Source: Balneolia bacterium (lineage in GTDB: Bacteria > Bacteroidota > Rhodothermia > Balneolales > Cyclonatronaceae). Taken from it: 64,000 bases of DNA. The stretch's first letter is position 1. Each line of letters opens with the position of its first letter. Under the pieces are notes generated by a model. It made no database searches, was not told the origin of the DNA, and saw only the letters and a list, made by a program, of their open reading frames with translations. The DNA is taken from NCBI GenBank assembly GCA_022565795.1, contig JAIUMA010000011.1, positions 1 to 64,000 on the forward strand. Direction: 5' to 3'. Of this stretch, positions 1 to 64,000 are shown one piece after another. The position numbers and the translations under genes were made by a program.

Positions 1-2
1 CT

Positions 3-62
3 GACGTCTATGCGCCCACCGGCGTATCCGCACAAAAGGTAAAAGATGTTTATCTTGACTGA
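3..62 (+). CDS. C-terminal tail of an unidentified protein (cut by window edge)
   Basis: Frame 3 is open from the window edge for 19 codons and ends in TGA; the peptide ends ...VSAQKVKDVYLD. The other two forward frames either contain a stop at once or read as basic, improbable sequence. The piece is too short to name. It is followed by about 265 bases without a gene, so it is probably the last gene of the previous unit. Confidence 0.4.
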   Translation, partial: DVYAPTGVSAQKVKDVYLD

Positions 63-204
63 TGATCTAATTACTGAATCCGTAATGCAGGGGTTTGTTT
101 TTGCAACTTGAAAGAAATTACCCTCTGGATGGTTTTATAAACGCAAATTAAGTTAGATTTGATTTTCCCCGGACACTAGTGATTCACAATTCAAAACCAG
201 AAGC

Positions 205-214
205 CCATCACCCT
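205..214 (-). repeat. AGGGTGATGG dispersed decamer, intergenic copy
   Basis: The plus strand reads CCATCACCCT here, in the gene-free stretch before the sialidase-like lipoprotein. It is one of eight exact copies in the window; see the finding on this motif. Function unknown. Confidence 0.5.
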
Positions 215-328
215 GCAAAGCACCCGGAACTGGTTTTGCATACCCCTCACCATACCATCACTTGTTTTCATACTCTGCTTGCCGTAACCTGACCAAAGGT
301 TAATCTACTATACCAACCAGAACCAGAT

Positions 329-1606
329 GTGAATATGTTGCGTTTTTTAAAAGCTTGTGCACTGCTTCTTCTTATTTTTTTATGCTCATGTACAGCTGAA
401 AATCAGGATCAGACGTCTGATTCAACAGAGACTGATACGCCTTCACTTTCCATATACGAGCTAGACAACCCTGCCGGACCCGGCTCCCGATACCCAAGCC
501 TTTTTACCGACAATTCAGGCGCCATACACATGAGCTGGACAACGGTCGAGAACGATTCCGTCCGCACAATAGCATCTGTATTTAAAGACGGGGAATGGTC
601 GGATTCCCAGGTTTTCAGCAAGGGTGCGACAGCAGCATATTTTGTAAACTGGGCCGACTTCCCCTCTGTTGTCGGTCGTAACGGAGCACCTCTGGCCGCT
701 CATCATCTGAAAAAAGTAGATGGCGGAACCTTTGCCTACCATGTTGAAGTGAGCTTTTATAATCCTGACTCGTCCGGCTGGAATTCGTCTTTCAGGGCTC
801 ATAAAGACGACAGCCCCACCGAGCATGGGTTTGTTTCGATGGCCGCTCTTCGGGATGATGCAGTTCTCGCCATCTGGCTGGACGGACGCTACACCGAAGG
901 CGCACACGGGAACCCAGACTTCTCCCATTCCATGACCCTCAGATCCGCCGAGCTTCATGCCAACGGATCCATAACCCGTAAGCAAGAAATTGACAATACC
1001 GTTTGTGATTGCTGCCAGACTGATCTCATTCCCGTTAGTGATGGATACCTGGCCATATACAGGAATCGCGAGGAGGGCGAAATCCGTGACATCTTCTTTT
1101 CCAGATACAGCCTCGCAACCGGTGAATGGAGCGAACCACAACCCCTTCACCGCGACGGCTGGGTAATTTTCGGATGTCCGGTAAACGGCCCGCGCGGCGC
1201 CAGTTCAGATAGTACCGTGGCTATTGTGTGGTTTACCGAAGCGGAAGGTAAGCCTGAAATCAAGCTGGCGATTTCTCAGGATGACGGACGAAGTTTTGAT
1301 TCACCAATTGTTCTGGAAACAGAAAAACCTGCCGGCCGCACCGACGTGCTTTTCGCAGATGATGGCAGACTTTTTGTAAGCTGGCTCGATATGAGTGACG
1401 GTAACGGCTACATAATGCTTCAGGAGTTCGATTCCGCGGGGAATCACGTTTCAGATGTGATTAAACTGCAGCAGGCAGAGTACAGCCCGCGGGGTGGTTT
1501 CCCCCGTATGGCCGTTTTGCAGGACTCAATCCTGCTCGCCTGGACGCAAACACAACCTGAAATGCAGGTTAGAACAGCTCTGATCGAGATTGACATAAGC
1601 TCCTAA
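329..1606 (+). CDS. Sialidase/BNR-fold lipoprotein
   Basis: A 425-residue secreted lipoprotein. The N-terminus has a hydrophobic signal ending in a lipobox (LCSC, Cys about residue 21), so it is probably anchored to the outer membrane or periplasmic face. The rest has the repeating Ser/Asp-rich blades of the sialidase (BNR/Asp-box) beta-propeller fold, for example DDGRSF near residue 330, and phrases such as IHMSWT and FVSWLD at regular spacing. A CDCC cluster near residues 227-230 is unusual and could bind metal or form disulfides. GTG at 329 or ATG two codons later can start it; neither has a clear ribosome-binding site. Substrate unknown; true sialidase activity cannot be claimed because the catalytic Arg triad was not identified. 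Confidence 0.8.
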   Translation: MNMLRFLKACALLLLIFLCSCTAENQDQTSDSTETDTPSLSIYELDNPAGPGSRYPSLFTDNSGAIHMSWTTVENDSVRTIASVFKDGEWSDSQVFSKGATAAYFVNWADFPSVVGRNGAPLAAHHLKKVDGGTFAYHVEVSFYNPDSSGWNSSFRAHKDDSPTEHGFVSMAALRDDAVLAIWLDGRYTEGAHGNPDFSHSMTLRSAELHANGSITRKQEIDNTVCDCCQTDLIPVSDGYLAIYRNREEGEIRDIFFSRYSLATGEWSEPQPLHRDGWVIFGCPVNGPRGASSDSTVAIVWFTEAEGKPEIKLAISQDDGRSFDSPIVLETEKPAGRTDVLFADDGRLFVSWLDMSDGNGYIMLQEFDSAGNHVSDVIKLQQAEYSPRGGFPRMAVLQDSILLAWTQTQPEMQVRTALIEIDISS

Positions 1607-1843
1607 ATCGGAGCACCGTCATCAACCTTATTCTATTGTTTTCATTAAATAACGACTTAAACACCTCCGTTTTTTACTAAAATGATGATTATACTTTTTG
1701 TGAAAAATAGTTTTAATGGTTACAATAGAGCCACATATTGAAGGTTTGAATAAACATAAAAATCCGGTTCTATTTTAATAGCGGATCATCTTCTTAGTTT
1801 AACAATACCTTATCAATAAATTCCTAGAACTGTTCTGTAGTTT

Positions 1844-4312
1844 GTGATAATGGATCGTGGCCATAAGGCTCTTGCAAAAAGGGTTAAGGAAAAGTCCGGG
1901 TTTGAGCAGGTGTATCACAAAGATTGTGAGCACATCTCCTATTTAATTTTCCAGGATACAGGAGAAAAAATTAGCGCCAGCACCCTGAAGCGTTTTTTTG
2001 GGCTGGTCAATTCCAGCGTTAGTCCGTCGAACTTCACGCTCGATATTCTTGCGCGCTATACGGGTTTCGCCAGCTTCAGCGCGTTTAAGAACCAAAACGG
2101 TCGTCCACCCAAAAAATCAGAAGAAGAAAAAACCGGTTTATCTGCACGGCAGCTTCAAAAGGCCGCAGACACCCACCTCAGGGATCAGTTCCAGGGACAG
2201 TCCGAACCTCACAAAACCATTGAGAGAAAATCCGTGCTTAAAGAGCTTTATCAGTTTGTTGGCTCCGGCGAGTACGCTGTTTATCCGATGATTGCACCCG
2301 GCGGTTTTGGGAAAACCGTAACTGCGCTTCAGTTTGCCCTCGACCTTAGAAAAAAAAGCGGAGGTAATGAGCTTGTTCTTGTTACGAAGGCATCATTTTT
2401 AGCACCTCTTTTGATACAAAATGCAGGTCCGGCTGCCTGCGTGAAAGCTATCTGTGAATCTTCCGGATGCAGCACTGAAGACACGGCCGCCGTGCTCGCA
2501 GATGCCGGAGTGCGAAAAACCATCATTATTGATGCGGTAGACGAGGCCGGCCCCTACAAAAAGGATGTATTCAGCCTGTTTGAAGCCCTGATGCAACTTT
2601 GCCATCAGGTTGGAGACTATCCCGAATGCCGGGTTATCTTCAGCCAGAGAACGGAAAGCTGGCAAAGCTGTTCATCCAACATCCGTACGCAGCCGGACTG
2701 GAGCAGGTGGTTCCACCAGCCGGATGCACCTCTGTCGGGCGATGAGTTCATCACCCTGCCTGAGCTAACCGACAATGAAATCGACGAGCTATGGCACAAG
2801 CTTACCGGGATTGCTGACATACAACTCAGCAGCCTCAACACAGCACAGATGCGGAGTCCAAGCCACATCACCCTGCTAAGCCGAACCCAAAGCAGCAAAA
2901 AATACAACTATGTCGAGCAGGATGTGGTAAGCACCTACCTGCAGCATCTCATGTATGATGCTCCCGAAAGTACGGGCAACCGGGCCATTTTCAGGCAAAT
3001 ACTTGATTCGTTCTTTCAGCAGGATCATAAGACCTATGCGGACCTAAGCGAGCTGGATCATATCATTACACAGTATCCCAGGGCATGGGAGGAGCTGCTG
3101 GGCAAAAACATTATTCGTGTAAGTGATGCAAACCCTGGCTCATTCATAAGAAAGGTACACGTCAGGTTCTCTCATCAGATTTATCTGGAGTGTCTTACCG
3201 CGCTTTTCTGGTATCAGGCGAATGATATCTCAACCAATGATCTGCAGGAATTCCACGAGCGGCACAAAGAAAAGAGCATCTATCTCGGAATTTTGGGCAA
3301 CCTGCTCTGGATTTTTTTTCGTGACCACAGACAAGATTTGCTTCTCGCCCTGCTCGATCTGGACCTGGATTTAAACACAAAGAAGGCTTTAGCCAGATCC
3401 ACATTCTACGTCTGGCACAGCGACACCGAATGGATGAAGCACATGCTGCCTGAGCTGGCAGGACATCCTGTATTCCGTCTGCTCTATTTCGAACACCTCG
3501 TAATCATTGATGAACTGCCCGGCTTTTATGGGATGGCCATCGAAAGCTACTACGAAAAGTCTGACAGCGTACAGGACAAGCTGTTTGCACAGAGCATCAT
3601 CGCACTGCGCGGAATCCTGGAACTGGATATGGAACGACTTTCCGCGGCTATAGGCAAAATCAAAAAGCTCACCGTTTCGGATGGCGATCATGAGTTCCCA
3701 AGAGTACGAGCCTCGGTATATACGGCCCTCTACGAATTCCTGAAGGGAAGCGATCCGGAAGAATTCATTCTTCAGTCCGAAAAAATAACTGAAGCAACGT
3801 TGGCCAATCCGGCCTATGAAAGGCCCCAAATGATTATGCATCTGCACGCTTTCGGTCTCTGGCTAATGGGAGAAAAAGATCGGATACGCAGTCTTTTTGA
3901 GCGCTATAGCAATCGGTTTCCATCGGCCGGATCGATCTGGGGTAACTCCTATGAAGCCCGCTTTTTCCTAAGCCTGGCCGCCATTCTGGAGGATAGCGGA
4001 ATATCGACTCACAATTATGAGTACGAAGAAATTCGTAACAAAACCATTATGGACCGGGGTGAAGGCCTCACATCCCGATGTGTATTTAACCTGGTAGCGG
4101 CTTTTAAAGAAGCAAACAAGCAGAACCCCGATACGGCCTTAAACAGGCTGGAAGACGTCATTTCGACATCGAAAGAAAAAAAATACCTGCTTTTTGAAGC
4201 TGCAGCCAGCATACTAAAAGCCCGTATTGAAGGAAATGCCGAAGAAGAGGACCGGTGGCGGGAGCTTGCAGAAAAACGGGGATTTGGAAAAATCAGTCTG
4301 TTCAATAACTAA
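1844..4312 (+). CDS. STAND/NACHT-like P-loop ATPase with Bacteroidota-type N-terminal domain
   Basis: An 822-residue protein. Residues 1-85 form a small helical domain with the pattern STLKRFFG...TLDILARYTGF..F, seen at the N-terminus of many uncharacterised Bacteroidota proteins and possibly DNA- or partner-binding. A nucleotide-binding domain follows: Walker A APGGFGKT at about 151-158, Walker B TIIIDAVDEA at about 226-235 and a sensor-like SQRTESW near 268. From about 340 to the end it is all helical, without clear repeat periodicity. This is the plan of STAND switches, which include regulators and phage-defence (Avs-type) proteins; no effector nuclease, TIR or protease domain is visible. 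GTG 1844 or ATG 1850 may be the start. It stands alone, with AT-rich flanks and a terminator behind. Confidence 0.7.
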   Translation: MIMDRGHKALAKRVKEKSGFEQVYHKDCEHISYLIFQDTGEKISASTLKRFFGLVNSSVSPSNFTLDILARYTGFASFSAFKNQNGRPPKKSEEEKTGLSARQLQKAADTHLRDQFQGQSEPHKTIERKSVLKELYQFVGSGEYAVYPMIAPGGFGKTVTALQFALDLRKKSGGNELVLVTKASFLAPLLIQNAGPAACVKAICESSGCSTEDTAAVLADAGVRKTIIIDAVDEAGPYKKDVFSLFEALMQLCHQVGDYPECRVIFSQRTESWQSCSSNIRTQPDWSRWFHQPDAPLSGDEFITLPELTDNEIDELWHKLTGIADIQLSSLNTAQMRSPSHITLLSRTQSSKKYNYVEQDVVSTYLQHLMYDAPESTGNRAIFRQILDSFFQQDHKTYADLSELDHIITQYPRAWEELLGKNIIRVSDANPGSFIRKVHVRFSHQIYLECLTALFWYQANDISTNDLQEFHERHKEKSIYLGILGNLLWIFFRDHRQDLLLALLDLDLDLNTKKALARSTFYVWHSDTEWMKHMLPELAGHPVFRLLYFEHLVIIDELPGFYGMAIESYYEKSDSVQDKLFAQSIIALRGILELDMERLSAAIGKIKKLTVSDGDHEFPRVRASVYTALYEFLKGSDPEEFILQSEKITEATLANPAYERPQMIMHLHAFGLWLMGEKDRIRSLFERYSNRFPSAGSIWGNSYEARFFLSLAAILEDSGISTHNYEYEEIRNKTIMDRGEGLTSRCVFNLVAAFKEANKQNPDTALNRLEDVISTSKEKKYLLFEAAASILKARIEGNAEEEDRWRELAEKRGFGKISLFNN

Positions 4313-4363
4313 TAGCGACCGCAGAACCTGGCTGCACCCCCACGCTTTTCTTTTAAAAAAACA

Positions 4364-4391
4364 CCCGCACGCCATTTCACCGGCGTGCGGG
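4364..4391 (+). terminator. Hairpin terminator behind the STAND ATPase
   Basis: A perfect 10-bp GC-rich stem, CCCGCACGCC (4364-4373) with GGCGTGCGGG (4382-4391), and an 8-base loop. It is followed by only TTT on the plus strand, but is preceded by a run of A that would be a good U-tract on the minus strand, so it may work in both directions. Confidence 0.7.
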
Positions 4392-4670
4392 TTTGGACTG
4401 TAGTTTTACTTGTGAAAACTAAAAACTAAGGTGCAAACACAATCTTTGGATTACTTCAAAGATCCGGCCGGAAACGAGACTATGTATACCCCAGCCGTTC
4501 AACTAAACTACCCCTTACCATTCTACTTCATGATAGCCGTCAAAAAAAAATTCTAACCATTCAGCTCACCCTTTAAACCACAATTGTACCACATTCTAAA
4601 TCATTGCTCCGCTTAAACTTTCGCTGTAATTCAACACCTTTAAAATCCGGCTTCGCTGGTACTTTTTCAA

Positions 4671-4697
4671 AGTTCAAAAAGTTCAATTAGTTCACAA
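4671..4697. repeat. Three tandem 9-bp repeats (AGTTCANNN)
   Basis: AGTTCA occurs at 4671, 4680 and 4689, exactly 9 bp apart, as AGTTCAAAA, AGTTCAATT and AGTTCACAA. Close spacing upstream of the symporter gene suggests a regulator-binding array, but 9 bp is not a full helical turn. Function unknown. Confidence 0.4.
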
Positions 4698-4796
4698 ACA
4701 CAAGTAATTTATTTACAAAAGTTTAAGCACCCATCAACCGTCGTACTTAACAGCAAATTGGCAGGCTTGAACTACAGCAGGGCTTCTCATCTGTTT

Positions 4797-4804
4797 TATA
4801 TTTG
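4797..4804 (+). promoter_or_regulatory. Candidate -7 element (TATATTTG) for the symporter gene
   Basis: TATATTTG matches the Bacteroidota -7 consensus TAnnTTTG and lies 14 bases before the ATG. No TTG -33 element is seen at the expected 17-20 base spacing, so support is partial. Confidence 0.3.
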
Positions 4805-4818
4805 AGTACATTCCCGCT

Positions 4819-6504
4819 ATGACAGACATATTCATCGTAGCTGCCTTTCTGTTGTTTTGGTTTTTATCTCTGTTCCGGAGGGAGCAGAGCTTTAAAAATA
4901 TGTTCGGCAGCCTCGCACCCCTGCCGTGGTGGGTTACGGGGTTTTCTTTAACCGTTATTGCCGTAAATGTCACCTACGCTGTGCTGCTTGCAGGGCTTGC
5001 GTTCAGTGGCGGATTTCAGGAGTTGTGGTGGGTATTTATCGGGAATATTGGCATTGGCTTCACGGCCTTTATTTTTTCTCATTACTGGGCCCGAAGCGGA
5101 GTTAACACAGACAATCAGATTGTGAAGCTCAGGTTTTCCGGTCGTGCCAGCAACATTCTGCAGACCTTCCGTGCCGGGTATGTGGGCGTTCTTGTTTTTC
5201 CGCTGCTCTGTGCACAAATGACCGTGGCCTTTGCCGGCTTTTTGTCTGCATTCTCCGGCCTTTCTTACAGCTTCAGTCTGCTTATTACCATCGCTATTCT
5301 GCTGTTGAACGTCACTCGTACAACCTTTAATACGAAGGTTCGCATGGACGTATTTATGGGGCTGTTGTTTACGGCCATCATCCTGATCATTTCGTTATGG
5401 CTTCTCATCTCGGCCGGCGGGCCGCATCAACTCGGGTCCGCTATTACGGAGCGAACCGGACCTGTCCGGATTCTGCCTGACTCCGGCGGCATTTTCAGCC
5501 GGGCGGATTTCCTTGTGCTCATTCTGGTTGCCTGGTGGTCGTCTTACCTGATGGATGGTGCCGGTCTTCAGGCGCAGCGATTTATCCATATGAACAGCCG
5601 AAGGGATTTGATTAAAGGCGCGCTCTTTCAGGGAATAGCAATGGCTGTGATTACCTTTTTTCTGCTCATTATCGTGTCTGCGGCGCTCTATTTTTATCCT
5701 GAAATGATAAACGGCGAGCAGGCCCTCTTCCGGCTTTTTGCGGAAGAGCTTCCACCCGGACTCCGCGCCTTAAGCCTTATTGCCATAGGTATCGCCTATC
5801 TCACAACGGTTGAAGCCTTCATTAACCTGAGCAGCTCCTACATCATGATTGATCTGCTTGATTACGATAGGGCCAGCTTCACCGATTCCAAAAAACGCTG
5901 GCACACCTATATTTCTATAGTTCTGATATCTCTGTTTATTGTTTGCATCGCCTTTTTCTTCGAAAGCGTAGAACAAATTTTCAGGTTTATTTTGGTGATA
6001 ACAGCCGGCGTCGGGCCTGTATTCCTGCTTCGCTGGTGGTGGTGGCGCATCAACGCCTGGTCGCAGCTATCGGCTATGCTCAGCTCTCTAATCTATGCCG
6101 TTTTATACGAATTCGCCTATGAGGAGTGGACTGCTTTCCGGGATATGATGGACACAGCAGCGTTCTCCCTGGGCATGCAGCCATTTTCCATAAAAGTACT
6201 GGTTCTTACTGCAATTGTGATGGCTACCTGGCTGAGCGTCACCTTCCTTACCAGCCCCGACGACACTTCGCACCTAAAGGCCTTTTACAAAAGGGTACGG
6301 CCACACGGCTGGTGGAAGCCGGTTACAGGTCAATCTTCAAGACCGCTGCTCAAAACGTTGGCCACTGCCATACTTGCCGGCTTCACCCTGCTGAGCATGC
6401 ACTTTATTTTCTTTCCCCTCTTTTTCGGGGTAGCCTGGCATTCGCTCGTCCTGCTGGTGGTCGCCGGCGGTATGCTTTGGATTCTCGTGAAAAGGGCTCT
6501 TTAA
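4819..6504 (+). CDS. Sodium:solute symporter (SSS family)
   Basis: A 561-residue integral inner-membrane protein with about 13-14 hydrophobic segments. The early sequence (SLAPLPWWVTGFSLTVIAVN, residues about 31-50) and the later WWSSYLMDGAG and TTVEAFINLSSSYIMIDL blocks have the LeuT-fold organisation of the SSS family (sugar, proline, pantothenate, sialate and other sodium-coupled uptake). The Bacteroidota subgroup with this W-rich N-terminus is usually annotated simply as Na+:solute symporter. The substrate cannot be read from sequence. It converges with panC only 10 bp downstream, so no separate terminator is visible. Confidence 0.85.
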   Translation: MTDIFIVAAFLLFWFLSLFRREQSFKNMFGSLAPLPWWVTGFSLTVIAVNVTYAVLLAGLAFSGGFQELWWVFIGNIGIGFTAFIFSHYWARSGVNTDNQIVKLRFSGRASNILQTFRAGYVGVLVFPLLCAQMTVAFAGFLSAFSGLSYSFSLLITIAILLLNVTRTTFNTKVRMDVFMGLLFTAIILIISLWLLISAGGPHQLGSAITERTGPVRILPDSGGIFSRADFLVLILVAWWSSYLMDGAGLQAQRFIHMNSRRDLIKGALFQGIAMAVITFFLLIIVSAALYFYPEMINGEQALFRLFAEELPPGLRALSLIAIGIAYLTTVEAFINLSSSYIMIDLLDYDRASFTDSKKRWHTYISIVLISLFIVCIAFFFESVEQIFRFILVITAGVGPVFLLRWWWWRINAWSQLSAMLSSLIYAVLYEFAYEEWTAFRDMMDTAAFSLGMQPFSIKVLVLTAIVMATWLSVTFLTSPDDTSHLKAFYKRVRPHGWWKPVTGQSSRPLLKTLATAILAGFTLLSMHFIFFPLFFGVAWHSLVLLVVAGGMLWILVKRAL

Positions 6505-6514
6505 CTTTTGGCAG

Positions 6515-7384
6515 TCAGCCTATGGAGAAAAGTACGTTATCAATCAGACGGGCTTTTCCAAGATAGGCAGCGGCGGCTAAAACATACGTTTTACCCTGTT
6601 CCAAACGCAGTGGTGGCTGAAGCGTGTCATACTCAACAAGCTGCAAATAGTCCGGCTTAAAGCCCGCCTTTTCCAGCTCTTCCTTTCCCTGTTGGGCCAT
6701 TTTTTGAACAAACGATCGAACATCATCCTGTCCCTTATGTTCTGCCAGCTCACGACTCAGCTTTTGAAGGGTCGCAAACAGCTGTGGCGCAGCAATACGT
6801 TCGCTGCGATCGAGGTAGACGTTTCTACTGCTCAGCGCCAGCCCGTCTGCAGCGCGAACGGTTTGCCCCATCACAATATCGATATCATGATTAAACTCTG
6901 CAGCCATCTGCTCCAGAATCCGAAACTGCTGTATATCCTTCTGACCAAATACCGCGACATCAGGCTTCACCATATTAAACAGCTTATTCACAATCTGAAT
7001 AACACCGTCGAAGTGTCCGGGTCTTGAAGCACCACAAAGATTATTACCAAGGGTTGAGAGGCTCATCTTAATGTAGGTTTTACCGCCATAAACCTCATCA
7101 CGTTCAGGACAAAAAACGGCATCAGCACCGGCTTTTCGACACTTTTCAAGATCATCTTCCAGTCTTCGCGGATACGCTTCAAAATCCTCGCCCGGCCCAA
7201 ACTGTGTAGGGTTTACAAAAATCGACACCACCACTTTTTTTGCTTTTGACCGTGCCAGCCGAATGAGGTCGAGATGCCCTTCATGCAGGGCGCCCATCGT
7301 AGGGACGAATCCAACTTTGTGTCCGTCGGTGTGAGCGCCATTAGTGAACGTGCGTATTTCAGCTACCGTCTTTGCAATAAACAT
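6515..7384 (-). CDS. panC: Pantothenate synthetase
   Basis: Condenses beta-alanine with pantoate, using ATP via a pantoyl-adenylate, in the last step of pantothenate (coenzyme A precursor) synthesis. At 289 residues it has family length. It shows the nucleotidyl-transferase motif PTMGALHEGHL (about 29-39), the conserved SIFVNPTQFGPGEDFEAYPR stretch and GQKDIQQF, plus LSSRNVYL near 190 (family SSRN). ATG at 7384 is followed directly by a typical N-terminus. No panB or panD is nearby. The gene stands alone between the symporter gene (convergent) and the E2 gene upstream, from which a terminator separates it. Confidence 0.95.
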   Translation of the reverse strand: MFIAKTVAEIRTFTNGAHTDGHKVGFVPTMGALHEGHLDLIRLARSKAKKVVVSIFVNPTQFGPGEDFEAYPRRLEDDLEKCRKAGADAVFCPERDEVYGGKTYIKMSLSTLGNNLCGASRPGHFDGVIQIVNKLFNMVKPDVAVFGQKDIQQFRILEQMAAEFNHDIDIVMGQTVRAADGLALSSRNVYLDRSERIAAPQLFATLQKLSRELAEHKGQDDVRSFVQKMAQQGKEELEKAGFKPDYLQLVEYDTLQPPLRLEQGKTYVLAAAAYLGKARLIDNVLFSIG

Positions 7385-7486
7385 ATGCGTATCTGTTCTT
7401 CAGATTATGCGAACATGAGCCTTCATAAAGCTCTTTGTTCAAGTCGAATGATTTCTTTCAATATCGTTAAGTTTCGGGCAAAAAAA

Positions 7487-7514
7487 ATCCGGCATCTTTA
7501 ATCAGATGCCGGAT
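7487..7514 (-). terminator. Terminator of the E2 gene
   Basis: A perfect 11-bp stem, ATCCGGCATCT (7487-7497) with AGATGCCGGAT (7504-7514), and a 6-base loop. Read on the minus strand it is followed by a run of about seven T, a textbook intrinsic terminator 27 bp behind the E2 stop codon. Confidence 0.9.
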
Positions 7515-7540
7515 TTCATTAACTAAGCCCGGAGACTTTT

Positions 7541-8977
7541 TCAGATAGTGCGGTTCGGATCGAACTCTTCGAGCAGCTGCTTCACACGCTGAACAAAGGC
7601 TCCACCAAGGGCACCATCAATAATTCTGTGGTCGTAGCTCATGGAGAGGTACACCATGTGGCGAATTGCAATTACATCATTGCCATCGATTTCCATTACC
7701 ATCGGGCGCTTCTGAATAATACCCGTTCCAAAAATGGCAACCTGCGGCTGATTGATAATCGGTGTGCCCATCAGGTTACCCACGCTACCATAATTGGTGA
7801 GCGTGAAGGTACCACCTGCGAGATCATCCGGTGAAAGCTGCTTATGACGGGCTTTGCCGGCAAGTTCATTGGTTGAACGAGCCAGTCCGTAGAGGTTCAT
7901 GTCACCTGCATTTTTGATAACGGGAACAATGAGACCTCCTGAGCCGGATTCACCAAGCGCCACGGCAATGCCGTAGTTGATGTCGCGCTTCATGTGGATT
8001 TCATCACCGTTTACAGAGCTGTTCATCAGCGGGAATTCACGAAGCGCCTGAATAGTAGCCTCGATGAAAAACGGAGTAAATGTTAGTTTGAAACCATTTT
8101 CTTTGTAGAATTTGTCCTTGTTCTTCTCGCGGAACTTAACAAGGTTAGTTACATCGGCCTCACCAAAGGTCGTAACGTGCGCTGAGGTCTGCTTGGACTT
8201 CACCATATGCTCGGCAATCACCTTACGCATACGATCCATTTTAATAACCTGAACGTTTTCAACCGGACGTCCTGCGTGGATTTCACCAGCGTGGATTTCA
8301 CCACTGCCTTTAGGTGCGGACGATGCAGCTTGTTTCTCAACCGGCTTGGAAAGTCCGGATCCGGAGCTTGCAGCTGCCGGCTTGGAAGTAGTGGCTGAAC
8401 CTCTGTTTTCGAGATAGTCCATCACATCCTGCTTGTTTACACGACCCTGCGAGCCGGAGCCTTCGATTGATTCAAGCTCTTCCTGCGAAAGTCCTTCTTT
8501 TTCGGCTATGGAGCGAACAAGCGGAGAAAAGAAACGACCGTCGCTGCCATGGCGCTGTGGAGGCGTGTCGCCTTCAACAGTTTTAGCCTGAGCTTCTGCA
8601 GGTGCTTCTTCCTTTTCCTGCTCCTGCGGCTCCTCAGCCTCTGCGGCTGCCGGCTCTTCTTCAGTTTCTTCAGGTGCCTCTTCAGCGGCTGCCTCAGACT
8701 TGGAGTCCCCCCCGCCGGCACTAACATCGGCATCCATGTCGGTTTCAATAATAGCGATTGGCTTACCTACTTCAATGACGTCGCCGGCTTCTGCAAGAAT
8801 CTCAACCAATATTCCGGACTCGGGTGCCGGAACTTCTGAATCCACCTTATCGGTAGCTATTTCAAGAATAGTTTCATCCTGCTCAATTGTATCGCCAACG
8901 CTTTTCGTCCATTCGATTACGGTACCTTCCATAATCGATTCGCCCATTTTGGGCATTACCATTTCAACTCTTGCCAT
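7541..8977 (-). CDS. Dihydrolipoamide acyltransferase, E2 of a 2-oxoacid dehydrogenase complex
   Basis: A 478-residue E2 core subunit. Order of parts: lipoyl domain (1-80) with the lipoylated lysine in TDKVDSE; an acidic Glu/Ala/Pro linker (about 90-145); the peripheral-subunit-binding domain (FFSPLVRSIAEKEGLS..., about 150-190); a Ser/Lys/Pro linker; and the catalytic acyltransferase domain (about 240-478) with the active-site DHRIIDG near the C-terminus. The domain resembles branched-chain (BkdB-like) or mixed-specificity E2 proteins, but the substrate cannot be fixed. E1 and E3 genes are not adjacent. A small in-frame tandem (GEIHAGEIHAG) lies in the second linker. Confidence 0.92.
   Translation of the reverse strand: MARVEMVMPKMGESIMEGTVIEWTKSVGDTIEQDETILEIATDKVDSEVPAPESGILVEILAEAGDVIEVGKPIAIIETDMDADVSAGGGDSKSEAAAEEAPEETEEEPAAAEAEEPQEQEKEEAPAEAQAKTVEGDTPPQRHGSDGRFFSPLVRSIAEKEGLSQEELESIEGSGSQGRVNKQDVMDYLENRGSATTSKPAAASSGSGLSKPVEKQAASSAPKGSGEIHAGEIHAGRPVENVQVIKMDRMRKVIAEHMVKSKQTSAHVTTFGEADVTNLVKFREKNKDKFYKENGFKLTFTPFFIEATIQALREFPLMNSSVNGDEIHMKRDINYGIAVALGESGSGGLIVPVIKNAGDMNLYGLARSTNELAGKARHKQLSPDDLAGGTFTLTNYGSVGNLMGTPIINQPQVAIFGTGIIQKRPMVMEIDGNDVIAIRHMVYLSMSYDHRIIDGALGGAFVQRVKQLLEEFDPNRTI
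8282..8311. repeat. 15-bp in-frame tandem repeat in the E2 linker
   Basis: Two adjacent near-identical 15-bp units (GCGTGGATTTCACCA) encode GEIHA twice just before the catalytic domain of the E2 protein. It lies in a flexible linker, so it probably reflects replication slippage without functional cost. The exact phase of the unit is arbitrary. Confidence 0.6.
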
Positions 8978-9197
8978 TAATCTGTTCCCTTGGGGGTTTT
9001 GTTATAAATAATACTTTTTCCTGCGCGGTAATCATGCGGAATGATACCAAAAGTTGTTGAAAAATGTTTTTAAAGAACCACATCATTTGTGGAAACGCTT
9101 TTCCGGTGCGGAAGTTACGAATTTAACGCATCACATTCACCCGTTAATACAATCTGACAACATGTATAAGGCGCTGACAGACAAGGTGAACAGCGTG

Positions 9198-9719
9198 TCA
9201 GGCCGAAGGGTTCTTTTTCACCGCTCCGCCGTAATTAATCCAGACGACCCACATCCCAAAAATGGCCAGATAAAATATGGCTGAAGTCGAGTAATCATGG
9301 GCAAAATCGAAACTCTGCGGGTGATAATACTGAAGCAGCACAAGCACTACAATCCGAAGCACATTAATGATGTAAATCACCAGCATACCCATTGGCAGAA
9401 AGAGCGCTCGCTTGAGGTTATCACCCGGATAGGCCATCACAAATCCCACAAATAACCCAATCGCTTCCAGACCGTTGCATCCGTTTACGATAATCACACC
9501 TGCGGTTCCAGGAATACCCAGCACGCGATAATCAAGGAATATATCAACGCCAAACAGGGTTAGGATTCCCCCAGCCACGTCCACAATATTTACGGAGAGA
9601 AATGCATCTAAACGACCGTCTGGCAGAATCCACATCTCGTAAAAAAGATACCAAACGGCAAAAAAGCCAAGCAGTTTAGCCAGAAAAATAACGATGTCTT
9701 TATTTGCGCTTTTCAGCAT
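9198..9719 (-). CDS. Exosortase/archaeosortase family transpeptidase (short, XrtF-like)
   Basis: A 173-residue polytopic membrane protein with about five or six hydrophobic segments. It carries the three invariant residues of the exosortase family: Cys81 in NGCNGLEA, Arg122 in NVLRIV and His141 in DFAHDYSTS. The family cleaves C-terminal PEP-CTERM-like sorting signals of secreted proteins, often for glycosylation or surface display. The short, single-domain form fits Bacteroidota types such as XrtF rather than the long EpsH form. No protein in this window was seen to carry an obvious C-terminal sorting tail. It is divergent from the nrnA-like gene, with a 231-bp spacer. Confidence 0.85.
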   Translation of the reverse strand: MLKSANKDIVIFLAKLLGFFAVWYLFYEMWILPDGRLDAFLSVNIVDVAGGILTLFGVDIFLDYRVLGIPGTAGVIIVNGCNGLEAIGLFVGFVMAYPGDNLKRALFLPMGMLVIYIINVLRIVVLVLLQYYHPQSFDFAHDYSTSAIFYLAIFGMWVVWINYGGAVKKNPSA

Positions 9720-9950
9720 GTTCAGCAGGGAGAATAAGTTTAACTATGAGCCGATTGAGTTTGCAGGATGATGGCATCATAAATCTGCTTCACCCGCAAC
9801 ACAATCCGAAACGCCTTAAAAGTACGGATATTTGAGCGGTTTAGGAATCCGGTTCATCGCGTGGGTTTAAAGTCGTATTTTGACATATAAATTTTCGGCT
9901 TCGTGATAATTGATTACGAGCCACCTACTTTTCAAGACTAAAATCAGCCC

Positions 9951-10946
9951 ATGTACGACTATCAGGAAGACATTCACGAACTTGTTCGCCAGCTAAGAAA
10001 ACATCGGAAAATCGGTGTTATTTCGCACGTCCGCCCCGACGGAGATGCAATTGGCTCACAGGTTGGCATGTGCCTGTGGCTGGAATCTGAGGGAATCGAA
10101 TACCTGGCACACAACGACGATCCACTACCCGATGATATTGGATGGATTGCAAACGGTGTTGAGATTCGCCCATATTCTCAGGATGAGCTCGAAACCTGCG
10201 AGGCGCTTCTTTTTGTGGATGGCAACAGCCCGAAACGCTTTGGAAACCACTCCCGCTTTTTCGAGGAGTACTCCGGCCCTGCCTATGTTATTGATCACCA
10301 TCCTGATCCGGCCAGTGGCTATAGCTTTATGGTTTCTGAGCCTGAAGCAGCCTCCACTGCTGAGCTCGTTTACTGGCTGTATGATGAAACCGCCCCGGAT
10401 CGCATCACCAAAGAGGTGGCAACGGCGCTTTATACAGGGATTATGACCGATACCGGATCTTTCCGCTTTTCAAGCGTTGGGTCCCACATCCACCGAATCA
10501 TTGCGGATTTAATCGATCGTGGAAGGCTGAAAATTGCCCCGATCCACCAGAAAGTATTTGATAACCGAGAGCTGAGACAACTCAAGCTCATAAGCCGTGT
10601 TTTGGACCAGATCGAAGTGTACGACAAGCACAATATGGCCTCCATGGTGGTTACGCTCGACGACCTTGAGTCTACCGGCTGCGACTACAACGACACCGAG
10701 GGCCTGATCTCTTTTCCGCTTTCCCTCAGCTCTGTGGATGTTGCCATCATTTTTATCGAGCGAGAGGGAAAAATCAAGCTTAGCCTGAGGTCAAAAACGG
10801 ACTTCGATGTCAATCTTCTGGCCCGTAAGTTTCAAGGCGGCGGCCATCAGAAAGCAGCCGGAGCATGGTATGATGGAACCATCGGGGAGGCCGTATCGGA
10901 TGTGATGAAAACTGCGTTTGAAATGGCGGTAAAGCCTGCATCCTGA
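9951..10946 (+). CDS. DHH/DHHA1 phosphoesterase (NrnA-like nanoRNase/pAp phosphatase)
   Basis: A 331-residue cytoplasmic enzyme of the DHH superfamily. It shows HVRPDGDAIGS (motif I, about 26-36), FVDGN (motif II), VIDHHPDP (DHH motif III), GIMTDTGSFRFSS (motif IV) and the C-terminal DHHA1 motif GGGHQKAAGA. This set is typical of NrnA-type proteins, which degrade 2-5 nt RNAs and dephosphorylate pAp; c-di-AMP or pGpG hydrolysis by close relatives cannot be excluded. ATG at 9951 gives a standard N-terminus. An HtrA lipoprotein gene follows after 95 bp on the same strand. Confidence 0.9.
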   Translation: MYDYQEDIHELVRQLRKHRKIGVISHVRPDGDAIGSQVGMCLWLESEGIEYLAHNDDPLPDDIGWIANGVEIRPYSQDELETCEALLFVDGNSPKRFGNHSRFFEEYSGPAYVIDHHPDPASGYSFMVSEPEAASTAELVYWLYDETAPDRITKEVATALYTGIMTDTGSFRFSSVGSHIHRIIADLIDRGRLKIAPIHQKVFDNRELRQLKLISRVLDQIEVYDKHNMASMVVTLDDLESTGCDYNDTEGLISFPLSLSSVDVAIIFIEREGKIKLSLRSKTDFDVNLLARKFQGGGHQKAAGAWYDGTIGEAVSDVMKTAFEMAVKPAS

Positions 10947-11041
10947 TTCTGCATATTTAAAAACAGAATGTGTTCGTTATTCATCCGGGGCTCACGCAAA
11001 TTGCATGAGCTGTAACTGAATCCTTCACAATTAACCGCATC

Positions 11042-12247
11042 ATGATTCCACGTCTGCCTGCGCTTTTTCGACATTTTCTCACGCTTGGCTTCATCGGCCT
11101 GTTAATCGGCTGTTCGGGAAGTCCGGAAGCTGAGGTTGAGGATGAAAGCCCGACCGAAGTTACATTCGAAGAGCTCTATCAGCCTATTGATGAAGTACCC
11201 GTTCTTCAGCGCCGCTCAGTTGATCAGATTTCTGAAAGCAGGCAAAATGCCATCACTCAGACGGTTGAGAAGGTAAGCCCGGCCGTAGTTGGAATCATTG
11301 TTACTGAAGTCGATGAGCGGCTTTCAAACGACCCTTTTCTTGAGTTTTTCCTCAATCCCGGCGGACGTCAGAGGCAGCAGACCAGCGCAGGGTCAGGCTT
11401 CATTATCAGCGCTGACGGCTATGTTGTAACGAACGAGCACGTTATTGGTCGAAATCCGGTCTCTGTAAACGTTATGCTTCCGGATGGTCAGCAGTATGAG
11501 GCATCCATTGTCGGGTCCGACGAATACACCGACATCGCACTTCTCAAAATTGAGGCCGACCGCACCTTTGAGCACGTCACTTTCGGAAACTCAAATGACG
11601 CTATAGTTGGTGAATGGGTAGTTGCAGCCGGAAATCCTTTCGGCCTTTTCGACGACGGGAAGCCGAGCGTTACGGTAGGCGTCATCAGCGCTGTACAGCG
11701 TAACTTCCGACCCAACCCCCAGGATCCGCGCGTCTATCTTGATATGATACAAACCGATGCAGCCATCAACAGAGGTAACTCGGGCGGACCGCTGGTGAAC
11801 TCAGATGGCGAGGTGATCGGCATCAACACCTTTATTTTTACCGGTGGTACCAGCGCGGGCTTTGTTGGTCTAAGTTTCGCCATTCCAAGCAACCGGGTAA
11901 TCCAGATTATCGCGCAGCTGGCCGAAACCGGGGAAGTACAGCTCGACTATGATCCTGGCATTGAGGTTGTTTCGATTAACCGCAGACTCGCTTTTGAGTA
12001 TCGGCTTCCATACATGCAGGGCCTGCTCGTTGTGGGCGTAAATCAGGATGGTCCTGCTTATGAGGCCGGCATTCTTCCCGGAGATATCATCACCCGGATG
12101 GGCAATGAGCTCATCTACGGGCAAACCCATGCCATGGCGCTGTTCCGCGAGTATAACGAGGGTGATGAAATGAATCTGGAAATTTATCGCGACGGGCAGC
12201 ACTATGAAACAGAGATGCTGTTGAGACGTCGTGCTGTCTCGGAATAA
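11042..12247 (+). CDS. HtrA/Deg-type serine protease, lipoprotein form
   Basis: A 401-residue trypsin-like protease. A signal peptide ends in the lipobox LIGC (Cys24), so it is lipid-anchored in the periplasm, unlike the second Deg protein at 20797. The catalytic triad is visible: His133 (TNEHVIG), Asp164 (YTDIALLKI) and Ser247 (GNSGGPLV). One PDZ domain follows (about 310-395, LLVVGVNQDGPAYEAGILPGDII). It has one PDZ where DegP has two, closer to the DegS/HtrA plan. Expected role: periplasmic protein quality control or regulated proteolysis. It converges with the enoyl-CoA hydratase gene 9 bp away. Confidence 0.92.
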   Translation: MIPRLPALFRHFLTLGFIGLLIGCSGSPEAEVEDESPTEVTFEELYQPIDEVPVLQRRSVDQISESRQNAITQTVEKVSPAVVGIIVTEVDERLSNDPFLEFFLNPGGRQRQQTSAGSGFIISADGYVVTNEHVIGRNPVSVNVMLPDGQQYEASIVGSDEYTDIALLKIEADRTFEHVTFGNSNDAIVGEWVVAAGNPFGLFDDGKPSVTVGVISAVQRNFRPNPQDPRVYLDMIQTDAAINRGNSGGPLVNSDGEVIGINTFIFTGGTSAGFVGLSFAIPSNRVIQIIAQLAETGEVQLDYDPGIEVVSINRRLAFEYRLPYMQGLLVVGVNQDGPAYEAGILPGDIITRMGNELIYGQTHAMALFREYNEGDEMNLEIYRDGQHYETEMLLRRRAVSE

Positions 12248-12256
12248 GCTTGGTGC

Positions 12257-13036
12257 TTAAAAAGCTTTCTTGCGCTTCAGAAACTTCTCTACTCTGTTGT
12301 GATGCTCTTCTGAGGCCCACAGTTTGGCAAACTCCGAGCGCTCATTGTTAATCGACTCTCTGTGAGGATGCTTTTGGGCATAAGTTACGCCCTGTTTGAG
12401 CGTTTGAATCATTCTGCGGTCATTAGCGCAAAGCTTTTCGGATATCTTGGTGATGTGGTCATCAAGCTGCGCAGAAACGTCGGCGACATCTATAAGACCC
12501 GCAATCAGCGCCGACTCTGTATCGACAAGCGCCTGAGTTCCGAGCCAGAACAGCACGGTTGAGCGGCCAACACGCTCAATAAGCCTGGTGAGCCCACCCC
12601 AGCCCGGAGGCAGATAAAACTTACCCTGCGTGAATCCGAAGCGGGCGTGCTTCACGGCTATACGAAAGTCGAAAGCCAGCATGATTTCGCACCCGCCTCC
12701 ATAGGCATCACCATTTACCAAAGCGATAGTCCAGCAGTCTGCAGACTCAATTCGGTGCAGAATGTCGCCCATTCTCATTGACATCAGGCGGGCATCGTGC
12801 TCGGTTTTCAGCTTGGCAAACTCCTTCAGATCACCTCCGGAAGCAAAATACTTGTTTCCCTGACCGGTAAGGATGAACACCCGAATTTCTTCATTCTGTT
12901 CAATCTCATCACAAACTTTCTCGAGTCCCTCCATCACCTTAAAGTTGATAGCGTTATAGGCTTCCGGACGATTAATAGTGGCGATAATCGTATGCGGGTC
13001 AGGTCGGGTAATCAGTAGTGGTTCCACTCTCAGCAC
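12257..13036 (-). CDS. Enoyl-CoA hydratase/isomerase family protein
   Basis: A 259-residue crotonase-fold protein. It has the oxyanion-hole region (KYFASGGDLKEF, about 62-73) and the second conserved block NGDAYGGGCEIMLAFDFRIA (about 108-127). The glutamate usual at the first catalytic position of true hydratases (GGG-CE) is present in GGGCE, while the second acidic residue is less clear. It may act in fatty-acid or amino-acid degradation, but the reaction cannot be set from sequence. GTG at 13036 is the likely start; a second GTG three codons in is an alternative. Confidence 0.85.
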   Translation of the reverse strand: MLRVEPLLITRPDPHTIIATINRPEAYNAINFKVMEGLEKVCDEIEQNEEIRVFILTGQGNKYFASGGDLKEFAKLKTEHDARLMSMRMGDILHRIESADCWTIALVNGDAYGGGCEIMLAFDFRIAVKHARFGFTQGKFYLPPGWGGLTRLIERVGRSTVLFWLGTQALVDTESALIAGLIDVADVSAQLDDHITKISEKLCANDRRMIQTLKQGVTYAQKHPHRESINNERSEFAKLWASEEHHNRVEKFLKRKKAF

Positions 13037-13132
13037 GTTGGTTCAGGATAGCATTTCCCAAATATGTTAAGGCATTCAGTCAAAAAAAGGAAATGGCTTA
13101 ACAAACTCTTACCAGATTGAAATTACACTCGC

Positions 13133-13468
13133 TCAGCTGCCTGAGCTTCCCGACTCCTGCACTATCCAGCTAAGGAATTCACTACTGCCGCCCTCGATGG
13201 GGAATGTTACCAGGCACGGCAGGTCATAGCTATGCATCTCCTTTACCCTCTTTTCAACTTGAGACACATTCTCCTCTATCGTTTTCAGGATTAGCACCGA
13301 CTCATTATCGTGCTGAACCTCGCCTTTCCATTTGTAAACTGACTCCATTTTCGGCAGAATGTTTCCGCAGGCAATCAGATTCTCTTCAAGCAGTGAACCG
13401 GCGATTTTCCGCGCCTCATCAGGTCCGGAGGTTGTGATGTAGACCAATACAGCTTTTGGTTGTGCCAT
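13133..13468 (-). CDS. cutA: CutA1 divalent-cation tolerance protein
   Basis: A 111-residue small soluble protein of the trimeric CutA1 family (ferredoxin-like fold, PII-like trimer). It matches over its full length: VYITTSGPDEARKIAGSL, NLIACGNILP, the SVYKWKGE block and the SYDLPCLVTFPIEGGS end motif. It is linked to copper tolerance in E. coli, but the biochemical role is unsettled. A short minus-strand gene between the enoyl-CoA hydratase and gamma-glutamylcyclotransferase-like genes; all three point the same way with gaps of about 80-100 bp. Confidence 0.93.
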   Translation of the reverse strand: MAQPKAVLVYITTSGPDEARKIAGSLLEENLIACGNILPKMESVYKWKGEVQHDNESVLILKTIEENVSQVEKRVKEMHSYDLPCLVTFPIEGGSSEFLSWIVQESGSSGS

Positions 13469-13546
13469 AATACAGCATTTTTTATGTATGCAGGTGGTTA
13501 ATGAAAAATAAGCAGGCTCTTCACCAACTTAAAATTATTAGCTGCC

Positions 13547-13942
13547 CTAATTAAGCTTATCCCAAACTCCTGATATCACTTTACGACATCGTTTTTTAAA
13601 AAAAGGCAGTGAAAGCAGCTGCCTTCTGAAAACGTATATCCAGCCCTTATGCCCGAAATCATCGTGTATATAAACGCGGTCGTACAGATTCCTTGGATGG
13701 TTTTCACCATAAAAATCTTCAAGCCGGTCCAAAAACGCCAGGGTCTCTTCATCTACAGCGTAAATCTCAGCCTCTATGGTGTTATCATCATTTTCGGAGG
13801 AAGTAATTCCGGGATAGGAGCCAAAATCCCACATCTCGAAGCCATTCAGTTTTACGACCGCCTGAAGTTTGGCACCTTTCAGAAGATGATGATTCGTTCC
13901 GCCTTTACGCAGCGTCCCGTAAACAAACACCTGATGATTCAT
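13547..13942 (-). CDS. Gamma-glutamylcyclotransferase-like (AIG2/GGCT) protein
   Basis: A 131-residue protein of the GGCT fold. The N-terminal VFVYGTLRKGGTNHHLL is the YGTLR loop that binds the gamma-glutamyl group, and an acidic residue in FLDRLEDF is at the place of the catalytic glutamate region. Such proteins release 5-oxoproline from gamma-glutamyl amines or dipeptides; the substrate is not predictable. ATG at 13942 puts the YGTLR motif at residues 8-12, as usual. Confidence 0.85.
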   Translation of the reverse strand: MNHQVFVYGTLRKGGTNHHLLKGAKLQAVVKLNGFEMWDFGSYPGITSSENDDNTIEAEIYAVDEETLAFLDRLEDFYGENHPRNLYDRVYIHDDFGHKGWIYVFRRQLLSLPFFKKRCRKVISGVWDKLN

Positions 13943-14183
13943 CTGTTCCCTGTTCTTTTACTCTTCAAATTCATTTACATTCATAGAAGGCATTGCAAAG
14001 CCGTTTATTTGCCCGTCTTCTTCCTTGTCCCAAAAATAAAAACCTTGAATAGATTAGCTATGCTGCGGTTTTATTTTCATGACAGCGTTGAATACGACCA
14101 AATCCCCTGGTTTTTCTAAGCCTTCTTATATAGCTTGGTCAACATAGCTATACCGTTTCAGATTCCAAATAAATGATAACCGA

Positions 14184-14345
14184 ATGAGCGAAAAGAAGCA
14201 GGAGTGTCCGTCATGCGCCATGATGGTTGATGCACGGGCTGAAGAGTGCCCCATCTGCGGATATGAGTTTCCGAAACAGAAGGTAAGCGTTATGCTGGGC
14301 GTCTGGCTGCTGATTCTCCTCATGCTGGCCTGGGCTTTTTTGTAG
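14184..14345 (+). CDS. 53-residue zinc-ribbon membrane protein
   Basis: A very short gene. The N-terminal half has CPSC (residues 8-11) and CPICGYEF (about 22-29), two CxxC knuckles that form a rubredoxin-like zinc ribbon. The C-terminal half is a single transmembrane helix (VSVMLGVWLLILLMLAWAFL) ending at the stop. Small ribbon-plus-helix proteins like this are common in Bacteroidota without known function. ATG at 14184; its stop codon overlaps a copy of the AGGGTGATGG decamer. It is transcribed alone, between the divergent GGCT-like gene and the convergent MltF-like gene. Confidence 0.75.
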   Translation: MSEKKQECPSCAMMVDARAEECPICGYEFPKQKVSVMLGVWLLILLMLAWAFL

Positions 14346-14353
14346 GGTGATGG
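14344..14353 (+). repeat. AGGGTGATGG dispersed decamer
   Basis: An exact copy that starts within the stop codon of the small zinc-ribbon gene and lies otherwise between genes; it is followed by CATCC. See the finding on this motif. Confidence 0.5.
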
Positions 14354-14368
14354 CATCCCAAAACAAAC

Positions 14369-14407
14369 CAAGCCGCCGGCAGACAATAAGCATCCACGGG
14401 CGGCTTG
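14369..14407. terminator. Hairpin between convergent genes
   Basis: A 9-bp stem, CAAGCCGCC (14369-14377) with GGCGGCTTG (14399-14407), and a 21-base loop. No long U-tract on either strand. It is probably a shared weak terminator for the zinc-ribbon gene and the MltF-like gene. Confidence 0.5.
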
Positions 14408-14438
14408 ATGTTAAGCTCTTTTGTATTACCTAACTCGA

Positions 14439-15995
14439 CTACGGCAGATATACTGACCTTGAGTCAAGGCGCTGCAGGATTGGGTCCTCGCTGGCAAACA
14501 GCTCCATATTTTCGTACATACGAAGTCTGGATTTGATTTCAGTAACATAGTTTACTGGCTCAGTACCGCGCACAAAACCAAACCGGGCGTTCTGAAAATA
14601 GCGTGGCTGCATGAGAAGAAGCAGCGACTGCGCTACATCATCCCAGTTATTCGGGTCGCGGTTGCGATCAACGGTGAGCCTTCTTGCATCGGCCATATGT
14701 CCCATTCCGGCATTGTAGGTTGCCAGGGCAAACGCAATCTGGTCTTCCTCTTCCATATACGAATAGTGGCGAAGATGCTTCTTTAGATAGCGGATCCCCT
14801 CACGTATGTTCGTTTCCGGATCCCAGAGCATATGTTCTTCAACCTGAGAAAAACGAGGGATAATCTGCATCAGGCCGATAGCGCCCATACGGCTTTCTGC
14901 GTACGGATCGAAACGTGACTCCTGCGCCATTACCGAAAGCACAAGCTTCCAGTCGATGCCGGCCTCTTCAGCCAGTGGCTTCACTAGCTGGTCATAAGGA
15001 GAAAAGTATCCTTCATAGCCTGTTATTTGCGGGCTGTTCCAGCTGCGCATGGTGTAAGACGCGGGTCGATTATCGAAATAACGCTGACGAAGTATATTCA
15101 TGAAGGCCGAGCGGCGCGGAAGCTGATCCACTTCACTAATTCGGAAATGCTCTGTCGTAAAAGCATCCATTACCTCTTTTAGCTGCGGCGAATTGGCGCG
15201 GATGCCCCAGGCAATTTCATCATCCTGAGAGATTACCGGCCCCTGAACAAGCCCGTCGATATATACCGAGGCGGCCTGAAACAGGTTGGCATCAGCTACG
15301 GTTACGTCCAGCTCGCCTTCAGCGACGGCAAACATGATGGCTTCGGTATCCCAGGCCTCAGGCAGCTCCTGAATGGTGTAGGTGTATCCGTTTTGCTCTT
15401 TTAGCGCTGTCAGCGTCTTCACGTATGAACTTCCCTTACGCACGCTAATCGTTACCGAGCCGGCCTCCCTGAGCGATTCAGCCTGAAAACCGGACTCTGA
15501 AAACACCAGAATCTGGTCCACAATGTTGTAGGGCTCCGAAAAGCCGATAAGCTCAGAACGTTCCGGAGTGATGCTATAATTTGCTGCAATAAAATCACCA
15601 TATCCCGCATTCAGGAGCTCAATCGGCTCCTCGTCGTTACCGGCAATGACTATTTCCAGACGGAGATTGTGCTCTTCGGCAAAAGTGCGGGCGAATTCAT
15701 ATTCAAAACCTTTATCCTCTCCCCTGTGCAGGAAGTAGGAGCTGGAATTGAATCTGGTGATCATACGAATGATGCCTTCTTCGGTGATGGCATCGAAATC
15801 GCGTTCAACTACCGGAGCGGTAGTCTCTTCAGTTACTTTATCTGCTGTGATGGAATCGTCGGTTCCATAAAGCTTCTGCTGATTTTTTGAACAGCTGATC
15901 ATAAGACCAAGCGAACCTGCTATAAAGACACCGGCAATAACTTTGGTGCGCAGCTCTTTTGCAGGAGCAGTTACTATGGATGAAGATTGTATCAT
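14439..15995 (-). CDS. MltF-like lytic transglycosylase with solute-binding domain
   Basis: A 518-residue lipoprotein. Signal and lipobox LMISC (Cys35); a type-3 periplasmic solute-binding domain (about 70-310, IRMITRFNSSSYFLH ... GYGDFIAANYSITPERSELIGFSEPY); then an SLT lytic transglycosylase domain (about 335-480) with the catalytic Glu in MAQESRFDP, GAIGLMQIIP and ATYNAGMGH. This is the MltF plan: a periplasmic enzyme that cleaves peptidoglycan to 1,6-anhydro-muropeptides, with the binding domain as regulator. The hydrophobic stretch is preceded by about 18 residues, longer than usual, so an internal start is possible. Confidence 0.9.
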   Translation of the reverse strand: MIQSSSIVTAPAKELRTKVIAGVFIAGSLGLMISCSKNQQKLYGTDDSITADKVTEETTAPVVERDFDAITEEGIIRMITRFNSSSYFLHRGEDKGFEYEFARTFAEEHNLRLEIVIAGNDEEPIELLNAGYGDFIAANYSITPERSELIGFSEPYNIVDQILVFSESGFQAESLREAGSVTISVRKGSSYVKTLTALKEQNGYTYTIQELPEAWDTEAIMFAVAEGELDVTVADANLFQAASVYIDGLVQGPVISQDDEIAWGIRANSPQLKEVMDAFTTEHFRISEVDQLPRRSAFMNILRQRYFDNRPASYTMRSWNSPQITGYEGYFSPYDQLVKPLAEEAGIDWKLVLSVMAQESRFDPYAESRMGAIGLMQIIPRFSQVEEHMLWDPETNIREGIRYLKKHLRHYSYMEEEDQIAFALATYNAGMGHMADARRLTVDRNRDPNNWDDVAQSLLLLMQPRYFQNARFGFVRGTEPVNYVTEIKSRLRMYENMELFASEDPILQRLDSRSVYLP

Positions 15996-16344
15996 GTATT
16001 ACAAATTTGGTGAGCCGGTACCCCAGGCTGGCTACGGATGCACCGATGGCCAGCAGAATGAATAAGGTGCCGGGAATTTGCCTGTGCTTCAGGACTTGGT
16101 ACTACTTATAAATGCGTATAAAAGCGGCCTTCTATCGCATTCATTTGCATTAGGTTTTACTAATGCGTTCAGCTTACATCAATAAGGTATGAATTGAATG
16201 GTTTGCTTGTGTTTTAATACTTGCTCTTGCTCTTGTGTTGGATTTCTTTAATAATATTTTCAAGTACTTAACTAAATATACGCAGAAAAATTATACCGCA
16301 ATCGGTAAATTTGTCAGCAACCTGAAACGCTTGTTATTCTCTCT
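15996..16344. other. 349-bp gene-free stretch
   Basis: AT-rich, without a credible gene. A small hairpin, GCATTAG (16147-16153) with CTAATGC (16160-16166), and a short TTGCTC tandem near 16220 are the only structures seen. It separates the MltF-like gene from the end of the DMT transporter gene, both on the minus strand, and so probably holds the MltF-like gene's promoter. Confidence 0.5.
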
Positions 16345-17265
16345 TTATTGCGTTTTAGATTTCGGGGTAGCGCTTCCACCGAGCCATGCCAGCCCGACCC
16401 CTGCCATAATTACAAGCATTGATACAGATTCCGGCAGGCTGGGAATTTCATCAAAAAGGAATGCGGCAAGAATTATCGCAAAAACCGGCTCGGCCAAGAT
16501 AAGGGTTGAGAGCAAGGTCGGGGCTACATACTTCACGCTGTAGTTGATCGATCCGTGCCCCAGGATTTGAGGTCCGACGGCAAGGGCAATGCCGCAAATC
16601 CATGCAATGAGCGTCACTTTCAGTGAAGCGCCAATCACCATTAATACTATTACGCACATTACCGCAGTGCCGGCATACACCCGAAAGATGAAGTCCAGCC
16701 AGCCGCCTTTAGCCCGCAGCCGACGGCTTAGCAGCAGATAGAACACAAAAAGTACGGCAGCCAAAACAGCAAAGATATTACCCAGAACGGGATTCGAGTA
16801 CGTAGCAGCAGGGTCAGTATCCATTACGCCCAAAAGTACCGATCCGCTAAATGCCGTTAGCACCCCCAGCCAGGTCACAGCCGAAAAGCGGCCGGTTTTA
16901 TTAACCGACTCAACTACAATCAGAATTACCGGATGTATGGTAACCAGCACCGATGCCGATGCAACCGAAGTGTAGGCAAGAGACGCAAACCAAAAAATAA
17001 AATGAAGCGCAAGAAAACTACCCGCAGCCCAGGCATATATATTGTCTTTGCGATCCCACTTGTCAACTTTACCTGTTTTTCGACCCCAAAGCCAAAACGG
17101 GAAAAGAATAAGAGCCGCTGAAACCGTACGTATTGTAGCCAGTGCTACAGGATGCGTATCGCCGGCAAAGCGCACTAATATCGGGGCAAATGCAAAAGTA
17201 GCCAGACCTGCCGTCAGAAGCAGGACAAGCCGGGTGGTCGACGGTTCAGCTGATTGAACACGCAA
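16345..17265 (-). CDS. EamA/DMT-superfamily transporter
   Basis: A 306-residue inner-membrane protein with ten hydrophobic segments in two EamA repeats. The first repeat has PILVRFAGDTHPVALATIR and FWFASLAYTSVASASVLVT, and the second has ALAVGPQILGHGSINYSVKYV and LAEPVFAIILA. Family members export or import amino acids, nucleotides or other metabolites; the substrate is not predictable. The start is TTG at 17265: the frame is closed by TGA four codons upstream, and GGTGA about 8 bases before the TTG can serve as the ribosome-binding site. It follows the DUF4293 gene closely (14 bp). Confidence 0.88.
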   Translation of the reverse strand: MRVQSAEPSTTRLVLLLTAGLATFAFAPILVRFAGDTHPVALATIRTVSAALILFPFWLWGRKTGKVDKWDRKDNIYAWAAGSFLALHFIFWFASLAYTSVASASVLVTIHPVILIVVESVNKTGRFSAVTWLGVLTAFSGSVLLGVMDTDPAATYSNPVLGNIFAVLAAVLFVFYLLLSRRLRAKGGWLDFIFRVYAGTAVMCVIVLMVIGASLKVTLIAWICGIALAVGPQILGHGSINYSVKYVAPTLLSTLILAEPVFAIILAAFLFDEIPSLPESVSMLVIMAGVGLAWLGGSATPKSKTQ

Positions 17266-17279
17266 AGTGGATCACCATT

Positions 17280-17687
17280 TTATCGGATGCGGTCCATCGA
17301 TTTTAGCAGCTTTACATCACTCTTGATGCCGCGGATGGCCAGGAGTTGGAACATCAAGGCAAAAATGAGAGAAATGAGACCGGTCAGCTCCCATATCGAA
17401 TCGTGGCTGTAGCGACCCATGCTCATAAAAATGCCCGCGCCGGAGCCAATGGCTATCACCTGAAAAAGGCATGCATAGGAGATAATCTGAATTTGGCGCG
17501 CATGATTTTTGTACAGGAATATTCCGTAGAGTGACAGCACTATCGCAAATGCCGATGCTGCCGCAATCATAGGAAGCAACCAGTCGCTGGTGTCCATTCT
17601 GGCCTGTGTAAACAGTGGTGAAAAGAAGAAAACGACGTTGAGAAAAATAGCTACTGCTAAATAAACGGTTTGAATGCGCTGTATCAC
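17280..17687 (-). CDS. DUF4293 family membrane protein
   Basis: A 135-residue protein with four predicted transmembrane helices. The N-terminus MIQRIQTVYLAVAIFLN is the signature of DUF4293, a family found almost only in Bacteroidota and relatives, with no known function. GTG at 17687 is the start. It is the first gene of a two-gene minus-strand unit with the DMT transporter. Confidence 0.8.
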   Translation of the reverse strand: MIQRIQTVYLAVAIFLNVVFFFSPLFTQARMDTSDWLLPMIAAASAFAIVLSLYGIFLYKNHARQIQIISYACLFQVIAIGSGAGIFMSMGRYSHDSIWELTGLISLIFALMFQLLAIRGIKSDVKLLKSMDRIR

Positions 17688-17878
17688 GAGATATTTAATA
17701 GTTGTGGTTTTTACTTCAATGTGTTCTTCGGCTTATAACTCCCCTGCCGAAGCTGGTTCAAGATAAGATTTTCAGCATTCATTTTTCAGCATCTTCATTT
17801 TAAGTTATATTAACGCTTTCTGCATTTGCGGCTATCCGGCCCGGCAGGCATCACCCTTAGTTTTCAAACGGTTTATTC

Positions 17879-18643
17879 TTGTACCGCGTAGAATTACAAA
17901 ATTTTGAAGGACCGCTGGATCTGCTTCTTTTTTTCATCAAGAGAGAGGAAGTTGAGATTAAGGATATTCCCATTTCCAAGGTAACTGATCAGTTTATTGA
18001 GTACCTCAGTGTGCTGGAAGAACTGGACCTTGAAATTGCCAGCGAGTTTATTTTGATGGCCGGCACGCTGATGTCCATCAAGGCGAAGATGCTTTTGCCC
18101 CGGCCGGAGTCTGATGAAGATGAAATCGATGAGACCGATCCGCGCTACGAGTTAATCCAGAGCCTGCTGGAGTACAAGCGTTTCAAAGAGATGGGCGAAG
18201 AGTTCCGTTTGTTTGAAGCCGATGCGTCGCGTGAATACTATCGTGGCAATTACAAGCCGGATCAGGTTCGGCAGCCCGATAACGGCGAGGCGCTTCGTGA
18301 CGTTACCCTTATAGACCTCATGGCCGCTATGAAAGAAGTTTTGTTCCGCAAGCATCAGGAGCAGCCGGTGCATCAGGTTGATAAGCCCGAAACGAGCATC
18401 GAAGAGATGGCCGAGCATATTCTCACCCGGCTGCACCGCCACGGGAAAACATCATTCATCACCCTCTGCGAAGAGGCCGACTCTCCTATGTACGTAGTAG
18501 TCACCTTCCTTTCCGTACTTGAGATGGTTAAAGAGGGTCAGCTTCATCTGTTTATATCCGAAGACAACTATTTCGATTTTTACGTCGATATTCCGCGCAT
18601 AGATGCAGGCCCGTCTTTTCAGCAGATTCTCGAAGAAACGTGA
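17879..18643 (+). CDS. scpA: Segregation and condensation protein A
   Basis: The kleisin subunit of the bacterial condensin SMC-ScpAB; it bridges the SMC head domains. A 254-residue protein with the family N-terminus YRVELQNFEGPLDLLLFFIKREEVEIKDIPISKVT (helical domain that binds the SMC neck), the conserved ASEFILMAGTLMSIKAKMLLP block and a winged-helix-like C-terminus. The likely start is TTG at 17879, since no ATG or GTG is found in frame just upstream and the family N-terminus begins here. The partner scpB is not adjacent; smc lies at 51.1-54.6 kb on the other strand. Confidence 0.92.
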   Translation: MYRVELQNFEGPLDLLLFFIKREEVEIKDIPISKVTDQFIEYLSVLEELDLEIASEFILMAGTLMSIKAKMLLPRPESDEDEIDETDPRYELIQSLLEYKRFKEMGEEFRLFEADASREYYRGNYKPDQVRQPDNGEALRDVTLIDLMAAMKEVLFRKHQEQPVHQVDKPETSIEEMAEHILTRLHRHGKTSFITLCEEADSPMYVVVTFLSVLEMVKEGQLHLFISEDNYFDFYVDIPRIDAGPSFQQILEET

Positions 18644-18755
18644 TCTACAAAAAAATCTTTGGGGCTCGCCACGGCACCAATTCCAGCATTTTACCCGTTT
18701 AACCTTTGCCTGATGGCATTTCCAAATACGCTAACAACAAATCAACATCTCTTTC

Positions 18756-20465
18756 ATGCTTAATAAAACCCTACTCACCTCACTCACCGGCCTGTTTCTT
18801 TTTTTCGGATTGTCGACAGCCTGCTACAGCCAGACCGACACTCCTGAGACCACAACTGCCCTGGTTGCCACTGAATCTGACTCCCGGAATATCGACCTTT
18901 TCGAATTCCGCAGCATCATCACCGCTGATCTGCTGGAGACCCATCTTGAGATTATTGCCGGCGATTCTCTTATGGGACGCGGTACGGGGCAGGAAGGAAT
19001 CGACCTGGCTGCGGACTATCTCGCCAGTATGCTGGAAAAGTACAATGTTGCTCCAATGGGTGATGACGGAACCTATTTCCAGCATTTCGATCTTAAGGCC
19101 ATGCGCACGAATGAAATCGTGTACACCCTGAGCGCCATCAGTGGAAGTGATACTACTGAAGTATGGACCGAAAGCGCGTCCAGATTCAGTCCGAGCGAGT
19201 TTTACAATGATTTTGGCGGTGAAGTAAGCATTTCAGGCGGCATCACCTTTGCCGGCCTGGGTATTTCCGATGAGGCTTCTGGCATCAATCACATTCAGCA
19301 TGCCGACATTCGCAACAACTGGGTGGTTCTGTTCAGAGATTATCATGATGACGCCGATGCTCCGGAAAACGCAGAGCTGCTGCTTCAAAACCGCGCGAGA
19401 CAGCTTTTGTTTCAGATGGGTGCCCGTGGCCTGCTTATCATCGATCACTCCGATACTGAATCTTTCGAGCATGAGGCCATGCGCCGCAGCCGACTTATCG
19501 GCAAGCCATCCGGAATTCGCCTGCCTGACCGCGGCGGACGCTCCGGCTTTGCTTCAGCTGTCAAGAGCGTGAGTCCGGATATGGCGGTACGCCTTCTTGG
19601 GCTTGATTCCCATGAGGAGCTTGATGAGCTTCACCGTAATATATCACAAAGTGACGACGCTTCGCTGTTTCCCGAGGTTGCCTTTTATCTGTCCAGCGAG
19701 GCTGACCGCGAAGAAGCTACACTTCCTTCTAAAAACGTAATCGGTTTCGTGGAAGGCTGCCATCCTGAGCTTAAGGATGAGGTAATTGTGATGTCTGCGC
19801 ACTACGATCATATGGGCATTGGGCAACCTGATGAAAACGGCGATATGATTTACAACGGCGCTGATGATAACGGCAGCGGAACCGTCACCACTTTGCTTCA
19901 GGCGAAAACCATTCAGCGGGCAAAAGAGGAAGGACACTGCCTCGACCGCAGCATCATGTTTCTGTTTGTAACTGCCGAAGAGCATGGCCTGCTTGGTTCC
20001 CGCTACTATTCCGATAATCCGGTTATTCCTATCGAGCAAACCGTAGCCAATTTCAACCTGGATATGTTTGGTCGTATCGATTATGAATACGAAGGCACCG
20101 ACGAAGACTATATCTATATTATTGGTGCAGAGATTATCTCTTCCGACCTCGACCGACTTCTGAAGCAGGCCAACGCCCAGACTGAAAACCTAACTTTGGA
20201 TATGCGCTACAACGATCTGGACGACCGCAATCAGTTCTACCGTCGCAGTGATCACTGGAATTTTGGGCGTCTGAACGTACCATTTATCTTTTTCTTCTCA
20301 GGTCTGCACGACAATTACCACACCCCTTCGGATACTATCGATCTCATTCCCTTCGATCTTCTGGAAAAGCGCGCCCGGTTAATCTACTCAACCCTTGTTG
20401 AGGTAGCCAACTCACCGGTTCGTCCCGTAGTTGATAACGAAGCGTTTATTGAGCGTACGCGATAA
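18756..20465 (+). CDS. M28 family zinc metallopeptidase with PA domain
   Basis: A 569-residue secreted aminopeptidase-type enzyme. The N-terminal signal peptide ends in STAC (Cys23), a possible lipobox. A protease-associated-like region spans about 150-290. The M28 zinc ligands and catalytic residues are visible: His349 and Asp351 in SAHYDHMG, Asp370/371 in GADDNGSG and Glu408/409 in TAEEHGLLGS; a further ligand pair lies in the DNYHTPSDT block near the C-terminus. It probably acts in the periplasm or at the surface on peptides. A strong terminator follows 26 bp behind. Confidence 0.92.
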   Translation: MLNKTLLTSLTGLFLFFGLSTACYSQTDTPETTTALVATESDSRNIDLFEFRSIITADLLETHLEIIAGDSLMGRGTGQEGIDLAADYLASMLEKYNVAPMGDDGTYFQHFDLKAMRTNEIVYTLSAISGSDTTEVWTESASRFSPSEFYNDFGGEVSISGGITFAGLGISDEASGINHIQHADIRNNWVVLFRDYHDDADAPENAELLLQNRARQLLFQMGARGLLIIDHSDTESFEHEAMRRSRLIGKPSGIRLPDRGGRSGFASAVKSVSPDMAVRLLGLDSHEELDELHRNISQSDDASLFPEVAFYLSSEADREEATLPSKNVIGFVEGCHPELKDEVIVMSAHYDHMGIGQPDENGDMIYNGADDNGSGTVTTLLQAKTIQRAKEEGHCLDRSIMFLFVTAEEHGLLGSRYYSDNPVIPIEQTVANFNLDMFGRIDYEYEGTDEDYIYIIGAEIISSDLDRLLKQANAQTENLTLDMRYNDLDDRNQFYRRSDHWNFGRLNVPFIFFFSGLHDNYHTPSDTIDLIPFDLLEKRARLIYSTLVEVANSPVRPVVDNEAFIERTR

Positions 20466-20490
20466 CAGAAAAACAATCTGAAGCTTTTTT

Positions 20491-20526
20491 AAAGGCGACA
20501 GTTCTTACAGAGCTGTCGCCTTTTTT
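20491..20526 (+). terminator. Terminator of the M28 peptidase gene
   Basis: An 11-bp stem, AAAGGCGACAG (20491-20501) with CTGTCGCCTTT (20513-20523), an 11-base loop and a six-T run at 20521-20526. Confidence 0.9.
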
Positions 20527-20615
20527 AATTGCATTCAGGGTATGAAAAAGTGACGTGACATTTTTTTCTGAAAACTGACTTTTCTGTATGCGAAAAGGGT
20601 ATGGTTCTTACGTTT

Positions 20616-20645
20616 AGTGTGCTGGCAGGGACAGGCACACTTTTT
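20616..20645 (+). terminator. Terminator-like leader hairpin upstream of the Deg protease
   Basis: AGTGTGC (20616-20622) pairs with GCACACT (20635-20641), followed by five T. It lies 150 bp upstream of the protease ATG, with no gene in front of it after the previous terminator. It may be an attenuator in the protease leader or a second terminator of the peptidase gene. Confidence 0.4.
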
Positions 20646-20796
20646 GATTATCCCCGTCTGGTTGGAAAATATTCTCCGGTAGTTATGCGTATTAGACCCA
20701 TCGGCAACAGCAACCGGACTGGCAAGACATCAAAAGAGCTTAAGAGTAATTCTGCTCTTGAAAAACATGTATTGAATTTCAACAGACTTAAAAATT

Positions 20797-22278
20797 ATGA
20801 CATCACAAACGCCCAAATTCGCAGCCGCATTTACGTTTGCGCTCATCATATTAGTAGTGGGGTATTTCTCGGGCAATTCTCCCGCAGAGACAAGCTCAAC
20901 TTATATTTTCCCGGAGGCTCCCGCTGAACAACGGGCATCCGTTTCTCAGGATCCGCCGTCAAATCTTCTCCAGGATTTGAACAACGCTTTTACCCAACTG
21001 GCAGAAAATGCTTCACCTGCTGTAGTTACCATCAGCACGGAGCGTACTGTACGTCGCCAGCAGGTTCCTTCTCTGTTCGATGAGTTTTTCGGACGCAGAG
21101 GTCAATCTCAGCCCCGTGAGCGCGAATTCCAGCAACGAGGTCAAGGCTCGGGCGTCATTGTGGAAAGCGATGGTCTCATCATGACCAACCACCACGTAAT
21201 CGCCAACGCCGACACCATTATCGTGCGTCTTCAGAATGACGTAAATCTGGGCGCCGAAGTTATTGGCTCAGATCCCAGTACCGACATTGCCATTCTTCGC
21301 GTAGATGCTCAAAACCTGCCTTTTCTGGAGTTCGGCGACAGTGATGCGCTGCGCGTTGGCGAATGGGTAATGGCGATCGGAAGCCCGCTCAGCCAAAGTC
21401 TTAATCAGACCGTTACGCAGGGTATTGTGAGCGCGAAAGGGCGTTCTAACATCAACCTTGTGGATTATGAGGATTTTATCCAAACCGATGCCGCCATTAA
21501 TCCCGGTAATTCCGGTGGTCCGCTCATTAATATGAATGGCGAGCTCGTGGGGATCAACACTGCTATTGCCTCTCGCTCCGGCGGCTTTCAGGGAATCGGG
21601 TTTGCCGTACCAATCAATATGGCCCGCAGCGTTATGGAGTCGCTTATCGAAACCGGCCGCGTAGTCCGTGCCTTCCTCGGCATCTCCGCGGAAAATGTTG
21701 ACGACTCTATGGCCCGTGCTCTGGAAATGGATCGTGCCCGTGGCATCTACGTGATGAATGTCACCGAAGACAGCCCTGCGGCTCAGGCCGGAATCCGCGA
21801 GCTTGATGTAATTCTGGAAATCGATGGTCGTACCGTAACCGATTTCCGCCAGTTCCGTACGTTTGTGGCTTCGCGCACGCCGGGCACAACCGTACGCCTT
21901 CGCATTCTTCGCGACGGTGAAGAAATCACCAAGAATGTAACACTGGCCGAGTTGGATCAGGATGAAGCGCCTGAAGTACAGACCGAAAGCTTCTTCGAGC
22001 AGTTTGGCTTCAGCGTCGATGCATTCAGCGAGGAGTTTGCTGAGCGCTACCGCCTCCGCTCTAATCTGGAGGGCGTAGTTGTAACCCAAGTAGACCAGAC
22101 TAGTAACGCGTTCCGTCAGGGACTCCGTGAAGGCGACCTGATTACCGGGGTGCAGCGTCAGCGCGTACGCAATATGCAGGAGTTCAGCCAGCGAATGGAA
22201 GGCGTTCAGGCCGGCCAAACCATTCTGCTGCAGCTCATAAGACAGAATCAGCAGTTCTTCATTGCTGTCGACCTGTAA
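20797..22278 (+). CDS. Do/DegP-type periplasmic serine protease
   Basis: A 493-residue Deg protease with an N-terminal membrane-spanning signal (about 9-27). The triad is clear: His133 (NHHVIA), Asp163 (STDIAILR) and Ser239 (GNSGGPL). Two PDZ domains follow: about 290-385 (RAFLGISAENV ... AGIRELDVILEIDG) and about 415-490 (EGVVVTQVDQTSNAFRQGLREGDLI). This is the DegP/DegQ arrangement for chaperone-protease cages in the periplasm. The loop LA region (about 85-115) is short and rich in Arg and Gln. ATG at 20797 has no clear ribosome-binding site. It ends at a strong terminator. Confidence 0.93.
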   Translation: MTSQTPKFAAAFTFALIILVVGYFSGNSPAETSSTYIFPEAPAEQRASVSQDPPSNLLQDLNNAFTQLAENASPAVVTISTERTVRRQQVPSLFDEFFGRRGQSQPREREFQQRGQGSGVIVESDGLIMTNHHVIANADTIIVRLQNDVNLGAEVIGSDPSTDIAILRVDAQNLPFLEFGDSDALRVGEWVMAIGSPLSQSLNQTVTQGIVSAKGRSNINLVDYEDFIQTDAAINPGNSGGPLINMNGELVGINTAIASRSGGFQGIGFAVPINMARSVMESLIETGRVVRAFLGISAENVDDSMARALEMDRARGIYVMNVTEDSPAAQAGIRELDVILEIDGRTVTDFRQFRTFVASRTPGTTVRLRILRDGEEITKNVTLAELDQDEAPEVQTESFFEQFGFSVDAFSEEFAERYRLRSNLEGVVVTQVDQTSNAFRQGLREGDLITGVQRQRVRNMQEFSQRMEGVQAGQTILLQLIRQNQQFFIAVDL

Positions 22279-22302
22279 CTCTCGAAGCACTATTTTACTT
22301 CA

Positions 22303-22333
22303 AAAAGCCGTCCGGTTATTCCGGGCGGCTTTT
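22303..22333 (+). terminator. Terminator of the Deg protease gene
   Basis: A 13-bp stem with one wobble, AAAAGCCGTCCGG (22303-22315) with CCGGGCGGCTTTT (22321-22333), a 5-base loop and a T run. It is nearly symmetric and may also serve the convergent comEC gene. Confidence 0.9.
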
Positions 22334-22371
22334 TTGTTTTCAGGTGTAGTGTGATGGCTTCCTATGCCGAA

Positions 22372-24819
22372 TCACCGCCACTCCACCCGGTGAATGTTTT
22401 TGCCATCAAGGCGCAGAATGATGGCTCCTTCAAGCGCGGTGTACAGAAGCCTCTCCTCGCCCGTATGCTGAAGCATCCTCCACGCCGCAACCGGATGCGG
22501 ATGGTTGTACCTGTTTCTTAGTCCGTTCGAAACGACCGCTTTCTCCGGCTGCACGTACTCGAGAAAGAAGTCATGAGAGCTTGTCCGGCTGCCGTGATGC
22601 CCTGCTTTGTAAACATCAGAGCGGAGAAGCTTGCCAAACTGCTCAGCTAATAACCGCTCGGCCTGCGTTTCGGCATCGCCGGTCAACAGTACGCGCTGAG
22701 TCCCGTACACAATTTGAACAATCAGTGAATGCTCATTGGGATTTGATGATGTGATTCCGGGATGAGGACCGAGTATCAGCGCAGGGGTTGATTCATCCAG
22801 CCAAATCGTATCTCCCATTTCGGGAACCTCAATCCGGATGCCCTGCTCTCTTGCCGCCGCCCGGTAGCCGGCAAAAATAGCCGAATGATATTCAAAACCC
22901 GGATCATAAATCACGTCGATTTCGATTTCGTTAATAAGAGGGATAAGCCCGCCGATATGATCCGCATGCGGATGCGACAAAAACACGCCGTCCAATCGGG
23001 TGATGCCCTCTGCTCTGAGGTGCGGCAGTATGAAGCGATCACCGCTGTTCCCAAAAGGCGACCAAAGTCCGGCATCATACAGATAACGTTTGCCATGGGC
23101 GGTTTCAATCAGGACCGCATCACCCTGCCCTACATCGAAAAAGGTGAGCTGTAGCGCGGGGGCCTCACGGTGTTTCTGCCACAGCAGATCGGCCTGCCAG
23201 CCAACAGCAAGTAATCCGCAAATAATAAGCATCCGAAACCGGAGCGCTGGCTTAAACATGGTGGCTGCGGCGGCAAACAGCGCAATCCACAGCGGATAAA
23301 CCCACAGAGAGTGGAGCCGCGCGGTTATAAATGCGCCCGGCACGTTTGCCGAAGTTGTGGTGAGCCAAGCCAGAAGCGCGGTAAGATAGTTGGCGGGCAG
23401 ATTAAACCAGACTCCCGCCTGCTCATGAATCATTCCGATAAAGACGCCCGCAAAACCCCAGATGAACATCACCTGCGTTACGGGTGCGGCAAGCGTGTTC
23501 ATGAGCGGGCCAATAAGTGAAAACTCATTAAACCGATGAATGAGAATGGGCATCAGGGCTAACTGTATACATACGCTTAGCAAGGTGAGCTGAATAATTC
23601 GGGCATACCAGCGGGTTCGGTTTCGCGGAGAAAACATGCGCTCAAGCACGGGCAGCATCACAAATATGGTCAGAACCGCTCCAAACGACATCTGGAAGCC
23701 AATCAGATAAAGCGATGAGGGATCTACTATCAAAATGAGAAGAGCCGCCAGACCCGTTAAGTTAATCGGATCTCTGCGGTACCGGTATAAGCGTGCCAGC
23801 GCTATGAAAAACGCAAACACCGACGCCCGCTGCACAGAAGGCGAAAAACCCGTGATGCCCGCATATAGGAATAGCACAACCGTAATGAGAAGCAGTCCGG
23901 CTATGCTTCCGTATTTATAGCGCCAGAAAAAGGGAATGACGAACCACAGCGGAATAAGCACAAAACCAACATGCATACCCGAAACGGCCATCAGGTGGGC
24001 GAGTCCGGCTCTGGAGAAATCCTGACGCAGATCGCTGTCCAAGCCCGAGCGATAGCCAATGAGAACAGCCTGTGCCAGCGGTGTTTGATTCTCATCAAAG
24101 ACACGCGCGATTCCATTTCGCATGCCGCTTCTCCACCAGCCCCAGTCACGCCAGTTGGACTGCCTCAGGATTTGAGACTGCCCGTCCATCACTCCGGTTG
24201 CCTGTACATGTATTCCCAGACCGTTCAGCCACGACTGAACATCAAAATCGTGGGGGTTTCGCTTAGCCGGAATGGCAGAAGGCACTGCACGAAGTTTCAT
24301 GAGTGATCCCGACTCAACCTGCGATGCAAATAAACTGTCTACCCGAAAGTAGCGGATTTGCGTATTAAACGACTGGTTCAAAATGAGATGTCCCGTAGAG
24401 ACCTGCACAGAGTCAACCCTCATAAAAACAGAAAGGGTACGGTTGGGGCTCAGCCTTGCATCATCGATTCTCCCGAACCAGTTTAAGGTATCAGCAGAAT
24501 GAAGCTGTGCCAATCGCTCCTCGGGTCTGGGAAACTGATCATCATATTTTTGAAGGCCGGCAGCCGTAAAGCCAAGGCTTAGTACAAATAAGAGATAAAG
24601 CAGAGCAAGAGCTGTCCCCAGGTTTACGTTCGGACTTTTTCTGATTCGATGATGCAAAAATCCACAGACAATCAGGAGAAGAGCAGATATCAAAAACAGC
24701 AAAGCAGGTGAAGGCGTAATAAACCCGGCTATCACAATTCCGGCGGCAAAAAGTAAAACCAGCCGCACAGCGGGATAGTGGCTGAAGGGGAATTTATATG
24801 TTTCACGGCTGACACGCAT
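22372..24819 (-). CDS. comEC: ComEC/Rec2 DNA-uptake channel protein
   Basis: Forms the inner-membrane channel through which transforming single-stranded DNA enters the cytoplasm. An 815-residue protein with three parts: an N-terminal membrane anchor and OB-like region (about 1-220); the competence domain (about 230-510) with many helices (LAHLMAVSGMHVGF, YAGITGFSPSVQRA); and a C-terminal metallo-beta-lactamase domain (about 550-815) with LTFFDVGQGDAVLI, SHPHADHIGG and KAGHHGSRTSS. The metal-binding HxHxDH motif is intact, so a nuclease role is possible. No other com or pil genes are nearby. Presence of a full-length ComEC suggests, but does not prove, natural competence. Confidence 0.93.
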   Translation of the reverse strand: MRVSRETYKFPFSHYPAVRLVLLFAAGIVIAGFITPSPALLFLISALLLIVCGFLHHRIRKSPNVNLGTALALLYLLFVLSLGFTAAGLQKYDDQFPRPEERLAQLHSADTLNWFGRIDDARLSPNRTLSVFMRVDSVQVSTGHLILNQSFNTQIRYFRVDSLFASQVESGSLMKLRAVPSAIPAKRNPHDFDVQSWLNGLGIHVQATGVMDGQSQILRQSNWRDWGWWRSGMRNGIARVFDENQTPLAQAVLIGYRSGLDSDLRQDFSRAGLAHLMAVSGMHVGFVLIPLWFVIPFFWRYKYGSIAGLLLITVVLFLYAGITGFSPSVQRASVFAFFIALARLYRYRRDPINLTGLAALLILIVDPSSLYLIGFQMSFGAVLTIFVMLPVLERMFSPRNRTRWYARIIQLTLLSVCIQLALMPILIHRFNEFSLIGPLMNTLAAPVTQVMFIWGFAGVFIGMIHEQAGVWFNLPANYLTALLAWLTTTSANVPGAFITARLHSLWVYPLWIALFAAAATMFKPALRFRMLIICGLLAVGWQADLLWQKHREAPALQLTFFDVGQGDAVLIETAHGKRYLYDAGLWSPFGNSGDRFILPHLRAEGITRLDGVFLSHPHADHIGGLIPLINEIEIDVIYDPGFEYHSAIFAGYRAAAREQGIRIEVPEMGDTIWLDESTPALILGPHPGITSSNPNEHSLIVQIVYGTQRVLLTGDAETQAERLLAEQFGKLLRSDVYKAGHHGSRTSSHDFFLEYVQPEKAVVSNGLRNRYNHPHPVAAWRMLQHTGEERLLYTALEGAIILRLDGKNIHRVEWR

Positions 24820-24974
24820 ATTGTAGAGAGCAATAAAAACGGAATTCCTTACACGCCCAGCCCACTATTTTACATTTGGTGCTGAAATAACTCCAAACGA
24901 TTTTGCCTCAACAGGTTGTTGGTTAAACAACAGCTACCAATATTCTTTTTTCAGCAACTCTATTAATACTTTTC

Positions 24975-25682
24975 ATGGCACGTATCCTCTATATATTTCC
25001 ACATCCTGACGACGAGTCCTTCGGTCCGGCACCCGCAATTAAGCAGCAGCTCAACCACGGAAATGAAGTCTACCTCCTCACCCTCACAAAAGGCGGGGCT
25101 ACCAAGGCGCGCCATGAACTTGGGCTAACCGTAAACCAAATGGGTGATGTGCGGCACAAAGAAATGCTGGCTGTCGAAAAGACGCTCGGTCTTAGCGGCA
25201 TGACCGTGTGGGATATGCCCGATTCCGGTCTCAAGGATTTATGCCCAATGGATATTGAGGAGCCGATCCGGCATTTTATCGAAGACCTTAAGCCCGACAT
25301 CCTGGTGACCTACGCCGTACACGGAATAAGCGGCTTTTTCGATCATTTGGTTACCCATGCCGTTGTGAAGAGCGTCTACTGCGAGATGCGCAAAAACGGC
25401 GCGGATTATCTGAAACGGCTTGCCCTCTACACCCTTGGTCCGGATGATGATACCGAAGGACATTTCACCCTTAAAGCTTCAAAAGCAGAAGACATTGACT
25501 GCGTGCTGCAGATTGCCGATAATGAAGCCCAGGCCGGCCTGGACGCGCTGGCATGCTACAAAACATATCAGGAAGTAATCGACAAAACCGGCGTAGCCAA
25601 ACGGGTGCACGACAACATCTCGTTTGAGTTCTTCGGCGAGGATTTTAATCCACCGGCAAGCCGGATTGATGAAGGGTTGTAA
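24975..25682 (+). CDS. PIG-L family N-acetyl-sugar deacetylase
   Basis: A 235-residue zinc-dependent deacetylase of the LmbE/PIG-L family. It has the metal and catalytic motif FPHPDDES (about 8-15) and the second zinc-ligand block HGISGFFDHLVTHAVV (HxxxH pair, about 117-132). Family members remove acetyl groups from N-acetylglucosaminyl compounds (GPI precursors, mycothiol, bacillithiol). Bacillithiol genes are not adjacent. Position next to a surface-polysaccharide cluster would also fit sugar modification. Substrate unknown. Confidence 0.88.
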   Translation: MARILYIFPHPDDESFGPAPAIKQQLNHGNEVYLLTLTKGGATKARHELGLTVNQMGDVRHKEMLAVEKTLGLSGMTVWDMPDSGLKDLCPMDIEEPIRHFIEDLKPDILVTYAVHGISGFFDHLVTHAVVKSVYCEMRKNGADYLKRLALYTLGPDDDTEGHFTLKASKAEDIDCVLQIADNEAQAGLDALACYKTYQEVIDKTGVAKRVHDNISFEFFGEDFNPPASRIDEGL

Positions 25683-25745
25683 GTTTCTCGAAACGTGTAT
25701 CTGGTGATGCGATAAAAAACTCCCCTGCGTAGGTTTGCTTAACGA

Positions 25746-26051
25746 TTAAACCGGCGAACTGTAAATGAACAAATAGTATATCGCCGTCACCAGCCCAACG
25801 CCTAGAATCGAGTATAGAATGGAGTTTCGCATTTTTGTCAAACTTGCAGCGCCTTTAGTTCTGTAATCGAAGTAAGCTATAGCTCCGATACAAAAAACAG
25901 CGCCTGCAAGCGACATAACCCTGATTACCATATTTTCACCATCAGTTATAGTATCCATCCAGCCAATAGCAATAAAAATGACAGCTATGACGGCAACTAT
26001 TTTCCGCCACCAGTTGCTGTATTCATTTTTCTCTTTAGTTGAGTGTTCCAT
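25746..26051 (-). CDS. Small membrane protein of unknown function
   Basis: A 101-residue protein with three predicted transmembrane helices (about 16-31, 42-60, 76-98) and a charged N-terminus (MEHSTKEKNEYSNWWRK). I do not recognise a family. It is the last gene on the minus strand behind the polysaccharide operon, 37 bp downstream of a glycosyltransferase gene, and may be cotranscribed with it. Confidence 0.55.
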   Translation of the reverse strand: MEHSTKEKNEYSNWWRKIVAVIAVIFIAIGWMDTITDGENMVIRVMSLAGAVFCIGAIAYFDYRTKGAASLTKMRNSILYSILGVGLVTAIYYLFIYSSPV

Positions 26052-26088
26052 AATTGATTCGGTATTTTATATTAGATTTGAGTATAGG

Positions 26089-27192
26089 CTAAGCCTTGAT
26101 TCTCACCAGTAACTTTTCATAAACTGCAGACATCAACTTGAAGGCCATTTCTTCTGAAAAACCAGATTTCACAAAATCCGAACCAGCTTTGCCAAACTTT
26201 CGGGCTATTTCCGGTTCACTGAGCCTCAGGATTTGATCAGCCAGTTCCTCCGCATTTTCCTTCCCGAACAACAGGCCCGTTTCACCTTCACGAATAACTT
26301 CGGGCAGACCGCCAACCCGGGAGCCAATAACCGGAAGCCCGCAGGCTGAGGCCTCAAGAACCGCTACGCCAAAGCTCTCCTCCCTGCTTGGTGCTATGAA
26401 CATATCGGCATTGCGAAGCAGATCAGGCACGCGTTCGGGCGCAGCCTTTCCGTGCAAGGTGATGCAGTCCCGAAGTCCTAAGCCGTCAATCTGGAGCTGC
26501 AGTTTTGCGCGCTCCGGCCCATCACCATATATATCGACTGCAAACTTTAGTTTCGGCTTCTCCCGTCGTATGATGCCCGCTGCAGTTATGAGCAGATCGA
26601 GGCCGTATTTGAAATGCAGATGCCGTATCGAAATAATGCGAACGGGCTGATCAGCTTTTTTCTCCAGCTCCGGTGCATCTGCTGGTTTATAAATGTTTGT
26701 GTCCACACCAAACGGCGTAACAGCTGGCTTCACCTTTCCACGCGTGAGTTCTTCCACCCGGGAGGCCATGACCTGGCTTGTGGCCGCTACGGTCTGAGCG
26801 CTTTTCAGGATTCGAGCCGTGCCCCATTTATGCAGCCAGCTTTTTTCCGGATAGCTGAATACATCGGTGCCCATCACCGAAAGCAGCACGGGCGCGCAAC
26901 GGCTGAACGTTGCCAAAAACCCGTAGTCCGTCGCATAAAAAGCATGTATGAACGCTATATCGTTTTCACTCACCCACTTTTTCACGAACGAGCCGCCGGT
27001 GATGAAAACCCCTTTGCCTGAACCCGGCAGCCTGACCAGCGGAATATCGTCGTATTCATGCACTTCGTCGGGATCGGCGGTCATCAGGGTGATGCGCCAG
27101 CCCCGGTTCCTTAATCCGTTCGCCCAGCGCGCGGTGTGCACTGAGCGGGAGGAAGCGAGCATCAGTATGTGCGGTTTCGTCTCAGCAGCCAT
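26089..27192 (-). CDS. Family-4-type glycosyltransferase
   Basis: A 367-residue GT-B-fold retaining glycosyltransferase. N-terminal Rossmann half begins HILMLASSRSVHTARWANGL; the C-terminal nucleotide-sugar site has PSREESFGVAVLEASACGLPVIGSRVGGLPE (the E-x7-E motif) near 265-295. It probably adds a sugar to a lipid-linked or surface polysaccharide. It overlaps the 3' end of the flippase gene by 31 bp, so the two are in one transcription unit and perhaps translationally coupled. Donor and acceptor cannot be predicted. Confidence 0.88.
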   Translation of the reverse strand: MAAETKPHILMLASSRSVHTARWANGLRNRGWRITLMTADPDEVHEYDDIPLVRLPGSGKGVFITGGSFVKKWVSENDIAFIHAFYATDYGFLATFSRCAPVLLSVMGTDVFSYPEKSWLHKWGTARILKSAQTVAATSQVMASRVEELTRGKVKPAVTPFGVDTNIYKPADAPELEKKADQPVRIISIRHLHFKYGLDLLITAAGIIRREKPKLKFAVDIYGDGPERAKLQLQIDGLGLRDCITLHGKAAPERVPDLLRNADMFIAPSREESFGVAVLEASACGLPVIGSRVGGLPEVIREGETGLLFGKENAEELADQILRLSEPEIARKFGKAGSDFVKSGFSEEMAFKLMSAVYEKLLVRIKA

Positions 27193-28427
27193 ACGATAGG
27201 ATAAACGGGAGATTTAATAATGAGATATGCAGCCCTTCTGGTTTCCGGAAAAATCAATAGGCCCCAGAATCCTGCCGCGCCGTATGATGCAACCGTGGCC
27301 CATGCTGCGCCCTGACCGGCCATTTCGGGAATCAGCCAGAGGTTGAGACCAATATTCATGAGTGCCGCAAACAGCGTAACTTTTATGAAAGCCGGAAGAA
27401 TCCGCTCAATCACATAGTATTTTTTCATGGCTTCGAGCAGAAACACAAAAAAAACTGACCAGATATGGATACCCAGAATGATTCCCGATTCAGCAAAAGC
27501 ATCACCCAAAAATAGAAGGATAATCCATTCGCCCAGCAGCCAAACCGGTATCGCGATGAACAACGCTCCGTAAATTAGCACCGAACAGAGCTGCGTGAAT
27601 TTCATTTCGAACAGCTCCCTGGATTTCCGGTGGGCATCAAGAAGATTCGGATAAGTCGACACCACCAGCGCCGTAGCCAGATACATCCAGTATTCCGAGA
27701 ACTGAGCCGCGATGGCGTAGGTGCCAACCTCAGCATCTCCGGCCAGCCAGCCCAGCATCACCTGATCCACTTTGAAAAGCATCACGGTAAACGCAAGTCC
27801 TGCTATTGCCGGAAGCGCGGTTTTCAGGATGATGCGCTCCGTGGCAAAACCCGATTCCGCCGATATATATTCGCTATCCTTTTCTTTGGTATAAAGCCAC
27901 CAAAAACCAATTCCGGTTATTAAAATTTCGGCGCCCACGGCAACGGCAAACACAACCACGTCCGCTCCCAGAGCGATGAGCACGAGTTTGGCAGCCGAAA
28001 TCACAAAAAAGGAAAAGGCCTGAACAAGCACCGTACGCTTCATTTCGAGACGGTACAGAAAAAGGATCTCAAACGACTCAAATGCCCGGAAAACGTTACC
28101 CAGCCCAATGATGAGCGTCATGGCCCAAATCACGGGCTGATCCGGCCGCAGCAGCATGGCAACGAGAAAGGCTACGGTAAGCAAAAACAGATTCATTAGC
28201 AGCATCAGCCGGAATGAAGCCCACAAAATGCTTTTTTTCTGCTCCGGATATTGGTCCAGCCGCTGCGTGATAACGTCTTTCATTCCAGGTCCGGCCACGC
28301 CGATTAGCAGAATGATAAGCGCCAGCGAATAGCTTAGCTGTCCGTACAGTTCGGGACCAAGATAGCGTGCCACGAGTATACCCACACCAAAGGCCACCAG
28401 CATTCGGACCATACGATATCCGCTCAT
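27162..28427 (-). CDS. Wzx-type polysaccharide flippase (MOP superfamily)
   Basis: A 421-residue polytopic membrane protein with about 12 helices. It matches the polysaccharide-transport family from FGVGILVARYLGPELYGQLSYS onwards. Expected role: flipping lipid-linked glycan units across the inner membrane. With ATG at 28427 the protein starts only a few residues before the first helix. The frame stays open upstream to a TAA near 28494 and encodes GILHSTKKILTSSAWMSG, which is the usual family N-terminus, so translation probably starts at a non-ATG codon such as ATT at 28469 (with AGAGAGG just upstream) or CTG at 28445. Confidence 0.87.
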   Translation of the reverse strand: MSGYRMVRMLVAFGVGILVARYLGPELYGQLSYSLALIILLIGVAGPGMKDVITQRLDQYPEQKKSILWASFRLMLLMNLFLLTVAFLVAMLLRPDQPVIWAMTLIIGLGNVFRAFESFEILFLYRLEMKRTVLVQAFSFFVISAAKLVLIALGADVVVFAVAVGAEILITGIGFWWLYTKEKDSEYISAESGFATERIILKTALPAIAGLAFTVMLFKVDQVMLGWLAGDAEVGTYAIAAQFSEYWMYLATALVVSTYPNLLDAHRKSRELFEMKFTQLCSVLIYGALFIAIPVWLLGEWIILLFLGDAFAESGIILGIHIWSVFFVFLLEAMKKYYVIERILPAFIKVTLFAALMNIGLNLWLIPEMAGQGAAWATVASYGAAGFWGLLIFPETRRAAYLIIKSPVYPIVWLLRRNRTY

Positions 28428-28501
28428 CCAGGCCGAAGATGTCAGTATTTTTTTGGTAGAGTGAAGAATACCCGCCCTCTCTGTTTTAAGGTGTTATGGG
28501 C

Positions 28502-29512
28502 TCAGTAGCCCAGCGCAAAACGAACTGCCTTAATAATACCATTTTTCCGTACATCACCCGTGTAGGATTCTATTATTGCCTTTTGCATGGCCACACGCCT
28601 TTCATCAGGTACGGGAAGTGCGCTTTGGATGGCATTTGCCCAGTCGGAGACCTCATCAGTTCCAATCTCAACGGCATAGCCCTGCGTGACTTCAGGCTGT
28701 GCACCGGCTCCGGAGATGAAAGGCAGACAGCCCGCCGCCGGAGCCTCTGCCGCCGTTACCCCAAACCCTTCATGCCATGAAGGCACGATCAATCCGCCTG
28801 CACGATGATACCAGTACCAGAGCTCATCATCCGAAACGTACCCGACCGAACGCATATTCGGCGGCATATTTTCATTAAGCTGATCTGTGAGCTCAGCGTC
28901 CGTCATTCCGATATGAACGACTTCATATTCCGGCAGCTCCGCCGCAATTTTCTTGATCAGCTCCATTTTCTTCCGACGGTAGTTCATCGGATTGATGCGG
29001 GCAACAGTTAGCAACAGATTGTTCTCCCTGTCCGGCTTTGGTTCCGGAATTATCGGGTTTATCCGGTGCGGGATGTTGAACAACTTAGATTCTGCGGCCG
29101 GCCTGAACTTGAGCAAATCACCTGTAGAGAAAGCTGAATTCACAATTATGGCCGACGCCCGGTCAAGCAGGAAGCCCGACAAATGTTTTTTGATAGCGTG
29201 CCCTGCGTTGCCATATCCGATCTCAGGGACGTCGGCAGAATCGTATCCGCCGCTTACTACTATTACCGGTTTATTGAAGGCGGCAGCGGTAAGAACAGGT
29301 ATTAGAGCGTGGAACGAAGCAAACCAGCAGTAGATGATGTCGGCGTCTGCAGCGAGCTTCATCAGTTTGGGTGCGGCGAAGCCATCTATTGCTGTATTCC
29401 AGAAGTGGACGTTTCCAATTTCGCTAAGAATGCTGACATCATCCTTCACAAAGGTAGCGTCCATGTTGGCGACTACCAGATATTGTAAATGTGGCAGCTT
29501 GGATTCAGGCAC
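28502..29512 (-). CDS. Glycosyltransferase, GT-B fold
   Basis: A glycosyltransferase of 336 residues if started at GTG 29512. The C-terminal half has the donor-site pattern LIVPSWHEGFGVTAAEAPAAGCLPFISGAGAQPEV, and a preceding block LLTVARINPMNYRRKK. The GTG lies 8 bp inside the stop region of the small gene upstream (the sequence AGTGCCTGA serves both), a typical coupled start, and it places YLVVANMD near the N-terminus as in relatives. A longer frame extends to 29632 but would overlap the upstream gene by 128 bp. It is part of the wlbA-like/flippase operon. Confidence 0.8.
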   Translation of the reverse strand: MPESKLPHLQYLVVANMDATFVKDDVSILSEIGNVHFWNTAIDGFAAPKLMKLAADADIIYCWFASFHALIPVLTAAAFNKPVIVVSGGYDSADVPEIGYGNAGHAIKKHLSGFLLDRASAIIVNSAFSTGDLLKFRPAAESKLFNIPHRINPIIPEPKPDRENNLLLTVARINPMNYRRKKMELIKKIAAELPEYEVVHIGMTDAELTDQLNENMPPNMRSVGYVSDDELWYWYHRAGGLIVPSWHEGFGVTAAEAPAAGCLPFISGAGAQPEVTQGYAVEIGTDEVSDWANAIQSALPVPDERRVAMQKAIIESYTGDVRKNGIIKAVRFALGY

Positions 29513-29714
29513 TTCTGGCGCGTTTAACAATGATATTGTACATAGAGCTGAAAAAGTAGCGGATATCGGTGCGAATCGGCTTTTTTTCATACGCTTCGAG
29601 ATAGGCGCGCTCAGACTCTGCAATTTCTTCAAGGGTTTCCGGCAGATCTCTGTAAAACGGAGGAATCAGGCCGGGTTTGAAGCGGATTCGCTGTCTATTT
29701 AATAAAAATACCAT
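29505..29714 (-). CDS. 69-residue orphan tail of a bacterial sugar transferase
   Basis: The peptide (RFKPGLIPPFYRDLPETLEE ... TDIRYFFSSMYNIIVKRARS) resembles the C-terminal part of undecaprenyl-phosphate sugar transferases of Bacteroidota, recognised from memory, not by a search. The membrane helix and catalytic part of such enzymes are absent. It sits snugly in the operon: 4 bp behind the stop of the dehydrogenase gene and overlapping the GTG start of the next glycosyltransferase. It is either a remnant left when the front part was replaced, or a stand-alone accessory peptide. Codon composition is like its neighbours. Confidence 0.55.
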   Translation of the reverse strand: MVFLLNRQRIRFKPGLIPPFYRDLPETLEEIAESERAYLEAYEKKPIRTDIRYFFSSMYNIIVKRARSA

Positions 29715-29718
29715 TTTA

Positions 29719-30666
29719 TCAATCTATCTTTTGTAGAATTCCGACAGGCGCTTGGCGCAGACGATGTACTAGTTCAATTGAAGGTCGGGCATCAGCCATC
29801 GTGAATCCATTTCCGGCCAAAGTCTCTTGGTAAACTCTTGTATGCAAATCTGTAAAACCTGTACTGAACTCCAACTCATCACCATCAATTAATATTGATC
29901 TATACGTAGGCATCCCTTTTTCTACAGCAATATCAGGCAGGTTGTTACGGTCAATAGATAAAAGCCACTCCACATCAGCATTGGCAAGCTCAATTTCACC
30001 AGCCATAGTTTCAGTGGAGTGCTGGGTTAGGCGGAATGACTTCACATCACCAAACATCCAAATGAGCATATCAAAAAAGTGAATGCCGATATTGGTTGCA
30101 ACTCCGCCAGACTTTTCTGGCACACCTTTCCATGAGTAGCGGTACCATGTACCACGTGAGGTGATGTAGTGAAGAAGAATTTTATGCCTTTTGCCTGATG
30201 TATCCTTTTCGATACGATTTTTAAGCTCCAGAACTTTTTCATGCGTGCGAAGCTGAAGCACATTATAGACTCTGCCCTCTGAATCCTGCTCCATTTCTTC
30301 AAGCGCGTCGATATTCCAAGGATTAAGCACTAGTGGCTTTTCACAAATAGCATTTGCGCCAATACGAAGTGCCTGCCGAATGTGCGCGTCGTGCAAATAG
30401 TTTGGTGAACAAATGCTAATGTAGTTAATACGCTCCTCATCTCCCATTCTCCTAAGCTTTTCTAAATGCCGATCGTACCTTTCAAATTCCGTAAAAAAGG
30501 AAGCATCCGGAAAATAGCGGTCTAATACACCCACAGAATCAAAAGGATCCATGGCAGCAACCAACTTGTTCCCGGTATCATGAATAGCCTGAAGATGTCG
30601 CGGTGCAATGTATCCTGCTACCCCTGTAATTGCGAAATTACGGGGCTTTATTTGATAGTTTGCCAT
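29719..30666 (-). CDS. wlbA: UDP-N-acetyl-glucosaminuronate 3-dehydrogenase-like oxidoreductase (WlbA/WbpB type)
   Basis: A 315-residue Gfo/Idh/MocA NAD-dependent dehydrogenase. It matches the WlbA/WbpB subfamily over its length: NFAITGVAGYIAPRHLQAIHDTGN (Rossmann), FFTEFE, YISICSPNYLHDAHI, ICEKPLVLNPWN (catalytic EKP lysine), YNVLQLRTHEKV and YITSRGTWYRYSWKG, ending the active site with NIGIHFFDML. WlbA oxidises C3 of UDP-GlcNAcA towards 2,3-diacetamido sugars of O-antigens. The partner aminotransferase and acetyltransferase (WlbB/C) are not in the window. It is the first gene of the minus-strand polysaccharide operon. Confidence 0.88.
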   Translation of the reverse strand: MANYQIKPRNFAITGVAGYIAPRHLQAIHDTGNKLVAAMDPFDSVGVLDRYFPDASFFTEFERYDRHLEKLRRMGDEERINYISICSPNYLHDAHIRQALRIGANAICEKPLVLNPWNIDALEEMEQDSEGRVYNVLQLRTHEKVLELKNRIEKDTSGKRHKILLHYITSRGTWYRYSWKGVPEKSGGVATNIGIHFFDMLIWMFGDVKSFRLTQHSTETMAGEIELANADVEWLLSIDRNNLPDIAVEKGMPTYRSILIDGDELEFSTGFTDLHTRVYQETLAGNGFTMADARPSIELVHRLRQAPVGILQKID

Positions 30667-31119
30667 GCGCAGCCCATAAAGTTATAATTTTAATCTTAGC
30701 AAGATAATTTAATAATTGAGGCCACATAATACGAGATTAAGTTTAACGAACAGTTTTGGGTAAACATCATGCCGAATGATACCCTTCAAAAAAGTTTATG
30801 ATATGGGGTAGAAATAAATTAATTCAATTCTTACTTACCGTCTCAAATAAATAGCATCTCTAGACATTGATATACAACACCTTAGACAAGTGCCATCACA
30901 GCTGAAATATAATCTATATTGTTTGAACTCAGACTACTCACTTTCCTACTGATAACACTGTTTGGATCAAATTAATGCTTATTTTATTGCCTCTTATAAA
31001 AGCAGACTAAGCAGGTAAATATTTTGCAATTTGTTCTAATAATAAAATCACACAGTAATCCCAAGACTAAAAGTTGTGAAGTGAAGAATGAACCGATAGG
31101 AATCTTTAGCACCTGACCG
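30667..31119. other. 453-bp AT-rich gene-free stretch
   Basis: It lies between two divergent genes and should hold the promoters of the polysaccharide operon (minus) and of the membrane-protein gene at 31120 (plus). It is clearly richer in A+T than the surrounding coding DNA. No repeat, RNA gene or reading frame of note was seen. Confidence 0.5.
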
Positions 31120-31680
31120 ATGCCCCCTAATACAACAGACATTCCGGATACCTCTGTCCAATTGATGAAGTTCAGTACTTTCAGGCTGTTTTTTTTGATC
31201 AGTTTGATCGCGCTCTACCTTGTGGTTTGGAGACCGGGAAGAGCTCTGATTACTGAAAATATAGTCGTGCCGCTTATTGAGCGAATCGTTGATAATAACT
31301 CTGAAACTCTTTATGTAAGTGCACAGCAAAAATCCGTAACCTTTACGGTCTACATCCTTGATAAAACGGTTTCTTCTGAAGTATCACAACCTGAACAATG
31401 GCAAGAACGGGTTTTTAGCTTTCCATGGGGTTTTTATCTGTTTTTCCCGCTTTTATTCTTTTGCTTTGTGCGAGATTACAGCTCTTTTGTTCAATTGCAC
31501 TTGTTTTTCCAGCTTGGAGCAGGAGTCATTTGCATCCTTGCTTTTATTTTGTCGCTTAATTTACACGACTCACTATTTCATTTGTACAGAATGCTGACCT
31601 ACTACGTAGTGCCAGGGTTTGCTTTCATCATTGTTTTTGGCGCTTTATTCCAAAATAAGTTTGAAATAAGACGGCATTAA
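31120..31680 (+). CDS. Membrane protein of unknown function
   Basis: A 186-residue protein with four hydrophobic segments (about 20-38, 107-120, 128-150, 160-178) and a periplasmic-type segment between the first two (VDNNSETLYVSAQQ ... SEVSQPEQW). Base composition is AT-rich relative to its neighbours, which may mark transfer. The topology, one helix, an outside loop, then three helices, resembles small accessory membrane proteins that travel with exosortases in Bacteroidota, but this is a weak impression and the exosortase gene lies 21 kb away. No family is assigned. Confidence 0.6.
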   Translation: MPPNTTDIPDTSVQLMKFSTFRLFFLISLIALYLVVWRPGRALITENIVVPLIERIVDNNSETLYVSAQQKSVTFTVYILDKTVSSEVSQPEQWQERVFSFPWGFYLFFPLLFFCFVRDYSSFVQLHLFFQLGAGVICILAFILSLNLHDSLFHLYRMLTYYVVPGFAFIIVFGALFQNKFEIRRH

Positions 31681-31889
31681 CTATCTTGATTGACAACAAT
31701 ATTAGTTCGCGACTTCATGCCTTTGCTATCCTACATAATAGCAATTCTTACAGCCTGCACCAGCTTTCTGCCCAACCATCCTTTTCTTAAAATGAATCCA
31801 AATAAAATTCTTCTTTTCACTTGTGATTTTGTATTTTGTAAAGCAATTCAACCTGAATCGCGCAACATACTACGCACGATCGCTACCCT

Positions 31890-32465
31890 ATGGATAATCT
31901 CACAAGTGCAGAAATACAAAAGCAGCAAGACTTTAATGAGGAAATGATTCCTCATCTTGATGCTATTTATAATTTTGCACTACGCCTTACATCTGACCCA
32001 AATGACGCTGAAGACCTCGTTCAGGACACGATTGTGAAGGCTTTCCGTTTTTTTAGCAGCTACGAAAAAGGAACGAATGCCAAAGCCTGGCTTTTTCGTA
32101 TCCTCAAAAATTCCTACATCAATAATTACCGCAAGAAGTCCAAGCAACCTCATCAGGTAGATTACTCAGAAGTCTCTCAGTACTACGAATCTATTCGCAG
32201 CGAGCAGTCCGAAACAACAGATCTTGAAGACCTGATGTACAGAGAGATGCTCGACGATGACGTAACTACAGCCCTTACTGAACTACCGGAAGATTTTCGC
32301 ACGGTTGTACTTTTATGTGATGTGGAAGGCTTTACTTACGAGGAAATTGCAAACATGCTCGACGTACCTATTGGTACAATCAGATCGAGACTACATCGTG
32401 GCCGAAATTTACTCCGCGCGCGCCTGCTGGAGTATGCCGAGAAAAAAGGCTTCAACAGGGATTAA
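31890..32465 (+). CDS. ECF-type RNA polymerase sigma factor
   Basis: A 191-residue sigma-70-family protein. Region 2 spans about 20-90 (IYNFALRLTSDPNDAEDLVQDTIVKAFRFF ... AKAWLFRILKNSYIN), with the DAEDLVQDT motif that contacts core polymerase and the -10 element. Region 4 spans about 125-180 (LPEDFRTVVLLCDVEGFTYEEIANMLDVPIGTIRSRLHRGR), the HTH that reads the -35 element. No anti-sigma gene is next to it: downstream the histidine kinase gene converges after 52 bp. It may be constitutively controlled or use a distant anti-sigma factor. Confidence 0.93.
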   Translation: MDNLTSAEIQKQQDFNEEMIPHLDAIYNFALRLTSDPNDAEDLVQDTIVKAFRFFSSYEKGTNAKAWLFRILKNSYINNYRKKSKQPHQVDYSEVSQYYESIRSEQSETTDLEDLMYREMLDDDVTTALTELPEDFRTVVLLCDVEGFTYEEIANMLDVPIGTIRSRLHRGRNLLRARLLEYAEKKGFNRD

Positions 32466-32487
32466 GCGACACCTCAAAATGTTGGTG

Positions 32488-32510
32488 TAGCGGAAATTTC
32501 TACTCCGCTA
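32488..32510. terminator. Weak hairpin between convergent sigma-factor and kinase genes
   Basis: A 7-bp stem, TAGCGGA (32488-32494) with TCCGCTA (32504-32510), and a 9-base loop. There is no U-tract. It is placed where a shared terminator is expected. Confidence 0.35.
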
Positions 32511-32517
32511 TTACAGA

Positions 32518-33843
32518 TTACCCAAGCTTTTCAGAAAGCTCTATATCCTGTGTTGTTGGCAGCTCAATCCGGAAAACCGTCCCCTGGTCTAATACCGACC
32601 GGTGTATTTTAATACTTCCTCCATGGTACTCCTCAATAATACGTTTGGTTAAACTTAGTCCTAGCCCCCATCCGCGCTTTTTCGTACTGAAACCGGGACT
32701 AAACACTTCGCTGTAGTGCTTACGCTCAATGCCTTTCCCGCTGTCTATTACATCAATTTGCAGTCCCGTCGGGGTGACCTCTGAAGTAACCTTTACATAT
32801 CCTTTATCGGTGGCATCAAATGCGTTTTTAATGAGGTTTTCAATCGCCCATGAAAACAGTTGATCGTTTAACGCTACTCTGGCCTCCATCTCAATATCTT
32901 TTTCGAAACCGATTTTACCTCCAAGCTGAGGAAGTCTGCGGCTCATATAGTGGCTTACATTGCTAAGCACGGGACCTACACGCATCACCTTAAGCTCCGG
33001 CTCGGAACCAATTTTATTGAAACGGTCGGCAATATTCTGTAGCCGGTCTACATCATTTTCAAGCTCGTGTATAATGTTGAGCATAGACTCATTTTCGGAT
33101 GCGGAATCCTTCAGCAGTTCAATCCAGCCCATCAGGCTTGAAATCGGTGTGCCCAGCTGGTGTGCAGATTCGCGGGCCATACCAACCCAAAGCTTACTCT
33201 GCTCATTACGCTTAATGCTGCTGAGGCTGGCATAACCCAATCCTAAAAACAGCGCCAGCAAGCCGAACTGTATGTACGGAAAATACTGAAGCGTACTCAC
33301 CAGCGCGCTGTTACCGTAATATAGCCGCTGCTCTTCTCTAAGAAGCCCGTCGCCTACCATTACCTGTATGGGCTCATTTACCTGCGCAAACTTACGTATT
33401 AAATCGTCCGACAGATCGCTTTCACGGATATTCCTGTAGTGTACAATTTCACCGTTTTCATTTACAACCAGCGAAGGGATTTCAAACAGGTTGTTTATGA
33501 TTACTTCATTCGCCACAAAATCCAGTCCCGCGTTGCTGAGCTCAGACTTCACTCTGTTCACAACCTCTGTCCATCGCGCTTTGAAGTCCTGACTGATAAG
33601 CGGATGCTGAGTGATTTCACCCTGCATCATATCGAGCATCTGCTGTGACTGCTCATACTGCTCGACCGATATATATGCCGAGGCTTTCGCCCAAAGTTCT
33701 GTGCTCGCCCGCTCATTATCCCGAATCTGAATAATGAGATACTGTGTATAAACAAATGAACCAATGGCCAGCAGGACCAAAAAACTAATGATGAATATCT
33801 TCACCCGAAAACTGGTTGTCGATGAGGCGAATAAGTACTTCAT
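32518..33843 (-). CDS. Membrane sensor histidine kinase
   Basis: A 441-residue kinase. Two transmembrane helices (about 15-32 and 190-210) enclose a periplasmic sensor region of about 155 residues, with no named domain. The cytoplasmic part has the H-box with phospho-acceptor His in RESAHQLGTPISSLMGW, the N-box NLIKNAFDATDKG, the G1 box DSGKGI and the G2 box GWGLGLSLTKRI. The AHQLGTP H-box is the HisKA variant common in Bacteroidota. No response-regulator gene is adjacent; recF begins upstream on the same strand after a 57-bp gap. Confidence 0.92.
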   Translation of the reverse strand: MKYLFASSTTSFRVKIFIISFLVLLAIGSFVYTQYLIIQIRDNERASTELWAKASAYISVEQYEQSQQMLDMMQGEITQHPLISQDFKARWTEVVNRVKSELSNAGLDFVANEVIINNLFEIPSLVVNENGEIVHYRNIRESDLSDDLIRKFAQVNEPIQVMVGDGLLREEQRLYYGNSALVSTLQYFPYIQFGLLALFLGLGYASLSSIKRNEQSKLWVGMARESAHQLGTPISSLMGWIELLKDSASENESMLNIIHELENDVDRLQNIADRFNKIGSEPELKVMRVGPVLSNVSHYMSRRLPQLGGKIGFEKDIEMEARVALNDQLFSWAIENLIKNAFDATDKGYVKVTSEVTPTGLQIDVIDSGKGIERKHYSEVFSPGFSTKKRGWGLGLSLTKRIIEEYHGGSIKIHRSVLDQGTVFRIELPTTQDIELSEKLG

Positions 33844-33900
33844 TGAATAACTGGGAAAAGTTAGTGTGATGGTGTCCCGAAAAGTTGCTCCATACGATTA

Positions 33901-35043
33901 TCAGGTATCGGCGGTAACCACGGGTCCTTCAGTAACGGTAAACTTTTTATTGGAGTACGCATCACCGAATGGAATTAGTCCTTCGAAAGGCGCCTGGTTA
34001 GCAGCCGTAATAAAGGACTGCCCTTTGTGGCTCTTGAGCATCTCTGTGAGTACCAGAATCTTAGAGGGGTCCAGATCCCCGAAAACATCGTCGAGCAGGA
34101 ACACCGGCAAATCATCCAGCACGTCGCTGAAATAGGCAAGTTCGGCAAGTTTTAACGCAAGAGCAAAAAGGCGGTGCTGGCCCTGCGATCCGAACTTCCG
34201 AAGCTCCATATCATCCAGATAAAAAACGATATCATCCCTGTGAGGCCCCGCAAGCGTTATTTGCCTTTCAATCTCTTTTTCAAAGTTTTCACGAATCAGA
34301 TTCAGATAGGTTTCCTCTATCTTTGATGCATCGTCTTCATCGTTGAGACCGGATATGGTTTTATACTCAAATCCGGGCTTGAGTCCGATTCCGGAAATAC
34401 GCTGGTAGCTCTCTTCGAGAAAGGTGCTGAACTTCGAAAGTACGCTTCTTCTCCGCTCGATGATGCGAGCACCGGCACGGGCAAGCTGAGCGTCCCAGGG
34501 TTCGAGCTGCATACGTATCATATCCGGTCTCATACTTCTCACAGAAAGCAGCTTATTCCGCTGGCGCACAATTTTTCGGTATTCAACTAAGTCCGTGAGA
34601 TAGCTCTTGTAGACCTGGCTTATCATAGCATCAAGAAAAGAACGACGCTCAGCAGGTCCTTCGTTGGTGAGCTTTTTGTCGTCGGGTGAAAGCACCACAA
34701 CCGGGATTCTTCCAATCAGATCGGTCAGGCGATCGAGAGGGCTCCCGTTCACTTCGAACTTTTTGCCGTCTCCCCTGCTGTAGCTGCAGGAAACAGTGAA
34801 GGCGCTTCTGATACTTCCTTCAGCACTTGCTTCAATAAAAAAACCGGAGTTACCCTGCTCAACGACATACATATCGGATGCAGTAGCAAAACTCCGGCTC
34901 ATACACACGTAGTGGATGCCATCAATCAGGTTGGTTTTACCCATCCCGTTTTTACCGGTAATCAGGTTGATGCCGGATGAGAACTCAACTTCGGTATCGG
35001 TATGATTCCGAAAGTGTTTTAGCTTTAATTTATTAATTCTCAT
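33901..35043 (-). CDS. recF: DNA replication and repair protein RecF
   Basis: A 380-residue SMC-like ATPase that loads RecA at single-strand gaps with RecO and RecR. It shows the N-terminal family start MRINKLKLKHFRNH, Walker A ITGKNGMGKTNLID (about 30-43), the signature motif (FGSQGQHRLFALALKLAEL, about 285-303) and Walker B PVFLLDDVFGDLD. It lies about 5 kb from the probable oriC and dnaA, on the opposite strand, without the dnaN neighbour of the classical dnaA-dnaN-recF arrangement. Confidence 0.95.
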   Translation of the reverse strand: MRINKLKLKHFRNHTDTEVEFSSGINLITGKNGMGKTNLIDGIHYVCMSRSFATASDMYVVEQGNSGFFIEASAEGSIRSAFTVSCSYSRGDGKKFEVNGSPLDRLTDLIGRIPVVVLSPDDKKLTNEGPAERRSFLDAMISQVYKSYLTDLVEYRKIVRQRNKLLSVRSMRPDMIRMQLEPWDAQLARAGARIIERRRSVLSKFSTFLEESYQRISGIGLKPGFEYKTISGLNDEDDASKIEETYLNLIRENFEKEIERQITLAGPHRDDIVFYLDDMELRKFGSQGQHRLFALALKLAELAYFSDVLDDLPVFLLDDVFGDLDPSKILVLTEMLKSHKGQSFITAANQAPFEGLIPFGDAYSNKKFTVTEGPVVTADT

Positions 35044-35071
35044 TCAGCCATGGCATCCCGAACCAATGCTC

Positions 35072-35350
35072 CTATTCGGAATCGTCCTCGTCGTTTTCGT
35101 CGTCATCGCTTTTCGGGCGCGCTTCGTTAACAACAAGCGTTCTTTCCAGAAATACGGTATTGTTCAACTTTTCGATGGCAATTCTAGCCTGCTTCTCATC
35201 TTCGAGTTCAACAAATCCAAATCCTTTAGAACGTCCGGTTTTGCGCTCCCGGATGATGACGGCTTCTTTCACTTCGCCAAAGTAGGCGAAAAGTGTTTCC
35301 AAATCCTGCTCTGTTGCTTTCCAGGCAAGATTTCCCACATAAATATTCAT
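35072..35350 (-). CDS. Small RNA-binding protein with one RRM
   Basis: A 92-residue protein. Residues 1-80 are a complete RNA recognition motif, with RNP2 IYVGNLAW at the very N-terminus and RNP1 KGFGFVELE (about 41-49). A short acidic tail (DDDENDEDDSE) follows. Stand-alone RRM proteins of this kind occur in cyanobacteria and Bacteroidota and are often cold-induced. The start is set at the ATG at 35350; 17 in-frame codons upstream exist, but the RRM of relatives begins at this methionine. It is 28 bp downstream of recF's start on the same strand. Confidence 0.88.
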   Translation of the reverse strand: MNIYVGNLAWKATEQDLETLFAYFGEVKEAVIIRERKTGRSKGFGFVELEDEKQARIAIEKLNNTVFLERTLVVNEARPKSDDDENDEDDSE

Positions 35351-35471
35351 AATATCTGAAACGGTTATCGGTTGTTTTCCAGGGCTGTAATTATTGTGCA
35401 AACAAAGTTATGTTGTCCGCATGCTGGTTTCATTTGCAGCCGTGGGAAAATAGACATTTCTGAAAATTAAA

Positions 35472-35508
35472 AAAGGCCACAGTACTTTAACGAAGTGCTG
35501 CGGCCTTT
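35472..35508 (-). terminator. Terminator of the enolase gene
   Basis: A 16-base imperfect stem, 35472-35487 with 35493-35508, with two mismatches (A-C and T-G), and a 5-base loop. On the minus strand it is followed by TTTTTTAATTTT. It lies about 90 bp behind the enolase stop codon. Confidence 0.85.
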
Positions 35509-35594
35509 CATATTGTTAAATCAACCCGGCTGTGATATAGCCAGGATTGATAAAGAACCGGAAGCGGCTAAACATTTCGTTCCGGAAGCTTAAA

Positions 35595-36941
<1,347 letters not shown>

Positions 36942-37037
36942 TCAATTTACAGTATAAATTCATGCGCGCAACAGCTTAGCGAATGATGATGCAACTGTTT
37001 TTGTTGACTTTTTCATCATTTAAAATCATTACAGCAT

Positions 37038-37718
37038 ATGAGACCCAAATTCATTCTTTACGATATTGACGGCACCCTGGTGAGCATTAAATCCGGCTTT
37101 ATGCCAGGTTTGATTGATGAGCTTTTACGAAGACTCGGAAGAGATGAAGCCATCATCACAGACACATCCTTTGCAGGCCGTACCGATCGCGACATCTTTT
37201 CCCGACTGCTCGAGTCCAACGGCCTGGACACTTCCGCTTTCGACAGCCTGAAAGAAGTATATCTGCAGGTTCTCGATGAAATGTTGGCTACAGACCACCT
37301 TATTACACATAACGGCGCAGAAAGGTCGATTGATTTCTGTACAACGAGCGGACATGCTGCAGGCCTGCTTACCGGTAATTTTGAGGAAGCTGCTTTTACC
37401 AAACTAAACCGGGCCGGGCTCGATCACTACTTTACGACCGGGGCTTTTGGGGGCGAGCATCACGACCGAAACTTACTGCCGGAGGTTGCCTTCGAAAAAG
37501 GTCGTGAACTGATCGGCAGCAGCCTTCAGCCATCAGACATGATTATCATCGGTGATACTCCGAACGATATTGGCTGTGCCAAGCACTTTGGATGCGTGAG
37601 TGTGGCCGTTTCTACCGGGAGTTATTCAGCGGATCAGCTATCGCAGCATAAGCCCGACTACATGATTCACACGCTGGATAAGCCAGAGGAGTGGTTACCT
37701 CAAATTCTTAATAATTGA
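37038..37718 (+). CDS. HAD-family phosphatase (phosphoglycolate-phosphatase-like)
   Basis: A 226-residue haloacid-dehalogenase-fold hydrolase. Motif I is DIDGTL (about 9-14, nucleophile Asp9), motif II TGN (about 115), motif III a lysine around 160 and motif IV IIGDTPNDIGCAKHFG. The helical cap of about 60 residues between motifs I and II is of the Gph/beta-phosphoglucomutase type. The substrate is not predictable; phosphoglycolate is only a family default. Start ATG at 37038. Confidence 0.85.
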   Translation: MRPKFILYDIDGTLVSIKSGFMPGLIDELLRRLGRDEAIITDTSFAGRTDRDIFSRLLESNGLDTSAFDSLKEVYLQVLDEMLATDHLITHNGAERSIDFCTTSGHAAGLLTGNFEEAAFTKLNRAGLDHYFTTGAFGGEHHDRNLLPEVAFEKGRELIGSSLQPSDMIIIGDTPNDIGCAKHFGCVSVAVSTGSYSADQLSQHKPDYMIHTLDKPEEWLPQILNN

Positions 37719-37739
37719 CAGAAGGCTAAGCCCACGAAA

Positions 37740-38549
37740 CTACCACATTCCACCGAACATTAGGGTGATGGTAGGTGTGAGGAATAATGTCTGCGCATCG
37801 AAGCCTTCTCCACGTATTACGCTTGCTCCCTGTTGAGTAACCTCAAGTCTGTTTGGCTCCATAATCTGAATACCCTGCGGATAGTACTGGGCCATCACCC
37901 CGAACTCCAGAGCAGTAAGTGTGGAGAAAGTTGTTCCAAAATCAATCGTTGCCGAAAACTTGCCCGAATAACCCGTTTTCCAACTGCCGTCGCTCCAGCC
38001 CTGGAATACATCATAAATACGACTATCCGGAAGCTGAACCTGGGCAGGAAGACCGTCTGGTGCGATCCTGTCTTCGAAGTATGGATAGGCAAATGAGAAA
38101 GCCACACCTCCCATACCGGTCAAAAACACTCTGAAATTATCATCTATATAATTTGCCAGAATTCTGTGCCGAACGCCTGTCATTACCGGGAAGTTGAATA
38201 CTCTCTGAAATTTATTCGGAATAAGCTGCTGGCCGAAGAAGAAAAAGGTTTGCTCTCGTGGATCCTTGAGCGTACCGAATCCACCTTCTGTTACCCATTC
38301 CGTATTTCTGGCTAATACCCTGCGATACTGTCCTGAAATTGAGAATCCATAATTGGTTACGTTTAAATTGAACGTAGCACCGTTTCTCAAATCAAAATCC
38401 AGTGGGCTCTGTGGGGCTGCCTTCGATCTTATTTCCGGCTCTATGTTGTTTTGGGCGTACGCGTTGTTGGCTGTAAATGATTGCGCCAGAACAAAGACTG
38501 CAAGAGCGATCAGAAAGACGCCGGACTTATACTGAAAAAAAGGTGTCAT
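37740..38549 (-). CDS. Probable outer-membrane beta-barrel protein
   Basis: A 269-residue secreted protein of unknown function. The start at 38549 gives a standard signal peptide (MTPFFQYKSGVFLIALAVFV ... AYAQNN); the frame extends 22 codons upstream, but that region contains no plausible leader. The mature part alternates polar and aromatic residues, as in barrel strands (TFNLNVTNYGFSISGQYRRVL, VFLTGMGGVAFSFAY), and the chain ends in an aromatic residue (LMFGGMW), the usual signal for the barrel-assembly machinery. Probably an 8-10 strand barrel; no specific family recognised. Tail-to-tail with the HAD gene. Confidence 0.7.
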   Translation of the reverse strand: MTPFFQYKSGVFLIALAVFVLAQSFTANNAYAQNNIEPEIRSKAAPQSPLDFDLRNGATFNLNVTNYGFSISGQYRRVLARNTEWVTEGGFGTLKDPREQTFFFFGQQLIPNKFQRVFNFPVMTGVRHRILANYIDDNFRVFLTGMGGVAFSFAYPYFEDRIAPDGLPAQVQLPDSRIYDVFQGWSDGSWKTGYSGKFSATIDFGTTFSTLTALEFGVMAQYYPQGIQIMEPNRLEVTQQGASVIRGEGFDAQTLFLTPTITLMFGGMW

Positions 38550-38825
38550 AAACAGAATTACTGTTTTGAAATTGTTTGAAATTTCTTTATATCGTGGTTC
38601 AAATTCGAACGGCACTACATCAAGACAAAAACCGTTCAGATTATAACTAGAGAATATAACCGTACTTGTCTGAAATTGTTCTCTGTGTTTTTGCGCTAAC
38701 TGGCAGTTCGATCAACTTTTGATTATGCACGCTAACGCATTTGCCCGGAATTCCATTTCAGTCGATTTAATTAATGTACGACTTCTAAATTCTATTCCAA
38801 TTAACGGAAATTCAAGATATAAGGT

Positions 38826-39224
38826 ATGGATACCATCAGAAAATTTGTGATGTACGGACCTGCTGACACCCTCGAGCGCTTCGGGCAGCAGCTATCAGAC
38901 GCAACGAAGCCTCAGTACTCATTTAAACATGAGTGCGAAAAATCCAAAGATGAGGTTATTGTTTACATCTACGAGGAACACCGTAAGCTCATTAACTCCA
39001 GCACAACGGTATCGGTACTGATTAAGCGTATTAAAGACAAACTCGACATAGATTTTGTTATAACAGGCGGACGCATGGGCTTCCGCGGCAGCTCATCGGC
39101 CAGCGACAATGTAGAACCGCTCATACAGGACGTAGTCTATAATTTCATTATTGAGTTTAACGAGCGCCATGGTTTAACCATACAGGAAAGCAAAGTCGTA
39201 GAAGACAAGGAAGAGAATGCCTGA
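38826..39224 (+). CDS. Conserved-looking protein coupled to prmC
   Basis: A 132-residue soluble protein with no recognised family (MDTIRKFVMYGPADTLERF ... GLTIQESKVVEDKEENA). It has an alternating alpha/beta character and a lysine- and glutamate-rich tail. It overlaps the start of prmC by 8 bp, so the two are translated as one coupled unit. The middle holds a well-formed RGSSSASDN loop. Function unknown; a role near translation or protein methylation would follow only from the coupling. Confidence 0.65.
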   Translation: MDTIRKFVMYGPADTLERFGQQLSDATKPQYSFKHECEKSKDEVIVYIYEEHRKLINSSTTVSVLIKRIKDKLDIDFVITGGRMGFRGSSSASDNVEPLIQDVVYNFIIEFNERHGLTIQESKVVEDKEENA

Positions 39225-40101
39225 TGCCCCTGCCCCTCATGAGTGGACCGTGCTCCGCATGCTTGAGTGGGCAACCGAGTATTTCGAAAACCGAAAAATA
39301 CCGTCACCGAGACTGAGTATTGAATGGCTTCTTGCTGATGCTCTCGGATGCAGAAGGCTCGATCTTTACCTGAAGTACGACAGGCCACTGAGCCCGGAAG
39401 AGCTGGCTGTTGTAAAGCCGTTAATACTGCGACGTGCAAAACATGAGCCCCTTCAATATATCACGGGTAAAACGGATTTTTTTGGTCTTGAAATCATCTG
39501 CCGACCGGCTGCTCTCATTCCACGTCCGGAAACGGAGCAGCTTGTCGAGCGAATCCTTGAGGATTATCCCGAGGACCAGCCGATCCGCGTGCTGGATATA
39601 GGAACCGGAACCGGATGCATACCGATTGCGCTCAAGCATGAGCGATCAACTTGGGATGTTACCGGATGTGATATCAGTGTGGAAGCCCTTGAGCTGGCAA
39701 AAGAAAATGCCGCTGCCCACGAGCTTGACCTCCATTTTATCGAACATGACTTGTTCAGTCCCCAATGGGTCAGGGATCCGGAAGCCCGGTTTGACATTAT
39801 TGTATCCAATCCACCATACATTCCGAATACCGAAAAGCCTTTAATCGATAAGGAAGTAAGGGACTACGAGCCGGGACTTGCGCTGTTCCATGAAAACGTG
39901 ATTTCCGTATACAGAGCTGTAGCGAGTTTTGCATCTTTGCACCTGAATAGCAAGGGTCGGCTTTACCTCGAAATACATGAGAATCTTGGACCAGGAATCC
40001 TGCCCGAAATAACCGCAAATAGCCTAAGTCCCGAACTTCTTCAGGACTATTCCGGCAAGGATCGTATGATATGTGCCCAGCGCACACATACGAATGAGTA
40101 A
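39217..40101 (+). CDS. prmC: Release-factor glutamine methyltransferase
   Basis: Methylates the Gln of the GGQ loop in RF1 and RF2, with S-adenosylmethionine as donor, to raise termination efficiency. A 294-residue protein of family length. N-terminal helical domain (about 1-85), then a Rossmann methyltransferase with motif I VLDIGTGTGCIPIAL (about 127-141) and the diagnostic NPPYIP (about 196-201). ATG at 39217 overlaps the preceding gene. The intergenic region behind it is the probable oriC. Confidence 0.95.
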   Translation: MPDAPAPHEWTVLRMLEWATEYFENRKIPSPRLSIEWLLADALGCRRLDLYLKYDRPLSPEELAVVKPLILRRAKHEPLQYITGKTDFFGLEIICRPAALIPRPETEQLVERILEDYPEDQPIRVLDIGTGTGCIPIALKHERSTWDVTGCDISVEALELAKENAAAHELDLHFIEHDLFSPQWVRDPEARFDIIVSNPPYIPNTEKPLIDKEVRDYEPGLALFHENVISVYRAVASFASLHLNSKGRLYLEIHENLGPGILPEITANSLSPELLQDYSGKDRMICAQRTHTNE

Positions 40102-40421
40102 AATGTGGATAACTTGTAGATAACTTTTTTATCGTGCGACAGTCGCATCCGGACCGGAGCCGCAACCCTTGTTACGCTATTGTTAACAGCTGTCAAGCCC
40201 TATTCCAGCGAACCTTGATATTTTCCTCATTTTATTTAAAATCATATATTTAGGATAGGTTGATATAGTGTGGATAACTCGTGGCCACGCGACCGCGCCA
40301 CTTTTGACTTATAGTAAATTTATCCTCATCTTTGGCACAGTTCATCCACCAGGCCATAAGGCAAATCTGTGGATAACCCAGTGTACCCAGGTTATTTTTA
40401 CATTTTTTATAAACGGTTTTC
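40102..40421. other. oriC: Probable chromosomal replication origin (oriC)
   Basis: Gene-free stretch between prmC and dnaA. Three perfect DnaA boxes read TGTGGATAA on the plus strand at 40104-40112, 40269-40277 and 40368-40376, and a one-mismatch box TGTAGATAA lies at 40115-40123. An AT-rich block (about 40208-40255, e.g. TTTTATTTAAAATCATAT) lies between the boxes and could be the unwinding element. All four boxes have the same orientation. Placement directly before dnaA and the box cluster support oriC; strand-skew data were not computed. Confidence 0.75.
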
Positions 40422-40445
40422 GTGTCGCAACAGGAGTTACTAACG

Positions 40446-41906
40446 GTGTCTAATGAGTTAGCACAAGAAAAATGGCAGCATTGTCTTGATATTATAAAAG
40501 ACAATGTGAATGCTCAAAAATTTTCGGCTTGGTTTGAGCCCATCAAACCACTTAGAATGGAGGGGCAAACGCTCACCATACAGGTTCCGTCGCAATTCTG
40601 GTATGAGTGGCTGGAGGAGCATTATTACAGCATCCTTCGCACAACCATCACGCGTGTAATAGGAAAGGACGGTAAGCTGCAATATTCCATCAAAGTGGAA
40701 AACAAAGCCAGCACATATGATGATGGCGGTGGTGCGTCTGTCCGTCTGCCGCAAAGGCCTACTCCCCCGCAGTATGGTAATGACAATTCTTTGAATGATG
40801 TCCCCCAATACCAGCCGAATCAGATTCAGAATCCTTTTGTGATTCCAGGAATTCAAAAGCACCGCCTGAATTCAAATCTGAACTCCAACTACGTTTTTGA
40901 TCGCTTCATTGAAGGCGACTGCAACAGGCTCGCTCGTTCTGCAGGAATGGCGATTGCTGAAAATCCGGGCAAGAACTCATTCAATCCGTTTTTTATTTAT
41001 GGCGGTACGGGACTGGGTAAAACCCACCTCACTCAGAGCATCGGTAATAAAATTCGTCAAGACTACGGAAACGAAAAAAACATACTGTACACCACCTCCG
41101 ACGACTTCACCAACGAGTTTGTTCAGGCCATACGGAACAACCGGGCCAGCGAGTTTTCGATGCTGTACAGAAACATCGATGTCCTCATAATCGATGACAT
41201 TCAGTTCTTTAGCGGTAAGGAGAAAACACAGGAAGAGTTTTTCCACATCTTCAATGCGCTTCATCAGGAAGGCAAGCAGATCATTCTTACCAGCGATCGT
41301 GCACCAAAGGACATTCCGGACATTCAGGAACGCCTCATTTCCCGTTTTAACTGGGGGCTGACCGCCGATGTTCAAATGCCCGATTACGAGACCCGCTATG
41401 CTATTCTGGAGCGCAAAGCGCTGGATAACGGCATCGAGTTTGATCCGCAGATTTTCGAATTCATTGCCACCAACTTTAAGTCCAGCGTACGCGATCTGGA
41501 AGGTGCCATCATAAAGCTTCTCGCGGCATCATCCCTGCAGCATCTTGATGTAATTGACCTGCCGATGGCTAAACGTATCCTCAAGGATATGATTAAGGAG
41601 ACCAACAAGCAGGTTACGATCGAGAATATTCAGGCGCACGTTTGTGAATACTTTGGTATAGATACCAACAAAGTGCGCGAAAAAACGCGGAAGCAGGAAA
41701 TTGTTGAAGCACGTCAGATTGCCATGTACTTATCCAAGCGCCTCACTAAAGCCAGCCTGAAATCCATTGGTCTACAGTTTGGTGGCCGGGATCACTCTAC
41801 GGTTATCCATGCGATTTCCACGATTGAAGACCGCATATCGACCAGTCCGCGCCACGATCAGATTGTGAAGGACATCCAGCAGAAAATCGAGCTGGCCAGT
41901 CTTTAA
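40446..41906 (+). CDS. dnaA: Chromosomal replication initiator DnaA
   Basis: AAA+ protein that binds DnaA boxes, opens the origin and loads DnaB. About 486 residues. Domain I (about 1-85, ALQ-type helices with LEEHYYSILRTTI); linker II (about 90-145, Pro/Gln/Asn-rich); domain III with Walker A GGTGLGKTHL and Walker B VLIIDDIQFFSGK; and domain IV with the DnaA signature GGRDHSTVIHAI. GTG at 40446 is preferred because AGGAG lies nine bases upstream; another in-frame GTG lies at 40422 with no such site. Autoregulation through the boxes upstream is likely. Confidence 0.97.
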   Translation: MSNELAQEKWQHCLDIIKDNVNAQKFSAWFEPIKPLRMEGQTLTIQVPSQFWYEWLEEHYYSILRTTITRVIGKDGKLQYSIKVENKASTYDDGGGASVRLPQRPTPPQYGNDNSLNDVPQYQPNQIQNPFVIPGIQKHRLNSNLNSNYVFDRFIEGDCNRLARSAGMAIAENPGKNSFNPFFIYGGTGLGKTHLTQSIGNKIRQDYGNEKNILYTTSDDFTNEFVQAIRNNRASEFSMLYRNIDVLIIDDIQFFSGKEKTQEEFFHIFNALHQEGKQIILTSDRAPKDIPDIQERLISRFNWGLTADVQMPDYETRYAILERKALDNGIEFDPQIFEFIATNFKSSVRDLEGAIIKLLAASSLQHLDVIDLPMAKRILKDMIKETNKQVTIENIQAHVCEYFGIDTNKVREKTRKQEIVEARQIAMYLSKRLTKASLKSIGLQFGGRDHSTVIHAISTIEDRISTSPRHDQIVKDIQQKIELASL

Positions 41907-41937
41907 CATACCCAACTTCAACGCGAGAACCTGAACC

Positions 41938-42297
41938 ATGGGCAAGCTTGAAATCCATAACCTGAAGTTCAGAGCCCTGCACGGACATGCTGATTTTGAG
42001 CGTGAAGCGGGTAATGATTTCTCAGTAGACGCAATCTTCGAAACCGGTCTCAGCAATGCAGGTAAAAGCGATAACCTGGCCTTTGCGCTTGATTATTCCA
42101 AAGCCTGCCAGAGCATTTCAGAAGTAATAAACGGTGAATCTGTAAAGCTGATCGAAACGCTTTTGTTCCGCATAGGCGAATCGCTAATGGAAACATTTCC
42201 CGAAGTAGTGCGTCTGGAAGTTCGCCTCAGAAAGCATAAGCCCCCCATGCCGGTAACGCCGGATTACGTCGAAATCTCTGAAGTGTGGCAAAGGTAG
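41938..42297 (+). CDS. folB: Dihydroneopterin aldolase
   Basis: Cleaves dihydroneopterin to 6-hydroxymethyl-dihydropterin in folate synthesis. A 119-residue protein of family length. It shows the N-terminal LEIHNLKFRALHGHADFERE (active-site region with the catalytic Tyr/Glu), the ALDYSKACQSI block and the VKLIETLLFRIG block, and VRLEVRLRKHKPP near the end. It overlaps folK by 13 bp, a typical folB-folK pair. It follows dnaA by 31 bp, so the two may share a transcript. Confidence 0.93.
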   Translation: MGKLEIHNLKFRALHGHADFEREAGNDFSVDAIFETGLSNAGKSDNLAFALDYSKACQSISEVINGESVKLIETLLFRIGESLMETFPEVVRLEVRLRKHKPPMPVTPDYVEISEVWQR

Positions 42298-42779
42298 TTA
42301 TTGCGCTTGGGAGCAATCTCGGCGACCGTCTCCGGTATATGAGTGAAGCTCTGGCTTTCTGCAATGAAATCAGCACACCGGGAAAAAGGGTGATGGCGTC
42401 ATCCTTGTATGAAAGCGATCCGGTTGGCATTGCCAATCAGCCTTTTCTGAATGCAGTACTGTCATTTCATACCGAGCTCCCTCCTGAAGATCTGCTCTGT
42501 CGCCTAAAAAGTCATGAAACTGAGGCAGGGAGAAATCCTGATGCACCCCGATGGAGCAACCGGCCCGTTGATCTTGATATTATCGGGTATGACGCCATCA
42601 TCCTGCAAAAAAAAAATTTAGTTATTCCCCATGCATCGTATCCTGAGCGCCTCTTTGTGCTGTTGCCATTGCAGGAAATTGAGCCGGAATGGGTTGATCC
42701 TTTGAGTGGACTGGCCATAGACACCCTCATACAAAATGCACCCAATTTGAGGGTTTACAAAACCTCTTTAAAGTGGTAG
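42285..42779 (+). CDS. folK: 2-amino-4-hydroxy-6-hydroxymethyldihydropteridine pyrophosphokinase
   Basis: Transfers pyrophosphate from ATP to hydroxymethyl-dihydropterin, the step after FolB in folate synthesis. A 164-residue protein with the start motif KVVIALGSNLGDR, the ASSLYESDPVG loop, and the diagnostic PRWSNRPVDLDIIGYD, which binds two Mg ions. It overlaps folB by 13 bp. A copy of the AGGGTGATGG decamer lies within (42387-42396). One or two more genes on the same strand follow at about 10 bp. Confidence 0.95.
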   Translation: MAKVVIALGSNLGDRLRYMSEALAFCNEISTPGKRVMASSLYESDPVGIANQPFLNAVLSFHTELPPEDLLCRLKSHETEAGRNPDAPRWSNRPVDLDIIGYDAIILQKKNLVIPHASYPERLFVLLPLQEIEPEWVDPLSGLAIDTLIQNAPNLRVYKTSLKW

Positions 42780-42788
42780 ATTTTACGC

Positions 42789-43424
42789 GTGAATAAATTT
42801 GACTATATCGCAATCGAAGGGGTCATCGGGGCGGGCAAAACCTCCCTTGCAACCATGCTCTCCAGACGCCATAGCGCCCGGCTCGTACTCGAGGAATTTG
42901 AGGAAAATCCCTTTCTCCCCAAATTTTATGAAGATCGTGAGCGCTATGCCTTCCAAACCCAGCTCACTTTTCTGGCCAGCCGTTTTAATCAGCAGCAGAA
43001 GCTTTTTGAAAAAGATATGTTTCAGGAGCTGATTGTATCGGACTATATATTTGATAAAGACCGTATTTTTGCCCGGCTGAACCTGAGCGACGATGAGCTG
43101 GCGCTGTATGACAAAATTTATCAGATTATGAGCGGCATTGCAGCCAAGCCCGACCTCATGGTGTTTATACAGTGCAGCGTAGACCGGCTGATGGAAAACA
43201 TCCGTAAGCGCGGCAGATCGTATGAGCAACAGATATCGGAGGACTACCTCACCGAGCTTAATGATTCATATAATCATTTTTTCAAACATTACGACAAATC
43301 GCCCGTTCTGATAATTCGCGCAAGCGATATTGACTTTGTGAACAACGATAGCCATTTCGAATTCATCGAGCACCATATTTTTAACGAGCCCATTACCCAG
43401 GACAGACTTTACATTAAGCCCTGA
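42789..43424 (+). CDS. Deoxynucleoside kinase
   Basis: A 211-residue kinase of the deoxyadenosine/deoxyguanosine kinase family for nucleoside salvage. The P-loop is EGVIGAGKTSL (about 9-19), followed by the conserved LEEFEENPFLPKFYED (catalytic Glu and substrate pocket) and the ERYAFQTQL block. The LID-type arginines are in RKRGRSYEQQI (about 138-148). GTG start at 42789. Its TGA stop overlaps the ATG of the next gene by one base, so the two are coupled. The exact nucleoside cannot be predicted. Confidence 0.9.
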   Translation: MNKFDYIAIEGVIGAGKTSLATMLSRRHSARLVLEEFEENPFLPKFYEDRERYAFQTQLTFLASRFNQQQKLFEKDMFQELIVSDYIFDKDRIFARLNLSDDELALYDKIYQIMSGIAAKPDLMVFIQCSVDRLMENIRKRGRSYEQQISEDYLTELNDSYNHFFKHYDKSPVLIIRASDIDFVNNDSHFEFIEHHIFNEPITQDRLYIKP

Positions 43425-43645
43425 TGCGATATCTACTGTTTTTTATTGTCGTTTTTCTCCTCATCCGCTGGTTAAGCCACGCGTATTTCAACCGCCCCTC
43501 TGTTCGCGGACCCAGAAACAACAGAGCGGATAATAGAGCATCAAAACCTGGTAAAAGTCCGTCCGACCGGTTCGGTCATATTGAAGATGCCGACTACGAA
43601 GTTCTGGATGATGAAGAGAAGTCTGAAACGCGCAGCAGAGAGTAA
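43424..43645 (+). CDS. DUF4834-like small membrane protein
   Basis: A 73-residue protein: one N-terminal transmembrane helix (MRYLLFFIVVFLLIRWLSHAY), a basic linker, and an acidic C-terminus with IEDADYEVLDDEE. The layout and the closing motif are those of DUF4834, a small family of Bacteroidota with no known function. It is translationally coupled to the deoxynucleoside kinase gene by a one-base overlap. Confidence 0.7.
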   Translation: MRYLLFFIVVFLLIRWLSHAYFNRPSVRGPRNNRADNRASKPGKSPSDRFGHIEDADYEVLDDEEKSETRSRE

Positions 43646-43740
43646 TCGAAAAAGGCTCAAATATCCTGTTTCGAATAGCTTCAATTTTTAGCAATGAGGC
43701 TATTGCGAAAGGGTCGGTTTTCTTCTTATATTTAAAATCT

Positions 43741-43824
43741 GCCCTGGTGGTGAAATTGGTAGACACGCCATCTTGAGGGGGTGGTGCTGGCAACGGCGTG
43801 CTGGTTCGAGTCCAGTCCAGGGCA
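43741..43824 (+). tRNA. tRNA-Leu (anticodon GAG)
   Basis: An 84-base class II tRNA. Acceptor stem GCCCTGG with CCAGGGC, discriminator A at 43824, a D-loop with AATTGGTAGACAC, anticodon stem CCATC/GGTGG around loop TTGAGGG (anticodon GAG), a variable arm typical of leucine and a T-loop TTCGAGT. No CCA is encoded. It is followed by a hairpin terminator, and its last 34 bases recur at 44143-44229. Confidence 0.95.
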
Positions 43825-43838
43825 CAACGATTAAATTT

Positions 43839-43878
43839 AAAGGCTTCTTAGACATTTTGTTTATGAAGCCTTTTTTTT
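43839..43878 (+). terminator. Terminator of tRNA-Leu(GAG)
   Basis: AAAGGCTTC (43839-43847) pairs with GAAGCCTTT (43865-43873), followed by eight T in all. A related hairpin with the same AAGGCTTC start lies behind the duplicated tRNA tail at 44247. Confidence 0.85.
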
Positions 43879-43898
43879 GAATGCAATCCCCGTGAGCT

Positions 43899-44144
43899 AT
43901 GTATTTCGTTTACGCAATAAAAAGTACTCACAAAAATTATATCTACGTAGGGATAACCTCAGATTTACAGCGGCGGATAGACCAGCACAACAAGGGCTAT
44001 GAAAAATCAACAAAACCATATGCCCCGTTCGAGTTGATCTATAAAGAAGAGCAGCCAGACAGAAAGCAGGCGCGAATCAGGGAGAAATACCTTAAATCTG
44101 CCGCCGGAAAAAGGTTCCTTCGATCTCTTATTCAAAGCCCTTAA
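43899..44144 (+). CDS. Small GIY-YIG nuclease (UPF0213/YhbQ-like)
   Basis: An 81-residue single-domain protein. It carries the GIY motif (YFVYAIKS), the YIG motif (YIYVGIT), the active-site arginine in LQRRIDQHN and the catalytic glutamate in RIREKYLKS, so the nuclease site is complete. Such proteins are multicopy in Bacteroidota; the biological role is unclear. It begins 74 bp behind a tRNA-Leu, and its TAA stop is formed at the junction with a second copy of that tRNA's 3' end: bases 44143-44144 belong to the repeat. A decayed second copy lies at 44306. Confidence 0.9.
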   Translation: MYFVYAIKSTHKNYIYVGITSDLQRRIDQHNKGYEKSTKPYAPFELIYKEEQPDRKQARIREKYLKSAAGKRFLRSLIQSP

Positions 44145-44229
44145 CGGCGTGCTGGTTCGAGCCTGCCTGACTGCCCTCAAGACTTCTTTTCTACATCGAT
44201 ACACGGCAGGCAGGTCCAGTCCAGGGCAC
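44143..44229 (+). repeat. Duplicate of the tRNA-Leu(GAG) 3' end, split by an insert
   Basis: Bases 44143-44161 are identical to 43792-43810 (19 of 19) and bases 44215-44229 to 43811-43825 (15 of 15). Together they are the last 33 tRNA bases plus one base behind it. The 5' part of the tRNA is missing, so this copy cannot make a tRNA. A 53-bp insert (44162-44214) separates the two pieces inside the T-loop sequence. Confidence 0.92.
44162..44214. mobile_element. 53-bp palindrome-ended insert in the tRNA-tail copy
   Basis: The insert begins CCTGCCTG and ends CAGGCAGG, an 8-bp perfect terminal inverted repeat, around 37 bases with no coding capacity. It resembles a REP- or MITE-like miniature repeat. 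No target-site duplication is evident. A CCTGCCTGCCCGTG run near 59312 is partly similar to its reversed end. Confidence 0.6.
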
Positions 44230-44246
44230 TCCAAGAAAAAATATTT

Positions 44247-44282
44247 AAGGCTTCACAAACTTCGGTTTGTGGAGCCTTTTTT
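44247..44282 (+). terminator. UUCG-capped terminator behind the tRNA-tail copy
   Basis: A 14-bp stem with one wobble, 44247-44260 with 44265-44278, closed by a C(TTCG)G tetraloop and followed by six T. It occupies the same relative place as the terminator of the intact tRNA, so it belongs to the duplicated unit. Confidence 0.9.
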
Positions 44283-44305
44283 GATGGTTGAAACAGTTAT
44301 CAGCC

Positions 44306-44435
44306 ATGTATTTCCTCAAAAGCAAGAATCGAAACTACATCTATGTTGGAATTACCTCTGATCTTAACAGGCGGATTTAAGAACCTAATAAAGGCTTTGA
44401 GAAAACGACAAAGCCATATGCACCTTTAAGTTCGA
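44306..44435 (+). pseudogene. Decayed second GIY-YIG gene
   Basis: Translation from ATG 44306 gives MYFLKSKNRNYIYVGITSD then LNRRI, closely matching the intact neighbour with a 9-base deletion near the start. An in-frame TAA (44378-44380) follows, and beyond it the same frame reads EPNKGFEKTTKPYAP, again matching. Similarity ends near 44435, so the last third, including the catalytic glutamate, is lost. Distance from the tRNA-tail copy to ATG (76 bp) matches that of the first unit (74 bp). Confidence 0.85.
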
Positions 44436-44519
44436 AAAAACAGCTCATTTGCCGCTTTATACATTATGCTTTCTAGCGCAACACCAGCTGGCGCAGAGGA
44501 TTTAACCTATACTTTGGCG

Positions 44520-44550
44520 TTGATTCACATTGTTTCAAGTCGTATATTTG
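44520..44550 (+). promoter_or_regulatory. Candidate promoter of tRNA-Leu(UAG)
   Basis: TATATTTG (44543-44550) matches the Bacteroidota -7 consensus TAnnTTTG, with TTG (44520-44522) 20 bases upstream. It is placed about 50 bp in front of the tRNA. Confidence 0.5.
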
Positions 44551-44603
44551 TAATCTTGTTAAAAACGCAGTTATAGTATTTCACAATGGCTGCGTTTCGG
44601 AAT

Positions 44604-44689
44604 GCGAGAGTGGTGGAATTGGTAGACACGCTAGATTTAGGATCTAGTGCTGCTAAGGCGTGGGGGTTCGAGTCCCCCCTCTCGTACCA
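44604..44689 (+). tRNA. tRNA-Leu (anticodon UAG)
   Basis: An 86-base class II tRNA including an encoded CCA (44687-44689). Acceptor GCGAGAG with CTCTCGT (G1-U72), D-loop AATTGGTAGACAC, anticodon stem CTAGA/TCTAG around TTTAGGA (anticodon TAG in DNA), a leucine-type variable arm and T-arm GGGGG/CCCCC. It is distinct from the upstream tRNA-Leu and is not a copy of it. Confidence 0.95.
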
Positions 44690-44690
44690 G

Positions 44691-44725
44691 AGTCAAACTG
44701 CTTCTTTTGGCAGTTTGACTTTTTT
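44691..44725 (+). terminator. Terminator of tRNA-Leu(UAG)
   Basis: A perfect 11-bp stem, AGTCAAACTGC (44691-44701) with GCAGTTTGACT (44710-44720), an 8-base loop and six T. Confidence 0.92.
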
Positions 44726-44736
44726 ATCTTAATCCA

Positions 44737-44807
44737 CCGGAGAGATCTCCACCGCCCGACTGACCCTCAGGCGTTTCAGGACACCATTATTTTGCTAAAC
44801 TCTCCGG
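44737..44807 (+). promoter_or_regulatory. Possible structured leader of the trigger-factor gene
   Basis: CCGGAGAG (44737-44744) is repeated inverted as CTCTCCGG (44800-44807), and a palindrome GAGATCTC lies just inside the first arm. The pairing could form a leader structure ending 40 bp before the start codon. No known riboswitch class is recognised. Confidence 0.25.
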
Positions 44808-44847
44808 GCTGCACAGCATACGAATACATTAATCCCATCTTTTTTCT

Positions 44848-46134
44848 GTGAATATATCCGTAGAAAACATCACCGCGGTAGATAAGAAAATCACCATCGA
44901 GGCCGACAGCTCCGATCTCGGTCCAAGAATCGACAAAGCGCTGCGTAAATACCGCAAGCAAATGAATATCCCGGGTTTTCGTCCCGGAACAGCTCCAATC
45001 GGTCTTATTAAGAAGCGCATCGGCAAAGATGTGGAAAACGAGCAGATCGATGAGTTTGTGCAGGAGATTTTCCAAAAGGAAATCATCCCGAACCACAAGC
45101 CGGTTGGCGAGCCGAAAATGGAGAAAATCAACTACACCGATGGTAAGCTGGAAGTTGAACTGCTTATTGGCAGCGCTCCTGAGTTCGAGCTGACCGACGT
45201 TAACGCCATCAAAGTAGACAAGCTTGTTCACGATGTTACCGATGAAGAAGTAGCTAAAGAGTATGAGTTCAGCATTCGCCGTGCGAGTGAGTGGTCAGAG
45301 TCTGATGAAGCCGCAACAGAAGAGTCGAAAGTAACCGTAGATGTTGTTCGTCTTGATAAAGACGGTAAGGAAACGGAAGACAAAGATGAAGACCTCAGCC
45401 TTGACCTCAAAAGCGAGCAGAACAAAGAATATGCTTCAGCACTTGTAGGCAAGAAAAAAGGCGACCAGGCAACTATTGAAATTAAAGACGGCGATGAGCC
45501 TGAGTCTTACAAGGCAACCGTCACAAAAGTAGAAAACCATACTGCTCCTGAGCTGGATGAAGAGTTCTTCAAGCAGCAAAGCCGTGGCCAGTCTACCAAC
45601 GAGGAAGAGTTTAAGAGCTATCTGAAGAGCCAGATTCAAAACTATTTCGATCAGACAGCCGACGATCTTCTTCGCGATAAGATTGTAACACAGCTTATCG
45701 ATAGCCACGATTTTGAAGTTCCTCAGAATATCTATCAGGATATCCTGAACGGCCGCATCCAAAATCTTCGCAAAGAGAACGAAGATACTCTTCCGGATGA
45801 TTTTAATAAGGAAGAGTTCGAAGCCGAAAACAAAGACAGCATCATGAAGGAAGGAAAGTGGACCTTCATCGTGTCTGAATTGTTCGAGAAATATCCGGAC
45901 ACCGAAATTCAGGCCGAAGATGTTGACAAATTTTTTGAAGTTGAGTCTGCCAAAATGGGCCTTCCTGCCGAAATGCTTAAAAATTTCTACGCATCACAAA
46001 GCGAGCAGCTCGAGCAGCTACGTATGAGAATTCGTACTGACAAGCTTTTTGGCAAGCTCATCGACGAAGTTGAGGTAAACGAACTCTCCAGAGACGAGTA
46101 CGAAAAGAAGTATTCCAACAAGAAGGAAAAGTAA
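44848..46134 (+). CDS. tig: Trigger factor, ribosome-associated chaperone
   Basis: A 428-residue chaperone that meets nascent chains at the ribosome exit tunnel and has peptidyl-prolyl isomerase activity. The N-terminal ribosome-binding loop is visible in the NIPGFRPGTAPIGLIKKRIG segment (family GFRxGK; here GFRPGT). The middle holds the FKBP-like domain, here with DLSLDLKSEQNKEYASALVGKKKGDQ. The C-terminal half is the helical chaperone arm. GTG start at 44848. It leads the tig-clpP-clpX cluster on the plus strand. Confidence 0.95.
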   Translation: MNISVENITAVDKKITIEADSSDLGPRIDKALRKYRKQMNIPGFRPGTAPIGLIKKRIGKDVENEQIDEFVQEIFQKEIIPNHKPVGEPKMEKINYTDGKLEVELLIGSAPEFELTDVNAIKVDKLVHDVTDEEVAKEYEFSIRRASEWSESDEAATEESKVTVDVVRLDKDGKETEDKDEDLSLDLKSEQNKEYASALVGKKKGDQATIEIKDGDEPESYKATVTKVENHTAPELDEEFFKQQSRGQSTNEEEFKSYLKSQIQNYFDQTADDLLRDKIVTQLIDSHDFEVPQNIYQDILNGRIQNLRKENEDTLPDDFNKEEFEAENKDSIMKEGKWTFIVSELFEKYPDTEIQAEDVDKFFEVESAKMGLPAEMLKNFYASQSEQLEQLRMRIRTDKLFGKLIDEVEVNELSRDEYEKKYSNKKEK

Positions 46135-46185
46135 ACGTACCGGTCTCTACCATTAACCGTTTTCATTCATCATTACTCTGAGATT

Positions 46186-46842
46186 ATGCACATACCCAAA
46201 CAACCTGTAATCGACCAAAACTCGTTTATGCAGGCCCACAGCGGAGACATCCAGAATAACCTGGTTCCTATGGTTATCGAAACGACCTCCCGCGGAGAGC
46301 GTGCTTACGATATCTATTCCCGTCTGCTTAAAGACCGTATCATTATTCTGGGAACCCCAATTAATGATGCCATTGCCTCCAACATTGTGGCTCAGATTCT
46401 TTTTCTTGAGTCTGAAGACCCGGAGAAGGACATTAATATCTACATCAACAGTCCTGGTGGCGTTGTTTCTGCAGGCATGGCGATTTACGATACCATGCAG
46501 TACGTTAAGTGTGATGTCTCCACAACCTGTATCGGCATGGCGGCCTCAATGGGCGCCGTTCTGCTTACAGCCGGAGCTAAAGGAAAGCGTTCTGCGCTTC
46601 CAAACGCACGCGTAATGATCCACCAGCCGCTGGGCGGGGTTCAGGGTCAGGCCAGCGATATCGAAATTGAGGCGAAAGAAATCCTTCGCCTCAAGCAGTC
46701 ACTCAGCCAGATTATTGCTGATCATGCCGGTCGGGACATAGAAGACGTTATCCGTGACTCCGACAGAAACAAATGGATGACCGCCGATGAAGCCCACGAA
46801 TACGGGCTGGTCGACAAAGTAATGCGTCGCGACGCCAAGTAA
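46186..46842 (+). CDS. clpP: ATP-dependent Clp protease proteolytic subunit
   Basis: A serine peptidase that forms the two-ring, fourteen-subunit chamber serving ClpX and ClpA/C. A 218-residue protein; mature start probably after autocleavage. Catalytic Ser121 (GMAASMGA), His146 (MIHQPLGG) and a C-terminal Asp near 195 are in place. The conserved [20 protein letters not shown] strand is complete. It is 51 bp behind tig and ends at a terminator, with clpX starting a separate transcript about 140 bp later. Confidence 0.97.
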
Positions 46843-46879
46843 AATAAGCGCTACGCGCAATTAGCTGTTTTTATACCTT

Positions 46880-46932
46880 CAGCCGGATCTGATGGTCAGT
46901 TAAACAACTGCGCAGGTCTGGCTGTTTTTTTT
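46880..46932 (+). terminator. Terminator of clpP
   Basis: A 12-bp stem with two wobbles, CAGCCGGATCTG (46880-46891) with CAGGTCTGGCTG (46913-46924), a 21-base loop and eight T. It separates clpP from clpX. Confidence 0.85.
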
Positions 46933-46985
46933 AGATTATTTGTTACATTACAGTAATTGAAGACATTAAAAAATAATTAGTTCTA

Positions 46986-48242
46986 ATGAGCGGTAAATCA
47001 CGCAAAGACCGAATACATTGTTCCTTCTGCGGACGTTCATCGAGCCAGGTAAACAGTATGGTTGCCGGTCCCGATGTATATATCTGCGACTACTGTATAA
47101 CGGATGCATCAGGAATTGTTAAATCCGACCTGGCCAGAAAAAATGAGTCACGTGCGGCTAACTATAAGCCCATGCTTAAGCCGGTCGAAATCAAGGCTAA
47201 GCTCGATGAGTACGTTATTGGTCAGGAATACGCAAAAAAGACGCTCTCCGTAGCTGTCTACAACCACTATAAGCGAATTAGTGATGTTATAAGTGACGGC
47301 GGAGACAACGATATACAGATTGACAAAAGCAATATCCTGCTTCTTGGGCCTACCGGCTCCGGAAAAACTCTTCTGGCCCGCACACTGGCCCGAATGATTG
47401 ATGTGCCTTTTACCATTGCCGACGCAACCGCGCTTACCGAAGCAGGTTATGTGGGCGAGGATGTGGAGAGCATTCTATCTAATCTGCTTCAGGCCGCCGA
47501 CTACGACGTTGAGCGTGCCCAGAAAGGTATCGTTTATATCGACGAAGTTGATAAGGTCGCCCGCAAAAGCGACAACCCGAGCATCACCCGTGATGTATCC
47601 GGTGAAGGCGTTCAACAGGCACTTCTGAAAATTCTCGAGGGCTCGGTCGCTAACGTACCGCCTAAAGGCGGCCGTAAGCATCCGGAACAAAGCTTCGTTA
47701 AAATCGATACCACCAACATTCTCTTTATATGTGGTGGTGCTTTCGACGGTCTCGCTGATGTTATTTCACGCAGACTTTCTACCAGCTCAATGGGTTTTCA
47801 GGCTACAGAGCAGGTTAAATTCGACAAGACGAATCCAAATATCTTCACCTATGCCGAGCCGGAAGATCTTCAGAAGTTCGGGCTTATTCCTGAGCTGATT
47901 GGTCGTCTGCCGGTGATTTCCGGACTCCACGAGCTCGACAAAGACGCACTTATCGACATCATGCTCAAGCCTAAGAATGCCCTGGTGAAGCAGTACCAGA
48001 AGCTGTTCGAGCTCGAAGGCGTAAAGCTCGATTTCGAAGAAGACGCGCTCGAGTCTATCGTAACCAGAGCAATGGAACGTAAAACCGGTGCCCGCGGACT
48101 CAAATCCATCATGGAGAAGTCCATGCTCGACATTATGTTTACGCTGCCAACCATGCGCAACGTAGAACGCTGTGTCATCACAAAGGCAACTATTGAAGAT
48201 GCCGCACCGCCGGTATATGAAAAGCGTAAAGCATCAGCCTGA
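46986..48242 (+). CDS. clpX: ATP-dependent Clp protease unfoldase subunit ClpX
   Basis: AAA+ hexamer that recognises tagged substrates, unfolds them and feeds ClpP. A 418-residue protein. The N-terminal zinc-binding domain has HCSFCGR and ICDYCI (about 11-17 and 35-40). Walker A is [15 protein letters not shown] and Walker [11 protein letters not shown]. The [13 protein letters not shown] segment and the sensor-2 [11 protein letters not shown] are in place. The N-terminal HCSFCGR motif makes this ClpX rather than ClpA/B. A terminator follows. Confidence 0.97.
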
Positions 48243-48275
48243 TAACATACTGCATCAGACTGAAATGATTTTATT

Positions 48276-48317
48276 AATCCGGATTAGCCGTTCATTCTGC
48301 TTTTCCGGATTTTTTTT
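48276..48317 (+). terminator. Terminator of clpX
   Basis: An 8-bp stem, AATCCGGA (48276-48283) with TCCGGATT (48304-48311), a 20-base loop and a T run to 48317. Confidence 0.75.
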
Positions 48318-48360
48318 GCTTACTTTCAGATGAGGACAATTTCCTTAAACAGAATGAATC

Positions 48361-48657
48361 ATGGCCTATTATTCCAAAAAACCACGCGCCATAGGCGATC
48401 TGCTAAAAGACTTTGTTGATGACTATCCTGCGCGGAAAAAGTTAAAACGCGGGATGGTACTTTCCGTTTTACCCAAAACCGCCGGAACAAGGGTGATGGA
48501 GCAGGTTGAGGAGTTCTGGTTTACAGGAAATAAGCTTTTCATAAAGGTAAAAGACCAGGCCTGGAGACAGGAGCTTCACCTTCAAAGAAATACGCTCAAA
48601 AAAAAGCTGAATGATTCGGTAAGGGAAGAAATTGTTGAGGAAATTATCGTCCGTTAA
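48361..48657 (+). CDS. DUF721/DciA-like protein
   Basis: A 98-residue protein. The N-terminal IGDLLKDFVDDYPARKKL and the central ILFIKVKDQAWRQEL-type strand (here LFIKVKDQAWRQELHLQ) match the DUF721/DciA family, whose members load the replicative helicase in bacteria without DnaC. The W-x-Q-E-L pattern is typical. The gene lies between clpX and a ybbR-like gene. A helicase-loading role is inference from the family. Confidence 0.75.
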   Translation: MAYYSKKPRAIGDLLKDFVDDYPARKKLKRGMVLSVLPKTAGTRVMEQVEEFWFTGNKLFIKVKDQAWRQELHLQRNTLKKKLNDSVREEIVEEIIVR

Positions 48658-48702
48658 AATAGTTATATTCTCATCTGTCTTAGAAAGTACAAACAAGAAT
48701 CC

Positions 48703-49701
48703 ATGGGTCTACGCAACTTTTTCAACTCCTTACGGGATAAGTTCAACCTGCCTCAAAGCGGTGAGAGCTCCGGCAGTTCCAACATGCAGAGTGGCGAAAA
48801 AACCATTGTCTTCGTGTTTTCCTTCATCATCGCCCTGAGCCTTTGGATGCTAATCAATCTTGGCCGTGATTACTCGCTAACGATTCAGCTGCCGCTTACC
48901 TACGGCGATTTCCCGTCCGATCAGGCGCCGCTGCAGCCGCTGCCTGACTACACCACCGCCACTTTTACGGGCGAAGGCTGGAAACTGCTTGGTATCTATG
49001 GAAATCCGCCACGGATCATGGTAAACGCTACGGAAGCCTCCACCAATATTGAAAGTGCCATTCAGGCTCAGCTTACAGCCGGTCAGGAGCTCAGCCTTAA
49101 CCGGGCCGACCCTTCAGTAGTTGAAATCGAAATGGAGGAGTCGATGACGCGCACCGTGCCGGTTGAAAACAATATCGAGCTTCTGTTTCGGAGCCAGTTT
49201 GGACTTATCGGATCGCCTGCAATCCGACCCGACAGCGTAAGGGTTACCGGGGCGCGTTCACTCGTGGAGAACATCAACTCCTGGCCTACCCAAAAGACTG
49301 TCTTCGATGATTTAAACCAGCCCTTTATGGCTACGGTACAGCTTGAGGAGAGCAATGAGTTGATCCGAATCAGCCACAGAGCCGTAAATCTTGATGTAGA
49401 GGTAGCTGAGTTTACCGAGGGTGAAGTACGCATCCCGATTGAAATCGAAGGCGGCGAAGGGCGGCCGCGGATTATTCTTACGCCGGCAACCGTAAACGTA
49501 CGCTACAATGTGCCGGTTTCTCAGTTTGCTGAAGCTTCAGAACGAAGCCTTATTCGGGCCGTGATAAGCTATAGCGATATTGAAGAAGACACAACCGGAT
49601 ACATTCAACCTCGTTTCGAAATTGAGGACTCCGAATTTGACGTCAGTATTCGCTCTTTTACGCCCCGAAGAGCGTCTTACTTCAGACTTATTGAAGACTA
49701 G
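48703..49701 (+). CDS. YbbR-like protein
   Basis: A 332-residue protein: a cytosolic N-terminus of about 35 residues, one transmembrane helix (VFVFSFIIALSLWMLINL, about 37-54), then three or four YbbR-type beta repeats outside (LPLTYGDFPSDQAPLQP, VPVENNIELLFRSQFG, VRIPIEIEGGEGRP). YbbR/CdaR proteins regulate diadenylate cyclase CdaA in Firmicutes; whether this one does is unknown, since cdaA is not adjacent. Confidence 0.75.
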   Translation: MGLRNFFNSLRDKFNLPQSGESSGSSNMQSGEKTIVFVFSFIIALSLWMLINLGRDYSLTIQLPLTYGDFPSDQAPLQPLPDYTTATFTGEGWKLLGIYGNPPRIMVNATEASTNIESAIQAQLTAGQELSLNRADPSVVEIEMEESMTRTVPVENNIELLFRSQFGLIGSPAIRPDSVRVTGARSLVENINSWPTQKTVFDDLNQPFMATVQLEESNELIRISHRAVNLDVEVAEFTEGEVRIPIEIEGGEGRPRIILTPATVNVRYNVPVSQFAEASERSLIRAVISYSDIEEDTTGYIQPRFEIEDSEFDVSIRSFTPRRASYFRLIED

Positions 49702-49714
49702 ATTTTTTCTGATT

Positions 49715-50968
49715 TCAGGCTGGGTCGGCCATCGCCTCTTTGAACGGCTTCATCACCTCTTCCATATCACGGACGGAATCGAACCAGCCAAGCACTTTCA
49801 GAATAACTTCATCAACCAGAACGTCGGGGCAGGAAGCGCCTGATGTGATAGCAATCTTAAGCGGACGATCATAATCAAGCGGCAGCCAGTCTTCGGTAAC
49901 ATGCTGTTGTTTGTCCCACTGGTTGAAGTGGTTAATTTTTGATGCCGATTTCAGCTCTGAGGCGTCACGCACGTGATACGTCGGGAATTCGTGTTCCAAA
50001 AGCTCGACCAGGTGCATGGTGTTCGATGAGTTGTAGCCACCAACTACGAGCGCCAGATCAGCATCGGTTTTCATCAGCGAGCGTGTGGCCGTCTGATTTT
50101 CGTTTGTCGCGTAGCACAACGTATCGGACGTATCGGCGAAATGCTCCTTCACCTTATCCTCTCCGTACTTCTCTGCCACCGCAGCGCGCAAAATATCCAT
50201 CACTTCCTGGGTTTCGGTCGCGAGCATGGTCGTCTGGTTTATCACACCAAACTTTTCAAGATCAGTAAGCGGGTTGAAGCCCTCGGTGCATTTGTGGCCG
50301 AAGTGCTGCTCAAACTCTTCCAAAGGGCGCTTTTCAAGCATGATATCCGCCAGTATGCGGGCTTCCTCCGGATTAAGTACCACAACAACAGCCGAAGATG
50401 CTTTTGCGCTGTGTGAGAACGTAGCGCGGGTTTCCTCATGATTGTGCTTGCCGTGGATAACCAGGGCGTTCTCTTTTTTACCAAGCTGATTTCCCCGTTT
50501 CCAGACCTTCTCCACGAACGGACAGGTCGTATCATATTGGTACGGATTTATACCACGGGCTTCAAGCTCTTTCTGGATTTCGAGAGTTGTACCAAAAGCA
50601 GGAACAATCACGATGTCATCAGAAGAGAGGCTCGAAATAGGAATCAGCGGCGTTCCGTCGGTTTCAAAAAGGAACTTCACTCCCCTGCGAATCAGGTCCT
50701 CATTCACGTTAGGATTGTGAATCATTTCGCTGAGCAGATAGATATTCTTGTCCGGATTTTCCTCAACGGTTCGGTAGGCAATATCAATAGCGTTTTCCAC
50801 GCCGTAGCAGAAGCCAAAGTGACGGGGAACCAGAAACTGAACCGGGCCAAAGTCTACGGTCACAGGCTCAGTATCGCGCTTTCTCGGGTCCAGAATCTGT
50901 CTGGCGTTTTTCACGCTTCGGATGATCTCTGATTTATAGAATTCCGGTATATCAAATTTTTTAGCCAT
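49715..50968 (-). CDS. ispH: 4-hydroxy-3-methylbut-2-enyl diphosphate reductase, long form
   Basis: The last step of the non-mevalonate isoprenoid pathway; a [4Fe-4S] enzyme that makes isopentenyl and dimethylallyl diphosphate. At 417 residues it is about 100 longer than E. coli IspH, like the cyanobacterial and plant-type forms. The three cluster cysteines are in HFGFCYGVENA, YDTTCPFVEKV and SGASCPDVLV. Conserved HNP (IHNPNV) and NQTTM are present. It is on the minus strand, tail-to-tail with the ybbR-like gene. Confidence 0.93.
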   Translation of the reverse strand: MAKKFDIPEFYKSEIIRSVKNARQILDPRKRDTEPVTVDFGPVQFLVPRHFGFCYGVENAIDIAYRTVEENPDKNIYLLSEMIHNPNVNEDLIRRGVKFLFETDGTPLIPISSLSSDDIVIVPAFGTTLEIQKELEARGINPYQYDTTCPFVEKVWKRGNQLGKKENALVIHGKHNHEETRATFSHSAKASSAVVVVLNPEEARILADIMLEKRPLEEFEQHFGHKCTEGFNPLTDLEKFGVINQTTMLATETQEVMDILRAAVAEKYGEDKVKEHFADTSDTLCYATNENQTATRSLMKTDADLALVVGGYNSSNTMHLVELLEHEFPTYHVRDASELKSASKINHFNQWDKQQHVTEDWLPLDYDRPLKIAITSGASCPDVLVDEVILKVLGWFDSVRDMEEVMKPFKEAMADPA

Positions 50969-51087
50969 ATATCTGCTGCAATGTCAACTTTCTTAAAAAT
51001 ACTGTCGGCGGATGTTGTTTACCAGAGCGCTGATTCTCTGTACCTGCTTTCACGCCAACGCTTTTTAGGCGGATAACGTGCCTTAAA

Positions 51088-54000
51088 TTACGAAGCTGCG
51101 GCCTCAACCGACTTACCATCAAGGCGAACTCCAACTAAGCGGCTTACGCCCGTTTCCTGCATGGTTACGCCGTACATCACTTCGGCTTTTTCCATCGTCT
51201 TTTTGTTGTGCGTAATTACGATAAACTGCGTCTCATCACTGAATTGCTTAATCAAACTGGTGAAGCGCTCCACATTCGCATCGTCCAGCGGTGCATCAAC
51301 CTCATCCAGAATACAAAAGGGTGATGGTTTTACCAGGTAGATGGCAAACAGCAGCGCAATAGCGGTCAGTGTTTTCTCCCCCCCGGAAAGCTGCTCGATA
51401 TTCGACGGCCGCTTTCCACGAGGCTTGGCAATAATCTCGATTCTATGATCGAGCGGGTCGTCTGATTTCTCCTCCAGAAGCAGATCACAGAAGTCGTCTT
51501 CCATGAAAAGCATGCTAAACACCCGCTTGAAGTTTGTTCGGATATCTTCAAAGGTGGTGAGGAACCGCTCGTTGGCCGTTTCGTTAATTTCTTTAATCGT
51601 CTGTCGCAGCTTTTCCTCAGCCTCGTGCAGGTCTGAAATCTGACCTTCATAAAAATCGAGGCGTTCTTTTTCTTCCTCATACTCCTCAATCGCCAGCGGG
51701 TTGACTTCACCAATGCTGCGCATCCGTTCACGTAGCTTGTTCACTTCTGTTTTTGCAGCCTCGGGCTCAACACCTTCCGGGAACTCATCTTTCACCTGTT
51801 CCATCATCTTCCCGTATGTCTCCCAAACGTGGTCGCTTACGGAAGTGACGTTCATTTCAAGCTTCGACTGCTCAATTTCAAGCTGATGAAGAAGGCTCGT
51901 ATTTACCTCTTTTTTACGCTGAATCTGACGCGCCTGCTCCTCAATCTGACGAATGCGTCCGCGCTGTCTGGCCGTTGCCTCTTCTGCATCTTTAAAAACC
52001 GCTTCAGCCCGGCTTTTCTTTTCCTGAAGCTCATCCAGGTGGAGCTCAAGCTCTTCGGTAGTGTCCCGAAGCGTGGTAATCTTGTCTTTACTCTGAGTCG
52101 CCTGATTCGCCCGCAGGTCCAGTCTTTCTTTAATCGTTTTTATGCTCTGCTCGGCCTGTGCCATTTCGCGCTCGTAGCTTTCTGCCTCAGAACGCAAGCG
52201 TTGTTCTTTCACGCGAGCATCATTCATGCTCTGCTGTGCCCTTTGTCTGGCCTCTTCTTTCGAGCGCAGATCATTCCTGAATCCGAGCTGCTCTTCAATA
52301 ATTTGCTCGAGCCGGTAGTTCAATTCATCGAGCTGTGGACGTAACTCAGCGAGCTGCTTACCCGATTCACCAATCTGATTGCTCAGGCTTTCTTCCCGGC
52401 GGCTCAAATCCGACTTGTTACGTTCATACATCTCACGCTCCGACTTAATCCCGGTATAGCGCTGCTCAGTTTTACGATACGCCAATTCAGCTTCGCGCAG
52501 GCTTTCGCGAGCGTCCTGCTCATTAAGCGAATTGAGTTTCTCCTGAGTCTGAGCGAGTCTTTCTGATTTGTCTTCAATCTGCTCAAGCTCGGCCCGAATG
52601 GATTTCTTCAGCTTTTGAATCCGGTCTTTGATACCTACGCGAATTCCAACATTTTTTTCCTGACTCCCGCTGCGCAAAACGCCTTCATGACGAATTAAAT
52701 CGCCCTCAGCAGTTACAAAGCTGAGATTCGACTGGCTTTTGAGTTTCGTCACAGCTTCATCAACTGATCCAGCCAGACAAACGTGTCCAAGCAGCATATC
52801 CCGCAGCGGGATGAGATCATCGGGGCATGAAACCAGATTTGCAACAGAATCTGCATGAGGCTTATCGGCACTGAGCTTTTTCACATGCTCTTTAACGATG
52901 ATGCCAGCCCGTCCTTTTTTCTGATCTTTTAAAAGGCTGAAGGCTTCAGAGGCCTGATCGAACGTATCGGCCACCAGCAGGAAGCAGGACTCTCCCAGAG
53001 AGGCCTCAAGCGCCACAGCATGCTCCTGAGCGGTAGAAAACACGTCGGTGAGCACCTTAAGCGAACTCTTTTCCCCCAGCTGCTGAAGCAAAAACTGAAC
53101 GCTGCCCGGAAATGCGTCGTGCGAGCTGGCAATTTGCTCTACCAGCTCAAGTTCAGATTCAAGCGCATCCTTTCGGCTGTTAAGCGCCCGAATTTCATCT
53201 TTCAGCTCGTTAATGCGCTGCTGGGAAAGCTCTTTCTCGGCTCTGATTTCTTCCAGCTGCTTTTCAGCTTCTTGCTGCTTTTTTTTCTGCGTTTCAAGCT
53301 GTTCGTTGAGGAGCTCCAGATCTTTCCCGCTTATGAAAAGCTGTTCATCCAGCTCCTCTTTCTGCTCATTTATCCGCTGAAGGTCTTCGGTTACGCTTTC
53401 ATTGCGCGATTCAATGCGGATTTTCTGAGACTGAATCTGATTAATCTGATTGTTTACAGCATCCTGCTCACGCGTGAGGTTATTTACCTTACGCCTCAGT
53501 TCACCGGCTTCAAGGTCTACGTTTTTAAACAGTTCGCGCAATTTATCGAGCTCTTCGGTCCCCTGAGCCAGCGCAGCCTGACGTTCCTGAAGTATCTTCT
53601 CGGTAGAGACACGATTCCTCTTCAAATCGGTTATGTCGCCTTCAGCCTGATTAATATCCTCTTCAAACTGAATAATAACCTGTTTCTCGTTCCCAATCTT
53701 CTCTTTGTTGATGCGAATAGTCGTTTCTGTTTCGCGGAGTTTGTTTAAGACGTTGTTCAGGTCACGACGGGTTTCGGCGAGTGCGCGTTCACGCTCGGCA
53801 AGCTTTTCCTGAGCCAGCACTTCCTCTTCTTCAAAGCCGCTGTACTGCTGCTCAAGACCGCTTTTCTCTTTTTGCGTAGCCACAATGCGCTCCATCAGTG
53901 GCTTCAGCTGCTCCTGAATCCGCTCGTACTCAAAGCGTGACCATGCAAGATCCAGCTGCTCAAGTTTCTCTGAGTAGTCTTTTGCTTTACGGGCTTTGTC

Positions 54001-54627
54001 GGCCTGCAGCTGAAGCGACCGCGTCTTCTTACGGATTTCTACCAGGATGTCCTCAACGCGGAGTAAATCCGCCACGGTTTCATCCAGCTTGCGCAGGGTA
54101 AGTTTTCTCTTCTCTTTATAGCGCGTAACGCCTGCAGCCTCCTCAAAAAGCCGGCGTCTGTCATTGTTTTTATCGTTGAGGATTTCCTCAACCATTTTAA
54201 GCTCGATTACAGAATACGCTCCTGGTCCCATACCGGTATCCATAAACAGCTCAACAACGTCCTTCAGGCGGCAGACGGAGCCGTTCAGCAGGTATTCACT
54301 TTCACCGGAGCGATACAACCGGCGGCTGATGGTTACTTCGGTGTACTCAAGCGGCAGAATGCCCCTGTTATTCTGGATAGTGAGGGCAACTTCGGCCATC
54401 CCCAAAGCTTTCTTTGTTGATGTACCGTTAAAAATTACGCTCTGCATCGCAGCCGAACGCAACAAACTGGCGCGCTGCTCTCCCAGTACCCAGCGAAGGG
54501 CATCTACAATATTGGACTTTCCACAGCCATTGGGCCCTACGATTCCGGTTATGCCGCTGTCGAACCTGACGTTAGTTTTATTGGCAAAACTCTTGAATCC
54601 CTGGAGCGATAATTCAGATAAGTACAT
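51088..54627 (-). CDS. smc: Chromosome segregation protein SMC
   Basis: The 1179-residue ATPase of bacterial condensin. N-terminal head: Walker A VGPNGCGKSNIVDALRWVLG (about 31-50). Two long coiled-coil arms (about 170-500 and 660-1000) are split by the hinge (about 510-650, glycine-containing DAFPGSVQFLLQQLGEKSS ... RHEGVLRSGS). The C-terminal head has the signature LSGGEKTLTAIALLFA and Walker B PFCILDEVDAPLDDANV. scpA lies at 17.9 kb, scpB not seen. ATG at 54627. Confidence 0.97.
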   Translation of the reverse strand: MYLSELSLQGFKSFANKTNVRFDSGITGIVGPNGCGKSNIVDALRWVLGEQRASLLRSAAMQSVIFNGTSTKKALGMAEVALTIQNNRGILPLEYTEVTISRRLYRSGESEYLLNGSVCRLKDVVELFMDTGMGPGAYSVIELKMVEEILNDKNNDRRRLFEEAAGVTRYKEKRKLTLRKLDETVADLLRVEDILVEIRKKTRSLQLQADKARKAKDYSEKLEQLDLAWSRFEYERIQEQLKPLMERIVATQKEKSGLEQQYSGFEEEEVLAQEKLAERERALAETRRDLNNVLNKLRETETTIRINKEKIGNEKQVIIQFEEDINQAEGDITDLKRNRVSTEKILQERQAALAQGTEELDKLRELFKNVDLEAGELRRKVNNLTREQDAVNNQINQIQSQKIRIESRNESVTEDLQRINEQKEELDEQLFISGKDLELLNEQLETQKKKQQEAEKQLEEIRAEKELSQQRINELKDEIRALNSRKDALESELELVEQIASSHDAFPGSVQFLLQQLGEKSSLKVLTDVFSTAQEHAVALEASLGESCFLLVADTFDQASEAFSLLKDQKKGRAGIIVKEHVKKLSADKPHADSVANLVSCPDDLIPLRDMLLGHVCLAGSVDEAVTKLKSQSNLSFVTAEGDLIRHEGVLRSGSQEKNVGIRVGIKDRIQKLKKSIRAELEQIEDKSERLAQTQEKLNSLNEQDARESLREAELAYRKTEQRYTGIKSEREMYERNKSDLSRREESLSNQIGESGKQLAELRPQLDELNYRLEQIIEEQLGFRNDLRSKEEARQRAQQSMNDARVKEQRLRSEAESYEREMAQAEQSIKTIKERLDLRANQATQSKDKITTLRDTTEELELHLDELQEKKSRAEAVFKDAEEATARQRGRIRQIEEQARQIQRKKEVNTSLLHQLEIEQSKLEMNVTSVSDHVWETYGKMMEQVKDEFPEGVEPEAAKTEVNKLRERMRSIGEVNPLAIEEYEEEKERLDFYEGQISDLHEAEEKLRQTIKEINETANERFLTTFEDIRTNFKRVFSMLFMEDDFCDLLLEEKSDDPLDHRIEIIAKPRGKRPSNIEQLSGGEKTLTAIALLFAIYLVKPSPFCILDEVDAPLDDANVERFTSLIKQFSDETQFIVITHNKKTMEKAEVMYGVTMQETGVSRLVGVRLDGKSVEAAAS

Positions 54628-54691
54628 AGTTAATCAACAATTCAAAAACCGATTGCGGGTAACGAATTTACCACATATCAGCCAGAACAAA

Positions 54692-54722
54692 AAAGGCCGG
54701 GGCGCTGTGCACACCGACCTTT
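54692..54722 (-). terminator. Terminator of frr
   Basis: A 14-base imperfect stem, 54692-54705 with 54709-54722, with two wobbles and one mismatch; the minus strand continues with TTTTTT. It lies just behind the frr stop and before smc. Confidence 0.75.
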
Positions 54723-54744
54723 ATTCATAAACCGGCAGCCTGGG

Positions 54745-55314
54745 TCAAATGCTCAGAATTTCCTCTTCTTTGTCCTTGAGGAGCTCTTCGACTTTGGCAT
54801 TATAAGTATCGGTCAGCTTCTGAATTTCGTCTTCCGATTCAAATCTTGAATCTTCCGGCAGGGAGCTGTCCTTTACTTCTTTTTTGATATTTTCATTGGC
54901 ATCACGACGAGCAGTACGAATACTAACACGCGCTTTTTCTGCTGTCTCCCTTGCAAGCTTGACAAGCTCCTGACGACGCTCTTCGGTAAGAACAGGCATC
55001 GGAATACGAATCAGCTGACCGTCATTCTGCGGATTAAGCCCCAGCTTTGATCCGTGAATAGCCTTCTCAATAGGCTGAATCATAGATTTTTCCCATGGCT
55101 GGATAACCAGCATACGTGGCTCAGGCGCGGATACGTTGGCCACCTGATTCAGTGGCGTTTGGCTGCCATAGTAATCTACCTTGATGCCGTCGAGCAGCGA
55201 CGGGTTTGCCTTACCGGCGCGGATATGGTTAAACTCACGTTTAAGGTAATCGAGAGACAGATCCATCTCCTCTTTTGCCTCTTCGTGGTACGGTTGGAGC
55301 TCAGGTAATATCAT
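54745..55314 (-). CDS. frr: Ribosome recycling factor
   Basis: Splits post-termination ribosomes together with EF-G. From ATG 55314 it is 189 residues, the normal length; the frame continues 15 codons upstream without family similarity. Visible blocks: REFNHIRAGKANPSLLDGIKVDYYG (residues about 24-48), the LVIQPWEKSMIQPIEKAI hinge strand and LTEERRQELVKLARETAEKARVSIRTARRDAN. Downstream of pyrH in the usual rpsB-tsf-pyrH-frr order. Confidence 0.95.
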   Translation of the reverse strand: MILPELQPYHEEAKEEMDLSLDYLKREFNHIRAGKANPSLLDGIKVDYYGSQTPLNQVANVSAPEPRMLVIQPWEKSMIQPIEKAIHGSKLGLNPQNDGQLIRIPMPVLTEERRQELVKLARETAEKARVSIRTARRDANENIKKEVKDSSLPEDSRFESEDEIQKLTDTYNAKVEELLKDKEEEILSI

Positions 55315-55444
55315 AATATAATCTGTTTGCTTTTCGCATTGTCGAATGTGGTTTTTCAACCGGTTCTTTTAAAACAGAATAAGATACGATTTTAAGACTG
55401 CCAAATAAATATCCGGCTTATCCCAAATCACATTTGTGCACTGT

Positions 55445-56155
55445 TTATTGGTCCCAGCGTACCAGAGTGCCCACAGCTTCCTTGTTAATTACCTTGAGGA
55501 AGTTTCCGGACTTGTTCATATTGAAAACGATAATCGGCGTTTTGTTGTCACGGCAAAGGGTGAATGCCGTTAAGTCCATCACTGAAAGTCTTCTGCTTAG
55601 TATTTCATCACCGGTAATGGAATCAAACTTCACGGCATCATCATTCCGCTCCGGATCTTTATCGAATACCCCATCCACGCGGGTTCCCTTAAGGATTACA
55701 TCGGCTTCGATTTCAATCGCACGAAGCGAACCTGCTGTATCTGTGGTGAAGTACGGGTTACCTGTTCCGGCACCGAAAATGACGACACGTCCTTTTTCGA
55801 GGTGGCGTACGGCTCTACGGCGAATGAAAGGTTCTGCTATTTGCTCCATACGAATGGCGGACTGCAAACGAGTGGCCACGCCTTTACGCTCCAGCGCATC
55901 CTGAAGCGCCATACTGTTAATCATGGTGGCGAGCATACCCATATAGTCTCCCTGCACGCGGTCCATACCAAAGGTGGCGGCTTTCATACCACGAAAAATA
56001 TTCCCGCCTCCGATTACGATTGCAATTTCAACGCCGGCTTCATGCACCTTCTTAATTTCTTCGGCATACGTTTCGAGTACCTTGCCGTCAATCCCGTGCC
56101 CTTGTTCGCCCAGAAGCGCTTCACCGCTTAATTTTAATAATACTCGTTTGTACAT
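55445..56155 (-). CDS. pyrH: Uridylate kinase
   Basis: Phosphorylates UMP to UDP; hexameric bacterial type of the amino-acid-kinase superfamily, regulated by GTP and UTP. From ATG 56155 it is 236 residues, with the family start [15 protein letters not shown]. Further motifs: [25 protein letters not shown] and [14 protein letters not shown]. An extended frame reaches 56206, but those 17 codons do not match relatives. Order rpsB-tsf-pyrH-frr on the minus strand is the classical one. Confidence 0.96.
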
Positions 56156-56194
56156 AATGGAGTCCTCATTTTGCTTGATACATGTATTACATAC

Positions 56195-56226
56195 AAAAAA
56201 GGCCACCCTCGGAAAGGGCAGCCTTT
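56195..56226 (-). terminator. Terminator-like hairpin between tsf and pyrH
   Basis: On the minus strand AAAGGC-TG-CCCTT pairs with GAGGG-TG-GCCTTT around a short loop, and TTTTTT follows. It sits between the tsf stop and the pyrH start, so transcription of pyrH from upstream would be damped. Confidence 0.65.
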
Positions 56227-56242
56227 GATGTTAATTTCTCAA

Positions 56243-57073
56243 TTAGTTGGAGCCAAGCTGAATCCGCTTGAACGTCTTCACTGATGGTTCTCCCTGCTGC
56301 TTGAGGTAGTCAGCAACTGAGATGCTGCTGTCTTTTACGAACTTCTGCTCCAGAAGTACGCGCTCCTCGAAAAAGCGGCGAAGTTTACCTTCAGCTGCTT
56401 TTTCGGCGATATTTTCCGGCTTACCTTCGTTGATGAGCTGCTCTTTAGCAATTTCACGCTCTTTTTCGAGCAGTGAAGAATCAACTTCATCACGATTGGT
56501 AGCGATTGGCGACATAGCAGCAATCTGCATAGCTACGTCTTTACCGGTAGCGGCGTCTTTAAGATCGCCTTCGAAATCTACAAGTACGGCAAGCTGGCTT
56601 CCCGGGTGGATGTAGCTTACAAGCTGCCCTTCGGTTTCGAGAACTACCACTTTGCTGATATCGATTTTCTCACCGATTTTACCAACGAGAGTCTCGAGCT
56701 GCTTAGCAACGGTAACGTTGCCCAAAGAGAGCTCTTTTATTGCGTTCACATCGTTAACATCATTGTCAAACGCAAGTTTGGCAAAGTCTGTCGCATTCTG
56801 AATGAACTCTTCGTTACGGGCTACGAAGTCGGTTTCGCAGTTCAGCTCAACCGCGGCAGCTTTTTTGCCGTCGTCGCTAACGTGTACTGCAATAATGCCT
56901 TGCTCAGCGTCGCGGTCGGCGCGCTTTTCGGCTACTTTCTGTCCCTTCTTACGAAGGTACTCGACAGCGGCTTCCATATCACCATTGGCTTCAGAGAGCG
57001 CCTTTTTGCAATCCATCATGCCGGCGCCGGTGATGTCACGTAGTTTTTTTACATCTGCTGCTGAAATACTCAT
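56243..57073 (-). CDS. tsf: Elongation factor Ts
   Basis: Nucleotide-exchange factor for EF-Tu. A 276-residue protein with the N-terminal UBA-like domain (ADVKKLRDITGAGMMDCKKALSEANGDMEAAVEYLRKKG), the core motif ELNCETDFVARNEEF that contacts EF-Tu, and the dimerisation half behind it. It follows rpsB after 178 bp, with a hairpin between them. Confidence 0.97.
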   Translation of the reverse strand: MSISAADVKKLRDITGAGMMDCKKALSEANGDMEAAVEYLRKKGQKVAEKRADRDAEQGIIAVHVSDDGKKAAAVELNCETDFVARNEEFIQNATDFAKLAFDNDVNDVNAIKELSLGNVTVAKQLETLVGKIGEKIDISKVVVLETEGQLVSYIHPGSQLAVLVDFEGDLKDAATGKDVAMQIAAMSPIATNRDEVDSSLLEKEREIAKEQLINEGKPENIAEKAAEGKLRRFFEERVLLEQKFVKDSSISVADYLKQQGEPSVKTFKRIQLGSN

Positions 57074-57182
57074 AATAGTAGTGTGCGTTCAGTCGCAATT
57101 TTGAATTAATAGTTGGCTTAAGAGGGTGCGGACGATTTATTACAATCCGCTGCGTGTATTTGTGATCCCCATATTGAAGAAA

Positions 57183-57215
57183 AGCCGGATGCTGTTTTGA
57201 ATCAGCACCCGGACT
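57183..57215 (-). terminator. Hairpin between rpsB and tsf
   Basis: CCGGATGCTG (57186-57195) pairs with CAGCACCCGG (57204-57213) with one mismatch; the minus strand continues GCTTTTCTTC. A moderate terminator or attenuator 40-70 bp behind the rpsB stop. Confidence 0.6.
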
Positions 57216-57251
57216 CTTCAAAGCTTCGGATCCAAAGGACCGCTTACTGAA

Positions 57252-58097
57252 TTAGCTGTCGCTTTTCGTACGACGTCTTCTGCGCCGTGGAGCTTTTTCA
57301 GAAGCATCTTCGTCGCTGTCGTCGTCATCGCCGGCGGCTGCAGCAGCTTCTTCGTCGCTGCCTGATTCGGCGGCGGCTTCCATAGCGAGCTGCTCTTCTT
57401 CCATAGCATCGCGCTCGGCTACACCTTCAATAATAGCATCTGCTATGTTTGAGGCAACCAGCTGAATCGCTTTGGCGGCATCGTCGTTACACGGGATGAT
57501 GTAATCCGGTACATTCGGGTCGCAGTTGGTATCCACCAGTGCAAAAATCGGGATATTGAGCTTGCGGGCTTCGTTGATCGCAATCTCTTCCTTAACAATA
57601 TCAACCACGAAAAGGGCGCCCGGCATGCGGTTCATTCCGGCGATACCGCTCAGAACCTGCTCAAGCTTTTCTTTCTCCCGGTCGAGCATCAAACGCTCTT
57701 TTTTAACCAGGTTTTCGTAAGTACCATCTTTCTGCATGTTGGCAATCTCTTCCATACGGGAGATGCTCTTGCGAACAGTAGAGAAGTTGGTAAGCATACC
57801 GCCAAGCCAGCGGTGGGTTACGTAAGGCTGACCGGCACGAATGGCCTCTTCCTTAACGATTTCCTGTGCTTGTTTTTTTGTGCCTACGAATAGGACTTTT
57901 TTACCTGAACGGGTAACCTTACCGATTTCGTCCAGGGCTTCCTGAAGACACTCGCGGGTTTTGTTGAGGTCCAGGATATGAATTCCGTTACGCTGCATAA
58001 AGATGAATTCCTTCATCTTTGGATTCCAGCGGCGGGTCAGGTGACCGAAGTGGGCTCCTGCTTTCAGAAGCTCTTCTATGGATGCTGCTTTAGACAT
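57252..58097 (-). CDS. rpsB: 30S ribosomal protein S2
   Basis: A 281-residue S2. The conserved part (1-230) includes AGAHFGHLTRRWNPKM, FIFMQRNGIHILDLNKT, the RWLGGMLTNF block and IPIFALVDTNCDPN. The C-terminal 50 residues are a low-complexity extension, first acidic (DDDDSDEDASE), then basic (RRRRRRTKSDS), not found in E. coli S2 but common in Bacteroidota relatives. First gene of the rpsB-tsf-pyrH-frr cluster. Confidence 0.97.
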   Translation of the reverse strand: MSKAASIEELLKAGAHFGHLTRRWNPKMKEFIFMQRNGIHILDLNKTRECLQEALDEIGKVTRSGKKVLFVGTKKQAQEIVKEEAIRAGQPYVTHRWLGGMLTNFSTVRKSISRMEEIANMQKDGTYENLVKKERLMLDREKEKLEQVLSGIAGMNRMPGALFVVDIVKEEIAINEARKLNIPIFALVDTNCDPNVPDYIIPCNDDAAKAIQLVASNIADAIIEGVAERDAMEEEQLAMEAAAESGSDEEAAAAAGDDDDSDEDASEKAPRRRRRRTKSDS

Positions 58098-58327
58098 AAT
58101 GTGTATTCTTTTTTTTACGAGTTAAGCCTCTACACAGGTCATTCATAACCCCGATTCCGATTCGATAACCGAAACACTCCGGGAGTATGTCGCTGTGTAT
58201 GTGTATTTAAGACTATACTGTGTGTTGAATTATTAACTTGAAGAAAGCTGAAGTTTCCTTCAGCAAGCGCCCTGCGAGACGATTGCAGCACTTCCCGAAA
58301 ATGGAAAGCACTGAACACGTGCAGCTA

Positions 58328-58714
58328 TTAACGCTTGGAGAACTGGAAGTTCTTACGGGCCTTAGGCTGACCATACTTCTTACGCTCAACCATACGGTCA
58401 TCACGTGTAAGGAGGTCATTTTCTCTGAGGACACCGCGGTGTTCAGCATCGATTTCCAGGATAGCTCTTGCAATACCCAGCTGGGTAGCACCGGCCTGAC
58501 CTGTGTTTCCACCACCACGAACAGTAACCTTCACGTCGTAATCAGACAAAAGGTCAGTTACGCTTAATGGCAGAGTTACCAGGTTCTGGTTGGCTTTTTG
58601 TGTAAAGAACTCTTCCATCGGTTTGTTGTTAACCACGATTTTACCTGAACCTTTGGTCAGATAAACACGCGCGGTAGAGGTCTTTCTTCTTCCTATTGCT
58701 TGAAATTGCGCCAT
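58328..58714 (-). CDS. rpsI: 30S ribosomal protein S9
   Basis: A 128-residue S9 of normal length. Start AQFQAIGRRKTSTARVYLTKG, the VTVRGGGNTGQAGATQLGIARAIL core and the C-terminal tail ending KKYGQPKARKNFQFSKR, whose last Lys-Arg reaches the P-site tRNA. It follows rplM after 4 bp, the universal rplM-rpsI pair. Confidence 0.97.
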   Translation of the reverse strand: MAQFQAIGRRKTSTARVYLTKGSGKIVVNNKPMEEFFTQKANQNLVTLPLSVTDLLSDYDVKVTVRGGGNTGQAGATQLGIARAILEIDAEHRGVLRENDLLTRDDRMVERKKYGQPKARKNFQFSKR

Positions 58715-58718
58715 GTGA

Positions 58719-59162
58719 TCAGAGGGTTATTTTTTCCGGATTTTGAGCGGTTTGATTGTGAACCGGACCGGCATACACGCGCAGATTTCTCAGGAGCTGA
58801 CGTCCCAGGCGGTTTTTCGGAAGCATACCTTTTACGGCGTGCATCACGATTTCGGTCGGTTTTTTCTCCAGCCATTCGGCCGGGCTGGCAAAGCGTTCGC
58901 CACCCGGGTAGCCGGTGTAGCTGAAATACTGCTTGTCAGTCATTTTATTGCCGGTAAGACGAATCTTTTCGGCATTTATAATCACAACATTATCACCTGT
59001 ATCCATGTGAGGAGTAAACTCCGGCTTGTGCTTTCCGCGAAGAATGTTAGCTACCTTACTTGAAAGGCGGCCTAGTGTTTCGCCGTCGGCATCAACCAGA
59101 ATCCACTTTTTCTCAATGTCTTCAGGCTTTGCTGAGTACGTTTTGAAATATGGGCTTTTCAT
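58719..59162 (-). CDS. rplM: 50S ribosomal protein L13
   Basis: A 147-residue L13. It shows KWILVDADGETLGRLSSKVANILRGKHKPEFTPHMDTGDNV split over its N-terminal half and VKGMLPKNRLGRQLLRNLRVYAG near the end. Normal length. First gene of the rplM-rpsI operon, with a candidate promoter upstream. Confidence 0.97.
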   Translation of the reverse strand: MKSPYFKTYSAKPEDIEKKWILVDADGETLGRLSSKVANILRGKHKPEFTPHMDTGDNVVIINAEKIRLTGNKMTDKQYFSYTGYPGGERFASPAEWLEKKPTEIVMHAVKGMLPKNRLGRQLLRNLRVYAGPVHNQTAQNPEKITL

Positions 59163-59212
59163 GGTTTATTTATTGATTTACTTCGATATTGCTTCGATTT
59201 TTGCAAAGTTTG

Positions 59213-59243
59213 GAAATATATCACTTTATTCCATTGTTTGCAA
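59213..59243 (-). promoter_or_regulatory. Candidate promoter of rplM-rpsI
   Basis: On the minus strand TTG (59243-59241) is followed after 20 bases by TATATTTC (59220-59213), one base from the Bacteroidota consensus TAnnTTTG. It lies about 50 bp before the rplM ATG. Confidence 0.4.
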
Positions 59244-59306
59244 TGTGCACTTATTTTCCGAATTGCGTATTCTGCCCCGCCTGAATGATTTACAGCCGGC
59301 CAGACG

Positions 59307-59316
59307 CCATCACCCT
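59307..59316 (-). repeat. AGGGTGATGG dispersed decamer, intergenic copy
   Basis: The plus strand reads CCATCACCCT, followed directly by GCCTGCCCG. It lies between rplM and the M1 peptidase gene. See the finding on this motif. Confidence 0.5.
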
Positions 59317-59418
59317 GCCTGCCCGTGAAATGTTTTGGCAAAGACCGTATGTTAACCGGTCGTTCAGCTCATCATCAAGCTCTACTTACAACTGATATCT
59401 TACCGTAATTTTTCGCTC

Positions 59419-62400
59419 ATGAATCCACGATTACTGTTCTCCGCCTTTATACTGCCTTTATTTGTGCTTGCCGGCCTCACCGGTTACGCTTCGGCCCAGT
59501 CCGCCGCATGGCAGCAGTCTATACGCTACGAAATGGACGTACATATGAATGTGGAGACCAACATCATGACCGGCACACAGCGGGTTGAGTACCACAATTC
59601 CTCGCCGGATACGCTCGACCGCTTTTTCTACCATCTCTACTACAACGCGTTTCAGCCGGGAAGCATGATGGATGAGCGCTCCAGGACCATTATCGATCCG
59701 GACGGACGGGTGCGCGATCGCATCTACCATCTGGCAGACGATGAAATCGGCTATCAGCAGATTAACAGCCTCAGCCAGAACGGCGCTGAGGTAGAGTATG
59801 AAGTGAGCGAAACCGTGCTTATCGTTCATCTTAATGAGCCGATTCTGCCCGGTGAATCGGCCACGTTCGACATGGAATTCGAGGCACAGGTCCCCCTTCA
59901 GATTCGCCGCACCGGCCGGGATAACCGCGAGGGAATTCGCTATTCCATGTCGCAATGGTATCCGCGGGTAGCGAACTACGATCAGGACGGCTGGCATACG
60001 CATCCCTATATAGCACGTGAATTCCACGGTATTTTTGGTGACTTCGACGTCCGCATCACCATAGACAAAAACTATACTCTTGGCGCTACCGGCTACCTGC
60101 AGAATCCGCAGGAAGTCGGCCACGGATATGAAAATCCCGATGAGCCGTTAAATCTGCCGAATGGCGACGAGCTAACCTGGCATTTTTTCGCTCCGGAAGT
60201 CATCGACTTTTTCTGGGGAGCGCACGATGAGTTTGTGCACGTAATTCACGAGGAAGAGGGCGCACCTCGTATCCACATGCTCTATGTTGAGCGACCGGAA
60301 ACGCGCTTCTGGGAGATGCTGGGTGAGTTTACGGCTGAGGCCTTTCAGTTTATGAATGATTACATTGGCGACTACCCGTATGAGCAGTTCACCATCATAC
60401 AGGGTGGCGACGGCGGCATGGAGTACCCGATGGGAACGCTGATTACCGGCCATCGTCCGCTCTACAGCCTGGTTGCCGTTACGGTGCATGAGCTTATTCA
60501 CATGTGGTATCAGAGCACGCTCGCTACTAACGAAAGCCTGCACCACTGGATGGATGAAGGCTTCACGGTTTATATGAGTGAACTCACAATGCGCAGTCTT
60601 TTTAACCTCCGCGGGGAGCCTCATCGTGCCTCCTACATGTCCTATCTTCGTACCGTTCACGACGGGCTCGAGGAAAACATGGGGCAGCATGCCGACCGCT
60701 ACAAAACGAACTCCGCCTACAGCATGGCTTCCTATCGGAAAGGCGCCCTCATTCTTCACCAGCTGGAATACATTATCGGTGAAGACGCCCTGAAACGGAC
60801 CATGCGCCGCTATTATGAGGAATGGATGATGCGCCATCCAACGCCAACCGATTTTCAGCGAATTGCCGAAAAGGAGAGCGGACTTCAATTGAAATGGTAT
60901 TTTGATGAAATGCTTCACTCCACCCGCACCATAGATATGGCGATTAAACGCGTGAGGCGCGGAGACGACGAGAACCGCATCACCCTTGAAACGCGGGGCG
61001 ATTTTCACATGCCTGTCGATCTGCTTCTTACCTACGAAGACGGTACGCAGGAGCTGGTCTACATTCCAACCCAGCGGCAGCTCGGCCAAAAACCACATGA
61101 GCTTGAGGGCACGGAGCACATCACCCTTGAACCATGGCCATGGACCCACAGCAAGTACAGCTTCAGCCTTCCGGCCCGGGATTCCCGCCTGGTATCCGCT
61201 GAAATCGATCCTTCGCTTCGCATGGCAGATACAAACCGCCTGAACAACCACTGGCCGCCAACCGTAAACGTAACCGCTTTTGAAGTACCCTCACCCGACT
61301 GGGACAGCTACGAAATGGGAACACGTCCGGCGCTGTGGTTTGGTGAAAATGCGGGTATTCGTCTGGGATCAGTTTCAACCGGGTCTTATTTGTTTGGCAC
61401 GAAGTCACTTCAGCTGGAAAGTTGGCTCACGACCGGCTCTGTCGACGAATTCGGCGTTTCGAATTTCGATCTGGATTACCGTGTAGCCTGGCGCGACCGC
61501 TTCGAGCTGCTCGGACCCGACAGCTGGTGGTTTGCTGAAGCCAGGCGCTTTTACGGCATCAACTATCAGGAGCTTGGCGCGGAAAGAAGGCTGGGCAGCT
61601 ACGGCCGCCTCGAGCCGGTTCGTCAGGTTGTTGAGCTGAGCGCCTTCCACATGAACAGGGGCTCGAACCGACAAACGGACGACCTCAACCAGCGCTGGGA
61701 AAGAGGCAGCCTGTGGGGTGCCAAAGCGGCCTATGAGCTGGGTAACGTGCGCGAGAGCGGACTCAGGCTGCAGGCAACAGCAGCCACGTTTGCCAACACC
61801 CGCGCCGGGCATCAGGTGGAGCTGAAGGCAAACCGCACGTTTTTCAGCAATGATTTCCGTTATGCGGCGCGGTTCGGTATGCAGGCAGCCGGCGGATCCT
61901 CGTTTTCATCGGTACAGCAAATCTATAATCTGGGTTCCGGAACCGCAATCGAGCAGTGGGAAAACAGGGCTTTCACAGCCATAGCAAACATAGATCAGCA
62001 GTTCAGCCGCGATGCGCGCTTTGTGTACGACAGCGGCAATGCGCTTTCGGGCTACAGCCTTCACGCGCCATTTCAGCCCGGCCTTACAGGGAACAATATG
62101 CTGGCTTTTTCCATCTGGCAAACCTATCGTCCGGTACTGCTTGGATTCTTCCGGGCATTTGAGTTCGAACTTTTTGCCGGAACAGGGTATGCCTGGAACG
62201 GAAGCGTAACACAGGATTTTGAACTACCATCATCTGACTCTCCGTGGCTGGCATCGGCAGGAGCAGGCCTGATGTTCGACTTCGCTGAAATCCCCCGCTT
62301 CGACCGCTGGACGGCCCAAAGCGCTTTGCTGAGCGGGCTTCAGATTTCGCTCCGCTCTCCGTTTTTTCTTCATGGCATCGATGGTCAGGACGACTTCGAG

Positions 62401-62442
62401 CCAACCGAGCGCTGGATGATCGGCATCAGCCGCGCTTTTTAA
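59419..62442 (+). CDS. M1-family metallopeptidase fused to an outer-membrane barrel
   Basis: A 1007-residue secreted enzyme. Signal peptide 1-26. An N-terminal beta domain (about 30-230), then the M1 catalytic domain: exopeptidase-like motif GGMEYP at 332-337 (family GAMEN), zinc site HELIH (357-361) with Glu380 after 18 residues (HHWMDEGF), and a helical region to about 620. The last 380 residues do not look like a peptidase: they are alternating amphipathic strands rich in aromatic residues (IRLGSVSTGSYLFG, LQLESWLTTGS) that end in phenylalanine (WMIGISRAF), as in BAM-assembled barrels. The protein may be a surface-tethered aminopeptidase. Confidence 0.9.
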   Translation: MNPRLLFSAFILPLFVLAGLTGYASAQSAAWQQSIRYEMDVHMNVETNIMTGTQRVEYHNSSPDTLDRFFYHLYYNAFQPGSMMDERSRTIIDPDGRVRDRIYHLADDEIGYQQINSLSQNGAEVEYEVSETVLIVHLNEPILPGESATFDMEFEAQVPLQIRRTGRDNREGIRYSMSQWYPRVANYDQDGWHTHPYIAREFHGIFGDFDVRITIDKNYTLGATGYLQNPQEVGHGYENPDEPLNLPNGDELTWHFFAPEVIDFFWGAHDEFVHVIHEEEGAPRIHMLYVERPETRFWEMLGEFTAEAFQFMNDYIGDYPYEQFTIIQGGDGGMEYPMGTLITGHRPLYSLVAVTVHELIHMWYQSTLATNESLHHWMDEGFTVYMSELTMRSLFNLRGEPHRASYMSYLRTVHDGLEENMGQHADRYKTNSAYSMASYRKGALILHQLEYIIGEDALKRTMRRYYEEWMMRHPTPTDFQRIAEKESGLQLKWYFDEMLHSTRTIDMAIKRVRRGDDENRITLETRGDFHMPVDLLLTYEDGTQELVYIPTQRQLGQKPHELEGTEHITLEPWPWTHSKYSFSLPARDSRLVSAEIDPSLRMADTNRLNNHWPPTVNVTAFEVPSPDWDSYEMGTRPALWFGENAGIRLGSVSTGSYLFGTKSLQLESWLTTGSVDEFGVSNFDLDYRVAWRDRFELLGPDSWWFAEARRFYGINYQELGAERRLGSYGRLEPVRQVVELSAFHMNRGSNRQTDDLNQRWERGSLWGAKAAYELGNVRESGLRLQATAATFANTRAGHQVELKANRTFFSNDFRYAARFGMQAAGGSSFSSVQQIYNLGSGTAIEQWENRAFTAIANIDQQFSRDARFVYDSGNALSGYSLHAPFQPGLTGNNMLAFSIWQTYRPVLLGFFRAFEFELFAGTGYAWNGSVTQDFELPSSDSPWLASAGAGLMFDFAEIPRFDRWTAQSALLSGLQISLRSPFFLHGIDGQDDFEPTERWMIGISRAF

Positions 62443-62468
62443 TTTCAAGGAAAATCTGATTGTAGTGT

Positions 62469-62507
62469 CTGGTGATGGACTGCTTGCTAAAACAGCTCCA
62501 TCACCAG
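62469..62507. terminator. Hairpin between convergent genes, made of two decamer-core copies
   Basis: CTGGTGATGGA (62469-62479) pairs perfectly with TCCATCACCAG (62497-62507), with a 17-base loop. The second arm lies in the last codons of the minus-strand gene. No T run follows. Its arms are copies of the GGTGATGG core that recurs in the window. Confidence 0.55.
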
Positions 62508-62891
62508 CATCACTATTACAAAGGGCATTAAGGTCACAAAAAGGCCAAAAATAACGTGAGGTGTTGTGATGCCCTCCCTTCGCCCTTCAATCCAAACTTT
62601 CCAGCGGAACGGAATCTCCGGCTCTTCGCTGAAATACCTCAGAAACCAGTTTCGGCTGAGGCCAAAGAAGACCACAAACAGAAAAGGCAAAAGCATAAAG
62701 CCGGCAAGGCTGCCGTTTTCATGCTGAATTTCGGGGCGCGTCCAGTTCAGAAGCCCGACAACCATAACCAACGCGGAAATCACCAGTGCGCCCCAGTAGA
62801 AGGCCGGTCCGCGTAGCCTGCGGTAGAATATGCCGAAAAAGGCGATGAGGCCTCCTCCCGTGAACACATAAAATGATGGCAATGAAAACAT
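62487..62891 (-). CDS. Membrane protein of unknown function
   Basis: A 134-residue protein with four predicted helices (about 7-22, 30-48, 64-78, 113-132) and a basic cytosolic loop with RRLRG and FRWKVWIEGRR. No family recognised. It is 12 bp behind the NTF2-like gene on the same strand, so the two are probably cotranscribed. Confidence 0.6.
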   Translation of the reverse strand: MFSLPSFYVFTGGGLIAFFGIFYRRLRGPAFYWGALVISALVMVVGLLNWTRPEIQHENGSLAGFMLLPFLFVVFFGLSRNWFLRYFSEEPEIPFRWKVWIEGRREGITTPHVIFGLFVTLMPFVIVMLVMELF

Positions 62892-62903
62892 GGCTGCAGC
62901 TAT

Positions 62904-63371
62904 TTAATGGGCCTCACGGATGGCCTGCCAAAGCACAACGCGCCACTCCCCTTCGGATTTTCTAAGCGTGCCGCTGTTCAGAAAAGTTGTGATGGCATCC
63001 GTTTCCACATCTCTGGCGACCAGCCTGAACGCGAGCACAGCGGTATCACCGTAGACATTGATTTGTATATCATCGGCGCTGTAGGTCTGATCAGGTTCAG
63101 CGGAGTCATTGGCTTCGGGGTCGAGTCCATCCATAATTTCCTGCTTGCCAAACCGCAGTCCGGCAGAGCTGGTGTAGATTAGCTCTTCGGCCCAAAAACG
63201 GTCGTGGATTGCGTAATCACCCGTTCCGGCGCCTTCGAGAAAGGCATCGAGCAGCATCCGGATTTCAGTTTTGTCATCCCAGAATTCCACTTCGGCTGCC
63301 TTCATACTTTGTGCATTCACGACAAAAACAAGGCACATTGCTAAAACAAGAGGTACGGTAAATAAGCGCAT
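62904..63371 (-). CDS. Secreted NTF2-like (SnoaL/DUF4440-type) protein
   Basis: A 155-residue protein from ATG 63371: a signal peptide (MRLFTVPLVLAMCLVFVVNA) and an NTF2-fold domain (IRMLLDAFLEGAGTGDYAIHDRFWAEELIYTSSAGLRFGKQEIMDGL ... WRVVLWQAI). The fold appears in many secreted Bacteroidota proteins without a fixed function, sometimes as a ligand-binding or hydrolase scaffold. The frame extends 11 codons further upstream, but the signal peptide begins at the internal methionine. Confidence 0.75.
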   Translation of the reverse strand: MRLFTVPLVLAMCLVFVVNAQSMKAAEVEFWDDKTEIRMLLDAFLEGAGTGDYAIHDRFWAEELIYTSSAGLRFGKQEIMDGLDPEANDSAEPDQTYSADDIQINVYGDTAVLAFRLVARDVETDAITTFLNSGTLRKSEGEWRVVLWQAIREAH

Positions 63372-63533
63372 AATTGGAGTAATTACTTGTGGTTGGCTTC
63401 GCACAAGCTACCTAAATGGAACGAAAGCTCCAACGCCTGGGCTCTTTACCGGTAGACTGAGTCCACGAAATTTCATACTATTTAACTCAGACCGTACCAA
63501 ATTCGAAACACATCACCCAGAAAGGATAAAGAG

Positions 63534-63995
63534 ATGGCCGAAAAACCAACTGAAGAAGAAAAGAACTACATCCTCGAGCTAGTTCAAAAGCATCTTGATC
63601 TGACCGTAACAACCTTTGGTCAGGACGTCCGCTCCGTGGTGCGAATCGATAAGCGCCCAAATATGTATGGGGGCGACGGCGTGGTTTATCTGCTTCAAAT
63701 GTTTGATCGCCGCGAGCTGGTGAACAACCGTATCGGCTGCTATATGGTCCTGCCCGAACGCGGTGATGAATCCGGCTTTCATGATCACGGCCCAAGAAAA
63801 GAGGAGGAGCTGTACGTAGTGATGCACGGCGAGGGTCTCTACTTCGACCGCGATGGCGAAAATGGCCAGGTACGTGAGCAGCGCATCACAAAAGGGCAGA
63901 TCACGGCTGTAAAGGGTGATGGCTTCCATTCCGTAGTAAACACCGGGGACGAGCCGCTGATTTTATTTGTGATTACGACGAACGAGGCGGATTAA
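63534..63995 (+). CDS. Cupin-domain protein
   Basis: A 153-residue soluble protein with a single cupin barrel. Motif 1 is visible as GFHDHGPRKEEELYVVMHGEG (His, His and Glu metal ligands, about 82-102) and motif 2 as GDGFHSVVNTGDEPL (about 129-143). It probably binds one metal ion; the ligand or reaction is unknown. The N-terminal 70 residues (EEKNYILELVQKHLDLTVTTFG) are helical. ATG at 63534 directly follows AAGGATAAAGAG, a plausible ribosome-binding site. It carries one copy of the AGGGTGATGG decamer (63914-63923). Confidence 0.8.
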   Translation: MAEKPTEEEKNYILELVQKHLDLTVTTFGQDVRSVVRIDKRPNMYGGDGVVYLLQMFDRRELVNNRIGCYMVLPERGDESGFHDHGPRKEEELYVVMHGEGLYFDRDGENGQVREQRITKGQITAVKGDGFHSVVNTGDEPLILFVITTNEAD

Positions 63996-64000
63996 TTCCG

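Follow-up and report, generated by a model that had tools for sequence, protein, structure and literature searches.

The window analysed here is a stretch of 64,000 nucleotides from the genome of a Balneolia bacterium (contig JAIUMA010000011.1, positions 1 to 64,000 of the forward strand), in which a functional tRNA-Leu(GAG) gene, identified by ARAGORN at 43741..43825 (+), anchors the arrangement described below. The counterpart of this gene is 95-100% identical in most of the nearest genomes. Its last 34 nt (43792..43825, +), referred to here as the restored tail, consist of the same bases as a displaced copy detected downstream by repeat comparison. Behind the tRNA gene come, as the original prediction had stated, a terminator-like hairpin recognised as an inverted repeat (AAGGCTTC...GAAGCCTT with a T-run, 43838..43878, +) and a complete small GIY-YIG nuclease gene (GIY1, 43899..44144, +; Pfam PF01541, E=2.7e-19), which encodes 81 aa comprising the catalytic domain only. 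The GIY1 stop codon TAA occupies 44142-44144 and the second tail begins at 44143, so that the stop codon does use the first two bases of the tail. All 34 bases expected of this second tail are present, two of them shared with the TAA, but they do not form the single run that had been proposed, as a 52-bp insert had been overlooked. The displaced copy is made up of a 5' arm (AACGGCGTGCTGGTTCGAG, 44143..44161, +), corresponding to tRNA positions 52-70, and a 3' arm (GTCCAGTCCAGGGCAC, 44214..44229, +), corresponding to positions 70-85 and identical to the functional tail; the arms measure 19 and 16 bases, with one base belonging to both (34 in total). Between them, in the T-loop of the displaced copy, lies the insert with its palindromic ends (CCTGCCTG...CAGGCAGG, 44162..44213, no strand assigned), which is found at the same position in the sister genome G002 and has a related insert in G075. 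DNA folding of the displaced tail of the window is no better than that of shuffles (z -0.25). The palindrome of the window was considered as a high-copy family in its own genome and rejected, as it occurs there at 4 places, with a shorter spacer.

A second terminator hairpin with the same AAGGCTTC stem follows (from 44247 to 44278-44282, +), as had been described, and then a second GIY-YIG gene (GIY2, from 44306 to 44431, +), rightly called decayed: it contains one in-frame TAA, is truncated and has lost the residues around the Tyr of the first motif. Of the two gene spacings originally given, 76 and 74 bp, the 76 bp stands, and the other, in front of GIY1, is 73 bp. The absence of an integrase or recombinase was likewise borne out around the locus, whose neighbours are dnaA, folate genes, tig, clpP and clpX, and no intron was seen in the window. 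The window genome contains two GIY-YIG matches beyond GIY1 and GIY2, neither of them near a tRNA.

Both motifs and the catalytic Arg and Glu of the GIY-YIG superfamily are present in the window protein, and residues Y5, Y16, G18, R26, H30 and E62 are invariant in the GIY-YIG alignment, in accordance with the earlier description of a nuclease of about 81 residues with intact motifs and catalytic Glu. Its AlphaFold model (pLDDT 94) is a bare catalytic domain, from which a DNA-binding domain is absent, and the nearest solved folds found with Foldseek are BH0048, Slx1 (ranks 2-6) and I-TevI (rank 7). Among 16 diverse proteins of the family, no conserved stretch was usable as a scan pattern. The window gene and its G002 counterpart show a dN/dS of 0.04 at a dS of 1.9, and values between genomes range from 0.04 to 0.11 in a set that leaves out Gracilimonas copy1/copy2 (misaligned frame). 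As judged from these ratios, purifying selection acts on the genes of the window and of its sister genome. Where they can be aligned, GIY1 and GIY2 are 67% identical in aa sequence. The alignment score of GIY2 is higher against the G002 gene (169) than against GIY1 (123), which fits an older resident that was pushed downstream.

tRNA-linked units in other genomes

According to the original prediction, the arrangement would be only a local duplication if GIY-YIG homologues were not found next to tRNA tails elsewhere, or if relatives showed the same two copies at an ancestral fixed site. Neither outcome was observed: homologues lie directly 3' of a tRNA gene in many genomes, with a displaced tail behind them, and a comparison of relatives revealed sites with and without the unit. 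The interval from tRNA-Leu(GAG) to tRNA-Leu(TAG) measures 147 bp in G001, which lacks the nuclease there, and 778 bp in the window; G002 carries one unit at tRNA-Leu(GAG), without a second nuclease gene. Occupied and unoccupied alleles of one site are represented both here (G000 and G002 against G001) and at the rnpB pair described below, and the presence of the unit is patchy among close relatives. In G006 and G018 the first nuclease codons lie behind tRNA-Leu(GAG) at a contig end. Short-read contigs break off inside units (L118 of G006, L126 of G018, L055/L011 of G062), so that copy numbers are underestimated. The same unit at two loci of one genome with unlike flanks was not caught. Three loci in Niabella, considered as a case of intragenomic spread, have identical flanks and are uninformative, since duplication or assembly is possible.

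A homologue occurs in 65 of 98 relatives, often several times, and about 60 further stretches were added and examined for tRNAs and nuclease genes. A same-strand tRNA end lies less than 450 bp upstream of 105 GIY-YIG genes, at a median distance of 63 bp, where by our estimate (about 45 tRNAs in 3.6 Mb) such proximity is expected by chance at about 0.3% of random positions. With a tRNA directly 5' in these 105 cases, and no intron seen in the window, the nuclease genes agree in placement with free-standing homing endonucleases of the SegB type. The anchor tRNAs are Leu(GAG, CAA), Met(CAT), Ser(GCT, TGA, GGA), Val(TAC, GAC), Gly(GCC) and Asn(GTT); Leu, Met, Ser, Val, Gly and Asn are used in Balneolia, and mostly tRNA-Met across Bacteroidota. 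A scan of 84,980 named species, which covered the Met-type nuclease only, yielded 80 loci in Bacteroidota, Balneolota and single MAGs of Cloacimonadota, KSB1, Marinimicrobia and a Woesearchaeote, with a tRNA upstream in 58 of the 68 testable loci. No relative was found in viral contigs; phages and plasmids gave distant matches only, and at the one phage locus inspected no tRNA was annotated beside the gene. A tree of 95 tRNA-linked nucleases shows 8 changes in the amino acid of the tRNA, versus 36-40 with shuffled labels, which indicates that the nuclease tracks the tRNA type. Near-identical tandem copies are found in G075 and G040 (dS 0.07 in each), and Gracilimonas has a triple tandem array.

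Of 99 distinct units, 63 have a recognisable displaced 3' part of their own tRNA that starts at the nuclease stop codon or close to it, as in the window, with a restored 3' end before the nuclease and the displaced native end behind it; in several units the stop codon falls inside the tRNA copy itself. Chance is excluded by the comparison with reversed sequence (3/99), and the tail of another amino acid's tRNA gave 12. In 36 of the 99 units (with 0/6 recognised for Val-TAC) the displaced tail is unrecognisable, through decay or another arrangement. The 5' arms start at or near the nuclease stop codon and not at a fixed core. A foreign replacement end was not seen, functional and displaced ends being alike within each genome.

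The palindromic insert in the displaced tail is the most general feature of the unit. In almost every case a palindrome interrupts the displaced copy, at a tRNA position that is fixed for each type, and a hairpin arm of at least 6 bp is present at the break in 53 of the 63 units, compared with 7.7% in shuffles. In Met copies, positions 38-47 are replaced by TCCGCC-n-GGCGGA, with the break at 37/48 in nearly all readable cases; 45 of 60 Met stems read TCCGCC/GGCGGA and 3 read TCCGTC/GACGGA, a compensating change. Leu copies carry an insertion in the T-loop, Ser copies a 22-nt insertion in the T-loop between GGGTTC and GAATCC, and in Gly copies the T-arm is replaced by TCCCGA-n-TCGGGA. The displaced 3' arm is 98.5% identical to the tRNA of its own genome, against 62% to that of other species (p=9e-5). 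This match persists even when the nuclease is saturated at synonymous sites, so that arm and tRNA are kept alike by recombination, recent formation or selection.

Relatives at other targets and dispersed palindromes

A clade of nucleases at targets other than tRNA genes is nested within the tree. In five genomes (G025, G030, G057, G099 and G100, the last four in L295, L296, L312 and L314) the GIY-YIG gene lies in the loop of the P3 hairpin of RNase P RNA, and the rnpB inserts have inverted repeats on their two sides, e.g., CCCAGCACATAACGTTCATTG / CAATGAACGTTATGTGCTGGG. Empty rnpB genes occur in G016, with flanks identical at 97/101 and 245/250 positions, and also in G013. The rnpB of several Balneolaceae has a second insert further 3', roughly 125 nt long, AT-rich and palindromic (L287-L289, L298; G016, G013, G042, G061). 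A tyrosine-recombinase gene is interrupted in G047, G071 and G106 (L017:1470-1770; L019 1467-1766, reverse; L304) by a GIY-YIG insert about 300 bp long and bounded by inverted ends (CCCCGTTA.../...TAACGGGG). The gene of a RAYT-like Y1 transposase is interrupted exactly in G044 (L012, reverse, about 1465-1775) by a comparable insert, whose inverted ends are short. When the flanks were joined, the reading frame was restored exactly in all three cases joined (G047 and G071, that is L017 and L019, and the RAYT-like gene). These non-tRNA insertions, which have clean boundaries in the rnpB, integrase and RAYT genes, support the view that the family moves without a transposase, in a format that differs from that of the tRNA units. 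We also observed, in G055, G064 and G086 (L030, L058, L068), a GIY-YIG gene flanked on one side by a truncated rfbB 5' end and on the other by a whole rfbB-like gene, an arrangement that is a mirror-image target duplication.

The palindrome ATCCGCC-n-GGCGGA is dispersed in these genomes and frequently embedded in further palindromic repeats, with up to 33 hits per genome versus about 0 in the control, a symmetric hit possibly counting on both strands. Such palindromes are commoner in genomes with a Met-type nuclease (median 8 vs 1; p=2e-8, or p=1e-6 without the unit copies), these genomes not being independent, and G073 is an exception, with 33 hits and no Met-type gene found. The association between palindrome and nuclease is a correlation among related genomes and not proof. 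ATCCGCCAGCTGGCGGA palindromes are also nested in other dispersed repeats, e.g., GTCATCCCG...CGGGATGAC (L242, L245-L250; G056, G057, G016).

A homing-type reading and its rivals

Genome comparison demonstrates the anatomy of the unit, its recurrence, its clade specificity, the fixed breaks, the matching tails, selection on the nuclease and presence or absence at a site. The order of parts, as read from the aligned loci, is a restored tRNA 3' end, a terminator, a GIY-YIG gene of about 80 codons, a displaced palindrome-bearing 3' part of the tRNA and a terminator. We regard the arrangement as real and general, and it most likely represents a minimal homing-type unit; judging from sequence, we put at roughly 0.6 the probability that the window holds one member of a family of such minimal, tRNA-anchored units. 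The original prediction had already proposed a minimal unit of about 350 bp anchored at a tRNA, but missed the palindrome, the tRNA-specific clades and the relatives outside tRNA genes.

In the proposed mechanism, each nuclease would cut genes of the tRNA type to which it belongs, at the point that the palindrome marks. This point is predicted to lie in the T-loop for Leu and Ser and, for Met, in the 3' anticodon stem and the variable region. A recombination event with a copy that bears the unit would mend the break: the tRNA head would serve as one arm of homology, and the displaced 3' arm, being a match for the recipient's tail, as the other. Repair would copy in tail, terminator and nuclease, leave the tRNA intact and move the old tail downstream, where the palindrome would destroy the site in the displaced copy. 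Repeated rounds of cutting and repair would explain both tandem arrays and matching tails, and in the window an older unit (GIY2) would have been pushed downstream and then decayed. Several points count against a homing reading: the functional tRNA, being intact, should itself be a target; 36 of the 99 units have no recognisable displaced tail; no unit was caught at two loci of one genome with unlike flanks; and with a nuclease devoid of a DNA-binding domain the choice of one tRNA gene is not evident from its sequence.

A simple tandem duplication was the plain alternative of the original prediction; in such a reading tail, terminator and nuclease were copied locally, one copy decayed and the nuclease is passive cargo. 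It would account for the near-identical tandem arrays of G075 and G040, the triple array of Gracilimonas and the AAGGCTTC stem common to both window terminators, but we consider it improbable, since GIY1 and GIY2 are old relatives that have diverged while their tails are identical, single-copy units (G002 and many others) carry the displaced, palindrome-broken tail too, and unrelated tRNA genes show the same pattern, each with its matching clade of nucleases. Integrases classically leave the 3' end of a tRNA directly repeated at either border of an insert, as seen here, and the locus could be a relic of att-type recombination, in which the displaced tail is attR and the unit a small satellite of an island that bears an integrase. 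The neighbourhood contains no site-specific recombinase of the kind that characterises tRNA-integrating islands, the nuclease is the one constant gene, and a palindrome interrupts the repeat at a constant position, with 5' arms that start near the nuclease stop codon and share no fixed core; such a relic is very improbable.

Strong purifying selection (dN/dS 0.04), hairpins conserved with compensatory change and displaced arms that stay identical to the tRNA would all suit a resident host or regulatory locus, in which a nuclease and a tRNA-like decoy hairpin are kept by selection on the displaced RNA. This is made unlikely by the patchy occurrence of units among close relatives, by the existence of decayed copies and of tandem arrays, and by the insertion of related nucleases into rnpB, integrase and RAYT genes. 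There is also little chance, in our view, that what truly moves is the palindromes, as REP-like elements, with a nuclease that serves their spread and a tRNA unit that is one residence of the pair. Their dispersal against a control of about 0, their position within other palindromic or repeated sequences and their higher number in Met-type genomes point in that direction; the dependence among genomes, the exception of G073 and possible counting on both strands weaken it. Tentatively, stand-alone GIY-YIG genes of about 80-95 codons might be autonomous mobile elements of about 300 bp that enter hairpin-forming or conserved sequences (tRNA genes, the P3 loop of RNase P RNA, integrase and RAYT genes), leave a palindrome where the site was broken and spread palindromes as non-autonomous offspring, a proposal that we hold to be possible and still doubtful. 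On this proposal they would rank with the smallest mobile elements that encode their own mobility, relying on structure-aware cutting and host recombination in place of a transposase or integrase.

If the homing-type reading is true, bacterial chromosomes would harbour homing-type selfish units in their essential tRNA genes, each type of tRNA having its own nuclease clade, and a bare catalytic domain of 80 residues could suffice. Small GIY-YIG genes right behind tRNAs are a common annotation pattern in Bacteroidota and their relatives that has gone unremarked, and the reading would give it a testable explanation; the same account would cover the dispersed palindromes of these genomes and link the bacterial loci to the tRNA amplification driven by SegB in phages.

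Comparison with known systems

The host, the target arrangement and the size of these units are new, and their kind is already known. A published description linking GIY-YIG genes with bacterial tRNAs, palindromes or rnpB was not found in a search that lay mostly outside subscription journals. The window nuclease shares its catalytic fold and residues with I-TevI, which differs in being encoded by a group I intron and in having a separate DNA-binding domain. It shares the GIY-YIG fold with Slx1, which cuts branched DNA, and a choice of targets by structure (tRNA genes, the rnpB hairpin, palindromes) would by analogy fit Slx1-like cutting; Slx1 is, however, a eukaryotic repair nuclease with a partner protein and is not mobile. 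REP/RAYT systems likewise combine dispersed palindromes with a nuclease-type gene, whereas RAYTs are HUH transposases of the Y1 type and the protein described here is a GIY-YIG nuclease without Y1 HUH character.

Two systems come nearer. According to the accessible part of the report on SegB, this free-standing GIY-YIG homing endonuclease of phages T4/T6 cuts inside tRNA genes at the motif RAWTSGAAC and drives tandem amplification of tRNA and nuclease gene through short repeats (PMC13096335). The motif is the complement of the T-loop sequence GTTCSAWTY, and the likeness concerns both a GIY-YIG enzyme beside tRNA genes and the T-loop, where the displaced Leu and Ser copies are broken here. SegB carries more than a catalytic domain. 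It belongs to phages, whereas the units described here are bacterial and chromosomal, and neither a displaced, palindrome-broken tail nor subfamilies for individual tRNAs are described for SegB in that accessible part (PMC13096335).

The mORFs of Glomus mitochondria are, in the accessible part of their description, endonuclease ORFs at the 3' end of a gene, which bring a replacement end and push the native end downstream (PMC3630166). Replacement 3' end and displaced native end are what the units described here have in common with them. ORF360 of Allomyces is a mitochondrial mORF of the same kind. The Glomus mORFs differ in their protein-coding mitochondrial targets and in being mostly LAGLIDADG enzymes, and the accessible part of that source does not mention a palindrome in the displaced end (PMC3630166). 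By analogy, SegB would be the closest known experimental parallel to the tRNA-anchored units, and the Glomus mORFs the closest architectural one.
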